Shown piece by piece: positions 1-45,983 of a stretch of DNA of 45,983 bases. The position numbers were made by a program, and so were the translations under genes. The notes beneath the pieces are model-generated. The model did no database searches, had not been told where the DNA came from, and worked only from the letters and a program-made list of their open reading frames with translations. Position 1 is the first letter of the stretch; the number at the start of each line of letters is the position of its first letter. The stretch is from Chloroflexota bacterium (lineage in GTDB: Bacteria > Chloroflexota > UBA6077 > SHYK01). The DNA is taken from the NCBI GenBank assembly GCA_035652535.1, contig DASRDP010000098.1:1-45983 (forward strand), written 5' to 3'.

Positions 1-1
1 A

Positions 2-955
2 TATCCCTGCCTGGAGAAGGGAGGCATCATCTTCACCTACATGGGTGAAGGCGATCCGCCGCTCTTGCCGAACTACGAAGTGCTTTCCGCCCCTGAGGAG
101 AACCGGTTCACCACCAAGCACTTCCACGAATGTAACTATCTCCAGGGGCTCGAGGGGAGCCAGGACAGCACCCACGTCCGCTTCCTGCACCGTTTCTTGC
201 GGACGGACCCTGGCACCAGGCAGCTCGAGACGCATCCCAGAGATACGGGCGGAGCCCAGGAGATGAATTTTCGTGAGCCCCCGCGCGACGAGTACATCGG
301 GTACACGCGGGTAGAGGAGCACGATTTCGGCGTGTGGGCCTACCGGGCCGACGGGATGGGCGGTCCCGAGTACACCTTCCCGAGCCTCTGTCTCACCAAC
401 GGCGGGTCGCAGGCCGCGGGGGATGGCTACCTCATCTACTGGCGCGTACCGATCGACGACACCCACAATTGGCTGTTCGCCCTGTCCTTCAAGCGCTCCG
501 GGCCCATCCCGGAGGAGCACCGATACAAGCGAAGCTGGGCGATGATGACGCCCGACTACCACTTCATCCGGAACCAATCGAACCGCTACCTGCAGGACCG
601 CGAGGAGCAGAAGACGAGCACGTTCACGGGGATGGGGTCGGTGTTCGTGGTGCAGGATGCGATGGCCAACGAGACCCAGGGACCCATCCAGGATCGAACG
701 AAGGAGACGCTCGGGGTCGCGGACATGTCGATCGCGGCGTGGCGGCGGATGCTGCTCCGGGCCATCCGAACGGTCGAGGAGGGGGGAGTGCCGCCCGGCC
801 AGATCCGGGATCCGCGCGTCAACGACGTGGATCCCATCTTCCTCAAGCGGAACGCGCCGCCGACGGATGAGGAGCTGGAGGGTCTCCTCCGGGAGACCGG
901 GGGACGCTATGTCGATCCACTCTGGAGGGCGCCTGCCGAGCGCGTAGCGCGGTAA
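2..955 (+). CDS. Rieske oxygenase alpha subunit, C-terminal part (cut by window edge)
   Basis: This is the catalytic half of a Rieske non-heme iron oxygenase. The frame is open to the left edge, so the N-terminal [2Fe-2S] domain lies outside the window. The mononuclear iron site is visible as ECNYLQGLEGSQDSTHVRFLH: a conserved Asn, the bridging Asp (DSTH) and two His spaced HxxxxH. Later motifs shared with the other oxygenases here are 'NRYLQDRE' and 'GPIQDRTKE'. It most resembles the proteins at 22473 and 25067 (phthalate 4,5-dioxygenase / LigX-like group). Proteins of this family hydroxylate or O-demethylate aromatic rings using electrons from a separate reductase; the substrate is unknown. 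It is convergent with the next operon, and a strong hairpin spans its stop codon. Confidence 0.88.
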   Translation, partial: YPCLEKGGIIFTYMGEGDPPLLPNYEVLSAPEENRFTTKHFHECNYLQGLEGSQDSTHVRFLHRFLRTDPGTRQLETHPRDTGGAQEMNFREPPRDEYIGYTRVEEHDFGVWAYRADGMGGPEYTFPSLCLTNGGSQAAGDGYLIYWRVPIDDTHNWLFALSFKRSGPIPEEHRYKRSWAMMTPDYHFIRNQSNRYLQDREEQKTSTFTGMGSVFVVQDAMANETQGPIQDRTKETLGVADMSIAAWRRMLLRAIRTVEEGGVPPGQIRDPRVNDVDPIFLKRNAPPTDEELEGLLRETGGRYVDPLWRAPAERVAR

Positions 956-975
956 TTCGACGTGTCGCTACGCGC
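940..975. terminator. hairpin between convergent genes, possible bidirectional terminator
   Basis: A perfect 10-bp stem, GCGCGTAGCG at 940-949 pairing with CGCTACGCGC at 966-975, encloses a 16-nt loop containing the TAA stop of the upstream gene. There is no clear T-run on either side, so intrinsic termination is plausible but unproven. The position between two convergent genes supports the call. Confidence 0.4.
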
Positions 976-998
976 CGCCTCGTGCCCACCGACCAAGG

Positions 999-1826
999 TC
1001 AGGAGCCAAGAACCCAAGGGACTGTCTGCTGGGCCAAGGCCGCAGCTGGAGCCGGCTCGTCCAAATCGAAGGCCAGGGCGAGGACGGCGCGTAGGCCCCG
1101 ATAGAAGGGGCGCGGGTCGCGGGATTCGCCGCGTTGGGCGCCACCCAGCTCCGGCGGGAAGCCCATCCGGTTGTCGATCACAAAGCTCTGCGCTGTCGAG
1201 AGCCGCAGCACTTCGAAGAAGGCGTCGAGGTCTACCCCGCCCTTCTGGGCCAGACGGATCCCCTCCGACGCCGCCAGCAGGTTTACGACGGTCACAGCCT
1301 GCTGCGCGGCCTTGGTTACCGCGCCCATCCCCAGCGGGCCCATGTGGATGACGTGGGACGCCGATGCCTCGAGGACAGGGCGGACGCGGTCAAGGACCGC
1401 GGCGTCGCCGCCCACCATGAAGAGCAGGTTTCGCGCCTCTGCCCCCGTGCGCGCGCCGGTCATCTGCGCGTCCAGAACGTGGACGCCCTGGGTGGCCGCG
1501 CGCGCGTCCACTTCCTTCGCAGTCTGGGGATGAATCGTGCTGTGGATGATGACGGTCGTGCCCGGCTTGGCCCCAGCGAGGAGCCCGTCCTGGCCGAGCA
1601 CCGCGGCCCGAACCGCGGCGTCGTCGGGGACGGCGAGCTGAATCACGTCTGCCATCACCCCGAGCTCTCGAGCGGACGTCGCCACCTGCGCACCGCGTGC
1701 GGCCAGGGGCTCCGTCGCCTCTTTGCGCGGGTCAAAGACTGTCAGCTCGAAGCCGGCCGCCAGGGCGTTGAGGGCCATCGGGGTGCCCATCGTCCCGAGC
1801 CCGATGAAGCCAACCCGGGTAGGCAT
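999..1826 (-). CDS. NAD(P)-dependent beta-hydroxyacid dehydrogenase (3-hydroxyisobutyrate dehydrogenase-like)
   Basis: A 275-residue protein starting with a Rossmann strand and the glycine motif GLGTMG (residues 9-14). This is followed by the pattern of the 3-hydroxyisobutyrate / tartronate semialdehyde reductase family: 'STIHPQTAKEV', then 'QMTGARTGAEA' where family members carry a glycine-rich substrate loop, and 'GMGAVTKAAQQ' with the conserved catalytic lysine. The usual NN after that lysine is replaced by QQ. Length is slightly short for the family (about 290). Its ATG shares one base with the TGA of the upstream Rieske gene (TGATG), so the two are translationally coupled. The enzyme probably oxidises or reduces a hydroxyacid produced downstream of the oxygenase; this is inference from context. 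Confidence 0.85.
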   Translation of the reverse strand: MPTRVGFIGLGTMGTPMALNALAAGFELTVFDPRKEATEPLAARGAQVATSARELGVMADVIQLAVPDDAAVRAAVLGQDGLLAGAKPGTTVIIHSTIHPQTAKEVDARAATQGVHVLDAQMTGARTGAEARNLLFMVGGDAAVLDRVRPVLEASASHVIHMGPLGMGAVTKAAQQAVTVVNLLAASEGIRLAQKGGVDLDAFFEVLRLSTAQSFVIDNRMGFPPELGGAQRGESRDPRPFYRGLRAVLALAFDLDEPAPAAALAQQTVPWVLGS

Positions 1827-3004
1827 CAGCCGACGCTCGCGAAGTGGCGCTTCTCTTGCTTCTCCGCGAGGCCTGCCGGGGAGACCCAGTCCTTCAGCGG
1901 CTGCCCCTCGGCCAGGGCTTTGAGCTCGCGCTCCCAGATTTTGCGCTTCAGGATGACACCGACGTCGGTCGATCCGAGGTGCTCCGGTCGCTCGCGTCCT
2001 CGCTGGCGCTGGCCGACCTGCGTCACGTAGTCCTCGATCCAGAAGAGCTTGTAGATGCTCATGTCCTTCGGCAGGTCCTCGATGCGCAGCTTGCCCGCTA
2101 GGATCTGGTCGCCAAGGGCGTTGAGCTCCGCCGGCGACGCCTCGCCGGCCTCGCGCCGTCGATCGCGGTACAGCTCCGCCTGCTCGGGCGTGAGCGGAAT
2201 GTAGTCGACGACGAAGTTGACGCAGTTGTCGTCGTCCACCGGGACGCGCCAGAAGAAGCGGTCGGCCTCGAGGTTGCGCGCGTCTTCGATGGTGCCCTCG
2301 ATGCGCGGGCTGCGGACCTGGTTGATGTTCGGCATGTGGAAGTAGGTGAAGCGCTGGACCTGCCCGGGCTTCGCCGGCGCGTAGGTCACGACGCCATATT
2401 CGGTCTCCTCGGCTCGCAAGTTCGACGGCCCTGAGCGCATCGGCGCGCCCATTCGGATCCACGACTCCATGTGCGTGTACACCACGTGGCGGGAGTCGTT
2501 GTCGATGCGCGTCATGAAGTTGCACGGCCAGTACTCAGGCGGACCAGCCTCGAGGTAGCCGGGGCGCTCCGCGTCGGGAAGCCGCTTCAAGGGTGGTGTC
2601 TCGCCCTCGCCCAGGTAGGCAAAGATCAAGCCGAGGTACTCCTGCACCGGGAACGAGCGGATGCGGACGCGCTCGCAGAATGGCCGGTCCTCCAAGGGCT
2701 GCTCGAGGCACCGGCCGGAGCCGTCGAACATCCAGCCGTGGTAGCGGCAGCGCACGTTCTCGCCCTGCACCCAGCCGATGGAGAGCTGCGTCCCCCGGTG
2801 CGCGCAATGGGCGTCGACGAGATAGACCTGGCCGCTCTCGCCCCGGTACAGCGTGTAGTCCTCACCCATGATGCGGACGGGTACGGCTCTCCCGGCCGCC
2901 AGGTCCTGCGCGCGATAGACGGGCTGCCAGAACAGTCGGAGGTACCGACCCGCCAGAGTCCCGGGCCCCGTGTGGGTAATATCGCGCCACTCCTCAATTG
3001 CCAT
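1826..3004 (-). CDS. Rieske oxygenase alpha subunit
   Basis: A complete 392-residue oxygenase. The Rieske [2Fe-2S] ligands are C67, H69, C86 and H89 (CAHRG ... CRYHGW). The catalytic iron site is D170, H173 and H178 in the segment 'RIDNDSRHVVYTH', preceded by a conserved aromatic/Asn stretch. It is more divergent from the other oxygenases of the window than they are from each other: the usual CNYxQxxEG before the Asp is 'CNFMTRIDN'. The start is supported by an AGGAGG ribosome site about 6 nt upstream. It is the first gene of a two-gene minus-strand operon with the dehydrogenase at 999-1826. A sigma70-like promoter lies upstream. The substrate is unknown. Confidence 0.9.
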   Translation of the reverse strand: MAIEEWRDITHTGPGTLAGRYLRLFWQPVYRAQDLAAGRAVPVRIMGEDYTLYRGESGQVYLVDAHCAHRGTQLSIGWVQGENVRCRYHGWMFDGSGRCLEQPLEDRPFCERVRIRSFPVQEYLGLIFAYLGEGETPPLKRLPDAERPGYLEAGPPEYWPCNFMTRIDNDSRHVVYTHMESWIRMGAPMRSGPSNLRAEETEYGVVTYAPAKPGQVQRFTYFHMPNINQVRSPRIEGTIEDARNLEADRFFWRVPVDDDNCVNFVVDYIPLTPEQAELYRDRRREAGEASPAELNALGDQILAGKLRIEDLPKDMSIYKLFWIEDYVTQVGQRQRGRERPEHLGSTDVGVILKRKIWERELKALAEGQPLKDWVSPAGLAEKQEKRHFASVG

Positions 3005-3030
3005 CGTACGCCTCCTGCTTCGTCGGCCCG

Positions 3031-3059
3031 AGTGTACGGGCCCCTCGTCCCTTTCTCAA
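3031..3059 (-). promoter_or_regulatory. sigma70-like promoter for the Rieske/dehydrogenase operon
   Basis: Reading the minus strand, TTGAGA (3059-3054) and TACACT (3036-3031) are separated by exactly 17 nt. They lie about 30 nt upstream of the ATG at 3004, with AGGAGG in between. Both boxes match the consensus in four of six positions. Confidence 0.45.
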
Positions 3060-3484
3060 GAGCGCTTGCGCACATGAGCTCCCACTCCTCGATGTTCCAG
3101 TAGTTCGGAGTCTCTGAGACCCCCGCGTCGGGTCCGCGCAGGGCGCCAAGGTGGGCGGTGACGTTCAGGCTGTAGTGTAAAGAGCTGGAAGCGGCCGGGG
3201 ATCGCGTGGTTTGGGACTCGGAGGAGCCTGTGACGTGGGCCGACCTCTGCCGCGGCACCGCCGCCCCGCGCGACGTTCCGCTCCACCCTGGGGCCGAGCG
3301 ATCCTATGGTGAGCGAGGCCACGTGTCGTAAGCGCTCGTCGGTGCGACCGGCGCCTGACGCTGGAGCGACGTCGCATACGGCGTTGTCTCTGGTCGCGGC
3401 TCCGCAGACTGCTCCCTCTTTTGCCCCCGGTGACGCCGTCTCGGAAGCTCCTCGGGACATGCAGGAAGGGATGAGGAAGAGTCT
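3060..3484. other. intergenic stretch without a recognisable gene
   Basis: The gap between two minus-strand Rieske genes is about 480 nt including the promoter. Open frames exist on both strands but their translations are Arg/Pro/Ala-rich, as expected of GC-rich noncoding shadow frames. A short minus-strand stretch near 3110-3056 reads 'NIEEWELM', vaguely like a Rieske N-terminus, but nothing supports a gene. No terminator hairpin was found. Confidence 0.4.
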
Positions 3485-4759
3485 CTAGCTCATCGCAGGC
3501 TCAGATTCTCCCGCATACATGGCAATCTGTTTCCATTCCGCGTCGGCGGGGATCACCGCGCTCTCCCCACGGACGCGATCCAACGGGACCGACGGGTCGG
3601 CCTCGGCCACCTCACCCGACTCGACGAACCGCTTCACCGCCTCGATGAGGCACTGGCGCATGGCCACGATGACGACATCTGCCACCCCGAGGTGCTCCTT
3701 CGCCCAGTTCGTCAGCGGCCCCATGCTCTCGATGACGGCCATGTCCTGGTGGGGCTTGCCCCAGGGAATGCCGGAGAAGCTCCAGTGCTCCTTCTTCGCT
3801 CGCATCGCCTTGCGGTCTTGCAGGAAGTTATTGTCGAGGGTTCGGAACTTCCGATGCTGGGCATCGACGTCCACCCCTACTACCTCGCCCCGCTCCCGCA
3901 GCTCGCGCTCCCGGTCGACCTTGTGGGTGGCGCTGGCGCGCACGTCGAAGTACCAGCAGTGCTCGTCATCCATCGGGACGAACATATGGGGCGATGTCGA
4001 CAGGAGAATGTGGAACGGAACGATGAAGGGCGTGATGTGGATCGCTTTCTGATCGTCGTCCAACGGTTTGATGCCGGCGAATCGGAAGCCGTATGGAGTG
4101 TCCTGGTTCTCATAAAGCCGGGCCGCTGGGCGAAATCCGTAGTAGCGCTTGTCGAGGCTCGCTATCTGTGCCTCATTCCAGCCCATCAACTCGTGACCCG
4201 AGTGGAGCACGTCGCCGTGGATGTGCTCGATGGCGCCCTCGATGGACTGGACGTAGTTGCAGGCGTAGTCGATCTTGCCAACGCTGCGCTGATCCGCGGG
4301 TACCGTGGTCCACCAGAAGTTCGGGAACGGCGGCTGCTTCTCCTTCGGGCCCATGTAGATCCAGACCACGTCGCCCTGCTCCACGACCGGGAAGGCTCGG
4401 TGCTTGATGTGGAAGCGCATCCGGCTCTCGGGCGGCTCGCAGGGAGTCTCCAGGACGTTCCCGTGCACGTCGATCTTCCAGCCGTGGTAGAGGCAGCGGA
4501 TCCCGCCCTCCTCGTTTCGGCCGAAGAAGAGGGAGGCCTGACGGTGGGGACAACGCTCTTCCATGACGCCGACATGACCGTCGCTGTCGCGAAATGCAAC
4601 GAGGTCCTCGCCGAGGAGCCGGATGCGGATTGGGTCACAGTCCGGCTCCGGCAGCTCCTCAGAGAGACAACACGGCACCCATGTCCGGCGGATGAGCTCG
4701 CCCATTGGGGTCCCGGGCCCGGTTCGCATGATCAGTTCTGCATCTTCCACCGTCAACAT
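3485..4759 (-). CDS. Rieske oxygenase alpha subunit with Glu in place of the conserved Asp
   Basis: A 424-residue oxygenase. The Rieske ligands are C70, H72, C89 and H92 (CPHRQ ... CLYHGW). The catalytic segment is 'CNYVQSIEGAIEHIHGDVLH': H181 and H186 keep the HxxxxH spacing, but the residue that is Asp (EGxxDSxH) in the other oxygenases is E178. That Asp normally hydrogen-bonds the Rieske His of a neighbouring subunit and helps electron transfer, so a conservative change there may alter activity. The start has a GAGGAGAGAG-type ribosome site. It is divergent from the oxygenase at 4987, with a 227-nt shared upstream region in which I saw no clear promoter. Confidence 0.9.
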   Translation of the reverse strand: MLTVEDAELIMRTGPGTPMGELIRRTWVPCCLSEELPEPDCDPIRIRLLGEDLVAFRDSDGHVGVMEERCPHRQASLFFGRNEEGGIRCLYHGWKIDVHGNVLETPCEPPESRMRFHIKHRAFPVVEQGDVVWIYMGPKEKQPPFPNFWWTTVPADQRSVGKIDYACNYVQSIEGAIEHIHGDVLHSGHELMGWNEAQIASLDKRYYGFRPAARLYENQDTPYGFRFAGIKPLDDDQKAIHITPFIVPFHILLSTSPHMFVPMDDEHCWYFDVRASATHKVDRERELRERGEVVGVDVDAQHRKFRTLDNNFLQDRKAMRAKKEHWSFSGIPWGKPHQDMAVIESMGPLTNWAKEHLGVADVVIVAMRQCLIEAVKRFVESGEVAEADPSVPLDRVRGESAVIPADAEWKQIAMYAGESEPAMS

Positions 4760-4986
4760 GGCTCCGCTCTCTCCTCGATACGCTTGATGACTTGCCCCAT
4801 GATCCGCAGTCCAAAACGACGAGCGCAGGCGGGGAGCCCGTCCACGGCCAGTGTACCCTCGGACAGGCCGCTCGTCATGAGGAAAAATGAAGTGCTCGCA
4901 TCAAGGTCAGGCATCCGATACCATGGCGTCCATCCGAAGCAGTCATTCGGCGTGACGCAGACCAGCACGCGAGACGGAGACCGACC

Positions 4987-6363
4987 ATGCTGAGCAAAGA
5001 AGACAACGAGCTCCTCACCCGAACGGGGCCGGGCACGCCCATGGGCCAGCTCTTCCGCCGATTCTGGATGCCGGCCCTGCTCTCGGAGGAGCTCGCCGCG
5101 GATGGGCCGCCGATGCGCACCGGGCTCCTCGGCGAAGACCTCGTCGCGTTCCGGGATTCCACCGGCCAAATAGGTGCGGTGGATGCCTACTGCGCCCACC
5201 GCCGCTCGCGTCTCTACTACGGGCGGAACGAGGAGTCCGGCCTGCGCTGCATCTACCACGGCTGGAAGTTCGACACGGCCGGCAATTGCATCGAGATGCC
5301 CACCGAGCCGGCCGAGTCCACGTTCAAAGACCGCATTCGCCTCAAGGCCTATCCCGCACGGGACTGGGGCGGGGTCGTCTGGGTCTACATGGGGCCGCCG
5401 GAGCTGATGCCCGAGCTGCCCCTCTTCGAGTGGTGCCAGGTGCCGCCGAGCCACCGGATGGTGATGCGCTGGATGCAGGAGTGCAACTACTTCCAGGGGA
5501 TGGAAGGCGAGATGGACTCCACCCACGCGTACTTTCTCCACCAATGGTTCGACCAGCAGAACATCCCGACTGGACCGGCAGGCGCACGCGGTGGCGCCGC
5601 GACGGGTGGCCGACCCTCCTTCAACTTCCGCAATATCCAGATGCCGCCCCGACAGACGGACTTCGGCATGATCCGCTCGTCCCACTCGCCCGATCCAAGC
5701 GGGCTGGAGCGGTGGCGCATCGACCGATGGATGGTGCCCAACTTCAGCCTCATCTCGTCTCCGACCTATCCGTCCGGCGGGCGGGTCTTCGTCCCCATCG
5801 ACGACGAGCACTGCACAGTCTTCCAGTACATGTCGCACCCCGAGCGGCCACTGAAAGACGACGAGCGGCGACGGCTCCAGGTGAACGCGCCCAGCGAGAA
5901 GAAGTACAGCCCAGACGTCGAGCGGACCGTGTACCAGCTTCCTGGCGGGTACGCCATCGACACGTATCGGGACACGCGGACCCTTCAAAACGACTACCTG
6001 CAGGACCGGGAGTTCCAGCGGACGAAGAATATGAGCGGAATCCCGGCCCAACGGACCCAGGACACGGCGATGGTGGAGCGGCAGGGACCTGGGGCGATCG
6101 TCGAGCGGGACCTGGAGCACCTCAGCGCCACCGACGCGCCGTTGATCAAGATGCGGGCCATCCTGCTCGAGGCCTGTCGCGATCTCCAGAAAGGCATCGA
6201 GCCCTACAACGCGAGCCATCCGGAGGCCTACTCCACGATCTCAATCGAGTGCCTCTCCGAGCATACGGACCTCGACGGCGCGCTCGAGGACCAGCTCGCA
6301 TGCATTCGATCCGCCGCCCGCTCGTGGAAGGACACGGTGCCCCAGACGGTGCCCGCCGGCTAG
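4987..6363 (+). CDS. Rieske oxygenase alpha subunit
   Basis: A 458-residue oxygenase. The Rieske ligands are C69, H71, C88 and H91 (CAHRR ... CIYHGW). The catalytic iron site is D177, H180 and H185 (MDSTHAYFLH), preceded by ECNYFQGMEG. It carries an insertion after the catalytic helix (around residues 186-220, Gly/Ala/Arg-rich) not seen in its divergent neighbour. GGAG lies 8 nt before the ATG. It is followed 14 nt later by a substrate-binding lipoprotein and then a Gfo/Idh/MocA protein, which form one operon. This suggests uptake followed by ring or methyl-group oxidation, but the substrate is unknown. Confidence 0.9.
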   Translation: MLSKEDNELLTRTGPGTPMGQLFRRFWMPALLSEELAADGPPMRTGLLGEDLVAFRDSTGQIGAVDAYCAHRRSRLYYGRNEESGLRCIYHGWKFDTAGNCIEMPTEPAESTFKDRIRLKAYPARDWGGVVWVYMGPPELMPELPLFEWCQVPPSHRMVMRWMQECNYFQGMEGEMDSTHAYFLHQWFDQQNIPTGPAGARGGAATGGRPSFNFRNIQMPPRQTDFGMIRSSHSPDPSGLERWRIDRWMVPNFSLISSPTYPSGGRVFVPIDDEHCTVFQYMSHPERPLKDDERRRLQVNAPSEKKYSPDVERTVYQLPGGYAIDTYRDTRTLQNDYLQDREFQRTKNMSGIPAQRTQDTAMVERQGPGAIVERDLEHLSATDAPLIKMRAILLEACRDLQKGIEPYNASHPEAYSTISIECLSEHTDLDGALEDQLACIRSAARSWKDTVPQTVPAG

Positions 6364-6377
6364 CGGGGGATGGCCCG

Positions 6378-8102
6378 ATGACGAACCTCCGGCACCGGAC
6401 CGCCTGGCTGGCATGCCTGCTCACTGTCGCCGCGTGCGCGCCATCGGCGGCGCCTGGAACGTTGGGGAGATCGCCCGCCGCTCCTTCGCCGAGCGCAGTT
6501 CCGATCCAGCGCACCCTCGTGATGCTGGCACGCGGCGAGCCACCCAGTATCGCGGCCAAGCCCCTCCAGGCATTCTCAGGATCGCTGCTGGGCCCGATTC
6601 GCATGTTCAACGGCACGCTCGACTACATGGATGACACCGAGGGCATCCACCCCTACCAGGCCGAGGCGTTACCGCAACTCAACACGGACTCGTGGCAGGT
6701 CTTCCCCGACGGCACGATGCAGACGACATATCATCTGCGCCCCAACCTGTCCTGGCACGATGGCCAGCCGCTCACCGCCGCGGACTTCGTGTTCGGCTGG
6801 CAGGTTTACTCCACGCCGGAGCTGGGCGCGTCGGCCGGGGCGCCGATCGGGCAGATGGCCGAGGTGCTCGCGCCGGACCGCGACACGGTCGTCATCAAGT
6901 GGCGACGCCTGTATCCCGACGCGGCCGGGCTCGACATGGGGTTCCAAGCGCTCCCCGCCCATATCCTCCGCGGGTCGCTGCGCCAGCTCGATCCTGAAGC
7001 CTTCGTCAATCTGCCGTTCTGGACGCGGGAGTACGTCGGCTCCGGGCCATACCGGATCACTGAGTGGACGCCGGGCTCGGCAATCGAGGCTTCTGCGTTC
7101 GAAGGCCACGCCTTGGGCAAGCCCAAGATCGACCAGGTCCGCATCATGTTCGTCTCTGACCCCAACACGGCGATCGCCCTGATGCTGACCGGTGAGGCGC
7201 AATTCGCCCACGACTGGGTGTTCTTCTACGAGGAAGCCGCCACCCTGGAGCAGGAGGCGCGGGCGCGCAACGTGGATATCGTGCTGGACTATGCGCCGTC
7301 CCTACTTCGCCTGACGGGGATCCAGCACCGGCCGGATACTGTCAGCCCCCGCGCACTCGTCGACGTTCGCGTCCGTCGCGCCATTGCCTGGGGCATCGAC
7401 GCGCAAGCGGCAGTAGACGCGGTGACGGGCGGTCACGGACTCGCGACTTCTACGATCACCTCGCCCCGGTCGCGCATGTTCAAGGCAGTGGAAGGGCTCA
7501 GCCCGCCGCCGCGCTACGATCCCCGCATGGTCCAGCAGCTCCTCGAGGAGGCCGGGTTGACGAGGGGGCCCCAAGGGTTCTTCCAGGAGCCCGGGGGCGA
7601 GCCGTTCCGGGTGGAGTACGCCACGGATGGCGGACCATCGCCCGAGCGCGAGAACGCCATTTACGTCGACAGCCTGCGCCAGGCGGGCGTGGACGTCTTC
7701 TCCTACGTCATCCCGGTCGCGCAGCTGCGCGACCTGCAGGCGCGGGCCTTGCGCCCCGGGCTGACCATGGGTGGCTTTGGAGGGAAGGCCCTCAGCCTCT
7801 TCACCTCCGCGGAGATTCCACGCCCGGAGAACCGGTGGGCCGGTCAGAACAGGGCTGGCTGGTCGAGTCCCGAATACGACCGCGTCTGGCAGGCATTCGA
7901 CACCAGCCTCGACCCTGCGGACCGCGAGCAGTACACCGCGCAGATGGAGCGGCTGATCTACGAGGACGTGGGCGCGATCCCGACGATGTTCATGGTCGTC
8001 GTCAACGCCCGGGCGGGCAATCTCCAGGGGCCGAAGGTCCGCCAGACGCCCGACGCCGCGAATGGCGCGTTCAATACGTACCTCTGGGAATGGACCCGCT
8101 GA
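6378..8102 (+). CDS. ABC transporter substrate-binding lipoprotein, family 5 (SBP_bac_5)
   Basis: A 574-residue extracellular solute-binding protein of the oligopeptide/dipeptide type. The N-terminus has a signal peptide ending in the lipobox VAAC (Cys about residue 20), followed by a Pro/Ser/Ala-rich linker. The mature part has the family landmarks: 'MQTTYHLRPNLSWHDGQPLTAADFVF' near residues 115-140, a 'VGSGPYRI' block and a 'VRRAIAWGID' block. The ATG at 6378 was chosen because GGGGGA lies 7 nt upstream and the signal peptide follows directly. Its stop overlaps the next start (TGATG). No permease or ATPase gene is nearby, so the partner transporter must be encoded elsewhere. With 20675 it forms one of two subfamilies in the window. 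Confidence 0.9.
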   Translation: MTNLRHRTAWLACLLTVAACAPSAAPGTLGRSPAAPSPSAVPIQRTLVMLARGEPPSIAAKPLQAFSGSLLGPIRMFNGTLDYMDDTEGIHPYQAEALPQLNTDSWQVFPDGTMQTTYHLRPNLSWHDGQPLTAADFVFGWQVYSTPELGASAGAPIGQMAEVLAPDRDTVVIKWRRLYPDAAGLDMGFQALPAHILRGSLRQLDPEAFVNLPFWTREYVGSGPYRITEWTPGSAIEASAFEGHALGKPKIDQVRIMFVSDPNTAIALMLTGEAQFAHDWVFFYEEAATLEQEARARNVDIVLDYAPSLLRLTGIQHRPDTVSPRALVDVRVRRAIAWGIDAQAAVDAVTGGHGLATSTITSPRSRMFKAVEGLSPPPRYDPRMVQQLLEEAGLTRGPQGFFQEPGGEPFRVEYATDGGPSPERENAIYVDSLRQAGVDVFSYVIPVAQLRDLQARALRPGLTMGGFGGKALSLFTSAEIPRPENRWAGQNRAGWSSPEYDRVWQAFDTSLDPADREQYTAQMERLIYEDVGAIPTMFMVVVNARAGNLQGPKVRQTPDAANGAFNTYLWEWTR

Positions 8103-9295
8103 TGGTCGAGCAGCTTCGTCTCGGGATCGTCGGCGCCGGCCGTCGCGCCCAGCAGCACCTCGCGACGCTCCGCGCCCTGACGGATCTCTTCCAGGTCGCC
8201 GCCATCTGCGACGCAAATCCGTCGGTCGCCGAGCGGGTCGCGGGCGAGCTGGGCTGCGAGGCGTACACCGACCCGCGCGAGTGCCTCACGAAGGATCGCG
8301 TCGATGCGGTGCTCATCACGACACCGCCCGAGGCTCACCACCTCGTCGCGATCGTGGCGGCGCGCGCGGGCGTCCCCATGATGATCGAGACGACCCTCGG
8401 TCTGACGCGTCCGATGATGGATGCGATCGCCGACGCGGTGGCGAAAGCGGGCGTGTTCGTCGAAGTCGCCGAGAATTACGGCCGCCGACCCGCGGAGCAG
8501 CTCAACGCCGCCGCGATCCGCGCGGGCCTCATCGGGGAGCTCGTCCACCTCTCCGCCTACAACCCGCCGGTGAACGAGGAGAGCAGCTACCACATCATGA
8601 GCCTCCTCCGCTCCTACGCGGGGTGCGATGTGGCTGAGATCCGGGCGGCCGGCCGCCGGGTGCCCAACGGCCCGGTGCGCGAGGGTTGGCCCGAATCCTG
8701 GATCGACGCGACGCTGACCTTCGAGAGCGGGATCACAGCCTCCGTGAGCTACAGCACCGCCTGGGTCACGCCGCTCCGCTGGGGGCGGCCCCGAATCGTG
8801 ACCGCCGAGGGGACGAACGGCTACATCCTGACCGAGGACGGCGCGGATCGCCTGCGGCGAGGCGAGGATGGCGGGCCGGTCGATTACCCGACCCGGGTGG
8901 AGATGGCAGTCACGGCGAACGGTGAGACCCCGACGCGCTACTCGTTTGGACCCGGTTTCGATGCCAGCTGGGACAATCCGTTCGCCGACCGGGCTCTACC
9001 GGACACGGGCGGGATCGCGGACGGCATCGCCCGCGCTATCGAGCTGCGGAGCCTGCACCGGGGCGTGACAAGCGGCGGAACGCCGGGCTGGACGATCGCG
9101 CAGGCGCGGCGCTCGCAGGAGCTCGGCATCGCCATCGCCGAGGCCGCGCGCCGCGACACGCCGATGCCGGCCAAGTTGGAGGGCGGGACGAGTTGGGAGC
9201 GCGAGCAACACGCCGCCGTCGTGCAGCGCTGGCGTATCGATCCGCTGGACGACGTCGACCGCGTGCTCGACCATCTCTCTAATCGACGACACTAG
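8102..9295 (+). CDS. Gfo/Idh/MocA family oxidoreductase lacking the EKP lysine
   Basis: A 397-residue protein. The N-terminal Rossmann fold shows 'LGIVGAGRRAQQHL' (residues 6-19), and 'VDAVLITTPPEAHH' matches the usual strand-4 motif. In most family members the catalytic EKP motif comes next (cf. VEKPMALT in 23779-25029). Here the matching place reads 'MIETTLGLT', so the lysine and proline are missing. The C-terminal alpha/beta domain looks complete. This suggests either a dehydrogenase with unusual chemistry or a binding/regulatory relative. The ATG shares one base with the stop of the substrate-binding gene, so it is coupled to uptake. Confidence 0.85.
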   Translation: MVEQLRLGIVGAGRRAQQHLATLRALTDLFQVAAICDANPSVAERVAGELGCEAYTDPRECLTKDRVDAVLITTPPEAHHLVAIVAARAGVPMMIETTLGLTRPMMDAIADAVAKAGVFVEVAENYGRRPAEQLNAAAIRAGLIGELVHLSAYNPPVNEESSYHIMSLLRSYAGCDVAEIRAAGRRVPNGPVREGWPESWIDATLTFESGITASVSYSTAWVTPLRWGRPRIVTAEGTNGYILTEDGADRLRRGEDGGPVDYPTRVEMAVTANGETPTRYSFGPGFDASWDNPFADRALPDTGGIADGIARAIELRSLHRGVTSGGTPGWTIAQARRSQELGIAIAEAARRDTPMPAKLEGGTSWEREQHAAVVQRWRIDPLDDVDRVLDHLSNRRH

Positions 9296-9539
9296 ACGAC
9301 CAAAACGAGACTTCCGGCCGGACAACCTTCCCCAGTTCGCGATCTACACGGGCGGGCAGGGGAAGATCGAGCCGCGGGAACCGCAGCGACCCTCCGAGCA
9401 CGGTGCCGTACCGAATCCGCTGTCCTACCCGTGCGACGCAGCGCTTGGAGCTGGCCTGATCCACCTCGAGATCGGTATCGACAACCCGCGCGGCGAGGCG
9501 GCTCGGGCCAACGTGACCGCCAGCCTGCCCGTGTGGGCC
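9296..9539 (+). other. gap between convergent genes with an unassigned open frame
   Basis: There is no recognised gene. On the plus strand one frame stays open from inside the end of the upstream oxidoreductase through about 9590. Its composition is protein-like ('FAIYTGGQGKIEPREP', 'LIHLEIGIDNPRGE'), but there is no good start codon or ribosome site and no family I recognise. It may be the remains of a lost gene. No terminator with a T-run is visible. Confidence 0.3.
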
Positions 9540-10511
9540 TCAGGTGTTGAGGATGCCGTTTGCAAAGATGTCGGCGTACTGCGGGTCTGAGCTGATCAGT
9601 CCTTGTTCGCGGTTGTACTGAATGAACGTGTCGATTTCGCTCTTGTTGGCCTGGATCCCGTACTTCCAGGGGTCGCCCCAGCGCTTCATCTGGTCCAGCA
9701 GCCGCTCGCGCAGGTAAATCGTGGAGAAGCCGGCCCGGTCGCTCAGAATGTCGTCGTACGCGATCTGCTTGGCGCGCTCGAACGCGTCGTAAACCTTCTG
9801 CGCCAGCTCTGGGCGCTCCTTGTCGAGCGTCCTGCTCATGACCATCATGTGGGCCGGCGCGAAGATGCCCGTCTCCCGGTACAGCTTCTCATCCTCGTCC
9901 ATGTAGTTTGGGAAGAGGCGCTTCACGGCCGCGCTGGTCTCCAGCGTGTGGAAGAGTTTCGTATCCGAGATGTCGGTCATGATGGCATCGACCTCGCCGT
10001 CGAGCAGCGCATCGACCGGGCTCTTCTGCGGGTCGGCTGGGGCTTCGATCCGGGCGTTCTTGTCGTGAAGCGGGAAAATCTCGTTCCCCCAAATCACCCA
10101 GCGGAATGTCGAAATGTCGACACCGTGGCGATGCTGCAACAAGCCCTTGAGCCAGATCGTCGTGGAGAGCCGGTAGGGTCTCGAGCCGATTCGCTTGCCT
10201 TCCAGGTCTTTCGGCGTGTCGATGCCGCGATCGGTGCGGCAGAACACGTACTCGTACACGGGTTTCCGCTTGATCCAGAGCGGCAGACCGATAATCTGCC
10301 ACCCGGCCTCGATCGCGGGCAGCCAGTACATGACGTTCAGGTCGGCGATGCCGAACGAGCCATCCTTGTACGGCGATTCCTCGGTGAAGATCATCGCGGG
10401 GATGCGCATCGGCTTCAGGGTGACGCCGTCAATTTGTACCCGACCGTCGAAGAGCGGCAGCGTAATGTCGTACCGCATGTTCGCGATTGGCAGCTCGAGC
10501 TCACCCTTCAT
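9540..10511 (-). CDS. 4,5-dihydroxyphthalate decarboxylase-like / periplasmic-binding-fold protein
   Basis: A 323-residue protein without a signal peptide. It has the type-2 periplasmic-binding fold seen in 4,5-dihydroxyphthalate decarboxylase (Pht5) and NMT1/THI5-like proteins. Visible landmarks are 'YDITLPLFDGRV' at the start, 'FGIADLNVMYWLPAIEAGW', 'CRTDRGIDTPKDLEGKRIGS' and 'DGEVDAIMTD'. The start at 10511 was preferred over an in-frame ATG at 10523 because GGAGG sits 5 nt upstream of the former. The missing signal peptide favours an enzyme rather than a transport receptor. A LysR gene lies directly upstream in the same orientation, with a perfect dyad in between. A decarboxylase fits the phthalate-like theme of the oxygenases, but this is inference. 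Confidence 0.75.
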   Translation of the reverse strand: MKGELELPIANMRYDITLPLFDGRVQIDGVTLKPMRIPAMIFTEESPYKDGSFGIADLNVMYWLPAIEAGWQIIGLPLWIKRKPVYEYVFCRTDRGIDTPKDLEGKRIGSRPYRLSTTIWLKGLLQHRHGVDISTFRWVIWGNEIFPLHDKNARIEAPADPQKSPVDALLDGEVDAIMTDISDTKLFHTLETSAAVKRLFPNYMDEDEKLYRETGIFAPAHMMVMSRTLDKERPELAQKVYDAFERAKQIAYDDILSDRAGFSTIYLRERLLDQMKRWGDPWKYGIQANKSEIDTFIQYNREQGLISSDPQYADIFANGILNT

Positions 10512-10569
10512 ACATTCCTCCATGTCCGAGCATCGTCGCCTTGCGCGTTACTCGGCCTGAAATTGAATT

Positions 10570-10584
10570 GCCGCATTATGCGGC
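10570..10584. promoter_or_regulatory. perfect 15-nt dyad, possible LysR operator
   Basis: GCCGCATTATGCGGC is a perfect 7+1+7 inverted repeat located between the LysR gene end and the decarboxylase-like start, 59 nt upstream of the latter. On the minus strand its centre reads CATAAT, which could serve as a -10 box, so binding there could block or activate transcription. Assignment to the neighbouring LysR protein is inference. Confidence 0.4.
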
Positions 10585-10641
10585 GGATCATCACGCGGGC
10601 TACGAGAATGGTGGCAAGGCGATGTCATCGCGCATGGAGCT

Positions 10642-11607
10642 CTATGGCATCGCTCGCCATGCTTCCTCCACTCCGTGGGTGCTATCTCGCGATTCTCGGT
10701 CAAGCGGAAATTCGTTGATGAGCATCGTGAGCAGCCGCTCGAATTCAGGGAGCCGAGGGCCGCTGCGCCGACGGGGCGATTGCAGGAGATAGACCGGCTG
10801 CTCGCTCCGGTACCCTTGGACCGCTACTTCCCGCAACTCCCCACACTGAAGCTCGCGCTGTACGACAGCGCGAAGTGCGATCGCCAACCCAGAACCTGCC
10901 CGCACAGCCTCCTTGACACCTTCCCAGGTTCCGAATGTCAGCACGGTGTTCAGGGGTGGCAAGCCGGCTCCAACAATCGCCTCATCCAGGGAAGCGGCCG
11001 CGGTATCGCGACCTGTGGCGCGACGGACGAACGGAAGACCGATAACTTGCTCGAGCGTCAGTGTCGGTCCATCCCATACGGGCATTCGAGCTGACTGGAT
11101 CAGAATGACGTCGTCTGTGCCCAACAGATAGGCATCAAGATCGTCTTCGATCCGTCTGGTCCGGATGATCGCGATATCCATCTGCGCCCGTCGGACCTGC
11201 TCGATGAGGTCAGTCGGCGACCCATCGACGAGGGTCACGCGAACAGAGGGATTTGACCGCTGAAATGCCGCCAGCAACGAAGGCAGCAAGTAGGCGCTGT
11301 AAGCCGCCCCGGTTCCCACCGTAATGTGGTGCAGCCCCCGGATCGAGAGCGCCTCGATGTCGCGCTGGAGCGTTTCACTCGCGGAGAGCACTTCGTGTGC
11401 ATATCGGTACACGGCAAGCCCAGCATCCGTCGGCACGAGCTTTCGCCCGTCTCTCTGGAGGAGCGTCGCCCCGAGTACCGATTGCAGACGTTGCACCTGC
11501 ATGCTGACCGCAGGCTGGGTGAGATAGAGCTCAACCGCGGCCTTCGTGAAACTGCCCGAGTCGATCACCGCGACGAGGGCGCGCAGCTGCTGAAGGTTGA
11601 TGACCAA
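10642..11607 (-). CDS. LysR-family transcriptional regulator
   Basis: A 321-residue LysR regulator. The N-terminal winged helix-turn-helix is typical: 'LQQLRALVAVIDSGSFTKAA' and 'LTQPAVSMQVQRLQ', residues 4-45. The effector-binding domain follows from about residue 90. The start is a TTG at 11607 with AAGGA about 9 nt upstream; no ATG is available before the conserved helix. It is divergent from the substrate-binding gene at 11740 and upstream of the decarboxylase-like gene, so it probably controls one or both in response to an aromatic acid or related compound. Confidence 0.9.
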   Translation of the reverse strand: MVINLQQLRALVAVIDSGSFTKAAVELYLTQPAVSMQVQRLQSVLGATLLQRDGRKLVPTDAGLAVYRYAHEVLSASETLQRDIEALSIRGLHHITVGTGAAYSAYLLPSLLAAFQRSNPSVRVTLVDGSPTDLIEQVRRAQMDIAIIRTRRIEDDLDAYLLGTDDVILIQSARMPVWDGPTLTLEQVIGLPFVRRATGRDTAAASLDEAIVGAGLPPLNTVLTFGTWEGVKEAVRAGSGLAIALRAVVQRELQCGELREVAVQGYRSEQPVYLLQSPRRRSGPRLPEFERLLTMLINEFPLDRESRDSTHGVEEAWRAMP

Positions 11608-11739
11608 ACAAACGAATCCTTATGGAAGTCTCGAAAACACTTATTGGACTTATGACCGGATCTACCCTAGTATACGCTTCATCGGCTCGTCCCGAAGTTT
11701 CGCGCGTGCCGGCCACCGGGCGCGGGAGATGTTGACGAC
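11608..11739. promoter_or_regulatory. divergent control region with three CTTAT repeats
   Basis: This is the 132-nt region between the divergent LysR gene and the substrate-binding gene. CTTATG (11619), CTTATT (11640) and CTTATG (11649) recur within 36 nt, spaced 21 and 9 nt apart. A TATAC element near 11671 could be a -10 box for the plus strand, without a convincing -35. LysR proteins usually bind in such divergent regions; the repeats as an operator are a guess. Confidence 0.35.
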
Positions 11740-13443
11740 GTGCAGTTGAAGCGAAGCGTATCCGGGCTCGTCCTCATCCTCATCGCAGCGTTGCAGGGCT
11801 GCGGACCCGCCGCCTCCGGCACAATAGCCTCTGGAAGCGCTGTGACCGCCGGGGCTCCGCCGGCCGCGAAGCGCCTCACTGCCGCCATTCAAGGCGCCCC
11901 CGCTACCGTGAGCACCATCGCCAGCCAGACAGGCGGGGCTGTTCAAGGAACCGACGCTCTTGAGGCGCTCGCCAACGCGGGCCTCACCATCTTGGACGAG
12001 AAGGGCAATCTCCATCCGCAGCTCGCAGAGGCGACGCCGACGATCGAGAACGGGCTCTGGACGGTCTTTCCCGACGGTCGAATGGAGACGACCTGGAAGA
12101 TCAAGCAAAGCGCGGTATGGCAGGACGGAGCCGGTGTGACGTCAGGGGATGTAGCGTTCACGGCACGCGTCGAGCAGGACAAGGACCTTGGCCGTGTTCG
12201 TAATGCCAACTACGATCTCATCGACCGCATCGAAACGCCAGACCCGTACACCGTGGTCGTAACGTGGCTCCGGCCTTATATCGCGGCAAACGCCATGTTT
12301 TCGACCCTTGTGCCCAAGCACCTCTTGGAACAGACGCTGGACGAGGACAAGGGCAACTTCTTCGACCTTCCGTACTGGTCAGCGCAGTTTATCGGCGCCG
12401 GGCCATACAAGGTTCAGGATTGGGTTGCAGACTCCCACGTCGTCTTCCGAGCGAACGAGCTATTCGTGCTCGGCCCACCCAAGATCGATGTCATCGAAGT
12501 GCGGTTCATCCAGGAGCCGAACACATTGATGGCGAACCTGTTGGCCGGGGATGTCCAGCTCACTATGGGCCGCAGCCTGTCGCCAGAACAGGCGGTCAGC
12601 ATCCGCGATCGCTGGCAGGGCGGGCGGGTCGTTAGCCAGGCCAGCGGCACACTGATCGCCTTCCCGCAATTCCTCAACCCCAACCCTCCGATCGTAACGG
12701 ACGCGCGCTTCCGTCGGGCGCTGTACTACGCGCTGGACCGCAAGGAGATGGCAGAAACGCTCGGGAGCGGCCTGGCCCCCCAGGCGGACACATTCCTCGA
12801 TCCGGAAGAGCCGGAATACCGTGAGCTCGAAACCAGCATCGTGCGATACGAGTACGACGCGGCGCAAGCGAGCCGAATACTTGAGGACCTCGGCTACACA
12901 CGGGAGGGGGACGGGTTCTTCCACGATCCATCAGGCCAAACATTGTCCCTCGAGCTCCGATCAACCGGCGCCGAGCTAACACGGAAAACGACCTCTTCGG
13001 TGGCGGCCTACTGGCAGCGCAGCGGGATCCAGGTTGACCTCAATCTCTTCCCCAATGCGCAGTTCCGCGACCGGCAATACGTGGCGACCTTCCCGGCGTT
13101 CACCCTGTTCAACCAGCCGTCGACCATCTTCTTCTTCACGGACAACCTCCACAGTCGCATGGCAAGGACGCCAGAGAACGGTTTCGGCGGTGGCAACAAC
13201 TACGCGCGCTACATGAACCCAGATTTCGACACGCTCGTTGACCGCGCCTTTGCCACGATCCCGTGGAACGATCGCATGGCGCTGTTCCGTCAGCTCATGC
13301 ACAAGGTCACAGACGAGCTTATCGTCATGCCGATCTTCTACTCATCCCAAGTAACAATCATCAGCGGCCAGCTGCGGGGTGTGTCGCCCAGCAAGATCTG
13401 GAACGCAGAGCAGTGGGACCTCGTTTCGACACCGGGCTCCTGA
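11740..13443 (+). CDS. ABC transporter substrate-binding lipoprotein, family 5
   Basis: A 567-residue oligopeptide-type binding protein with a GTG start. The signal peptide ends in the lipobox LQGC (Cys about residue 21). Landmarks shared with 18981, 26397 and 44759 are 'METTWKI' followed by 'WQDGAGVTSGDV', 'GAGPYKVQDW', 'IEVRFIQEPNTLMANLLAGDV' and a C-terminal 'WNAEQWDL' block. Directly after it come a ring-hydroxylating oxygenase alpha/beta pair, so the bound compound may be the substrate of that oxygenase. The oxygenase start follows 12 nt after its stop. It is divergently transcribed from the LysR gene and probably under its control. Confidence 0.9.
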   Translation: MQLKRSVSGLVLILIAALQGCGPAASGTIASGSAVTAGAPPAAKRLTAAIQGAPATVSTIASQTGGAVQGTDALEALANAGLTILDEKGNLHPQLAEATPTIENGLWTVFPDGRMETTWKIKQSAVWQDGAGVTSGDVAFTARVEQDKDLGRVRNANYDLIDRIETPDPYTVVVTWLRPYIAANAMFSTLVPKHLLEQTLDEDKGNFFDLPYWSAQFIGAGPYKVQDWVADSHVVFRANELFVLGPPKIDVIEVRFIQEPNTLMANLLAGDVQLTMGRSLSPEQAVSIRDRWQGGRVVSQASGTLIAFPQFLNPNPPIVTDARFRRALYYALDRKEMAETLGSGLAPQADTFLDPEEPEYRELETSIVRYEYDAAQASRILEDLGYTREGDGFFHDPSGQTLSLELRSTGAELTRKTTSSVAAYWQRSGIQVDLNLFPNAQFRDRQYVATFPAFTLFNQPSTIFFFTDNLHSRMARTPENGFGGGNNYARYMNPDFDTLVDRAFATIPWNDRMALFRQLMHKVTDELIVMPIFYSSQVTIISGQLRGVSPSKIWNAEQWDLVSTPGS

Positions 13444-13455
13444 GGAGGAATGCGG

Positions 13456-14727
13456 ATGGCAGTCGAGATTCAGGCTCCGTACGACGCGCTAGTGCGAGAA
13501 GACTCCGTCCACCGACGCCTCTACACCGACCCGGAGATCTTCCGCGATGAGATGGCGCGCATCTTTGGACGAACGTGGGTCTTCGTAGCGCACGAGAGCG
13601 AGGTTCCCGAGCCTGGCGACTTCAAAACGGACACGCTGGCCGGGCGGCCGATCATCATTTCCCGCGACGCCGACGGCCAAGTGCATCTGCTCTACAACGC
13701 CTGCCGCCACCGGGGCGCCATGGTGTGCGTTCTCCCGAAGGGGAACGCCAGCTTCTTCCGCTGCCCCTACCACGCCTGGACCTACAAGCCGGATGGGAAG
13801 CTTGCCCTAGTCCCGAGCCAGTACGCGCTGGGCCCCGATTTCGACCTGTCCGACCATCCGCTCGTCCCGGTTGCGCGCGTCGAGAGCTACCAAGGGTTCA
13901 TTTTTGCGAGCCTGGCCCCGGAGGGGCCTAGTCTCCGCGAGCATCTCGGGCGCGCGACCCACTACATCGATCTGTTCGTCGAGCGGGCCCCGAACGGCGT
14001 GGTCCGGGCGACGAAGCCGTTGAAGTACGAGTATCCGGGCAACTGGAAGCTCCAAATGGACAACATGGCGGACAACTACCATGCCGAGTTCACGCACGCG
14101 AGCGCGTTCACCATTCGACCGGATGCCCTGGTGCCGCGGACGAATGGATTCACGTCCAACGGCTCGTACGAGGACCAGACCGACCGCAACTACCCAACGG
14201 GCAAGACATTCGGGCCGGGGATTGGCTGCGCCTTCTATCACGGAGGCAGGCAGATCGTATCCGACCCGGACCGATACCCTGACTACCTCGCTGCTCTTGC
14301 AAAGGCGCATGGCGAGGAGCGGGCCAGGGAGCTCGCCGGGCTCCACTTCCATCTCATGATCTACCCTAACCTCATCCTGCATCCGCTGTACAGCCACTAC
14401 CGCGTGATCCGCCCCATTTCGGTGGACCACACCGAGATCAACGTCTATCCCTGCGCGCTAGAAGGCGCCCCGGATGCGTTGAATGAAGCGCTCATCAAAG
14501 CGGCGGCGCTCCACGTGTCAGCGGGCGGACAGGTGCAGGTCGACGATCTGGAAGCGTTCGCACGAGTTCAGGAGGGGCTGAAAACCGAGGCCTTCGATTG
14601 GCTACTCTTCAAGATGGGCGGCGAGGAGACCGACAACGAGTACGGCGAGCGCGAGACGAAGGTGCTCAGCGAGATGATCCCCCGCGGCTTCTATCGCGAA
14701 TGGCGCCGGCTGATGGCGCAGCCGTGA
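13456..14727 (+). CDS. aromatic ring-hydroxylating dioxygenase alpha subunit (benzoate/toluate type)
   Basis: A 423-residue large subunit of a two-component ring-hydroxylating dioxygenase. The Rieske ligands are C83, H85, C103 and H106 (CRHRG ... CPYHAW). The catalytic iron ligand set is visible in 'NWKLQMDNMADNYHAEFTH' (D206, H209, H214). The C-terminal 'VDDLEAFARVQEGL' holds the Asp expected as third iron ligand. Unlike the other oxygenases here, it belongs to the group that works with a beta subunit, and one follows with a GTGA overlap. The start at 13456 was chosen over an ATG at 13450 because GGAGG ends 7 nt upstream of it. The reaction is probably cis-dihydroxylation of an aromatic acid. 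Confidence 0.93.
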   Translation: MAVEIQAPYDALVREDSVHRRLYTDPEIFRDEMARIFGRTWVFVAHESEVPEPGDFKTDTLAGRPIIISRDADGQVHLLYNACRHRGAMVCVLPKGNASFFRCPYHAWTYKPDGKLALVPSQYALGPDFDLSDHPLVPVARVESYQGFIFASLAPEGPSLREHLGRATHYIDLFVERAPNGVVRATKPLKYEYPGNWKLQMDNMADNYHAEFTHASAFTIRPDALVPRTNGFTSNGSYEDQTDRNYPTGKTFGPGIGCAFYHGGRQIVSDPDRYPDYLAALAKAHGEERARELAGLHFHLMIYPNLILHPLYSHYRVIRPISVDHTEINVYPCALEGAPDALNEALIKAAALHVSAGGQVQVDDLEAFARVQEGLKTEAFDWLLFKMGGEETDNEYGERETKVLSEMIPRGFYREWRRLMAQP

Positions 14728-15236
14728 CGCAGGAGCTGGCACGCCGAGCAAGCCAGTTGACCAAGTCAGGCGCCTTGCGCTTGGAGATCGAGCGCTTCCT
14801 CTACGAAGAAGCAGCGCTGCTGGACAACCGGCAGTTCGACGAGTGGTTGACCCTCTTCGCTGAGGACGGAAGCTATCACGTGCCCAATGACGATGACGAG
14901 GTGCGTCCAGGTGACGCAGGCGCGCTCATCTACGACGACTATCGCGCTATTGCCGCCCGGGTTCGGCGTTTTCAGCACCCGGCAGCTCTTACACAGATCC
15001 CGCCTCCGAAGACCCGGCACTTCATTACGAACGTCGTGGTGAATCCCGGGCCCGACGATGAGGTGACCGTTACCTCGTATCAGATCGTGTACGCATCCCG
15101 GCGCGGTCAGGACAAACAGTATCCCGGATCGATGGAGCATGTCTTACGGCGCGACGGCGACCGGTGGCGCATCCGGCGCAAGAAGGTCTGCCTCATCACC
15201 GGCGACAAGGCCCTCGCTAGCCTGCCAATTCTCTGA
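14724..15236 (+). CDS. aromatic ring-hydroxylating dioxygenase beta subunit
   Basis: A 170-residue small subunit of the alpha3beta3 dioxygenase type (SnoaL/cystatin-like fold). The pattern is typical: 'EIERFLYEEAALLDNRQFDEWLTLFAEDGSYHVP' at residues 18-51, then 'RHFITNVVV' and a C-terminal 'WRIRRKKVCL'. The GTG start lies in a 4-nt GTGA overlap with the alpha subunit gene, so the two subunits are coupled. It supports assembly of the alpha subunit rather than catalysis. Confidence 0.92.
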   Translation: MTQELARRASQLTKSGALRLEIERFLYEEAALLDNRQFDEWLTLFAEDGSYHVPNDDDEVRPGDAGALIYDDYRAIAARVRRFQHPAALTQIPPPKTRHFITNVVVNPGPDDEVTVTSYQIVYASRRGQDKQYPGSMEHVLRRDGDRWRIRRKKVCLITGDKALASLPIL

Positions 15237-15257
15237 GCCAGCGGAAGGAGGCACTCA

Positions 15258-16934
15258 ATGGCATACGACCTCGTCATTCGGAACGGCCTCGTGGTGGACG
15301 GAACAGGCAGGCCGGGGTTCGAAGCAGACGTCGCCGTCGAGGGGGACCGGATCGCCGCCATCGAGAAGAACCTCGGCCGTGGCCGGAGGGAGATCGATGC
15401 CCGCGGCAAAGTGGTCTCGCCGGGGTTCGTCGATCCCCACACCCACATGGACGAGTTCGCCTTCCTCTACCCGAACGGCCAGCCGGTCGTTCAGTACGGC
15501 GTCACGACGGTCGTGACGGGAGACTGCGGCGGGTCGGTGGCTCCTGTCCCACCTGCAGGCAAGCCGTTGGACGTCCTGATGAGCTACCTGCGACGCGTCC
15601 TCGACGACTACGTGGACGAGAAGAAGTGGAAGTGGGAAACGATCCCGGAGTACCTCAACTTCCTGAAGGGCAAAGTCGGCATCAACTACCTGACGCTTGC
15701 CGCCCACTCCCCGATTCGCCTCAGCGTCATGGGCGAGGATTACGAACGCCCCGCGACTCCGGCCGAGCTCGACGAGATGAAGCGCGTTCTGCGCGAGGCT
15801 CTGGAGGCTGGCTGCGGAGGATTCTCTACGTCGCCGAAAGGGGCGGCAGCTGCGCACGCGGGTACGCCGAGCACCTTCGCGACGGAAGAAGAGACCTCTG
15901 AGCTGGCAAACCTCGCCGGTCGATATGGCGGGCTCTTCCAGTTCAACGGATTCCTGCCTCAGGTGGTGACGCCCGAGACGGGGCATCCGGCGCTCCTAGA
16001 GCGCATCAACTGCACGAGTATCGGGAATGAGTTTCGCATCGTTCCCGAGAGGAACGCCCAGGCATACCAGGCGCTCGCGTGGCTGGACGAGCAGAAGCGT
16101 CGTGGGAAGGACGTCGTCGGCGTCTTCATTCCCTATCGCTATACCATGCGCTTCGACCTCTCGCGCCCCCTGATCTTCGACGGCCTCCCGGGCTGGGAAG
16201 AGGCGAGTGGAGATCGCGAAGGGCTCAAGACCAGGCTCGCCGACGGCGAGTTCCGACGACGTCTGGAAAAAGAGCGCATCGCCGGCGCGGGCAGGCCCCG
16301 GTTTGGCGAGTGGTGGGGCTGGGACGACGTCGTCGTTCACACCGTGAAAGAGCCGAGCCTCAAGCACACGGAAAACCACAACATCGCGGAGCTCGCCCGA
16401 GCCAAGGGTGCGGAAGCAGTCGACGCCTTTTTCGACCTCTGGCTCGCGGATGATCTGGCCTCGACCTTCGATTTCTGGGGTGCGCAGAATGGGAATCCGG
16501 CACTCTTCGAGAAGGTCCTCAAGCATCCCCAGGTCGTTTTCGGAACGGATGCTGGCGCCCACCTCTCCCGCTTCTACTGGCACGGCTCTCCCTGTTACGT
16601 TCTCGGCTACCACTGGCGGCAGAGGGGGACCTTCACGCTGGAGGAAGCGGTCAACAAGATCACGGCGCTGCCCGCCTCCAAGCTCGGGATCAATCGTGGA
16701 CAGCTCAAGCTCGGCTGGCCGGCGGACATCACCGTGTTCGATCCGGACCGGGTCATGGATACGACCAGCGCGCGAATCCCCGACCGCATGGACGAGATGG
16801 AGATCAGGCGACAGCCGGAGGGAATCGATGCGGTCGTCGTCAACGGGCAGATCGTGCTGGAGCAGCGGGAATTCAGCAACCTGCTCCCTGGCAAGGTCAC
16901 GCGCCAAGAGATCTCGCCGCCTGTCCCCTACTGA
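15258..16934 (+). CDS. N-acyl-D-amino-acid deacylase-like amidohydrolase
   Basis: A 558-residue metal-dependent amidohydrolase. The N-terminus 'YDLVIRNGLVVDGTGRPGFEADVAVEGDRIAAI' and the metal motif 'GFVDPHTHMD' (residues 56-65) are typical of the D-aminoacylase / dihydroorotase-like branch. 'GDCGGSVAPV' follows where D-aminoacylase has a metal-bridging Cys. The C-terminus returns to the small beta domain ('ADITVFDPDRVMD'). AAGGAGG lies upstream of the ATG. It sits in the dioxygenase operon and may free an aromatic or amino acid from an N-acyl conjugate; the exact substrate is unknown. The length slightly exceeds the usual 480-500 for D-aminoacylases. Confidence 0.85.
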   Translation: MAYDLVIRNGLVVDGTGRPGFEADVAVEGDRIAAIEKNLGRGRREIDARGKVVSPGFVDPHTHMDEFAFLYPNGQPVVQYGVTTVVTGDCGGSVAPVPPAGKPLDVLMSYLRRVLDDYVDEKKWKWETIPEYLNFLKGKVGINYLTLAAHSPIRLSVMGEDYERPATPAELDEMKRVLREALEAGCGGFSTSPKGAAAAHAGTPSTFATEEETSELANLAGRYGGLFQFNGFLPQVVTPETGHPALLERINCTSIGNEFRIVPERNAQAYQALAWLDEQKRRGKDVVGVFIPYRYTMRFDLSRPLIFDGLPGWEEASGDREGLKTRLADGEFRRRLEKERIAGAGRPRFGEWWGWDDVVVHTVKEPSLKHTENHNIAELARAKGAEAVDAFFDLWLADDLASTFDFWGAQNGNPALFEKVLKHPQVVFGTDAGAHLSRFYWHGSPCYVLGYHWRQRGTFTLEEAVNKITALPASKLGINRGQLKLGWPADITVFDPDRVMDTTSARIPDRMDEMEIRRQPEGIDAVVVNGQIVLEQREFSNLLPGKVTRQEISPPVPY

Positions 16935-16988
16935 GGCGCAGGTCTCATTTTGGGTTCTGCACTCTCACGTCCTAGCAAGGAGGCCGAC

Positions 16989-17183
16989 TTGGCGATCAAG
17001 GTTGAAATCGACACATCGCTGTGCGAAGGAAACGGCACGTGCGCCCGCCTGGCGCCCGAGATCTTCGTGTGCAGTCCGTACGGCTCCGTCATCATGGAGC
17101 GGGTGCCCGACGAGCTGAAGGCGAAGGCCTTGCTCGCCGCAAAGCAGTGCCCCACCTACGCGATTCGCACATCCGACGATTAG
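16989..17183 (+). CDS. small ferredoxin, probably [3Fe-4S]
   Basis: A 64-residue ferredoxin of the single-cluster, actinobacterial P450-associated type. The cluster cysteines are in 'CEGNGTC' (a CxxxxxC arrangement in which the middle Cys of a [4Fe-4S] motif is replaced) and 'QCPTYAI' near the C-terminus. This leaves three ligands and suggests a [3Fe-4S] cluster. The TTG start was chosen because AGGAGG lies 5 nt upstream and the typical N-terminus 'AIKVEIDTSLC' follows. Placed after the dioxygenase subunits, it is a reasonable electron donor to the Rieske oxygenases, which lack a reductase gene in this window. Confidence 0.85.
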   Translation: MAIKVEIDTSLCEGNGTCARLAPEIFVCSPYGSVIMERVPDELKAKALLAAKQCPTYAIRTSDD

Positions 17184-17202
17184 ACAGAGTGGAGACGCTG
17201 CT

Positions 17203-17274
17203 TTGACACGCTCTGCGAACGAGACGGTCGGAATCGGCGTCGCCGGCCTCGGCGCGGCAATCGTCAAGCTCTGA
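17203..17274 (+). pseudogene. 23-codon remnant of an oxidoreductase N-terminus
   Basis: Between the ferredoxin and the UbiD-like gene, a TTG-started frame reads 'ETVGIGVAGLGAAIVKL' and then stops. This matches the opening Rossmann strand and glycine motif of Gfo/Idh/MocA oxidoreductases, as at 23779. The rest of the gene is absent, which looks like a deletion scar. Confidence 0.5.
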
Positions 17275-17286
17275 AAGGAAGACTTC

Positions 17287-18939
17287 ATGACCCAAGTGGC
17301 GCGGATGCGCGACCTGCGCGACTATATGGAGCAGCTCGAGCGGCGAGGCATGCTCTACCGCTTCACCGAGCAGATCAACAAGGACAGCGAGCTGTACCCC
17401 GTGTTCAGGGTCCAGCAGCGCGGCCTCCCAGACGAGGCTCGAAAGGCGCTCCTCTTCACCAACGTTGTAGACGCGAAGGGCAATCACTTCGACATGCCCT
17501 GTCTGGCCGGCGCATACGCAGCCTCGGAGGCGATTCTCCGCGTCGGCCTCGGCATCGAGAGCCACACGGAGGGACTCGAGCGCTGGCACTACGCGCGCGA
17601 GAACCCGATCGAGCCCGTTCTTGTCGACAGCGGCCCGGTGCAGGAAAACGTGATGACGGGCGATGAGCTGAAGACGCTCGGCCTCAGCATGTTGCCCGTG
17701 CCCGTGGAGGAGCCAGGCTTTAGCGGCATGCTGCGCTGCGGTCTGCCGATGATCTCCAAGGATCCCGAGACCGGCATCCGCAATGTGGGGACGTACAACG
17801 CATTCCTCAAGGCGCCAGACCGTATGCAAGCAGCGATCGGCCCGGGCGCGCACGCCATGGCCTACCATTGGAAGAAGGCCCGCGAGCGCGGCGAAGCGCT
17901 TCCCATCGCCATCGTGATCGGCTGCGACGTCCCAACTATGGCCGTCGGCTCGGCCAGCATCCCGTACGGCGCGGACGAGCTGGGCGTGGCGGGCGCATAC
18001 GCCGGACAGGCGATGGAGCTCGTCCGTTGCAAGACGATCCCGCTGGAGGTACCCGCCTACGCTGAGGCGGTGATCGAGGGCGTCATGTCGACCACCGTGG
18101 TCGAGCCGCGCCTCCCGTTTGGCGAGTATCCGGGCTACATCCACTCGGATCTCACCGTGCGCCCGATCTTCAACGTCACGGCGATAACCTATCGAAACGG
18201 CGCAACCTTTACGCCCGTGCTCGTCGGCATGCCGCCAAGCGACACCAGCGTCGTGTGGGGCTTCGTGCACGCGGCTGAGGTTTACCATCGCCTGAAGTAC
18301 GAGTGCGGCCATCCTATTGACGAGGTCTACTACCCGGATTGGGGCGGCGGAAGTGCGCTCTGTCTCATCCGCGTTCAGGAAGGCTCGACCCCGGAGCAGG
18401 TGAACGCCCTCATGAGTGAGCTCGAGGCGCGAGCCGGCGATGCCCGCAAGTACACAATCGTCGTGGATTCGGACATCGACATCCACGACGCGGAATGCGT
18501 CTTCTGGGCGCTGTCCTTCCGGACGGCCCGAAAGCGCGACATCCTGCTGCCACATTTCCATGGCGGCGGTCTCGATCCGTCGGGCTCCCCAGCCGGTCAC
18601 GGCCGCGGTAAGCTGTCCGCTGAGGGTGAGGAGCCGGACTTCACACGAGTAGTCATTAACGCCACCCGCAAGTGGAACTACCCGCCAGTGGCGCTCCCAA
18701 AGCGCGAGTTCATGGAACGCGCGATGGATATCTGGGCGAAGCACGACGACCTGCAGCAGCCGAAGATGCGGCAGCCGTGGTACGGCTACACGCTAGGCCA
18801 CTGGAACGATGAACTCCAGCATTACGCCGACATGATTGTGGCCGGCGAGTACGTGAAGCTGGGTGAAGAGATGGTCGAGTACCAGCAGCCGCTGCAGGAC
18901 TTCATGGTCGGCAACAACAACGACCGATCGCTGGACTGA
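17287..18939 (+). CDS. UbiD-family decarboxylase (prenylated-FMN dependent)
   Basis: A 550-residue UbiD-type protein. The N-terminus 'MRDLRDYMEQLERRGML' and the core are family-typical: 'NVGTYNAFLKAPDRM', 'IAIVIGCDVPTMAVGSASIPYG', then 'RLPFGEYPGYIH', whose Glu belongs to the conserved catalytic set. The region 'RDILLPHFHGGGLDPS' is where the family binds prenylated FMN and metal. Members decarboxylate or carboxylate aromatic and alpha,beta-unsaturated acids and need a UbiX flavin prenyltransferase, which is not present in this window. AAGGAAG lies upstream of the ATG. Together with the dioxygenase operon it suggests aromatic-acid breakdown, for example decarboxylation of a dihydroxy acid. 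Confidence 0.9.
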   Translation: MTQVARMRDLRDYMEQLERRGMLYRFTEQINKDSELYPVFRVQQRGLPDEARKALLFTNVVDAKGNHFDMPCLAGAYAASEAILRVGLGIESHTEGLERWHYARENPIEPVLVDSGPVQENVMTGDELKTLGLSMLPVPVEEPGFSGMLRCGLPMISKDPETGIRNVGTYNAFLKAPDRMQAAIGPGAHAMAYHWKKARERGEALPIAIVIGCDVPTMAVGSASIPYGADELGVAGAYAGQAMELVRCKTIPLEVPAYAEAVIEGVMSTTVVEPRLPFGEYPGYIHSDLTVRPIFNVTAITYRNGATFTPVLVGMPPSDTSVVWGFVHAAEVYHRLKYECGHPIDEVYYPDWGGGSALCLIRVQEGSTPEQVNALMSELEARAGDARKYTIVVDSDIDIHDAECVFWALSFRTARKRDILLPHFHGGGLDPSGSPAGHGRGKLSAEGEEPDFTRVVINATRKWNYPPVALPKREFMERAMDIWAKHDDLQQPKMRQPWYGYTLGHWNDELQHYADMIVAGEYVKLGEEMVEYQQPLQDFMVGNNNDRSLD

Positions 18940-18980
18940 GCAGCCAAAACACATCGGCTTTCAATGGTATGGGGGAAACA

Positions 18981-20675
18981 ATGCGTCGGCGAACTGGCTC
19001 TGTTATCCTTCTGGCTGTCCTGCTCGCCGCATGCGCCCAGCCTCAACAGCCGCGAACGGCTGCCAACCCAGACCAGGATCTGGGCGGTCAGCGGAGCGAG
19101 TCACACGCGAAGCGTGTAACCGCGGTGATCATGGGCGACCCGCCCGGAGTGGTTCAGGCGGTCGCGGGCTTCGGCAGCCGAGGCGTCGACGCACTGGAGC
19201 ACATGGTCGGGGCCGGGTTGACGGTGATCGACAACACCGGCAGGCTGCAGTCCAGGCTCGCCGAGGCAGTTCCCTCGCTGGAGAACGGCCTCTGGGTCGT
19301 GCTTCCCGGCGGCGAGATGGAGACGACCTGGCGGATCCGGCAGGGTGCCCTCTGGCAGGACGGCACACCCGTCACGGCCGACGATGTGCTGTTCTCGGCG
19401 AAGATCGAGCAGGATAAGGACCTTCCTTTTTATACGAACGCCGTCGGCTGGGCCGCGATCGACGGCTTCGAGGCGCCAGACCAGCAGACGATCAAGGTGC
19501 ATTGGAAGCAGCCGCAGATAGAGGCGGACGGGCTTTTCAGCGATCCGGTGCTGCCAAAGCACCTGCTCGAGCGGCAGTACCTGGACGACAAAGCGAACTT
19601 CATGAGCCTGCCCTACTGGGCAGACGAGTACGTCGGCGCGGGACCGTACAAAGTGCGAGAGTTCTTGCGCGGCACGCGCGTCACGCTCGAAGCCAACGAC
19701 TCGTTCGTGCTGGGCCGGCCGAGGGTAGATGTGATCGAGGTGCGCTTCATCCCCGATCCGAGCACAATCATCGCGAACATCATGGCTGGAGAGATTGACG
19801 TTACTCTTGGCAAGACACTCTCCGCGGAGCAGGGCATCGAGGCCGCGAACCAGTGGAAGGACGGGAAGCTCGACTTCACCGCCTCGAACATCGTGTCGAT
19901 CTACCCTCAGTTCATCGGCTCGAACCCGCCGATCGTTCGGAACGTCCAGTTCCGGCGGGCGCTCATCCATGCAATCGACAGGCAGCAGATGGTGGACTCG
20001 CTGCTGCCTGGCCTGAGCTCGGTCGCGCACAGCCTGATGTATCCGGGACAGGCCCAGTACAAGGACATTGAGGAGGCGCTGCCACGCTATGAGTACGATC
20101 CGCGGCTCGCGTCCCAGATGATTGAGGGACTCGGCTATACGCGCTCCGGTGAGTTCTTCCGCGACCAAGCGGGTCAACCCCTCAACGTCGAGCTTCGCAC
20201 GTACACCGTGGACATCAACCAGAAGGCCACGTTGTCCGTGGCTGACTTCTGGCAGCGAGCCGGCGTGTCAGTCACGCCAAACGTCATGTCCCCGCAGGCC
20301 GCTCAGAACAATGAGTACGTCTTTACCTTTCCTGCCTTCATTCTCCAGCGGTACACGAGCGACCTTCCGGGGCTCAAGCAGCTTCACAGCTCGCGCACCC
20401 CACTCCCAGAGAACAACTTCCGATCGGGGAATGTCTCGCGCTACATGAATCCCGAATTCGATGCCATGCTCGACACATACTTCAGCACGGTTCCAATACA
20501 GCAGCGAATCCAGGCGCTCGGTCAGATCCTGTACCACATGGCGGATCAGCTCACGCAGATGGGTCTGTTCTACGATGCCGAGCCCACCATGCTGAGCAAT
20601 CGACTGCAGAACGTCACCGCACGCTGGCCCAGCTCCACGCAGGCCTGGAACGTTCAGGCCTGGGACGTGCGCTAA
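18981..20675 (+). CDS. ABC transporter substrate-binding lipoprotein, family 5
   Basis: A 564-residue peptide-type binding protein. The signal peptide ends in the lipobox LAAC (Cys about residue 18). It belongs to the same subfamily as 11740 and 26397: 'METTWRIRQGALWQDGTPVTADDVLF', 'GAGPYKVREF', 'IEVRFIPDPSTIIANIMAGEI' and a C-terminal 'WNVQAWDVR'. The ATG at 18981 was preferred over one 12 nt earlier because GGGGGAAACA lies just before it. Its TAA shares a base with the next start (TAATG), so two binding proteins are made from one transcript, which is unusual. Confidence 0.9.
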   Translation: MRRRTGSVILLAVLLAACAQPQQPRTAANPDQDLGGQRSESHAKRVTAVIMGDPPGVVQAVAGFGSRGVDALEHMVGAGLTVIDNTGRLQSRLAEAVPSLENGLWVVLPGGEMETTWRIRQGALWQDGTPVTADDVLFSAKIEQDKDLPFYTNAVGWAAIDGFEAPDQQTIKVHWKQPQIEADGLFSDPVLPKHLLERQYLDDKANFMSLPYWADEYVGAGPYKVREFLRGTRVTLEANDSFVLGRPRVDVIEVRFIPDPSTIIANIMAGEIDVTLGKTLSAEQGIEAANQWKDGKLDFTASNIVSIYPQFIGSNPPIVRNVQFRRALIHAIDRQQMVDSLLPGLSSVAHSLMYPGQAQYKDIEEALPRYEYDPRLASQMIEGLGYTRSGEFFRDQAGQPLNVELRTYTVDINQKATLSVADFWQRAGVSVTPNVMSPQAAQNNEYVFTFPAFILQRYTSDLPGLKQLHSSRTPLPENNFRSGNVSRYMNPEFDAMLDTYFSTVPIQQRIQALGQILYHMADQLTQMGLFYDAEPTMLSNRLQNVTARWPSSTQAWNVQAWDVR

Positions 20676-22411
20676 TGGGGCGAGATCGACTCCCGAGCCG
20701 AGCGGTCTCGCTGGCTATCGTCTGCATTGCGCTGACCGCGTGCGCGCCGTCGCCGGCGCGGAGCGGCACCAGCGCAGCCTCCGGGTCGGCCGCGTCGACG
20801 GCGGCAGCCACCACGCCAAGTCGGGTCACGGTTGCCATTGGCGGCGACGCCACGAACCTCGCATCCAAGCTCGACGTCACCGGCGGTGTGTTCAACTCGG
20901 ACTTCAAGTTCATGACCAACAGCCCACTCGTCGTGCAGGACCCAAAAGGAAACGCGCGCCCATTGCTGGCAGCTGAAATCCCGTCACGGGACAACGGCAC
21001 CTGGGTTGTCAATACGGATGGGACCATGGTCACGACGTGGAAGATTCGTCCGAACGCCTTCTGGCATGACGGAGCGCCCGTCGTGTCTTCGGACGTCGTG
21101 TTCGCCTTCAAGGTCTACATGGACGACGCCATTGCCGTAAGCACGCGGGATCCAGAGCGACTGGTGGACCGCGTGGAAGCTCTGGACGAAAAGACGTTCA
21201 ACGTGTACTGGAAGCAGGTTTATCCAAATGCTAATCGTTTGGGCCTTGGTCAGCTCGAGCCCCTTCCAGAACACATCGTCGGCACGATCTATGAGGCCGA
21301 CCGTGAAGCTTTTCAGAACGCCTCGTTCTGGACATCGACATCGTTCGTTGGAGATGGTCCCTACCGTCTCGCCGATTGGGACAAGGGCGTGCAGCTCGTC
21401 TATCGCGCCTTCGATCAATTCTTCCTTGGTAAGCCGCAGATCGACGAAGTCACCCTGCGCATCATCGCCGATATGAACACAGTCGTTTCGAACGTACTCA
21501 GCGGAACGGTGGACACGACCGTGGCCGTAACCCTCAACCACCAGGCCGGCGCGACAGTCAAGCAACAATGGGAGAAGAGCGGCGAGGGCCAGGTCGCCAG
21601 CACGCCGACCTACTGGCGGAATATGCAGATTCAGCATGACCCCAACCGCGCGAAACAGCCCGGATTGCAGGACCGTCGCGTGCGCCAGGCGCTCGTTTAC
21701 GGCATCGATCGCGCCTCGATCGCGGAAGTCGTCACGGCGGGCGCGTCGCCCGCCGCAGACTCCATCATTCCGCCCAACGACCCGCGGTTCGACACCGTGC
21801 AGCGGTCCATCGCCAGGTACCCGTTCGATCGGAACCGCGCCGCGGCGCTCCTGGCGGAGGCTGGGTACCCGAGGTCCGGCGATACCCTGATGACTCCTGG
21901 CGGCCAGCCGTTCGGGCTCGAGATCTGGACGAGCCAGGTGTCTGACAATGAAACCGAGATGAGCCTGGTGGCGGCGGATTACACCGCCCTGGGGATGCAG
22001 ATGGTCCAGAGTGTCATCCCGATTGCCCGGAACGCGGATCGCGAGTTCCGGGCCGAGTTTCCCGGCCTGAACATCACCGCCACGTCGATCGACATTCCGA
22101 ACGCCCTGATCGATCTGACAGACGATCGGTGCCCACGACCCGAGAACCGCTTCGCGGGCAGCAACCGCGGCTGCTGGTCCAATCCCGAGTTCGAAACTTT
22201 CTTCCGCGTGGCGAATACGGCGCTGGATGACCGGGAGCGCGACGATGCGCTGGTACAGGCGCTTCGCGTTTTGACGGAAGATGTCGGGACGATCCCCATG
22301 TCTTACAACATGGAGATCATCCCGGTCCGCAAGGGGCTGGTCGGTCCCGCCCCTCGGTGGCCCCAGCAGCCAGGCAATACGTGGAACGTTTTTGAGTGGC
22401 GCTGGTCATGA
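20675..22411 (+). CDS. ABC transporter substrate-binding lipoprotein, family 5
   Basis: A 578-residue binding protein with a lipobox LTAC (Cys about residue 23) and a Ser/Ala/Thr-rich linker. It belongs to the second subfamily with 6378: 'VTTWKIRPNAFWHDGAPV', 'VGDGPYRLADW', 'VRQALVYGIDRA' and a C-terminus 'WNVFEWRWS'. It is coupled by a 1-nt overlap to the preceding, clearly different binding protein. It is followed by the Rieske gene at 22473. The two subfamilies side by side suggest two ligands feeding one pathway. Confidence 0.9.
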   Translation: MGRDRLPSRAVSLAIVCIALTACAPSPARSGTSAASGSAASTAAATTPSRVTVAIGGDATNLASKLDVTGGVFNSDFKFMTNSPLVVQDPKGNARPLLAAEIPSRDNGTWVVNTDGTMVTTWKIRPNAFWHDGAPVVSSDVVFAFKVYMDDAIAVSTRDPERLVDRVEALDEKTFNVYWKQVYPNANRLGLGQLEPLPEHIVGTIYEADREAFQNASFWTSTSFVGDGPYRLADWDKGVQLVYRAFDQFFLGKPQIDEVTLRIIADMNTVVSNVLSGTVDTTVAVTLNHQAGATVKQQWEKSGEGQVASTPTYWRNMQIQHDPNRAKQPGLQDRRVRQALVYGIDRASIAEVVTAGASPAADSIIPPNDPRFDTVQRSIARYPFDRNRAAALLAEAGYPRSGDTLMTPGGQPFGLEIWTSQVSDNETEMSLVAADYTALGMQMVQSVIPIARNADREFRAEFPGLNITATSIDIPNALIDLTDDRCPRPENRFAGSNRGCWSNPEFETFFRVANTALDDRERDDALVQALRVLTEDVGTIPMSYNMEIIPVRKGLVGPAPRWPQQPGNTWNVFEWRWS

Positions 22412-22472
22412 GCGCGTGCGGACAGGGGCGGCGCGAGAGCAGGGAAGCCCAGCCCCGTCGGAGGAGACACGG

Positions 22473-23768
22473 ATGAGCGATCGAGGCCATAGCGAATACG
22501 ACGTCCTCACCCAAACGGGGCCGGGGACACCCGGCGGCAACCTCATGCGTCGCTTCTGGCATCCGGTTGCATTAATCGAGGAGTTGCCCGTCGGAGGGCC
22601 GCCGGTCTCACTGAAGCTCTTCGGCGAGGAGCTCGTGCTCTTCCGGGACGATGAAGGCAAGCCCGGCCTCCTGGGATTGCATTGCCCGCACCGCGGAGCG
22701 GATCTCTCCTACGGGCGAGTCGAGGACGGTGGACTGCGCTGCATCTACCACGGATGGCTCTTGGATCGGGCCGGGCGATGTCTGGAGCAGCCGGGGGAGC
22801 CTGCAGGCAGCACCTTCCACGAGCGCATCAGGCAGACGTCCTATCCGTGCGTCGAGCGCTCTGGCGCAATCTGGGCGTACATGGGCCCGAGCGAGCCGCC
22901 GCTCTTCCCGAACTATGAGTTCCTGACCGTGCCGGACGAGAACGTGTTCGCCATCAAGCTCCACCATGAGTGCAACTGGCTGCAGGGGAACGAGGGGAAC
23001 ATCGACCTGCTCCACCTGTCGTTTGTGCATCACAACGCATTGCGCGACCTCTCGGGACCCGGTGGCGCAGGCGCGCCCCTTGGCGGCGGCGGGGCCGCTC
23101 CGCACCGCGAGAAGGTCGAAGCGGAGCTTACGGACTACGGACTGAAAGTCTGCAAGGTGCGGGACTGCGGCGACCAGCAGAACTTCTACTTGTGCACGTA
23201 CATCTACCCGGCCGCGTTTGCGTTCTCCAGTGAGACGCAGAACAGGGGCTACTCCGTCAACTGGCATGTGCCGATCGACGACACGCACCACTGGAAGTTC
23301 ACCTTCATGCACAGCCGCGAGCAGTCGCTGGACAAGGATCGGGCCCGCCGAAGCAGGCTCCCCATGGACGACCAGTACCGACCGCTGCGGAACAAGGCGA
23401 ACCGCTACCAGCAGGACCGGGAGAGTATGAAGACCGAGACCTACAGCGGGATCGGTCTCGTGTTCCAGGCGCAGGACCTGTGTGTCACCGAGAGCGCGCC
23501 AATCCAGGACCGGAGCAGGGAGCATCTCACGATTCAGGATGCTCCCCTCGTAGCATCGCGAAAGCTGCTCCTCAAGGGCATCAGGGATGTGGCGGAGGGC
23601 CGCGACCCGCCGGGCGTGATCCGCGATCCGGCGCGGAACAGCTTTCCGCGCCCGTTTGCCCATACGTTGTTCGAGCCAAATGGCGCCGACTGGAAGGAGT
23701 GGATCCGCCAGATCGAGGCCGAAATCGGCGCGACGAACCCCTCGCAGATCCCAGCAACCATCGCGTAG
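22473..23768 (+). CDS. Rieske oxygenase alpha subunit
   Basis: A 431-residue oxygenase. The Rieske ligands are C71, H73, C90 and H93; the segment between (CPHRGADLSYGRVEDGG) is identical to that of the oxygenase at 25067. The catalytic iron site is D178, H181 and H186 (IDLLHLSFVH) after ECNWLQGNEG. GGAGGAG precedes the ATG. Ten nt after its stop comes a Gfo/Idh/MocA oxidoreductase and then the paralogous oxygenase, so the trio probably arose by duplication around the oxidoreductase. The substrate is unknown. Confidence 0.92.
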   Translation: MSDRGHSEYDVLTQTGPGTPGGNLMRRFWHPVALIEELPVGGPPVSLKLFGEELVLFRDDEGKPGLLGLHCPHRGADLSYGRVEDGGLRCIYHGWLLDRAGRCLEQPGEPAGSTFHERIRQTSYPCVERSGAIWAYMGPSEPPLFPNYEFLTVPDENVFAIKLHHECNWLQGNEGNIDLLHLSFVHHNALRDLSGPGGAGAPLGGGGAAPHREKVEAELTDYGLKVCKVRDCGDQQNFYLCTYIYPAAFAFSSETQNRGYSVNWHVPIDDTHHWKFTFMHSREQSLDKDRARRSRLPMDDQYRPLRNKANRYQQDRESMKTETYSGIGLVFQAQDLCVTESAPIQDRSREHLTIQDAPLVASRKLLLKGIRDVAEGRDPPGVIRDPARNSFPRPFAHTLFEPNGADWKEWIRQIEAEIGATNPSQIPATIA

Positions 23769-23778
23769 AGGAGATTCC

Positions 23779-25029
23779 ATGGCGGACGTCATGCGGCTCG
23801 GCTTCGCCGGGCTCGGGGAGGCCGCGACGCTCGTTGTCCCTGAGGTCGCGCAGCTCCCTTATGTAGAGCTCACCGCCGCCGCGGACATGCGACAGGCCGC
23901 GCGTGAACGGTTCGCCCAGGAGTACGAGGCGGCGGTCTTTCCCACGGTCGAGGAGCTGTGCGCTTATCCCCATGTCGACGCCATCTACATCGCCACACCC
24001 CACGAGCTGCACGCCCAACACGTGATCACCGCCCTCGAGCACGACAAGCACGTCATCGTCGAGAAGCCGATGGCCCTGACGATCGACGACTGCGAGCGGA
24101 TGAACGAGACGGCGGAGAAGCGGGGGCTCAAGCTCATGTGTGGCCACACCAAGAGCTTCGACCCACCGATCCGGAAGATGCGGGAGATCATCACGAGCGG
24201 CCAACTCGGCAAGCTGTGGATGGTCAACACCTGGAACTACAACGACTTCCTCGTGCGCCCGTACCCGGACCGCGAGCTGATCGTGAGTCGCGGCGTCGTG
24301 CTGAACCAGGGGCCGCACCAGGTGGACATCATCCGGCTGTTGGGCGGTGGCATGGTGCGCAGCGTGCGCGCGATTACGACGAACCGGGGTGATCCTACCC
24401 GTCCGGAAGGTGCTTTTGGCTGCTTCATGGAGTTCGAAGACGGCGCGTTCGCCACTCTCATCTTCACCGGCTACGGCTACTTCGACACGGGGGAGCTGAC
24501 CTGGTGGCTCGGCGAGGCGACCTATCCTGGCCGCAACCAGGACTCGCGCAAGGCATTCAACAAGATTCGCGGGTCCGAGCGGGAGCGCATTCTCCAGGAG
24601 CTGAAGAACGACACGCGCTACGGCGAGCCCGGCTCGAAGGCCTACGGCCATGAGGGGTCGGACAAGCTGCGCCAGTACGGCTGGGGTGAGCACCGCGATC
24701 CCTCGTGGGCGGCGGGTCACCAGCGGTTCTACGGGCTGACTGTGGCGAGCTGCGAGAAGGGCGAGATGCGCCAGTCGCAGGATGGCATCCTGATCTACGG
24801 CGACGGCGAGGTTACCGAGGTCCCGATCACCGACAAGGTGTTCGGTCGGCAGGCGGAGATTACGGAGCTGTACGAGGCGGTTATGCACGGCCAGCCCATG
24901 TTCCACGACGGCCGCTGGGGGGAGGCGACGCTTGAGGTCTGCCTCGGCATGCTGCAATCCTCTGCCGAGCGGCGCGAGATCATGATGGCCCACCAGGTAC
25001 CGGTCAAGGAGCCGTCGCGGCGCGTTTAG
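23779..25029 (+). CDS. Gfo/Idh/MocA family oxidoreductase
   Basis: A 416-residue NAD(P)-dependent oxidoreductase. The Rossmann fold begins 'LGFAGLGEAATLVVPEV'. The family motifs 'VDAIYIATPHELHA' and 'KHVIVEKPMALT' follow, with the catalytic EKP lysine intact. A later 'NQGPHQVDIIRLLGGG' carries the usual active-site His. AGGAGATT precedes the ATG. It lies between two near-identical Rieske oxygenase genes, and may oxidise a hydroxylated product of them. The intact EKP contrasts with its relative at 8102. Confidence 0.9.
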   Translation: MADVMRLGFAGLGEAATLVVPEVAQLPYVELTAAADMRQAARERFAQEYEAAVFPTVEELCAYPHVDAIYIATPHELHAQHVITALEHDKHVIVEKPMALTIDDCERMNETAEKRGLKLMCGHTKSFDPPIRKMREIITSGQLGKLWMVNTWNYNDFLVRPYPDRELIVSRGVVLNQGPHQVDIIRLLGGGMVRSVRAITTNRGDPTRPEGAFGCFMEFEDGAFATLIFTGYGYFDTGELTWWLGEATYPGRNQDSRKAFNKIRGSERERILQELKNDTRYGEPGSKAYGHEGSDKLRQYGWGEHRDPSWAAGHQRFYGLTVASCEKGEMRQSQDGILIYGDGEVTEVPITDKVFGRQAEITELYEAVMHGQPMFHDGRWGEATLEVCLGMLQSSAERREIMMAHQVPVKEPSRRV

Positions 25030-25066
25030 ACGGAGCGATCTCACTGCTGAGTTGGAGGAGGGAGAG

Positions 25067-26359
25067 ATGGAGCCGCATGAAGTCCATGAGCTGCTGACAC
25101 GGATTGGACCGGGCACCGCATGCGGCGACCTCATGCGCCGGTACTGGCAGCCAGCGGCATTGTCCGAGGAGCTACCGGTCGGCGGCGCGCCCTTGCCCAT
25201 CCGTCTGCTCGGCGAGGATCTTGTGCTCTTCCGCGACGACCTGGGCAAGCCAGGTCTCCTGGGCATTCACTGTCCGCACCGCGGCGCTGACCTGTCATAC
25301 GGGCGGGTCGAGGATGGCGGGCTGAGGTGTATCTACCACGGCTGGCTCTTCGACCGCACGGGCCAATGCCTTGAGCAGCCGGGCGAGCCGGCGGGCAGCA
25401 CCTTCCACGAACGGATCCGGCAGACGGCGTACCCCTGTGTCGAGAGGGCGAGGACAATCTTTACGTATATGGGGCCTGGCGAGCCGCCCCTGTTCCCGCG
25501 ATATGAGTTTCTGACCCTGCCCGACGAGAACGTGCTCGCGACCAAGCTGCTCCACGAATGCAACTACTTGCAGGCAAACGAGGGGAATATCGACCTTTCG
25601 CACCTGACCTTCCTGCACTACACGGCGCGGAATCGCGGCATTGGCGGCGGACTGAACAACGAAGGAGGGCGACCCGACCTTGGTCCGCAGGCCCAGGTCG
25701 ATGGTAGAGGAGCCGCTCCTGGCGTTGATTCAGCCGATGCCGAGCTGACGTCCTACGGCATCCGGAGCTATAAGATTCGCCGTGACTTCGGGCCCGACAA
25801 GTACCAGCTGTATCTGACAGAGTTCGTCCTGCCCAATTTCACGGCCTTTCCCGGTCCGCTACGCGGCGACGGTGGATTCGGCATCAACTGGCACGTCCCC
25901 ATCGACGATACGCACAACTGGAAGTACACCTTCACCTTTTGCCGCGATCGACCCATCGGCGAGGAGTGGGGGCACAACGCGGCTGTGAGGACGGATTGCT
26001 ATGTGCCCAAGCGGAACAAAGCGAACCGTTACCTGCAGGATCGCGAGTCGATGATGTGGGAGTCGTACACGGGCATGGGCGTCGACTTCGTCATTCACGA
26101 TCTGGCCGCCACTGAGAGCCAGGGTCCCATTCAGGACCGGGCGCAGGAGCACCTCGGGGCGATGGACCGCCCGCTCGTTCTGGAGCGCCAGGTCTTGCTG
26201 AAGGCGATCCTCGATCTGCAGGAGGGGGTGGAGCCGGTCAACGTCGCTCGCGACCCGAGCCGAAACGCATTCCGCATCATCGCAAACAACGGCGTCTACC
26301 CGGAGTCCAGGCCATGGCGCCAGGTTGCTCGGGACCTGGAGGCCGAGGTTCGGGTGTGA
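25067..26359 (+). CDS. Rieske oxygenase alpha subunit
   Basis: A 430-residue paralogue of the oxygenase at 22473. The Rieske ligands are C69, H71, C88 and H91. The catalytic site is D176, H179 and H184 (IDLSHLTFLH) after ECNYLQANEG. The ATG at 25067 was chosen over a TTG at 25052 because GGAGGGAG lies immediately before it. The catalytic-domain loop after residue 190 is Gly/Asn-rich and differs from the paralogue, which may change substrate preference. A binding-protein gene follows 37 nt downstream. Confidence 0.92.
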   Translation: MEPHEVHELLTRIGPGTACGDLMRRYWQPAALSEELPVGGAPLPIRLLGEDLVLFRDDLGKPGLLGIHCPHRGADLSYGRVEDGGLRCIYHGWLFDRTGQCLEQPGEPAGSTFHERIRQTAYPCVERARTIFTYMGPGEPPLFPRYEFLTLPDENVLATKLLHECNYLQANEGNIDLSHLTFLHYTARNRGIGGGLNNEGGRPDLGPQAQVDGRGAAPGVDSADAELTSYGIRSYKIRRDFGPDKYQLYLTEFVLPNFTAFPGPLRGDGGFGINWHVPIDDTHNWKYTFTFCRDRPIGEEWGHNAAVRTDCYVPKRNKANRYLQDRESMMWESYTGMGVDFVIHDLAATESQGPIQDRAQEHLGAMDRPLVLERQVLLKAILDLQEGVEPVNVARDPSRNAFRIIANNGVYPESRPWRQVARDLEAEVRV

Positions 26360-26396
26360 GTCAGACTACGTCTTCATCTGGGAAAGGCGGGTTGGC

Positions 26397-28118
26397 ATGA
26401 CGCTCTTGGCTCGCCCCGGCTGGGTCTGGGGCCTCTTGGCCATCGTTTTCCTCACTGCGTGCAGCGTCCCCGCGGCTCAACCGCCGTCCTCGCCATCCGG
26501 CTCGACCGGCGCTCCGGCGTCCCGAACGCCGAAGCGGATCGTCGGCGCAATCTTCGGCAATCCGAATAACATCGTCTCTCGCATGAACAACGCGCAGGTG
26601 ACGGTTCCCGGGGCTGGAACCATCGAACAGCTCGTCAACGCTGGTCTTGGCGACGTCGACGGTGACGGAAAGATCCGACCGCAGCTCGCGGAGGCGATCC
26701 CTTCCACGGAGAATGGCCTCTGGAAGCTGTTCCCCGACGGGCAGATGGAGACCAGATGGAACATCAAGCCAAATGCCAAGTGGCAGGACGGAACGCCCGT
26801 CACCGCGTCGGACTTTGTCTTTACCACAACCGTGGACCAGGACACCGACCTGCCCATCCTGAGGAACGCCGGCTACCAGTCGGTCGAGGCCGTGCTTGCG
26901 CCTGACCCCAGCACCGTCGTTGTCCGCTGGAAGCAGCCGTACATCGATGCCGACACGATGTTTACAAGCCAGTCGACGACGGCGTTCGGGCTCCCGCTTC
27001 CGAGGCACCTGCTCGAGGAGGCCTACACCGCTGACAAAACCAGCTTCCTGTCTCTGCCCTACTGGACGACGGACTACGTCGGAACTGGCGCCTACTCGGT
27101 CGCCGAGTTCGTGCCCGGAAGCCACGTCCTGTTTCGCGCGGTGGACACGTACGTCGCCGGGCGGCCAAAGATCGACGAGATCGAGGTGCGCTTCATCCAG
27201 GACCTGAACGTCATCATTACAAATCTTATGAGCGGTGCGGTCGACCTCACATTCGGCCGTGGGTTCTCCATCGAGCAAGTCCTCGAGGTTCGCCAGCAAT
27301 GGCAGGAGGGTAGGGCGGAGGTTACGCCGCGCGCGTGGATCGTGATCCATCCGCAGTTCATGAACCCAACGCCGCCGATCATCAGCGACGTCCGGTTCCG
27401 GAAGGCCATGATGTATGCCACCGACCGGCAGCAGCTGATGGACACGCTGGAGGGTGGGTTCACCAGTGTGGCGCACGCATATCTTGGCCCAAGCGAGCCC
27501 GAGTACAACGAAGTGGCCGACGCGGCGGTCAAATATGAATTCGATCAACGGAAAGCCGGGCAGATGCTGGAGGAGCTGGGCTACACCAAGGGCTCGGACG
27601 GCATGTACCGAGACGCGAGCAATCAGCGTCTCAGCGTCGAGATGCGCACGTACGGCATCCGCGTGTCCGACGACGCCACGGTGAGTATTGCCGATGCCTG
27701 GACGCGGTTCGGCGTGGCGACCGATCCGCTGATCGTGCCGCCCCAGCGCATCACGGATCGGGAGTACATGGCGACGTTCCCGTCGTTCCTCATGTACCGC
27801 CAGCCAAATGCGGCCAGCGATCTCGGACGGCTCAGGGGCCCCCTTGCGCCGACGGCCGAGACAAAATTCGTCGGCAGCAATTACGCACGCTACGTGGACC
27901 CCGAGTTCGACAGCATTATCAACCGATTCCTTACGACAATTCCGCGTCAGGAGCGCATCCAGATCCTTCGCGACGCGGTCCGATACATCTCAGACAACCT
28001 GAACCTCATGGGGCTCTTCTACGACGCGGAAATCTCGTTCTTCAACAACCGGCTCGTCAACGTGAACGCTCGCGAGACGCGCGTCTGGGACATCCAGAGC
28101 TGGGACACCAGGAGCTAA
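26397..28118 (+). CDS. ABC transporter substrate-binding lipoprotein, family 5
   Basis: A 573-residue binding protein. The signal peptide ends in the lipobox LTAC (Cys about residue 22), followed by a Pro/Ser-rich linker. It is of the same subfamily as 11740 and 18981: 'METRWNIKPNAKWQDGTPVTASDFVF', 'GTGAYSVAEF', 'IEVRFIQDLNVIITNLMSGAV' and a C-terminus 'WDIQSWDTRS'. It follows the oxygenase at 25067 and precedes the extradiol dioxygenase, so it closes the uptake/oxidation/cleavage cluster. No permease is nearby. Confidence 0.9.
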   Translation: MTLLARPGWVWGLLAIVFLTACSVPAAQPPSSPSGSTGAPASRTPKRIVGAIFGNPNNIVSRMNNAQVTVPGAGTIEQLVNAGLGDVDGDGKIRPQLAEAIPSTENGLWKLFPDGQMETRWNIKPNAKWQDGTPVTASDFVFTTTVDQDTDLPILRNAGYQSVEAVLAPDPSTVVVRWKQPYIDADTMFTSQSTTAFGLPLPRHLLEEAYTADKTSFLSLPYWTTDYVGTGAYSVAEFVPGSHVLFRAVDTYVAGRPKIDEIEVRFIQDLNVIITNLMSGAVDLTFGRGFSIEQVLEVRQQWQEGRAEVTPRAWIVIHPQFMNPTPPIISDVRFRKAMMYATDRQQLMDTLEGGFTSVAHAYLGPSEPEYNEVADAAVKYEFDQRKAGQMLEELGYTKGSDGMYRDASNQRLSVEMRTYGIRVSDDATVSIADAWTRFGVATDPLIVPPQRITDREYMATFPSFLMYRQPNAASDLGRLRGPLAPTAETKFVGSNYARYVDPEFDSIINRFLTTIPRQERIQILRDAVRYISDNLNLMGLFYDAEISFFNNRLVNVNARETRVWDIQSWDTRS

Positions 28119-28157
28119 CGCGTCCGCAATAGGGCGGTTTCAGAAAGGAAGCTCGAC

Positions 28158-29123
28158 ATGGGCAGGATCGTCGCCGCACTGGCATCGTCCCACGCATTTG
28201 CGCTCGAGGACCCGTCCCGATGGGATGCCGGCCGAGCGCGGAACCGCGCGATGTACGCGCGAAGGTATGGCGTGGAGCCACCCAACCACCCGCAGATCGC
28301 GGCCGAGACGCTCGAGTCGAACCAGGCACGCTATGCCCATATTCGTGATGCCTTCGCTGCTTCGCGACAGAAGCTGGCAGAAGTGAAGCCTGACGTCCTG
28401 TTGTTCATTGGCGATGACCAGAATGAGAACCTTACCGAGGACAATCTACCGCAGGTGGCAATCTACCTGGGAGACCACTTCCTCGCCGGGAGCCGGGACC
28501 CAGCTGTTCAGCCACTGCGCTATGAGTGTGCGCCAGCTGTCGCGAGAGCTATCCTCACGCACTGCGTCGAGTCGGACATCGACATGGCGTCCATCGCAAA
28601 GCTACCAGGGGACGTGCTCAAGGCGCATGCGTTCGGTCCGGTGCTGCGCGTCGTCGACCCCGAAGCCCGCGTCCCGGTCATTCCGATTTTCGTGAACGCG
28701 ATCCACGTGCCCGCGCCGACGCCCGCCCGCTGCTACTATCTCGGGGAGACGCTCCGCAGCGCGGTAGAGCAGCTCCCGGGGGATCTGCGTGTCGCGGTCT
28801 ATGCCAGCGGCGGCCTCAGCCACTTCACCGGGGGCTACCCCTGGAAGCACTATGAGGGACCTTTCGGGTATGGGTCGATCAGCGAGTCGTTCGACCACTG
28901 GCTGATCGAGCGCATGAACGCCGGCGACGGGCGCGCCCTTGCCGAGATCACGAACAAAGAGATCATCGCCAACGGCGAGATCGAGCTGCGAAGCTGGATC
29001 ACCATGCTCGGTGCCATAGGAGACGCACGCCCGGAGCGACTGGTCTACGAGCCGTTCTACCAGGGCATTATGGGCATGGGAGTCGGCTGCTGGGATCTCC
29101 ATGCCTCGACGGGCTCCGTGTGA
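28158..29123 (+). CDS. LigB-type extradiol ring-cleavage dioxygenase
   Basis: A 321-residue protein of the class III extradiol dioxygenase family (protocatechuate 4,5-dioxygenase beta subunit type). The N-terminal 'ALASSHAF' supplies the first iron His (about residue 12). The region 'LLFIGDDQNENL' lies where a second His is often found, but Gln stands there. 'ASGGLSHF' contains the likely catalytic His. The C-terminal 'YQGIMGMGVG' is typical of the group. AAGGAAG lies upstream of the ATG. It would open a catechol-type ring made by the preceding oxygenases. No alpha subunit (LigA) gene is seen. Confidence 0.82.
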   Translation: MGRIVAALASSHAFALEDPSRWDAGRARNRAMYARRYGVEPPNHPQIAAETLESNQARYAHIRDAFAASRQKLAEVKPDVLLFIGDDQNENLTEDNLPQVAIYLGDHFLAGSRDPAVQPLRYECAPAVARAILTHCVESDIDMASIAKLPGDVLKAHAFGPVLRVVDPEARVPVIPIFVNAIHVPAPTPARCYYLGETLRSAVEQLPGDLRVAVYASGGLSHFTGGYPWKHYEGPFGYGSISESFDHWLIERMNAGDGRALAEITNKEIIANGEIELRSWITMLGAIGDARPERLVYEPFYQGIMGMGVGCWDLHASTGSV

Positions 29124-29562
29124 GGGATTTTCGTAGGGCCCCTCGTGCCGAACCCGGTGCGCAGTGACCCCGAGATCAACGCGATGCTCGGGGGCGGGGC
29201 GGTCCACGGGAATGGGATGACGAGCCACATCGGCGGTGCGCAGGGCCTCGTCAGCGATCAGACCGGCACGTCAGCCACGCGCTGGGTGGGCAACAATCGC
29301 GGCGGAAGGACAAGCCCAGACTGCGATCTTTCGTCGGAGAGAACATCCGTGAATGGGACCTCACTTCTCATACGTAGGACGGCTGAGCGGAGACGGTAGC
29401 GATCCGCACGCCGGCATCACCTAGGACCTAGGTCCGCCGTCCGATAGCCCGATGTCCGCGGCCCGACGCGATTTTGGCACGCGTTGGGGGCCATGCAAGT
29501 TCGGGGGATCACGACGCCTCGGACGTGTGGCTGCGCTATGAGCGCCATGGAAGCCACCGGGA
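29124..29562. other. junction between catabolic region and fluoride island, no firm gene
   Basis: No recognised gene was found. A GTG-started frame at 29145-29399 reads 'PEINAMLGGGAVHGNGMTSHIGG' at first, which is protein-like, and then degrades into Arg/Thr-rich sequence. It has no ribosome site and matches no family I know. The stretch also contains a 12-nt palindrome at 29424-29435 and runs of GTCCG-like repeats. It marks the change from aromatic catabolism genes to riboswitch-controlled genes. Confidence 0.4.
29424..29435. repeat. 12-nt palindrome GGACCTAGGTCC
   Basis: This perfect palindrome is nested in a larger inverted repeat (ACCTAGG at 29419-29425 and CCTAGGT at 29427-29433). It could be an operator or a chance site; no neighbour gene points to a binding protein. 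Confidence 0.25.
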
Positions 29563-29592
29563 TTGCCTGGCAGCCGAGGAGCACGGTACCAT
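29563..29592 (+). promoter_or_regulatory. promoter of fluoride riboswitch 1
   Basis: TTGCCT (29563-29568) and TACCAT (29587-29592) are 18 nt apart. They would start transcription near 29600, a few bases before the aptamer P1 stem, as expected for a riboswitch leader. Confidence 0.5.
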
Positions 29593-29606
29593 TGTAAAGA
29601 GACTCA

Positions 29607-29677
29607 TCGCGATGAAGCTCGCGAGGATGCGCGCCAGCGCAGCCGAACCGTCAGCCCCTGACTGATGGCTTCTACTG
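29607..29677 (+). promoter_or_regulatory. fluoride riboswitch 1 (crcB RNA aptamer)
   Basis: P1 is TCGCG (29607-29611) pairing with CGCGA (29620-29624), closing the loop ATGAAGCT. The loop's GAAGCT pairs with GGCTTC at 29667-29672, giving the pseudoknot that defines this RNA. The 3' core CTGATGGCTTCTACTG matches the known fluoride aptamer consensus (compare CUGAUGGCCUCUACUG of Thermotoga). Its last bases are also the 5' arm of a terminator, so fluoride binding should let transcription continue into the genes at 29730-30984. Confidence 0.9.
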
Positions 29678-29707
29678 TCCACGGGTGTGGTCAGTGGAGG
29701 CCTTTTT
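29667..29707 (+). terminator. riboswitch 1 expression platform (intrinsic terminator)
   Basis: GGCTTCTACTG (29667-29677) pairs over its full length with CAGTGGAGGCC (29692-29702), followed by TTTTT. The 5' arm is the aptamer's pseudoknot strand, so aptamer and terminator are mutually exclusive. Confidence 0.9.
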
Positions 29708-29729
29708 GTTGCTCCTCGAACGGTCCGCG

Positions 29730-30092
29730 ATGGTGAGTGATCCCGCCGCTGCCCGGCTAGAGTCCCTCCTCGATCGGCGGGGGCGCATCGTCTGCGCCGC
29801 AGCAGACGACTGGGGGATCCGTGCGATCATACATCTTCTCGCCGACATAGTTACTGATCCCCACATTCGGATCCGCCTTGGCGCGGCCCTTGGGTTTTGC
29901 CCAGCGCACATATGCCGCATTCACGAGGCTGCACGCACGCGGACTGGCGATCTCCGCCGCTGTGTGATGCGAGCGCGAGATTGGTCAGAGGGGATCGCCG
30001 TCCGCCTAGAGCACGCACTTCCGAAGGGTCACGCAGCGCGGGACCTCAGCGCGCGCCTAGGCCCAGTCACACCGAGGACGTTCGAGCGATGA
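29730..30092 (+). CDS. hypothetical protein, fluoride-riboswitch controlled
   Basis: A protein of about 120 residues that I do not recognise. It is mostly helical by composition, with 'GFCPAH' near residue 52 carrying its most notable Cys and His, and an Arg-rich C-terminus. The first ATG after the riboswitch terminator was taken as the start; it has no strong ribosome site, and TTG codons at 29706 or 29709 or a GTG at 29733 are possible. Its stop overlaps the next start by four bases (ATGA). Expression should be switched on by fluoride because the terminator lies 23 nt upstream. The function is unknown. Confidence 0.55.
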   Translation: MVSDPAAARLESLLDRRGRIVCAAADDWGIRAIIHLLADIVTDPHIRIRLGAALGFCPAHICRIHEAARTRTGDLRRCVMRARDWSEGIAVRLEHALPKGHAARDLSARLGPVTPRTFER

Positions 30093-30337
30093 CCTGGCAA
30101 ACGTCCCTCACCCTTGGATTGATCTTTAGCACGATCGCCGGCAGCATGGCGTTCTTGATTACCTATGACGAATACAGCCGACACCAAATGCTGTCGCGAG
30201 GCGACGTCATGAAACATTCGGTGCAGGCTGCGGCCGTCGCCATGTTCTTCTTCATCGGGCTGTCCCTGGTTGCGGGTGCATGGTTGGGCTCCATCGTCCA
30301 GAGCGCGGGGCCTCTACCTACCGGAAATGTGAAATGA
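30089..30337 (+). CDS. small membrane protein with two predicted helices
   Basis: An 82-residue protein coupled to the previous gene by an ATGA overlap. Two hydrophobic segments are visible, about residues 6-25 ('LTLGLIFSTIAGSMAFLI') and 48-70 ('AVAMFFFIGLSLVAGAWLGSIV'), joined by a short charged loop. I recognise no family. Its size and two helices fall short of a Fluc/CrcB protein (four helices, about 125 residues, with conserved Asn and Phe motifs), so it should not be called crcB. It is placed on the fluoride-controlled transcript. Confidence 0.6.
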   Translation: MTWQTSLTLGLIFSTIAGSMAFLITYDEYSRHQMLSRGDVMKHSVQAAAVAMFFFIGLSLVAGAWLGSIVQSAGPLPTGNVK

Positions 30338-30396
30338 CAAGTCTCTGCGTCGAAACCTCAAGGTAATCGAGCAGCAGGCTCAGGGAGAAGCTTCGA

Positions 30397-30984
30397 ATGG
30401 CCATAACGAACCAAACCAACGCCCAGGCCGACGTATGTCACGTGCAAATTGATCTCCCGTCCGAGGTCTACGAGCGTGCGTGCGAGCTTGCGTCGCGCGA
30501 GAGATGGCCGGAGCCCGAGGTCTGGTTAACGCTCATCAGCTACGGCCTTGCCTACCTCGAGGGGGAGCGAGAACTGAGCCGGCTCAACCGAGGAGATCCC
30601 GACCTGCGCGCCGAGGTCGAGCGCTTCCACGCCCAGGCGATGCAGCTTGACAGCGCCTACTCGGTCATGAAGTTCCGGGCCTTCGAGCTCGCAAAGCTCG
30701 TGAAGGTGCTCGAAATGAATATCGCGGGACTCCGCGGCGAAAACGAGCTGGCGAAGCATCGGCTGGCCATGTTCCGGGCGGACGAGCAACGCCTGAAAGC
30801 AGAAATGGCGGTGCTGCGCGCCCAGGTGGCTTCCATCCCAACGGAGAACGAGCGGGCCCCACGCGTTTCCGACCAGCCAGAATCATCTGCACACGGGCTG
30901 GTCTCATGGCTACGCCGTTGGCTCGGGCCCCGCTCACTCGGTGCCGCAGTCCACAGCAGGATCCAGCGGCCTGACCAGACCTGA
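30397..30984 (+). CDS. hypothetical protein with coiled coil
   Basis: A 195-residue protein of unknown family. An N-terminal part of about 60 residues ('VQIDLPSEVYERACELASRERW') resembles the start of ribbon-helix-helix or similar small DNA-binding domains. A long charged helical stretch at about residues 85-150 ('ENELAKHRLAMFRADEQRLKAEM') looks like a coiled coil. The C-terminus is Arg-rich. AGGGAGAAG lies upstream of the ATG. It is 59 nt after the membrane protein and probably on the same transcript. Confidence 0.6.
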   Translation: MAITNQTNAQADVCHVQIDLPSEVYERACELASRERWPEPEVWLTLISYGLAYLEGERELSRLNRGDPDLRAEVERFHAQAMQLDSAYSVMKFRAFELAKLVKVLEMNIAGLRGENELAKHRLAMFRADEQRLKAEMAVLRAQVASIPTENERAPRVSDQPESSAHGLVSWLRRWLGPRSLGAAVHSRIQRPDQT

Positions 30985-31137
30985 GAAAGGGACGATCCAT
31001 CGCCAACTCGGAACCCCGCCGGTCACATGCTGTTGTCAAGCGCGATGCCGATTGGTGATCGGACGCCGTTCGCCCGCGGGCAGTGTCGGTTAGCCAGCCT
31101 TGGGACGGGCTGCGGCCCACCCGATCGTTTCTGCCGA

Positions 31138-31326
31138 GTGGATCCGCGGCGAGGTCCGCTGGGGCGGCCGGAGCGCGAAATCGTGGGCTTCCTAAGGGCC
31201 GAGCGGGTTGACCTGGTCGCGCTCGCGGCTAAGCGGCATGCCGAGCCGGGACCCCGATAAGTCGGCAGGGTAGCGCGGTTCGTACTCGATCACGCGCCCC
31301 GCGCCGTGCTCCTCGCTCGTGGCTAG
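31138..31326 (+). pseudogene. remnant of a universal stress protein C-terminus
   Basis: The frame reads 'RPEREIVGFLRAERVDLVALAAKRHAEPG', then an in-frame TAA at 31258-31260, then 'VGRVARFVLDHAPRAVLLARG' and a second stop. This matches the last third of UspA proteins (compare 'STADRLVDHAPCCVLVER' at 40756-41211). The N-terminal part is gone. The surrounding stretch, 30985-31428, holds no other gene that I can support. Confidence 0.6.
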
Positions 31327-31428
31327 CTAGGATGGTGGGGCCCACATCACCACCTTCGACTTGTGCTGCTCATCAAGTTGTCCCGATGCGAAGCGTGATC
31401 GCCGCCTCAGACGAAAGGCATTGCTCGG

Positions 31429-31434
31429 TATACT
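31429..31434 (+). promoter_or_regulatory. -10 element of fluoride riboswitch 2
   Basis: TATACT lies 11 nt before the aptamer. The -35 position (about 31406) is a poor match. Confidence 0.45.
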
Positions 31435-31444
31435 CTGTTGCAGA

Positions 31445-31513
31445 GGGCGATGAAGCTCGCCCAGCCCGCCAGGGCGGACCGCCGGCTGTTTCCTGCCGGC
31501 TGATGGCTTCTAA
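31445..31513 (+). promoter_or_regulatory. fluoride riboswitch 2 (crcB RNA aptamer)
   Basis: P1 is GGGCG (31445-31449) with CGCCC, enclosing ATGAAGCT; GAAGCT can pair with GGCTTC at 31505-31510. A second stem, GCCGGC pairing with GCCGGC (31481-31486 and 31495-31500), precedes the conserved TGATGGCTTCTA. The variable arm between P1 and P2 is its own hairpin. It controls the MutS-like gene pair. Confidence 0.9.
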
Positions 31514-31547
31514 CGCGCGCGTTCTGCCGTGCGGTGGGAGCTTTTTT
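31506..31547 (+). terminator. riboswitch 2 expression platform
   Basis: GCTTCTA (31506-31512) pairs with TGGGAGC (31535-31541). An inner stem follows after one A/G mismatch, and then TTTTTT. This rules out the GTG at 31534 as the start of the next gene, because it lies inside the terminator. Confidence 0.8.
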
Positions 31548-31590
31548 GTGTGCTCGCGTCTGCAAAGAGCAAGTTCGCCGAGGCTGTCCG

Positions 31591-33126
31591 GTGACCTGCT
31601 GCAGCATCTTGTTTAAAGATGTCAACCAGGCGGCCGGGCTGGGCGAACTGGGCGCCCCTGCCTGTTTTCGCGATCTGAATCTCGACCAAGTGGTCGAGGC
31701 GATCGTCGCTGGCCGTGAGGAATACGCGCTCGAGCCGTTCTTCTCCGCACCGCTGCGGGACGTCGATGCGATCACCTACCGGCACGAAGTCTTCCGCGAC
31801 CTCGAGCGTCAGCCCGTGTGGGACAGCATCATGGCATTCGCTCGCGCCATGCTCGCCATGCGGGAGCACCTAGCCCAGGCCGACAAGCTCTACTACAAGT
31901 ACCAGAAGGAAAGCTGGTTCTTGGACGCGGTGTCGATTTACACCAAAGCCGTCACTGGCCTCCGGGCGGGGTTGACCGGGGCTCCCATCGCATCACGCGG
32001 TCTTGTCGCCTTCGAGGAATACCTCTCGGGCTATGTCGGATCCACACCATTCGCCTCGCTGGTCGGTGACGCAAACGACCTGCAGGATGAGTTCGCGCGG
32101 ATCGCCTATTGTCTCCAAATCGAGGGCGACCGTATCACTGTAAGCAGGCATGAGTCCGAAACGGACTATGCGGCAGAAGTGGAGGCCACGTTCCAGAGGT
32201 TTCGCCAAGGCGACGTCACAGACTATCGAGCCAAGTTTTCCAGCAGGCCCGAGATGAACCACGTAGAAGCCGGCATTCTAGACAGAGTCGCTCTTCTGTA
32301 CCCCGATCTCTTTCGGGCCTTGGACAGCTTCTGCGATCGCCATAGCGAGTATGTGGACCAAACCATCGCCAGATTCGATCGAGAGATTCAGTTCTATGCG
32401 GCGTACATGGAGTACATGCACCGGTTCACGGCGGCCGGCCTGGCGTTCTGCTATCCGCAGGTGTCAGATCACTCCAAGGAGGTCTCAGCCTGCGAGACCT
32501 TCGACCTCGCCTTGGCCAACCGACTCGTCCCTCAGCGCACCCTGGTGGTGTGCAACGACTTCTCCCTGCAGGATCCGGAGCGGGTGGTCGTCGTGACTGG
32601 CCCGAATCAGGGGGGCAAGTCGACCTTCGCCCGAACCTTCGGGCAACTTCATTATCTGGCCAGCCTCGGTTGTCCGGTGCCCGGCAAAAGGGCCAGGCTC
32701 TTCGTATTCGATCAGCTGTTCACGCACTTCGAGCGCGAGGAGCAGCTCGCGAGCCTGCGGGGGAAGCTCGAGGATGATCTCGTGCGAATTCACGACATTC
32801 TTACGGCCGCCACTTCGTCCAGCATCATCATTCTGAACGAGATCTTCACCTCGACCACATTCAGAGATGCGCTCTCTCTCAGCACCAAGGTCCTAGGGCG
32901 CATCACGCAGCTGGACTGCCTCTGCGTCTGTGTGACATTTCTGGACGACCTCTCCTCTCTCAGTGCGACCACCGTCAGCATGGTCAGCACCGTGGCGCCC
33001 GACGACCCGGCGGTGCGCACCTACAAGATCGTCCGGCGGCCCGCCGATGGTCGTGCGTATGCGGCTGCCCTGGCCGCGAAGTACGGTCTGAGCTACGCGC
33101 GCTTGAAGGAGCGGATCGCACGATGA
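31591..33126 (+). CDS. MutS-like ATPase 1, fluoride-riboswitch controlled
   Basis: A 511-residue protein carrying the MutS core/lever and ATPase domains but no mismatch-recognition domain. Walker A is GPNQGGKST (residues 337-345). The Walker B region reads 'IILNEIFTSTTF' (N416, E417), where classical MutS has DE. MutS-like genes are a documented member of the fluoride riboswitch regulon. The GTG at 31591 was chosen because GAGG lies 7 nt upstream and earlier codons fall in the terminator; the protein then starts with the hydrophobic strand 'CCSILF'. It overlaps the second MutS-like gene by four bases (ATGA), which suggests a heterodimer made in equal amounts. What it does under fluoride stress is not known. 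Confidence 0.88.
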   Translation: MTCCSILFKDVNQAAGLGELGAPACFRDLNLDQVVEAIVAGREEYALEPFFSAPLRDVDAITYRHEVFRDLERQPVWDSIMAFARAMLAMREHLAQADKLYYKYQKESWFLDAVSIYTKAVTGLRAGLTGAPIASRGLVAFEEYLSGYVGSTPFASLVGDANDLQDEFARIAYCLQIEGDRITVSRHESETDYAAEVEATFQRFRQGDVTDYRAKFSSRPEMNHVEAGILDRVALLYPDLFRALDSFCDRHSEYVDQTIARFDREIQFYAAYMEYMHRFTAAGLAFCYPQVSDHSKEVSACETFDLALANRLVPQRTLVVCNDFSLQDPERVVVVTGPNQGGKSTFARTFGQLHYLASLGCPVPGKRARLFVFDQLFTHFEREEQLASLRGKLEDDLVRIHDILTAATSSSIIILNEIFTSTTFRDALSLSTKVLGRITQLDCLCVCVTFLDDLSSLSATTVSMVSTVAPDDPAVRTYKIVRRPADGRAYAAALAAKYGLSYARLKERIAR

Positions 33127-34646
33127 AGGCGTTCCTGATGTATCCGAACCGAGACTTCGATCTGGGCGCGGAGCTCCCGACGCAGGAAGCGGAGCTCACG
33201 CAGGACTTGGGGCTGGATGTGCTTTTCGATGCGATGGCACTCGGCGACCCGTTCCTGCGTGATGTGGCACGGAAGGCAGTACTGTCCAGCCTCGAGGACC
33301 CGCGCGAGATCGTCTACCGGCAGCGCGTGCTTCGCGACTGCATCGAGCAGTCGACCGTTGTTCGGGAGATCTACGCCATCGCCGTCGAGGCGATCGAGCG
33401 GGAGCGGAAGATCTGGCGCAGTTTCTTGCCATCCCCCGACTCCGTGCTGCACGGCGCGACCGAGGTCCTTGATGGGTTCATGCCCCTGCTGCGAAGGCTG
33501 CGGTCCATCGCCGACGCACACGGCGGGCAGTTCCAATCCGATGGATTTGCCAGGTTCTTTCAGATGGTCCGCACGGAGCTTGACGACGAGTATCTCCAGT
33601 GCGTCGACGATCACCTGAAACGGCTCCGGTTTCGCCATGGCGTGCTGGTCAGCGCCCGGCTAGGCAAGGGGAACAAGGGTGTCGACTACGTGCTGCGGAA
33701 GCCGCGACAGTTCAAGCGGGGATGGTGGCGGTGGCTTCCCTTCCGAGGAAGTTCGCCCCTCACCCTTGTCATCGCGCCCCGCGATGAAGCGGGGACACAG
33801 GCGCTATCCGAGCTGAGGCGCCGGGGCATCAACCTCACGGCCAACGCCGTCGCCCAAGCCGGCGATCACATTCTCAGCTTCTTCGGGATGGTGCGAGCCG
33901 AGCTGGGCTTCTACATCGCCTGTCTCAATCTGCTGAGCCAGTTGATAGCGAAGGGTGAGCCGGTATGTTTTCCCGAGTCTTTGGCAGGAGAGAGACCAAT
34001 GCTCTCTGGCCGCGGGCTGTACGACGTCTGCCTCAGTCTGCGCATGCGAGGCAGGGTCGTCGGCAATGATCTGGATGCCGATGACATGCGACTGGTCGTG
34101 ATCACTGGCGCGAACCAGGGTGGGAAGTCGACGTTCCTGCGAAGCGTGGGCCTCGCCCAGCTGATGATGCAGTGCGGCATGGTTGTGGCAGCCGAGCGGT
34201 TCCGTGCCAACACCTGTGCCGGCGTCTTCACGCACTTCAAGCGCGAGGAAGATCCGACGATGGAGAGCGGGAAGCTGGACGAAGAGCTCGGCAGGATGAG
34301 CAAGATCGCCGACCGGGTGACCCCGCACGGCATGGTCCTCTTCAACGAGTCGTTCGCGGCGACGAACGAACGCGAGGGCGCCGAAATTGCCAGCGGTATC
34401 ATCCGGGCACTGTTAGATGCGAACGTCAAGGTTTTCTTCGTGACCCACTCGTTTGAACTGGCGCACTACTGGTACGGCGAGGAGCGAGACGTCGGGCGCT
34501 TCTTGCGAGCTGACCGGCTAGCCGATGGGACCCGGACCTTTCGACTGGTCGAGGGTGAGCCTTTGCCCACCAGCCACGGTGAGGACCTCTACCGGCGCAT
34601 CTTCGAGGAGGGAGAGGGCGTCGCGCCGGTGACCCTCCGCGCGTGA
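33123..34646 (+). CDS. MutS-like ATPase 2, partner of the preceding gene
   Basis: A 507-residue MutS-family protein, again without the mismatch-binding domain. The start 'MKAFLMYPNRDFDL' is characteristic of this non-canonical group. Walker A is GANQGGKST (residues 329-337). The Walker B region is 'MVLFNESFAATNEREG' (N408, E409), followed by 'FFVTHSFELAHYW' with the switch His. Both partners having NE instead of DE suggests a subfamily rule rather than a damaged site. It overlaps the first MutS-like gene by four bases and is therefore under the same fluoride control. Confidence 0.9.
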   Translation: MKAFLMYPNRDFDLGAELPTQEAELTQDLGLDVLFDAMALGDPFLRDVARKAVLSSLEDPREIVYRQRVLRDCIEQSTVVREIYAIAVEAIERERKIWRSFLPSPDSVLHGATEVLDGFMPLLRRLRSIADAHGGQFQSDGFARFFQMVRTELDDEYLQCVDDHLKRLRFRHGVLVSARLGKGNKGVDYVLRKPRQFKRGWWRWLPFRGSSPLTLVIAPRDEAGTQALSELRRRGINLTANAVAQAGDHILSFFGMVRAELGFYIACLNLLSQLIAKGEPVCFPESLAGERPMLSGRGLYDVCLSLRMRGRVVGNDLDADDMRLVVITGANQGGKSTFLRSVGLAQLMMQCGMVVAAERFRANTCAGVFTHFKREEDPTMESGKLDEELGRMSKIADRVTPHGMVLFNESFAATNEREGAEIASGIIRALLDANVKVFFVTHSFELAHYWYGEERDVGRFLRADRLADGTRTFRLVEGEPLPTSHGEDLYRRIFEEGEGVAPVTLRA

Positions 34647-34656
34647 GGCGGATTGC

Positions 34657-34685
34657 TGATGCGGGATCCGCCGCGGTGCTATGAT
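34657..34685 (+). promoter_or_regulatory. promoter of fluoride riboswitch 3
   Basis: TATGAT (34680-34685) is a good -10 box about 11 nt before P1. A weak -35 (TGATGC, 34657-34662) sits 17 nt upstream. Confidence 0.45.
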
Positions 34686-34695
34686 AGATGTGAGC

Positions 34696-34765
34696 CTCGC
34701 GATGAAGCTCGCGAGAGGTGCATCCGCACCCGAACCGTCAGTCCCCTGACTAATAGCTTCTACTG
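34696..34765 (+). promoter_or_regulatory. fluoride riboswitch 3 (crcB RNA aptamer)
   Basis: P1 is CTCGCG (34696-34701) pairing with CGCGAG, with the ATGAAGCT loop. The loop's GAAGCT pairs perfectly with AGCTTC at 34755-34760. GAACCGTCAGTCCCCTGACT is nearly identical to riboswitch 1, and the terminator arms also match. It controls the HEAT-repeat protein and the dynamin-like GTPase. Confidence 0.92.
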
Positions 34766-34794
34766 CCCACCAAATGGTCAGTGGAGGCTTTTTT
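34755..34794 (+). terminator. riboswitch 3 expression platform
   Basis: AGCTTCTACTG (34755-34765) pairs with CAGTGGAGGCT (34779-34789), followed by a run of T. The 5' arm is the aptamer's 3' strand. Confidence 0.92.
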
Positions 34795-34838
34795 GTTGCC
34801 CGGAGCCGTAGTGGGACCGAGGGACGTAGGAGGGGTCA

Positions 34839-35333
34839 ATGACGACCGTCTACTGCACAGAGTGCTGGGCTGAGCAGCTCCCAGGCGCCAAAACCTGCTG
34901 GCGGTGTGGGGCCGACGTCGCAACGGTGCCGGAGATCGACTACGTCACGAAGCTCATTCGCGCCCTTGACCATCCGGAACCCGACACCCCTGCACGCGCC
35001 GCTGCGATCCTGGGTGAGCTTCACGCCGAGCGAGCGGTCGGGCCGCTTTGTCATGTCGTCACCGAGAGGAATGAGCTTGGACTGCTCGAGTCGGCGGCGA
35101 CGGCACTCGGCCAGATCGGGCGCATTGAAGCGATACCCGCGCTCGAGCATCTCTTGGAGCGCCCAAGCTTTCTGACTGTTCGGCTCCGGGCGATTGAAGC
35201 GCTTGCTGCCATCGGTGGGCCAGGAGCATATCAGGCGCTCAGGTGGGCCGCGGACAACGATCCTTCGATGCGCGTGCGCCAAGCGGCGCAGCGGTCACTC
35301 GGGATGGCCTCACCCGCCACTGCGCAGTCGTAG
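34839..35333 (+). CDS. zinc-ribbon HEAT-repeat protein
   Basis: A 164-residue protein. The N-terminus has a zinc ribbon with C6xxC9 and C20xxC23. The rest (about residues 35-160) consists of HEAT-like repeats: 'ARAAAILGELHAERAVGPL', 'LESAATALGQIGRIEAIPAL', 'LRAIEALAAIGGPGAYQAL' and 'VRQAAQRSLGMA'. Such proteins are scaffolds that bind other proteins. AGGAGG lies upstream of the ATG. It is the first gene behind riboswitch 3 and precedes the dynamin-like GTPase by 55 nt, so it may be an adaptor for that GTPase; this is inference. Confidence 0.8.
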   Translation: MTTVYCTECWAEQLPGAKTCWRCGADVATVPEIDYVTKLIRALDHPEPDTPARAAAILGELHAERAVGPLCHVVTERNELGLLESAATALGQIGRIEAIPALEHLLERPSFLTVRLRAIEALAAIGGPGAYQALRWAADNDPSMRVRQAAQRSLGMASPATAQS

Positions 35334-35388
35334 CAGGTGCAGGGTCCTGACCATTGAGCGGCAGCCTGGTGCCCTGGACCTTCGGACC

Positions 35389-37236
35389 ATGATGGACGAA
35401 CTGCTTTCGACCGTCGCGGATGCCGCGGATCTCTTCGCGGAGATCGGCGCGGACACTGCCGCCGAGCGCGGCCGGCTGGAGCGACTCCACGAGCAGTTGG
35501 TGGAGGTTCGGCTCCACGTGGCCGTTCTCGGCCAGTTCAAGCGGGGCAAGAGCACGCTGCTCAACGCCCTGCTGGGGGAGCCCCTTCTTCCCTTCGGCGT
35601 CACACCGGTGACGTCCATCCCGACCTGGCTCTCGGGGGGACCCCAACGGCTCGTGCGGGTGATCTTCCAGGATGGGCGCCACCAAGAGTTCGCCAGCGAT
35701 GATCCCGCGGAGCTGGCCGCCACGCTGGTCGAGTTCATCTCTGAGCGGGCTAACCCCCACAACGAACGCCAGGTTGACCGGGTGGAGGTGGAGCATCCGA
35801 GCCATCTGCTCCAGCGTGGGGTGGTGTTCATCGACACTCCGGGGATCGGCTCGACATTTCAGCACAATACCCAGACGACATTTGATCTCCTCCCACAGTG
35901 TGATGCCGCTCTGTTCGTCGTCTCCGCCGATCCGCCGGTCACGGAAGTCGAGGTCGACTTTTTCCAAGCGGTCCAGCGACACGTGGCTCGCGCGTTCTAC
36001 GTCTTGAACAAAGCTGACTGTCTCGATGAGGCGGATCGTGAGGAGGTCGTCGAGTTTCTCCGCAGCACCCTGGCTACCAAAGGAGTCTTCGGGGAGCAAC
36101 TCGCCATTTGGGTCGTCTCCGCGCGGCAGGGGCTCGAGGCGCGAGTCAGCGGGAATGTCGCACTCTGGGCGGATAGCGGGATGGCCGTCGTGGAGCAGCA
36201 CCTCCTCGACTTTCTCGCCGAGGACAAGGAGCGCACGGTGCGTGCGGCGGTCTCGTCGAAGGCTGAGGCCCTCGTTATCGACGCGCTCTTTCGAGTCCGC
36301 CTGCAAGGGCGTACGCTCGATCTATCGCTGGCCGAGCTCGAGCAGCGCCTCGCGACGTTCGAGGCCAAGGTGAAGGAAGCTGAGCAGCAACGGCTCACGT
36401 TGCAGGACCTGCTCGACGGTGACCGCCGCCGGGTCATCGCTTTCATCAATGAGGAAGCGACACTGCTGAACAAACGGATTTGCGATTCGCTGGCCGGGGT
36501 CGTCGAGGGAGCAGCGACGCCGGCGGGCAATCCCGCCGAGCTGGCCAGGATCGGGAGAGCTCGCACCGCCGAAGCAATCCCGCAGCTCTTCGAGGAGCTC
36601 TTCACACAAGAGACCGCGACCATCGACCAGCGCCTCCAAGCGGTCCTCACCGGTCATCAAGAGCGTGCCGACGAGCTGATATGCTCAGTCCAACAGACGG
36701 CCGCAGAGCTGTTCGAAATCCCCTATGGAGGCGTGCCAGCGCACAACCCCCTGGAGATCCGGCATCGGCCCTACTGGACGACCCACGACTGGAGCTCACT
36801 CTTCAATCCCATTCCGATCTCGCCAAGCCTCTTGGAGAGACTGCTTCCGATGGATCGTCGCATGAGGCGCCTGAAGCATCGATTGGTGGATGAGGCGACG
36901 CGGCTCGTCTCCCGCAATGTCGAGAATCTCCGCTGGGCCGTGGTTCAAAACGTAGAGGACAGCTTCCGCAGCTTCGCTCTCGATCTCGATCAGAATTGGG
37001 AGCGCATTATCACCGCCATTCGCGGGGCGGTGGAAATGGCGCGAGGCAGACTGGCTGCTATGGACGCGGGAGCTGACCGAGAACGGGAACGGCTTCGGAC
37101 CCTGGAGCGTCAATGCCTGGAATTAGCGCACGCGCTTCGCTTAGCCAGGCCCGCGCCCGTTCAGCCCGTCATCACAGCGGCAAACGGGCCTGAGCTACCG
37201 TCTTGGGAACGGATAGACCCAGTCAAGCACACGTGA
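35389..37236 (+). CDS. dynamin-like GTPase
   Basis: A 615-residue large GTPase. The G motifs are complete: G1 GQFKRGKST (residues 48-56), G2 'TPVTSIPT' (about 72-79), G3 DTPG (149-152) and G4 NKAD (207-210). Long helical segments follow (about 290-360 and 520-590), expected to form the stalk. No clear transmembrane helix is seen, though a hydrophobic patch near 490-510 might touch membrane. Bacterial dynamin-like proteins remodel or protect membranes. The start at the first of two adjacent ATG codons is the most likely; there is no strong ribosome site. Control by a fluoride riboswitch is unusual for this family as far as I know. Confidence 0.85.
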   Translation: MMDELLSTVADAADLFAEIGADTAAERGRLERLHEQLVEVRLHVAVLGQFKRGKSTLLNALLGEPLLPFGVTPVTSIPTWLSGGPQRLVRVIFQDGRHQEFASDDPAELAATLVEFISERANPHNERQVDRVEVEHPSHLLQRGVVFIDTPGIGSTFQHNTQTTFDLLPQCDAALFVVSADPPVTEVEVDFFQAVQRHVARAFYVLNKADCLDEADREEVVEFLRSTLATKGVFGEQLAIWVVSARQGLEARVSGNVALWADSGMAVVEQHLLDFLAEDKERTVRAAVSSKAEALVIDALFRVRLQGRTLDLSLAELEQRLATFEAKVKEAEQQRLTLQDLLDGDRRRVIAFINEEATLLNKRICDSLAGVVEGAATPAGNPAELARIGRARTAEAIPQLFEELFTQETATIDQRLQAVLTGHQERADELICSVQQTAAELFEIPYGGVPAHNPLEIRHRPYWTTHDWSSLFNPIPISPSLLERLLPMDRRMRRLKHRLVDEATRLVSRNVENLRWAVVQNVEDSFRSFALDLDQNWERIITAIRGAVEMARGRLAAMDAGADRERERLRTLERQCLELAHALRLARPAPVQPVITAANGPELPSWERIDPVKHT

Positions 37237-37259
37237 CGTGCGGTTCATCTGCCAGATCT

Positions 37260-37733
37260 TCACCGTCGGAGGCTTGCCACGAGTCGGAGCGGATTGGCGA
37301 GCAAATCGAGTCCATCCAGAATTGACGGGACTACGATATCCGCAACTTGCAGCGCTCCAACCGCGAGCCCTTCGCCGCCGAGAATGCCAATCCCGAGCGC
37401 GGCCTCTTGGAGCATTGCAGCGTCATTGGCTCCATTCCCCACCGCCACGACGCTCTTCGTGCCAAGACCTCGAATGAATGCCGCCTTCCGCTCGGGGGCT
37501 GAACCATCGGCAGAAATGCGGACGGCGTTCGCTTGGAGCTGAGCGGCCACTACTTCGAGCTGACCGTAGGTATCTCCTGAAAGGAGGTGTGGTTCGAGGA
37601 GGCCACGGATGAGCCCGATGCGATCAATAACCCCGGGTAAGAGCGATCCATCCAGAGCAACGGTACCGTTAACGTCGAGCACGAGGTGCTCGAGATGCAG
37701 ACATTTCCATCCCGGAATGTCGATCTCTAACAT
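37260..37733 (-). CDS. HAD-family hydrolase of the soluble P-type ATPase group
   Basis: A 157-residue minimal HAD protein. The nucleophile motif is D20-V-N-G-T: the second Asp of ordinary phosphatases (DxDGT) is Asn, as in the soluble P-type-ATPase-like group. The conserved Lys lies in '[11 protein letters not shown]', and the C-terminal metal motif is '[11 protein letters not shown]'. AAAGG lies 7 nt before the ATG. It is convergent with the dynamin-like gene and is the only gene on the minus strand in this part of the island. I saw no riboswitch on its upstream side. The substrate is unknown. Confidence 0.82.
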
Positions 37734-37789
37734 GGCAACGCCTTTGCTGTGCCTCGGTGTGGCGCGAAGTCTGGGTCGTGGGTGCAGAG

Positions 37790-37936
37790 AGCGTGGCGGT
37801 CACCGCTCGCATCTCACGCATTCCCGGTCCGCCCTTCGGACCTTCGTAGGGGATGATTATGACATCCCCCGCCTCAATGCGGCGCTCCATTGCGGCGTTC
37901 AGCGCCGACTCCTCATCATCGCACCCGCGCGGCGCC
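37790..37936 (-). pseudogene. ilvD: fragment of dihydroxy-acid dehydratase (ilvD)
   Basis: On the minus strand, '[19 protein letters not shown]' runs into the unmistakable IlvD signature '[18 protein letters not shown]' and 'AVTATL'. A one-base shift separates this from 'GAARV' just upstream, matching the IlvD 'GPARVF' segment. The rest of the 550-residue enzyme is missing, so this is a small remnant with a frameshift. The remaining sequence between 37734 and 38100 holds only the tiny frame at 37986 and the riboswitch promoter. Confidence 0.75.
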
Positions 37937-37985
37937 GTCCCGAGCTATCCACGCGGAGCGTGAGCTCGATCTTACGGAGCCATAT

Positions 37986-38069
37986 GTGAGTCCCGTGCGC
38001 TGGGCCGCGATGCTCATGGGCGGCGGCGTGATCGTCTTCGTCGTCGGAGCGACGCTCCGTATCGCGTAA
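37986..38069 (+). CDS. possible 27-residue single-helix membrane peptide
   Basis: A GTG-started frame, preceded by GGAG 6 nt upstream, encodes one hydrophobic segment ('MLMGGGVIVFVVGATLRIA'). The same frame is open upstream ('ERELDLTEPY'), so it could instead be the tail of a lost membrane protein. Nothing else supports it. Confidence 0.25.
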   Translation: MSPVRWAAMLMGGGVIVFVVGATLRIA

Positions 38070-38102
38070 GGGCCGATCCGATCGCGGTGCAGCCCATGTG
38101 CC

Positions 38103-38108
38103 TATAAT
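38103..38108 (+). promoter_or_regulatory. -10 element of fluoride riboswitch 4
   Basis: TATAAT, a perfect -10 consensus, lies 5 nt before the aptamer. No good -35 is seen. Confidence 0.5.
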
Positions 38109-38113
38109 GACAT

Positions 38114-38167
38114 GAGCGATGAAGCTCGCTCGGCCGCGGGCCGAAGTGCCGCTACTATGGGGCTGAT

Positions 38168-38178
<11 letters not shown>
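38114..38178 (+). promoter_or_regulatory. fluoride riboswitch 4 (crcB RNA aptamer)
   Basis: P1 is GAGCG (38114-38118) pairing with CGCTC (38127-38131), enclosing ATGAAGCT. GAAGCT pairs perfectly with AGCTTC at 38168-38173. The 3' core CTGATAGCTTCTACTG is conserved. It controls the Nudix remnant and the MFS transporter gene. Confidence 0.92.
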
Positions 38179-38505
<327 letters not shown>

Positions 38506-38557
38506 GGAGGCTAGGTGATTCGAGGGAGTCAAGCTAAGTAGGCGAAGGAGGCAGGGC

Positions 38558-39784
38558 GTGGAGATCTCCACTGATCAGGCCGTCACTGAAAACTACACCG
38601 GGTACAGCACGGTGAGGCGACGAGCGATCAAGTTCATCGTGCTCGTTGGCATCATGAGCTTCTTTGCTGACTTCACGTACGAGGGGTCCCGCGGCATCAT
38701 TGGGCCCTATCTTGGCCTACTGGGGGCCGGCGCCACTGCCATTGCAATCATTACCGGCTTCGGCGAGCTCCTCGGGTATGGGATTCGCCTGTTCTCGGGG
38801 AGGGCGGCGGATCGCACCGGCCAGTTCTGGCCCATCACGATTTTCGGCTACGTGATCCAGATGGCGGCGGTGCCCCTGCTCGCCCTGGCCCCCAATTGGC
38901 AGATTGCGGCCCTGCTCGTCATCCAGGAGCGCGTCGGAAAGGCCATACGGAATCCTCCACGCGACGTCATGCTCTCCCACGCAGGGAAGGAGATCGGCTA
39001 TGGGTGGGCCTTCGGCGTCCACGAGGCCCTCGATCAGTTTGGCGCCCTCTTCGGCCCCCTGGCCGTCGCGCTCGTCCTAGCGGCACGTGGCGAGTACCGG
39101 GTTGCCTTCGCGTCGCTTGGCATCTCGGCCGTCGTGATGCTGAGCCTCCTCGTTGGAGCCCGGCTCTCCTATCCGCGCCCGGAGGAGATGGACAGCTCGC
39201 CTCTCGAGGTTAACGCGCAGGGGCTCCCCCGGGTGTTTTGGGTCTACCTCGCGGGGGCGGTGCTCGTCGCGGTGGGATTCGCGGACTTCCCCTTCATGGC
39301 CTACCACCTCGAACGGACAAGCGACATCTCCGACAGTTGGCTACCGGCCTTTTACGCCCTGGCGATGGGGATTAGTGGAACGGGCTCCATCATTTTTGGA
39401 AAGCTGTTCGACAAATTCGGGATCTGGGTATTGATTCCGCTGACGTTGGTCTCGGCCCTTTTCGCGCCCCTCGTGTTCTTCGGCGGCATCTGTCTGGGTC
39501 TTCTCGGGATCGCGCTCTGGGGCCTGGGCATGGGTGTCCACGAATCGATCGTGCCCGCGGCTGTGGCCCACATGGCGCCGCGTCAGCGCCGCGCCTCCGC
39601 GTACGGCCTCTTTACCTCGGGCTACGGGGTCTTCTGGTTTCTCGGAAGTGTCGTGCTGGGCCTCCTCTATAACGTGTCGCTCATGGGACTCGTCACCTTC
39701 TCAGTCGTGGCAGAACTGGCGGCGATCCCGCTCTTTATCGCCGTCGCGCGCCAGGGTGGAGAAGTGGGGGATGGCACGTCCTAG
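38558..39784 (+). CDS. MFS transporter, fluoride-riboswitch controlled
   Basis: A 408-residue major facilitator with a hydrophobicity pattern compatible with 12 helices. The first helices read 'IKFIVLVGIMSFFADFTYEGSRGIIGPYL'. The loop between helices 2 and 3 contains 'SGRAADRTGQ', the usual MFS signature region. 'RVGKAIRNPPRD' lies in the fourth-to-fifth helix region and is seen in a subgroup of uncharacterised MFS proteins. The GTG start has AAGGAGG upstream. It is the only transporter gene in the riboswitch island, so fluoride or a related ion or metabolite is a candidate substrate; this is inference, since known fluoride exporters are CrcB/Fluc and CLC-F. Confidence 0.85.
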   Translation: MEISTDQAVTENYTGYSTVRRRAIKFIVLVGIMSFFADFTYEGSRGIIGPYLGLLGAGATAIAIITGFGELLGYGIRLFSGRAADRTGQFWPITIFGYVIQMAAVPLLALAPNWQIAALLVIQERVGKAIRNPPRDVMLSHAGKEIGYGWAFGVHEALDQFGALFGPLAVALVLAARGEYRVAFASLGISAVVMLSLLVGARLSYPRPEEMDSSPLEVNAQGLPRVFWVYLAGAVLVAVGFADFPFMAYHLERTSDISDSWLPAFYALAMGISGTGSIIFGKLFDKFGIWVLIPLTLVSALFAPLVFFGGICLGLLGIALWGLGMGVHESIVPAAVAHMAPRQRRASAYGLFTSGYGVFWFLGSVVLGLLYNVSLMGLVTFSVVAELAAIPLFIAVARQGGEVGDGTS

Positions 39785-39894
39785 ACGGCCCGGAAGCGGT
39801 GGAAGGTATTGAGGTCATCATAGAGATCCCACGTGGAAGTCGCAACAAGTACGAGTACGACGCTGATCAAGCACCTCGAGAGCATCGCCGATGA
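39785..39894 (+). pseudogene. ppa: N-terminal fragment of inorganic pyrophosphatase (ppa)
   Basis: Directly after the MFS stop, the frame reads 'GIEVIIEIPRGSRNKYEYD', the hallmark N-terminus of family I inorganic pyrophosphatase, then departs from the family after about 9863 of this contig block (near 39863) and stops at 39892. About 85% of the enzyme is missing. Pyrophosphatase is inhibited by fluoride and is a known member of fluoride riboswitch regulons, so a once-intact gene would fit here. Confidence 0.75.
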
Positions 39895-40006
39895 AGCAAT
39901 CCCGGGTCTCGACATCGGCACCGGCGAGGTATATGTGTACCAGGTGGATACCGAGGGGCGGATCATCTCAAAGGAGATCCGCGTTGCCAATCCGAACCTC
40001 GTCTGA
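39833..40006 (+). CDS. 57-codon unknown frame, possibly a gene tail joined to the ppa fragment
   Basis: A GTG-started frame reads through 'LIKHLESIADEAIPGLDIG' and 'EVYVYQVDTEGRIISKEI' to a stop. The composition is protein-like and unlike a shadow frame, but I recognise no family. Its first codons overlap the ppa remnant in another frame, so it is probably the 3' end of a second gene joined by deletion rather than a true start. Confidence 0.3.
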   Translation: MEVATSTSTTLIKHLESIADEAIPGLDIGTGEVYVYQVDTEGRIISKEIRVANPNLV

Positions 40007-40069
40007 GCGGCAGTGCCGCCGCGCGGTTCTACGCCCCGGCGTGCCCCGGGGACGTAATCGCGCAGTTCG

Positions 40070-40099
40070 TTGATCATTCGACTCGCTCGCTGCTATGAT
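40070..40099 (+). promoter_or_regulatory. promoter of fluoride riboswitch 5
   Basis: TTGATC (40070-40075) and TATGAT (40094-40099) are 18 nt apart, ending 7 nt before the aptamer P1. Confidence 0.6.
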
Positions 40100-40106
40100 G
40101 TCGTTG

Positions 40107-40171
40107 CCGCGATGAAGTCCGCGGGCTCCCATCTGGGAGCGAACTGGCGCGCCGCGTCTGATGGCTTCTGC
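40107..40171 (+). promoter_or_regulatory. fluoride riboswitch 5 (crcB RNA aptamer, slightly divergent)
   Basis: P1 is CCGCG (40107-40111) pairing with CGCGG (40120-40124), enclosing ATGAAGTC. GAAGTC pairs with GGCTTC (40163-40168) through a G-U pair. An extra hairpin GGCTCC/GGGAGC lies between P1 and P2. The 3' end reads CTGATGGCTTCTGC, where the others have CTAC. The fold is kept although the sequence differs. It controls three universal stress protein genes. Confidence 0.85.
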
Positions 40172-40197
40172 CTGGTACCTGGGCAGGGGCCTTTTTT
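40163..40197 (+). terminator. riboswitch 5 expression platform
   Basis: GGCTTCTGCC (40163-40172) pairs with GGCAGGGGCC (40182-40191), followed by TTTTTT. Confidence 0.9.
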
Positions 40198-40322
40198 CAT
40201 GCTCAGTTACTGCCTGGGAGGAACGAGTCCGGCTGAGCGTAGCGCGGTCGTTCGAAGCGCCGCGGGTTTCTGCTGGATAACGCTGAGGAATAACCAGCAA
40301 CAACGCGAGTGAGGACGAATCG

Positions 40323-40724
40323 GTGGCATACCGAAACATCGTGGTCGCAGTTCATGGCACACCGGCAAGCGACGTCGCTCTGCATCGGGCCATCGGCATC
40401 GCCCGCGCCGAACATGCCGAGCTGACCGTGCTCGGCGTTGACGAGCCATTACCCCCCTTCGCGCCTGGCGGTGAGGGCGGCAGGCGGAACGGGCAGCTCC
40501 ACGCGGCCGTGGAGGCCGCGGTCGGTACCGCGCGCCGCTCGGGCGTGGAGGTGCAAGGGCAGGTGCTGAGCGGCTATCCGGCGGAAGCGATCGTCCAGTA
40601 CTGTGAGACGAACGACTGTGACCTGTTGGTCGTCGGTGCCGGGAACCAGCGCCCGGGACCAGTCGGCCGGACCGCAGACAAGGTGGTCGGCCTCGCTCCC
40701 TGCGGAGTGCTCGTGGCCCGGTAG
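40323..40724 (+). CDS. universal stress protein (UspA family) 1
   Basis: A 133-residue single-domain UspA protein with a GTG start 126 nt after the riboswitch terminator. The N-terminal strand 'YRNIVVAVHGTPASDVALHRAI' and the C-terminal 'ADKVVGLAPCGVLVAR' are typical. The ATP-binding signature G-2x-G-9x-G(S/T) is degraded ('VVGAGNQRPGPVGRT'), so nucleotide binding is doubtful. It is the first of three adjacent UspA genes under riboswitch 5. UspA genes are known members of fluoride riboswitch regulons. Confidence 0.88.
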   Translation: MAYRNIVVAVHGTPASDVALHRAIGIARAEHAELTVLGVDEPLPPFAPGGEGGRRNGQLHAAVEAAVGTARRSGVEVQGQVLSGYPAEAIVQYCETNDCDLLVVGAGNQRPGPVGRTADKVVGLAPCGVLVAR

Positions 40725-40755
40725 GCCCGACGCGTGGCCACCAAAGGAGGTGGCA

Positions 40756-41211
40756 GTGTTCCGAAAGATATTGGTCGGACTCGATGGATCAGACACATCC
40801 TGGGCAGCCTTCCATCGAGCGCTCGACATCGCCCAGGCACATGGCGCCGAGCTGTGGGTGCTGTCCGTTGAGGACCACCTTCCCCATTTTCCGGGGACCA
40901 TCGACGAGGTCCAGGAGGAGGAGGAACGGGAGAACAGCTACTTCCGCGAGGTCCAGCAGACTGCCCGCGAGGCAGCCGCGCAGCAAGGAGTTGCCTTGCG
41001 GACGCGAACAGTGACCGGCCATGCCGCCGACCGGCTTATCGAGTTCGCCCGCGATGCCGCCGTCGACTTGATCGTCGTGGGGCACCGCGGGCATGCCAAT
41101 CCCTGGCACCATTTGATCGGCAGCACCGCCGACCGGCTCGTCGACCACGCCCCTTGCTGCGTCCTGGTCGAGCGACTGCCGGCGGAAGTCACCACCGCCA
41201 GAGGCTCGTAG
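40756..41211 (+). CDS. universal stress protein (UspA family) 2
   Basis: A 151-residue UspA protein. The GTG start has AGGAGG 5 nt upstream and gives the typical 'FRKILVGLDGSDTSWAAFHRAL'. The ATP-binding signature is complete: 'GHRGHANPWHHLIGST', which fits G-2x-G-9x-G(S/T). A Glu-rich loop follows residue 50. It is 31 nt after the first UspA gene. Confidence 0.9.
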   Translation: MFRKILVGLDGSDTSWAAFHRALDIAQAHGAELWVLSVEDHLPHFPGTIDEVQEEEERENSYFREVQQTAREAAAQQGVALRTRTVTGHAADRLIEFARDAAVDLIVVGHRGHANPWHHLIGSTADRLVDHAPCCVLVERLPAEVTTARGS

Positions 41212-41342
41212 CTTTGGGGACGCACGGTTCCTCCGAGTCGAAAGCTTCGTGAGTAGCCGACAGTGACTTCGTCGCGAGAGTCGCACGGGACTTCTTTCGA
41301 CTGCGCATAACGTCGGGATGAACCTTCACGCGGAGGTGGGGC

Positions 41343-41783
41343 GTGTTTCACCGAGTTCTCGTGGGATTCGACGGCTCACCCAGTGGGTGGTGCGCCCTAC
41401 GCCACGGCATCCAGGTGGCGAAAGAGGACGGTGCCGACCTCTGGGCCTTGTCGGTCGAGGAGCCACTCCCGCACTACGCCTCCGCTGCCAACAAGGTGCA
41501 GGCTGAAGGGTCCGCAGTGGCAGCGTACTTTGAGCGACTCCAGGCGGAGGCGCAACGGGAGGCAGAGTCACATGCGGTCGCGCTGCAGACCGAGACCGTG
41601 CATGGTCACGCGGCACAGGCAATTGTGGACTTCGCCAGCCAGATTCGTGCCGACCTCATCATCGTCGGCCAGCACGGCCACCGGGGGGTGATGAAGCGCT
41701 TGCTCGGTAGCACCAGCGACCGGGTCGTCGACATCGCACCATGCTCGGTCCTCGTCGTCCGGAGCGACGACACCACTCCGTAG
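41343..41783 (+). CDS. universal stress protein (UspA family) 3
   Basis: A 146-residue UspA protein, most similar to the second copy ('FHRVLVGFDGSPSGWCALRHGI'; ATP signature 'GQHGHRGVMKRLLGST'). The GTG start has GGAGG 6 nt upstream. It lies 131 nt after the second copy, and whether it is on the same transcript is unclear, as no terminator was found between them. The two complete copies probably arose by tandem duplication. Confidence 0.9.
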   Translation: MFHRVLVGFDGSPSGWCALRHGIQVAKEDGADLWALSVEEPLPHYASAANKVQAEGSAVAAYFERLQAEAQREAESHAVALQTETVHGHAAQAIVDFASQIRADLIIVGQHGHRGVMKRLLGSTSDRVVDIAPCSVLVVRSDDTTP

Positions 41784-41987
41784 CCCCTTCGAATTCTCGA
41801 TTGGGCCTGTGTCATAGACCGAAAGCCCTGGCTACAGTTGATCGTCCGGACTCCGAAATGAGAAGACACCCTTCTCGCCCACGAGTAGATCCAAAGCCCG
41901 CTTGGTCGCGCGCTCCTCTTCACGGGTGATCAGCTCCCGGCGACGGCGTCGCGATTCAGGGCGTTACCGTGCATTTGCTCGGCGACC

Positions 41988-42176
41988 TCAGCGAGATTTC
42001 TGGCTTGCCAGGTCCACCAAGGGGAGATACCCAATCGTGACGCGGCCATTCCGGCGCCGGGGCATCCCGAGATCGGCGGCGCGCCCTCGGACCTCCTCGG
42101 CGTATACCGCTCGAATCTTTCCCGAGTTGGCGGGGACTGTGGTCAAGAACCACCGCGAAGCGTATAAGTGGAACAC
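41988..42176 (-). CDS. possible 62-residue basic protein or gene remnant
   Basis: In the 485-nt gap between the UspA genes and the hydrolase, a minus-strand GTG-started frame reads 'LYASRWFLTTVPANSGKIRA' and 'DLGMPRRRNGRVTIGYLPLV'. This is protein-like and basic and could be the remains of a DNA-binding or recombinase tail. It lacks a clear ribosome site. The rest of 41784-42268 holds nothing I can support apart from two hairpins near 42194 and 42230. Confidence 0.3.
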   Translation of the reverse strand: MFHLYASRWFLTTVPANSGKIRAVYAEEVRGRAADLGMPRRRNGRVTIGYLPLVDLASQKSR

Positions 42177-42193
42177 GCTGATCGCCTGGTTTG

Positions 42194-42215
42194 TCGGCAG
42201 CTCTCGAGCTGCCGA
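42194..42215. other. strong hairpin upstream of the alpha/beta hydrolase
   Basis: TCGGCAGCT and AGCTGCCGA form a perfect 9-bp stem with a CTCG loop. No T-run follows, so it is not a standard terminator. A second small stem (CCCTCC/GGAGGG, 42230-42248) lies just before the ribosome site of the hydrolase gene. Confidence 0.35.
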
Positions 42216-42268
42216 GGCTTCACTGCGACCCTCCTTCAAGGGGAGGGGACGCCGCAAGGAGGGAAGAA

Positions 42269-43135
42269 ATGGCTGAGCACATCAACGGACCCCTGTACTG
42301 GGAGCAGCTGGGCAAGAGTGGACTGCCGGTCGCCTTCGTGCACCCCAACCCGATGGATCACACCTGCTGGATCTACCAGATGGCGCACCTCTCCACCTGG
42401 TTCCGCTGCATCGGCATCGATCTGCCGGGCTACGGCAAGTCTCCCAAGGCCTCCCCGGGCTTGACGATGCGAGACATCGCGCAGGCATGCTGGGAAGCGA
42501 TCGAGGAGGTCACCAGCGATCGAGCGATTATCGTCGGCGAATCCGTCGGGTCGAGCGTCGTCCAGCACATGGCCAACATGCGGCCGGAGCAGACCCTGGC
42601 CGTGGTCGTTTCGGGGACCGGGTTTGGCGGAAACAAGGAGTTCACGGTCAAGCGTCGCCGCGAGTACGGCGCTCGGGGCGTCGCGTTCCGCTTCGATCAC
42701 ACCTTCCAGGACTACAGCGCCCCGTTTCGCGCCACTCCGCTCGCCAGCTACTTCGCGCGCATCTTCGTCGAGCGCAACCGCTGGGCGGATGCGAACACCA
42801 TCGTGGAGATGTTCCGCGCGCTCGGCGAGCCGGACCCCGAGTGGCTCCATTCCGGCATCAAGGCGCCGATGCTCGTCATCACGGGGAGCGAGGACAACTC
42901 ACACGACTCTACGTGGGAGCTGCAGCGCAACGTGCCCGACTGCGAAGTCGTCACCATCGGCGGCGCTGGCCATTCCTGCAACATGGAGCAGCCGTGGGAA
43001 TGGGACGCGATCTTTCTGGACTTCCTCCAGCGCCGCGGCCTCTTCGAAGGCGTGGGCGCGGACATCGCCTCTACGGGCGCGCCGATCCTTCGGGATAAGA
43101 CGCCCGCCCGAGTTGGGCCTGACCCACGATTGTGA
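42269..43135 (+). CDS. alpha/beta hydrolase
   Basis: A 288-residue alpha/beta-hydrolase fold protein. The nucleophile elbow is G-E-S92-V-G-S, the acid lies in 'GSEDNSHD' (E208 or D209) and the catalytic His is H235 in 'GAGHSCNMEQP'. The oxyanion strand is 'VAFVHPNPMDH'. Because the nucleophile is Ser, this is an esterase, C-C hydrolase or lactonase type rather than a haloalkane or fluoroacetate dehalogenase, which use Asp. AGGAGGGAAGAA precedes the ATG. It could act after extradiol cleavage, but its location apart from the LigB gene makes that uncertain. Confidence 0.85.
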   Translation: MAEHINGPLYWEQLGKSGLPVAFVHPNPMDHTCWIYQMAHLSTWFRCIGIDLPGYGKSPKASPGLTMRDIAQACWEAIEEVTSDRAIIVGESVGSSVVQHMANMRPEQTLAVVVSGTGFGGNKEFTVKRRREYGARGVAFRFDHTFQDYSAPFRATPLASYFARIFVERNRWADANTIVEMFRALGEPDPEWLHSGIKAPMLVITGSEDNSHDSTWELQRNVPDCEVVTIGGAGHSCNMEQPWEWDAIFLDFLQRRGLFEGVGADIASTGAPILRDKTPARVGPDPRL

Positions 43136-43138
43136 CGG

Positions 43139-44548
43139 TCAAGTGATGGGCGGCGACCGGTAGCCACCGGTCGCCACCTGGTACTGGTGCGCCGCGCGCA
43201 GGACGAGCGCGTCTTCCCAGTGGCGACCCGAAATCGTCATCCCAACGGGGAGACCATCAGCGGTAAACCCGCACGGAACCGAAACGGCGGGCATGCCGGT
43301 GAAGTTGAACGGCGACGTGAGCGCATTAGTGATCGCGAGATTCCCGCCCGGCTTGCCGCCAGGAAGATCGCCCGTCACGTCGATCAAGAACGCCGGCGTC
43401 GGGTTCGTCGGGGTCACGATGACATCCACCTCCTGGAGCACGTTGGCGAACTCCCGACGGATCAGGCTACGGAGCCTGCCCGCCTGCGCCGCGTCTGCCC
43501 GCCGCACGAACTGTCCCGCGATCACGCGCTCCCAGATCGTGCGGTCCGCGAAGGCCTGCGGACCCAATCGGGCGTACTGAAGGAGGAACGCATTGCTTTC
43601 GTTGCCCTGGGCTGCGCTCACCAGGCCGATCTTCTCCACCCAGGGGATGTGAATCTCGTGGACCTCCCCGCCGATCGATGCGAGCTGACGGACCCCCTCG
43701 TGCACGAGCGCCTGGATCTCCGGCTCGGCATTCTCAAAGAAGTAACTCACCGGTACCCCAACCCGGAGCCCGCTGAGCGGCCGCCCGACCTCGGCGTGGT
43801 AATCGACGGAGGCCGACTGAATAGACGTGGGATCGTTCGCGTCGTATCCCGCGATTGCGCCCAGCAAAATGGCCGCGTCGCGGACATCCTTGGTGATCGG
43901 CCCCACGTGATCGCTCGTCGAGCTCGTCGGCGGCAGCTGGCCAAACCGGCTCACCAGCCCGTAGGTCGGCTTGAACCCGACCACCCCGCAGTAAGACGCT
44001 GGCGTCCGGATCGACCCCATGCCATCTGTTCCGAGCGACCCATAGATCAGCGAGGCGCTCACCGCCGCGGCGGACCCACCGCTCGAACCCCCGGGCACAC
44101 GGGTCTCGTCCCAGGGATTGTGAACGGTGCCGAAGGGCCCGTTCGAGCAGGAGCCGCCCATCGCCCATTCGTGCATGTTGTTCTTGCCGACGATCGTTGC
44201 GCCCGCCGCCCGTAACCGCTGGACGACCGTCGCGTCGTAATCGGTGACGAACTCACTCATCAGCGCCGATCCGCTGGTCGTCGGCCAGCCCGCGACCGCG
44301 ATGTTGTCTTTGATCCCGAGGGGAATCCCGTGGAGGGGCCCCCTATAGCCACCGCGCGCGATCTCCACCTCCGCGGCCAGGGCCTGCGTCAGGGCCTGCT
44401 CGGGCTCCAGACGAATGAAGGAGCGGAGACGCGGCTCCAGGCGGTCAATTCGGTCAAAGAGCGCCCGCGTCACCTCGACGGGCGACACGTCTCGGCTCTC
44501 GATCATCGGGGCTAGCTCGTGAATGGGCAGGAGCGACAGGTCAGGCAT
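43139..44548 (-). CDS. amidase signature family amidohydrolase
   Basis: A 469-residue amidase. The Ser-cisSer-Lys triad is visible: K80 ('PLGIKDN'), S155 in 'PGGSSGGSAAA' and nucleophile S179 in 'GTDGMGSIRTPAS', with the usual 24-residue distance between the two Ser. The N-terminus 'LLPIHELAPMIESRDVSPVEVTRALFDRI' is typical of GatA-like members. The start overlaps the end of the upstream small gene by 8 nt. It probably hydrolyses an amide taken up with the help of the upstream binding protein; GatA function is unlikely, because there is no GatB and the operon is catabolic. Confidence 0.9.
   Translation of the reverse strand: MPDLSLLPIHELAPMIESRDVSPVEVTRALFDRIDRLEPRLRSFIRLEPEQALTQALAAEVEIARGGYRGPLHGIPLGIKDNIAVAGWPTTSGSALMSEFVTDYDATVVQRLRAAGATIVGKNNMHEWAMGGSCSNGPFGTVHNPWDETRVPGGSSGGSAAAVSASLIYGSLGTDGMGSIRTPASYCGVVGFKPTYGLVSRFGQLPPTSSTSDHVGPITKDVRDAAILLGAIAGYDANDPTSIQSASVDYHAEVGRPLSGLRVGVPVSYFFENAEPEIQALVHEGVRQLASIGGEVHEIHIPWVEKIGLVSAAQGNESNAFLLQYARLGPQAFADRTIWERVIAGQFVRRADAAQAGRLRSLIRREFANVLQEVDVIVTPTNPTPAFLIDVTGDLPGGKPGGNLAITNALTSPFNFTGMPAVSVPCGFTADGLPVGMTISGRHWEDALVLRAAHQYQVATGGYRSPPIT
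43152..43175. terminator. hairpin at the 3' end of the amidase gene, between convergent genes
   Basis: GGCGACCGGT (43152-43161) and ACCGGTCGCC (43166-43175) form a perfect 10-bp stem with an AGCC loop. It lies in the last codons of the amidase, just past the convergent hydrolase stop. No T-run is seen. Confidence 0.4.
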
Positions 44549-44741
44549 AACGGGGCAGCCGAAAATCTTCGACGTATTGTGTGGTGCGCGGGTCATCCCC
44601 ACCGAAGTCGATGGCGTGCAGCTCCCGCATCCGCGCCTGCTGCCGCTCGACGACCGCGCGCAAGCGCTCCCGGTCTTCGGGCTCGAACGCGACGCCGACA
44701 TACTCGACCAAGAGGGCGCGAAACACGTCGTCGGTCAGCAT
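44541..44741 (-). CDS. small GatC/AtzG-like partner of the amidase
   Basis: A 66-residue helical protein ('LTDDVFRALLVEYVGVAFEPEDRERLRAVVERQQARM'). Its size, its place directly before an amidase and its overlap with it resemble AtzG and GatC, small proteins that stabilise amidases. GGGGGAG lies 7 nt before the ATG. Sequence similarity alone is weak. Confidence 0.6.
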   Translation of the reverse strand: MLTDDVFRALLVEYVGVAFEPEDRERLRAVVERQQARMRELHAIDFGGDDPRTTQYVEDFRLPRYA

Positions 44742-44758
44742 CTGCGACTCCCCCTCTG

Positions 44759-45983
44759 CTATTGGACATCCCAGGTGTAGGCATTCCATGCCTGGGTGCT
44801 CGATCCCGCGTTATTGGCTCCCACATTCTCAACGCGGTTCGCGATCATTGTCGCCTCGGCGTTGTAGAAGAGGCCCATCCACACAAGCTGGTCAGTCATG
44901 TGATGGACGATCTGGGCGAGCACATCCGTCCGCTCTGCCTTGGGGATTGTCGCCACGTACCGGTCGAGCAGGGCGTCGAACTCAGGGTTCCGGTAGCGGC
45001 TGCGGTTGTTGCCCGTGTAGTTATTCTCCGGCAGTGGCGTCTCAGATCCGTGGGCCCGCGTGACCGCCGGCGCATCGTTCGGTTGGCGGAGCAGCTCGAA
45101 GGACGGGAACGTGGCCCGCCATTCCCGATCGCGGACGCGCTGGATCGGGATCGGGAAGGGGTCGGCGCCCAGGCCAATCTGTTGCCAACCAGCGGCCACG
45201 GCGAAGGTCGTCTTCTCGATGATGTCATCGCCGGCGATGGTCCGGATCTCCAGCGTTGGTCGCTGCCCCGCGGCGTCCTGCCGCGTGCCATCTGGTCCCG
45301 CCTGATAGCCCAGGTCGGTGAGTAGCTGCGCTGCCTGCTTGGGATCGAACGGATAGCGCACGATATCGCGCTCGACGGCCGCATACTCCTCGGTGCCGGG
45401 AGCAAAAATATCGTCGGCAACCGGCGTGAGCCCCGCCTGCAGCGTCTCCGTGAGCTGCTTGCGGTCAATCGCGAGCAGGAGCGCGCGTCTGAGTCGGACG
45501 TCGGTCAGCGTGGCTGGGGTGGGATTGAGGAACTGGGGAAAGAGGGCGATCCAGCTCTTGAGGCCCACGTCCATCCGCCCGTTCGGCCAGCGGTCCCGCG
45601 TCTGTAGCGCCGATTCGAGCGAGATGTTGCGCCCCAAGGTGAGCTCGACTTCGCCGCTCAAGAGGCTTGCGACGATCGTGTTGGCATCGTTGATGAAGCG
45701 CACCTCGATGGTGTCCAGCTTGGGACCGCCGAGCACGTACTGCGGATTGGCGTCGGCGATCATATAGCTGCCCTGTACCCACTGCCGAAGGCGGAATGGT
45801 CCCGTGCCGACGAAATTCGTGCTCCAATAGGGGAGGTCGGTGAATCCGTCCTTCGCCGCCTCATATGGTCCTTTCAGGATGTGCTCAGGGAGGGGGATCC
45901 CGCGGACCGTGGTGAAGAGCGTATCCGCGTCAATGAACGGACGGCTCCAGTGGACGACAATCGTGCTGGAATCGGGTGTGTCC
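44759..45983 (-). CDS. ABC transporter substrate-binding protein, family 5 (cut by window edge)
   Basis: The frame is open to the right edge, giving about 407 residues of the C-terminal part; the signal peptide and lipobox are outside the window. It belongs to the same subfamily as 11740, 18981 and 26397: 'GTGPFRLRQW', 'IEVRFINDANTIVASLLSGEV', 'RLRRALLLAIDRKQL' and a C-terminal 'WNAYTWDVQ'. It precedes the GatC/AtzG-like gene and the amidase on the same strand, which suggests an operon for uptake and hydrolysis of an amide. Confidence 0.9.
   Translation of the reverse strand, partial: DTPDSSTIVVHWSRPFIDADTLFTTVRGIPLPEHILKGPYEAAKDGFTDLPYWSTNFVGTGPFRLRQWVQGSYMIADANPQYVLGGPKLDTIEVRFINDANTIVASLLSGEVELTLGRNISLESALQTRDRWPNGRMDVGLKSWIALFPQFLNPTPATLTDVRLRRALLLAIDRKQLTETLQAGLTPVADDIFAPGTEEYAAVERDIVRYPFDPKQAAQLLTDLGYQAGPDGTRQDAAGQRPTLEIRTIAGDDIIEKTTFAVAAGWQQIGLGADPFPIPIQRVRDREWRATFPSFELLRQPNDAPAVTRAHGSETPLPENNYTGNNRSRYRNPEFDALLDRYVATIPKAERTDVLAQIVHHMTDQLVWMGLFYNAEATMIANRVENVGANNAGSSTQAWNAYTWDVQ

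Follow-up and report, generated by a model that had tools for sequence, protein, structure and literature searches.

The window analysed here, a stretch of 45,983 nucleotides, is the entire contig C98 of a 4.45-Mb Chloroflexota genome (98.3% complete, 4.56% contaminated), and it raises the question of what an MFS transporter does behind a fluoride riboswitch. In published accounts the fluoride regulon includes mutS, formate hydrogen lyase and genes for K+ or Cl- transport (PMC2864571), together with exporters, Na+/H+ antiporters (which rank second among the riboswitch classes), pyrophosphatase, HAD and enolase (PMC11139923), and the latter review names only two types of fluoride exporter. The loci described below resemble this regulon (crcB motif, RF01734) in having the same aptamer, an overlapping terminator and genes for mutS, Na+/H+ antiporter, enolase, pyrophosphatase and FHL, but differ in the MFS protein, which neither paper names (PMC2864571, PMC11139923). 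A literature search found no paper joining MFS proteins to fluoride riboswitches, the survey of Baker et al. 2012, which could list one, lying outside that search.

Five fluoride riboswitches occur within 12 kb on one strand of the window (Table 1), all of them retaining the GAAGC/T loop and the GCTTC pseudoknot strand and each being followed by a terminator. The initial annotation had described the MFS gene as the sole transporter gene of the island, located behind the riboswitch with the strongest terminator. A Pfam search between 29.6 and 42 kb indeed revealed no other transporter gene, and the gene does sit behind a fluoride riboswitch with an overlapping terminator; the strongest terminator, however, belongs to the switch at 29599 (-26.6 kcal/mol by folding, vs -22.2 kcal/mol at the MFS switch and -20.2, -19.4 and -21.4 kcal/mol at the others).

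Table 1. Features of the fluoride island, in window coordinates.
Feature	Position	Strand	Evidence and remarks
Fluoride riboswitch 1	29599..29681	+	RF01734 34.8 bits, above Rfam cut-off; strongest terminator
Fluoride riboswitch 2, ahead of MutS-V pair	31437..31519	+	RF01734 31.8 bits
MutS domain V ATPase, pair member 1	31534..33126	+	PF00488 E 7e-21
MutS domain V ATPase, pair member 2	33123..34646	+	PF00488 E 2e-18
Fluoride riboswitch 3	34689..34769	+	RF01734 27.5 bits
HEAT-repeat protein	34839..35333	+	PF13646 E 3e-24
Dynamin-like GTPase	35389..37236	+	PF00350 E 2e-26
HAD-type hydrolase, strand opposite to MFS	37260..37733	-	PF00702 E 2e-6; cluster in 10 MFS loci
Fluoride riboswitch aptamer (MFS switch)	38106..38182	+	RF01734 28.3 bits, E 6e-4; pseudoknot strands present
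Intrinsic terminator of MFS switch	38168..38210	+	13-bp stem, then T6; -22.2 kcal/mol, z -4.4
Truncated Nudix hydrolase ORF	38245..38505	+	PF00293 E 7e-8; first ~50 residues of domain
MFS transporter, 408 aa	38558..39784	+	GTG start, AGGAGG-like site upstream; PF07690; AF2
Fluoride riboswitch 5, 3' of MFS, 5' of universal stress proteins	40099..40177	+	RF01734 25.8 bits
Universal stress protein	40323..40724	+	PF00582
Universal stress protein, domain part of ORF 40603-41211	40756..41211	+	PF00582
Universal stress protein	41343..41783	+	PF00582

The gene set at 29599-41783 (MutS-V pair, HEAT-repeat protein, dynamin-like GTPase, HAD hydrolase, MFS protein and universal stress proteins, USPs) recurs in other phyla; it is one form of a widespread fluoride island and looks like a mobile fluoride-resistance module. 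The two MutS-V proteins (530 and 507 aa) have domain V as their sole recognised domain, and similar pairs are found in about 32 MFS loci. What has been listed as ‘mutS’ in the fluoride regulon may be a two-subunit MutS-V ATPase and not the mismatch-repair MutS. To our knowledge, dynamin-like proteins have not been connected with fluoride before.

The aptamer ahead of the MFS gene scores below the Rfam gathering score for RF01734, which is 34, and departs from the model at the AACCG segment, while a clade-specific covariance model (R1), which includes the sequence of this very aptamer, gives 52.4 bits. Downstream of it, AGCTTCTACTGCC pairs with GGCAGTAGAAGCT, followed by TTTTTT, and the resulting terminator stem makes use of AGCTTC, which is the 3' pseudoknot strand of the aptamer. 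As terminator and pseudoknot need the same strand, the two states are mutually exclusive, and the element is by its anatomy a predicted fluoride ON switch. The MFS gene starts 376 bp downstream of the riboswitch and, as the Nudix ORF lying between them is truncated, it is the first intact gene after the switch; Nudix genes (cluster c49) are also found in other fluoride islands. The gene thus has an RF01734 aptamer 5' of it on the same strand with an overlapping expression platform, the arrangement of a riboswitch-controlled gene, with a sub-gathering score and an intervening Nudix remnant.

The MFS ORF is intact and its product matches the PF07690 (MFS_1) profile over residues 33-363 with 89.7 bits (cut-off 33.4), which is its sole Pfam match. 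It is neither a CrcB/Fluc protein (no match to PF02537) nor a CLC-F protein (no match to PF00654). None of the NCBIfam families, including the named H+ antiporter families, is matched above the curated cut-off, and a relative of the protein reaches only 19.5 bits against TIGR00900, where the cut-off is 319.6. A profile search of solved structures gave no sequence match to any solved protein. The structure predicted by AF2 is a confident 12-helix MFS-like fold (pLDDT 89.6), for which every Foldseek match is an MFS protein, the best solved ones being the oxalate:formate antiporter OxlT, the monocarboxylate transporter 6g9x (SfMCT/MCT1) and NorA (TM 0.70-0.76). These have the MFS fold in common with the modelled protein but are only 15-18% identical to it, a degree of similarity that is common to many MFS proteins, and as judged from the model such matches leave the cargo unspecified.

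Orthologues with 34-68% identity were found in 66 of 400 genomes of the phylum, clearly apart from paralogues at 25-34%. They form a single clade separate from the paralogues (FastTree, SH 100), in a tree whose long outgroup branches make fine placements unsure. Several positions are fixed in the orthologues and differ in the paralogues, among them R45 (TM1), E156 (TM5), H250 (TM7), W91 and W321, with Arg replacing both E156 and H250 in the paralogues, whereas D38, E42, D159 and E329 are shared or nearly shared between the two groups. Acidic and basic residues are buried within the helices.

The initial annotation had proposed a fluoride-responsive exporter, an idea that would lose ground if homologues of the protein had no link to fluoride riboswitches. 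We compared 60 orthologue loci with 20 paralogue loci as control, using flanks of up to 7 kb. In the unselected phylum sample, R1 detected a switch within this distance in 27 of 59 scorable orthologue loci (26 of 58 excluding the window) and in none of 19 paralogue loci (Fisher p 1.5e-4), the control being small and its twentieth locus (L168) having been left out because it was chosen in the knowledge that it had a switch. As some of the switches used to build R1 lie near MFS genes, matches to Rfam's RF01734 provide an independent check, and Rfam's own model gives the same picture free of this selection. The association is also seen for whole genomes, with a riboswitch in 41 of the 66 genomes that encode the MFS protein and in 87 of the 334 others (odds ratio 4.7, p 4e-8).

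Scanning named genomes of bacteria and archaea added 80 MFS loci (five duplicates were removed overall), in which R1 found 118 switches. With all loci pooled, 71 of 134 scorable orthologue loci have a switch within 7 kb. The local fluoride link is missing in 47 of the 134, especially in a clade of seven loci with a conserved non-fluoride context. Switch-linked loci are spread over the whole MFS tree, including its early branches, and in at least 19 orthologue loci from several phyla the MFS gene is the first gene after the switch, examples being Dyella, Pollutimonas (with a weak switch), Acidobacteria MAGs and several Chloroflexota. In the left-out paralogue locus, a different MFS protein of about 25% identity, belonging to the paralogue clade, is encoded directly after a fluoride riboswitch (L168:4207-5566, G315 C58); the fluoride regulon may have acquired a further type of MFS protein.

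Because of the conserved linkage to switches, we consider that the MFS protein takes part in the fluoride response, very probably as an induced transporter of the regulon. Judged by its sequences and their genomic context, the family is a distinct, uncharacterised one that belongs to the fluoride-stress regulon.

A separate riboswitch-controlled crcB elsewhere in the genome would weaken the case for an alternative exporter. No crcB was found in the source genome with the PF02537 profile, which detects the gene in 10 of 14 control genomes and in 190 of the 400 phylum genomes, a gap in the 98.3% complete assembly being possible; a crcB overlooked by the Pfam query is not indicated, as a second search of the genome with the CrcB of a relative was also empty. 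There is a single CLC, an ORF of 735 aa that is ClcB-like (NCBIfam), carries the motifs GSGGPFGAEGP and GHGIP, and scores 71 bits against ClcA-type structures but 29 bits against the solved CLC-F. That it is a hidden CLC-F was ruled out by the lack of the GREGT/GNNL signature and by this ranking of PDB structures; a plasmid-borne CLC from a fluoride island, in contrast, has both the GREGT and the GNNL motif. Neither known type of fluoride exporter was thus detected in the source genome by these sequence searches, subject to assembly gaps. A sixth fluoride riboswitch precedes a CPA2-type cation/proton antiporter on a different contig, in a locus (L007:6970-9742, G000 C157) that also has a second permease-like ORF. 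Two further matches to the aptamer model are weak (G000 C37:1610-1694, minus strand, 22.2 bits; C84:69637-69691, plus strand, 18.5 bits).

The ‘responsive’ half of the original proposal is well supported, by the linkage and by the lack of a detected crcB, whereas its ‘exporter’ half, with fluoride as the substrate, is more tentative. CrcB/Fluc channels (PF02537) are also fluoride-riboswitch-linked membrane proteins, often encoded in the same island or operon as the MFS protein, but are built from channel subunits of ~130 aa with no sequence similarity to it and with a fold unrelated to the 12-helix MFS fold. CLC-F fluoride/proton antiporters would offer a model for riboswitch-controlled, proton-coupled export of fluoride, but belong to another superfamily. 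BenE-I of Pseudomonas putida is a further case of a transporter from another family that aids fluoride tolerance without CrcB; it is a benzoate transporter unrelated to MFS, and its effect was revealed by mutation, not through riboswitch control (PMC13104614).

The company kept by the MFS gene was surveyed in 136 loci by ORF clustering, with genes called by ORF and similarity. Recurring neighbours are USP/DUF190 proteins (32 loci; the ‘USP’ cluster also includes DUF190 proteins), MutS-V pairs (32), the dynamin-like GTPase (24, behind a riboswitch in 8 cases), enolase (23), CrcB (18), phosphoglycerate mutase (13), an NADHdh-type FHL-like subunit (13), inorganic pyrophosphatase (11), Na+/H+ exchanger (11) and HAD proteins (10). 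The order riboswitch-crcB-DUF190-MFS or crcB-MFS occurs in several genomes, Chloroflexota among them (L111, L115). The order crcB-DUF190-MFS is annotated on plasmid pCHRO.01 of Chroococcidiopsis thermalis, with a switch upstream, and on a plasmid of Aquicella lusitana, where the R1 search found no switch, while a plasmid of Rubrobacter radiotolerans has the order switch-MutS-V-MutS-V-MFS. On a conjugative plasmid of Burkholderia cenocepacia (NZ_CP073707.1, L271), CrcB, a GREGT-type CLC-F and the MFS protein are encoded in one island, which also has a phosphoglycerate-mutase-like protein, MutS-V genes and fluoride riboswitches.

DUF190 genes (PF02641) are positioned between crcB and MFS at L111:8180-8527, L272:8589-8930 and L275:8635-8937, and DUF190 is fused to CBS domains at L095:9972-11246; the protein is a candidate regulator or partner of CrcB. 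Genes for chromate-sensor-like ChrB_N proteins adjoin the MFS gene in some fluoride islands (L169:8369-10202, L217:4864-8170, L190:6313-8185), twice beside two MFS copies. A role of the MFS protein in chromate handling was considered on this account and rejected, as only 6 loci are concerned, mostly inside fluoride islands, and a literature search gave nothing relevant.

The MFS protein does not appear to be a general replacement for absent exporters. CrcB is commoner in genomes that have it (42 of 66 vs 148 of 334 others, p 0.005), and this co-occurrence, together with the plasmid island holding CrcB, CLC-F and MFS, makes a simple stand-in unlikely. Six switch-bearing relatives have the MFS protein without CrcB or any CLC (G073, G190, G208, G315, G368 and G377); G208 is 98% complete on one contig, G368 is 82% complete, and the orthologues of G315 and G190 are more distant.

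Of several possible explanations, we favour, tentatively, one in which the protein directly exports fluoride. A rise in fluoride would cause the aptamer to fold with its pseudoknot, the overlapping terminator could then not form, and the MFS gene would be transcribed along with the rest of the island. In the membrane the protein would act as a secondary transporter, probably proton-coupled because of the invariant acidic residues in TM1, TM5 and TM10, and would expel something harmful arising under fluoride, the single most likely cargo being fluoride itself or a fluoride-containing small anion. This choice of cargo is favoured by the constant company of exporters and switches, by the six relatives that lack CrcB and CLC, and by the buried charged residues. 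It is disfavoured by the co-occurrence with CrcB, by the island in which all three proteins are found together, and by the nearest folds, which are those of oxalate and monocarboxylate transporters. Fluoride as the cargo is ranked first, with efflux of a compound that accumulates on inhibition of enolase almost as likely.

In that second explanation, which we regard as somewhat doubtful, the exported substance would be a metabolite accumulating as fluoride inhibits enolase and phosphoryl-transfer enzymes, such as phosphoglycerates or small organic acids (e.g. formate, oxalate, lactate). Enolase, phosphoglycerate mutase and pyrophosphatase are indeed among the recurring neighbours, OxlT and 6g9x are among the closest folds, and co-occurrence with CrcB in place of mutual exclusion would fit a non-redundant task; the fold likeness, however, says little on cargo at such low identity, and no metabolite-specific enzyme is constant next to the MFS gene. 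Less probable is that the protein serves pH or cation homeostasis during fluoride stress, as for the riboswitch-linked Na+/H+ antiporters. Na+/H+ exchangers are frequent neighbours, and the invariant acidic residues D38, E42, E156, D159 and E329 could support cation/proton exchange, but islands with the MFS gene often already hold such an exchanger, and the protein resembles none of the named H+ antiporter families above cut-off.

Export of a fluorinated organic compound, as the initial annotation had suggested, or of a metal-fluoride complex, in place of free fluoride, is improbable: the fold is like that of drug-efflux proteins, with NorA among the best matches, but the islands have no constant dehalogenase or organofluorine pathway, phosphatase activity is likelier for the HAD neighbours (PMC11139923), and carriers of the gene span many habitats and phyla. 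It is most improbable of all that the gene is a passenger with an unrelated role which travels with a mobile fluoride island, for although the island looks horizontally spread, the gene being missing from the four sampled genomes of the same family and its nearest relatives being in other phyla, a passenger would not explain why MFS itself is the first gene after the switch in at least 19 loci and why, throughout the tree, it turns up again in islands and operons of different composition.

Returning to direct fluoride export, the family might, if this tentative assignment is right, constitute a third kind of dedicated fluoride exporter, unrelated in structure to the other two: proton-coupled MFS proteins that fluoride riboswitches control and that are distributed across bacterial phyla (possibly also archaea) on mobile fluoride islands. 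What appears to be new here is that a transporter of the fluoride response, with predicted riboswitch control, comes from a superfamily to which PMC2864571 and PMC11139923 do not assign this role. The data provide a short list of testable MFS genes, some of them from named cultured organisms or complete plasmids, and the protein is a candidate part for engineering fluoride tolerance into organofluorine-degrading strains. A conserved, unnamed MFS family behind fluoride riboswitches would be either a third exporter or a pointer to the metabolite or ion that is expelled when fluoride blocks glycolysis, and either answer would be new.
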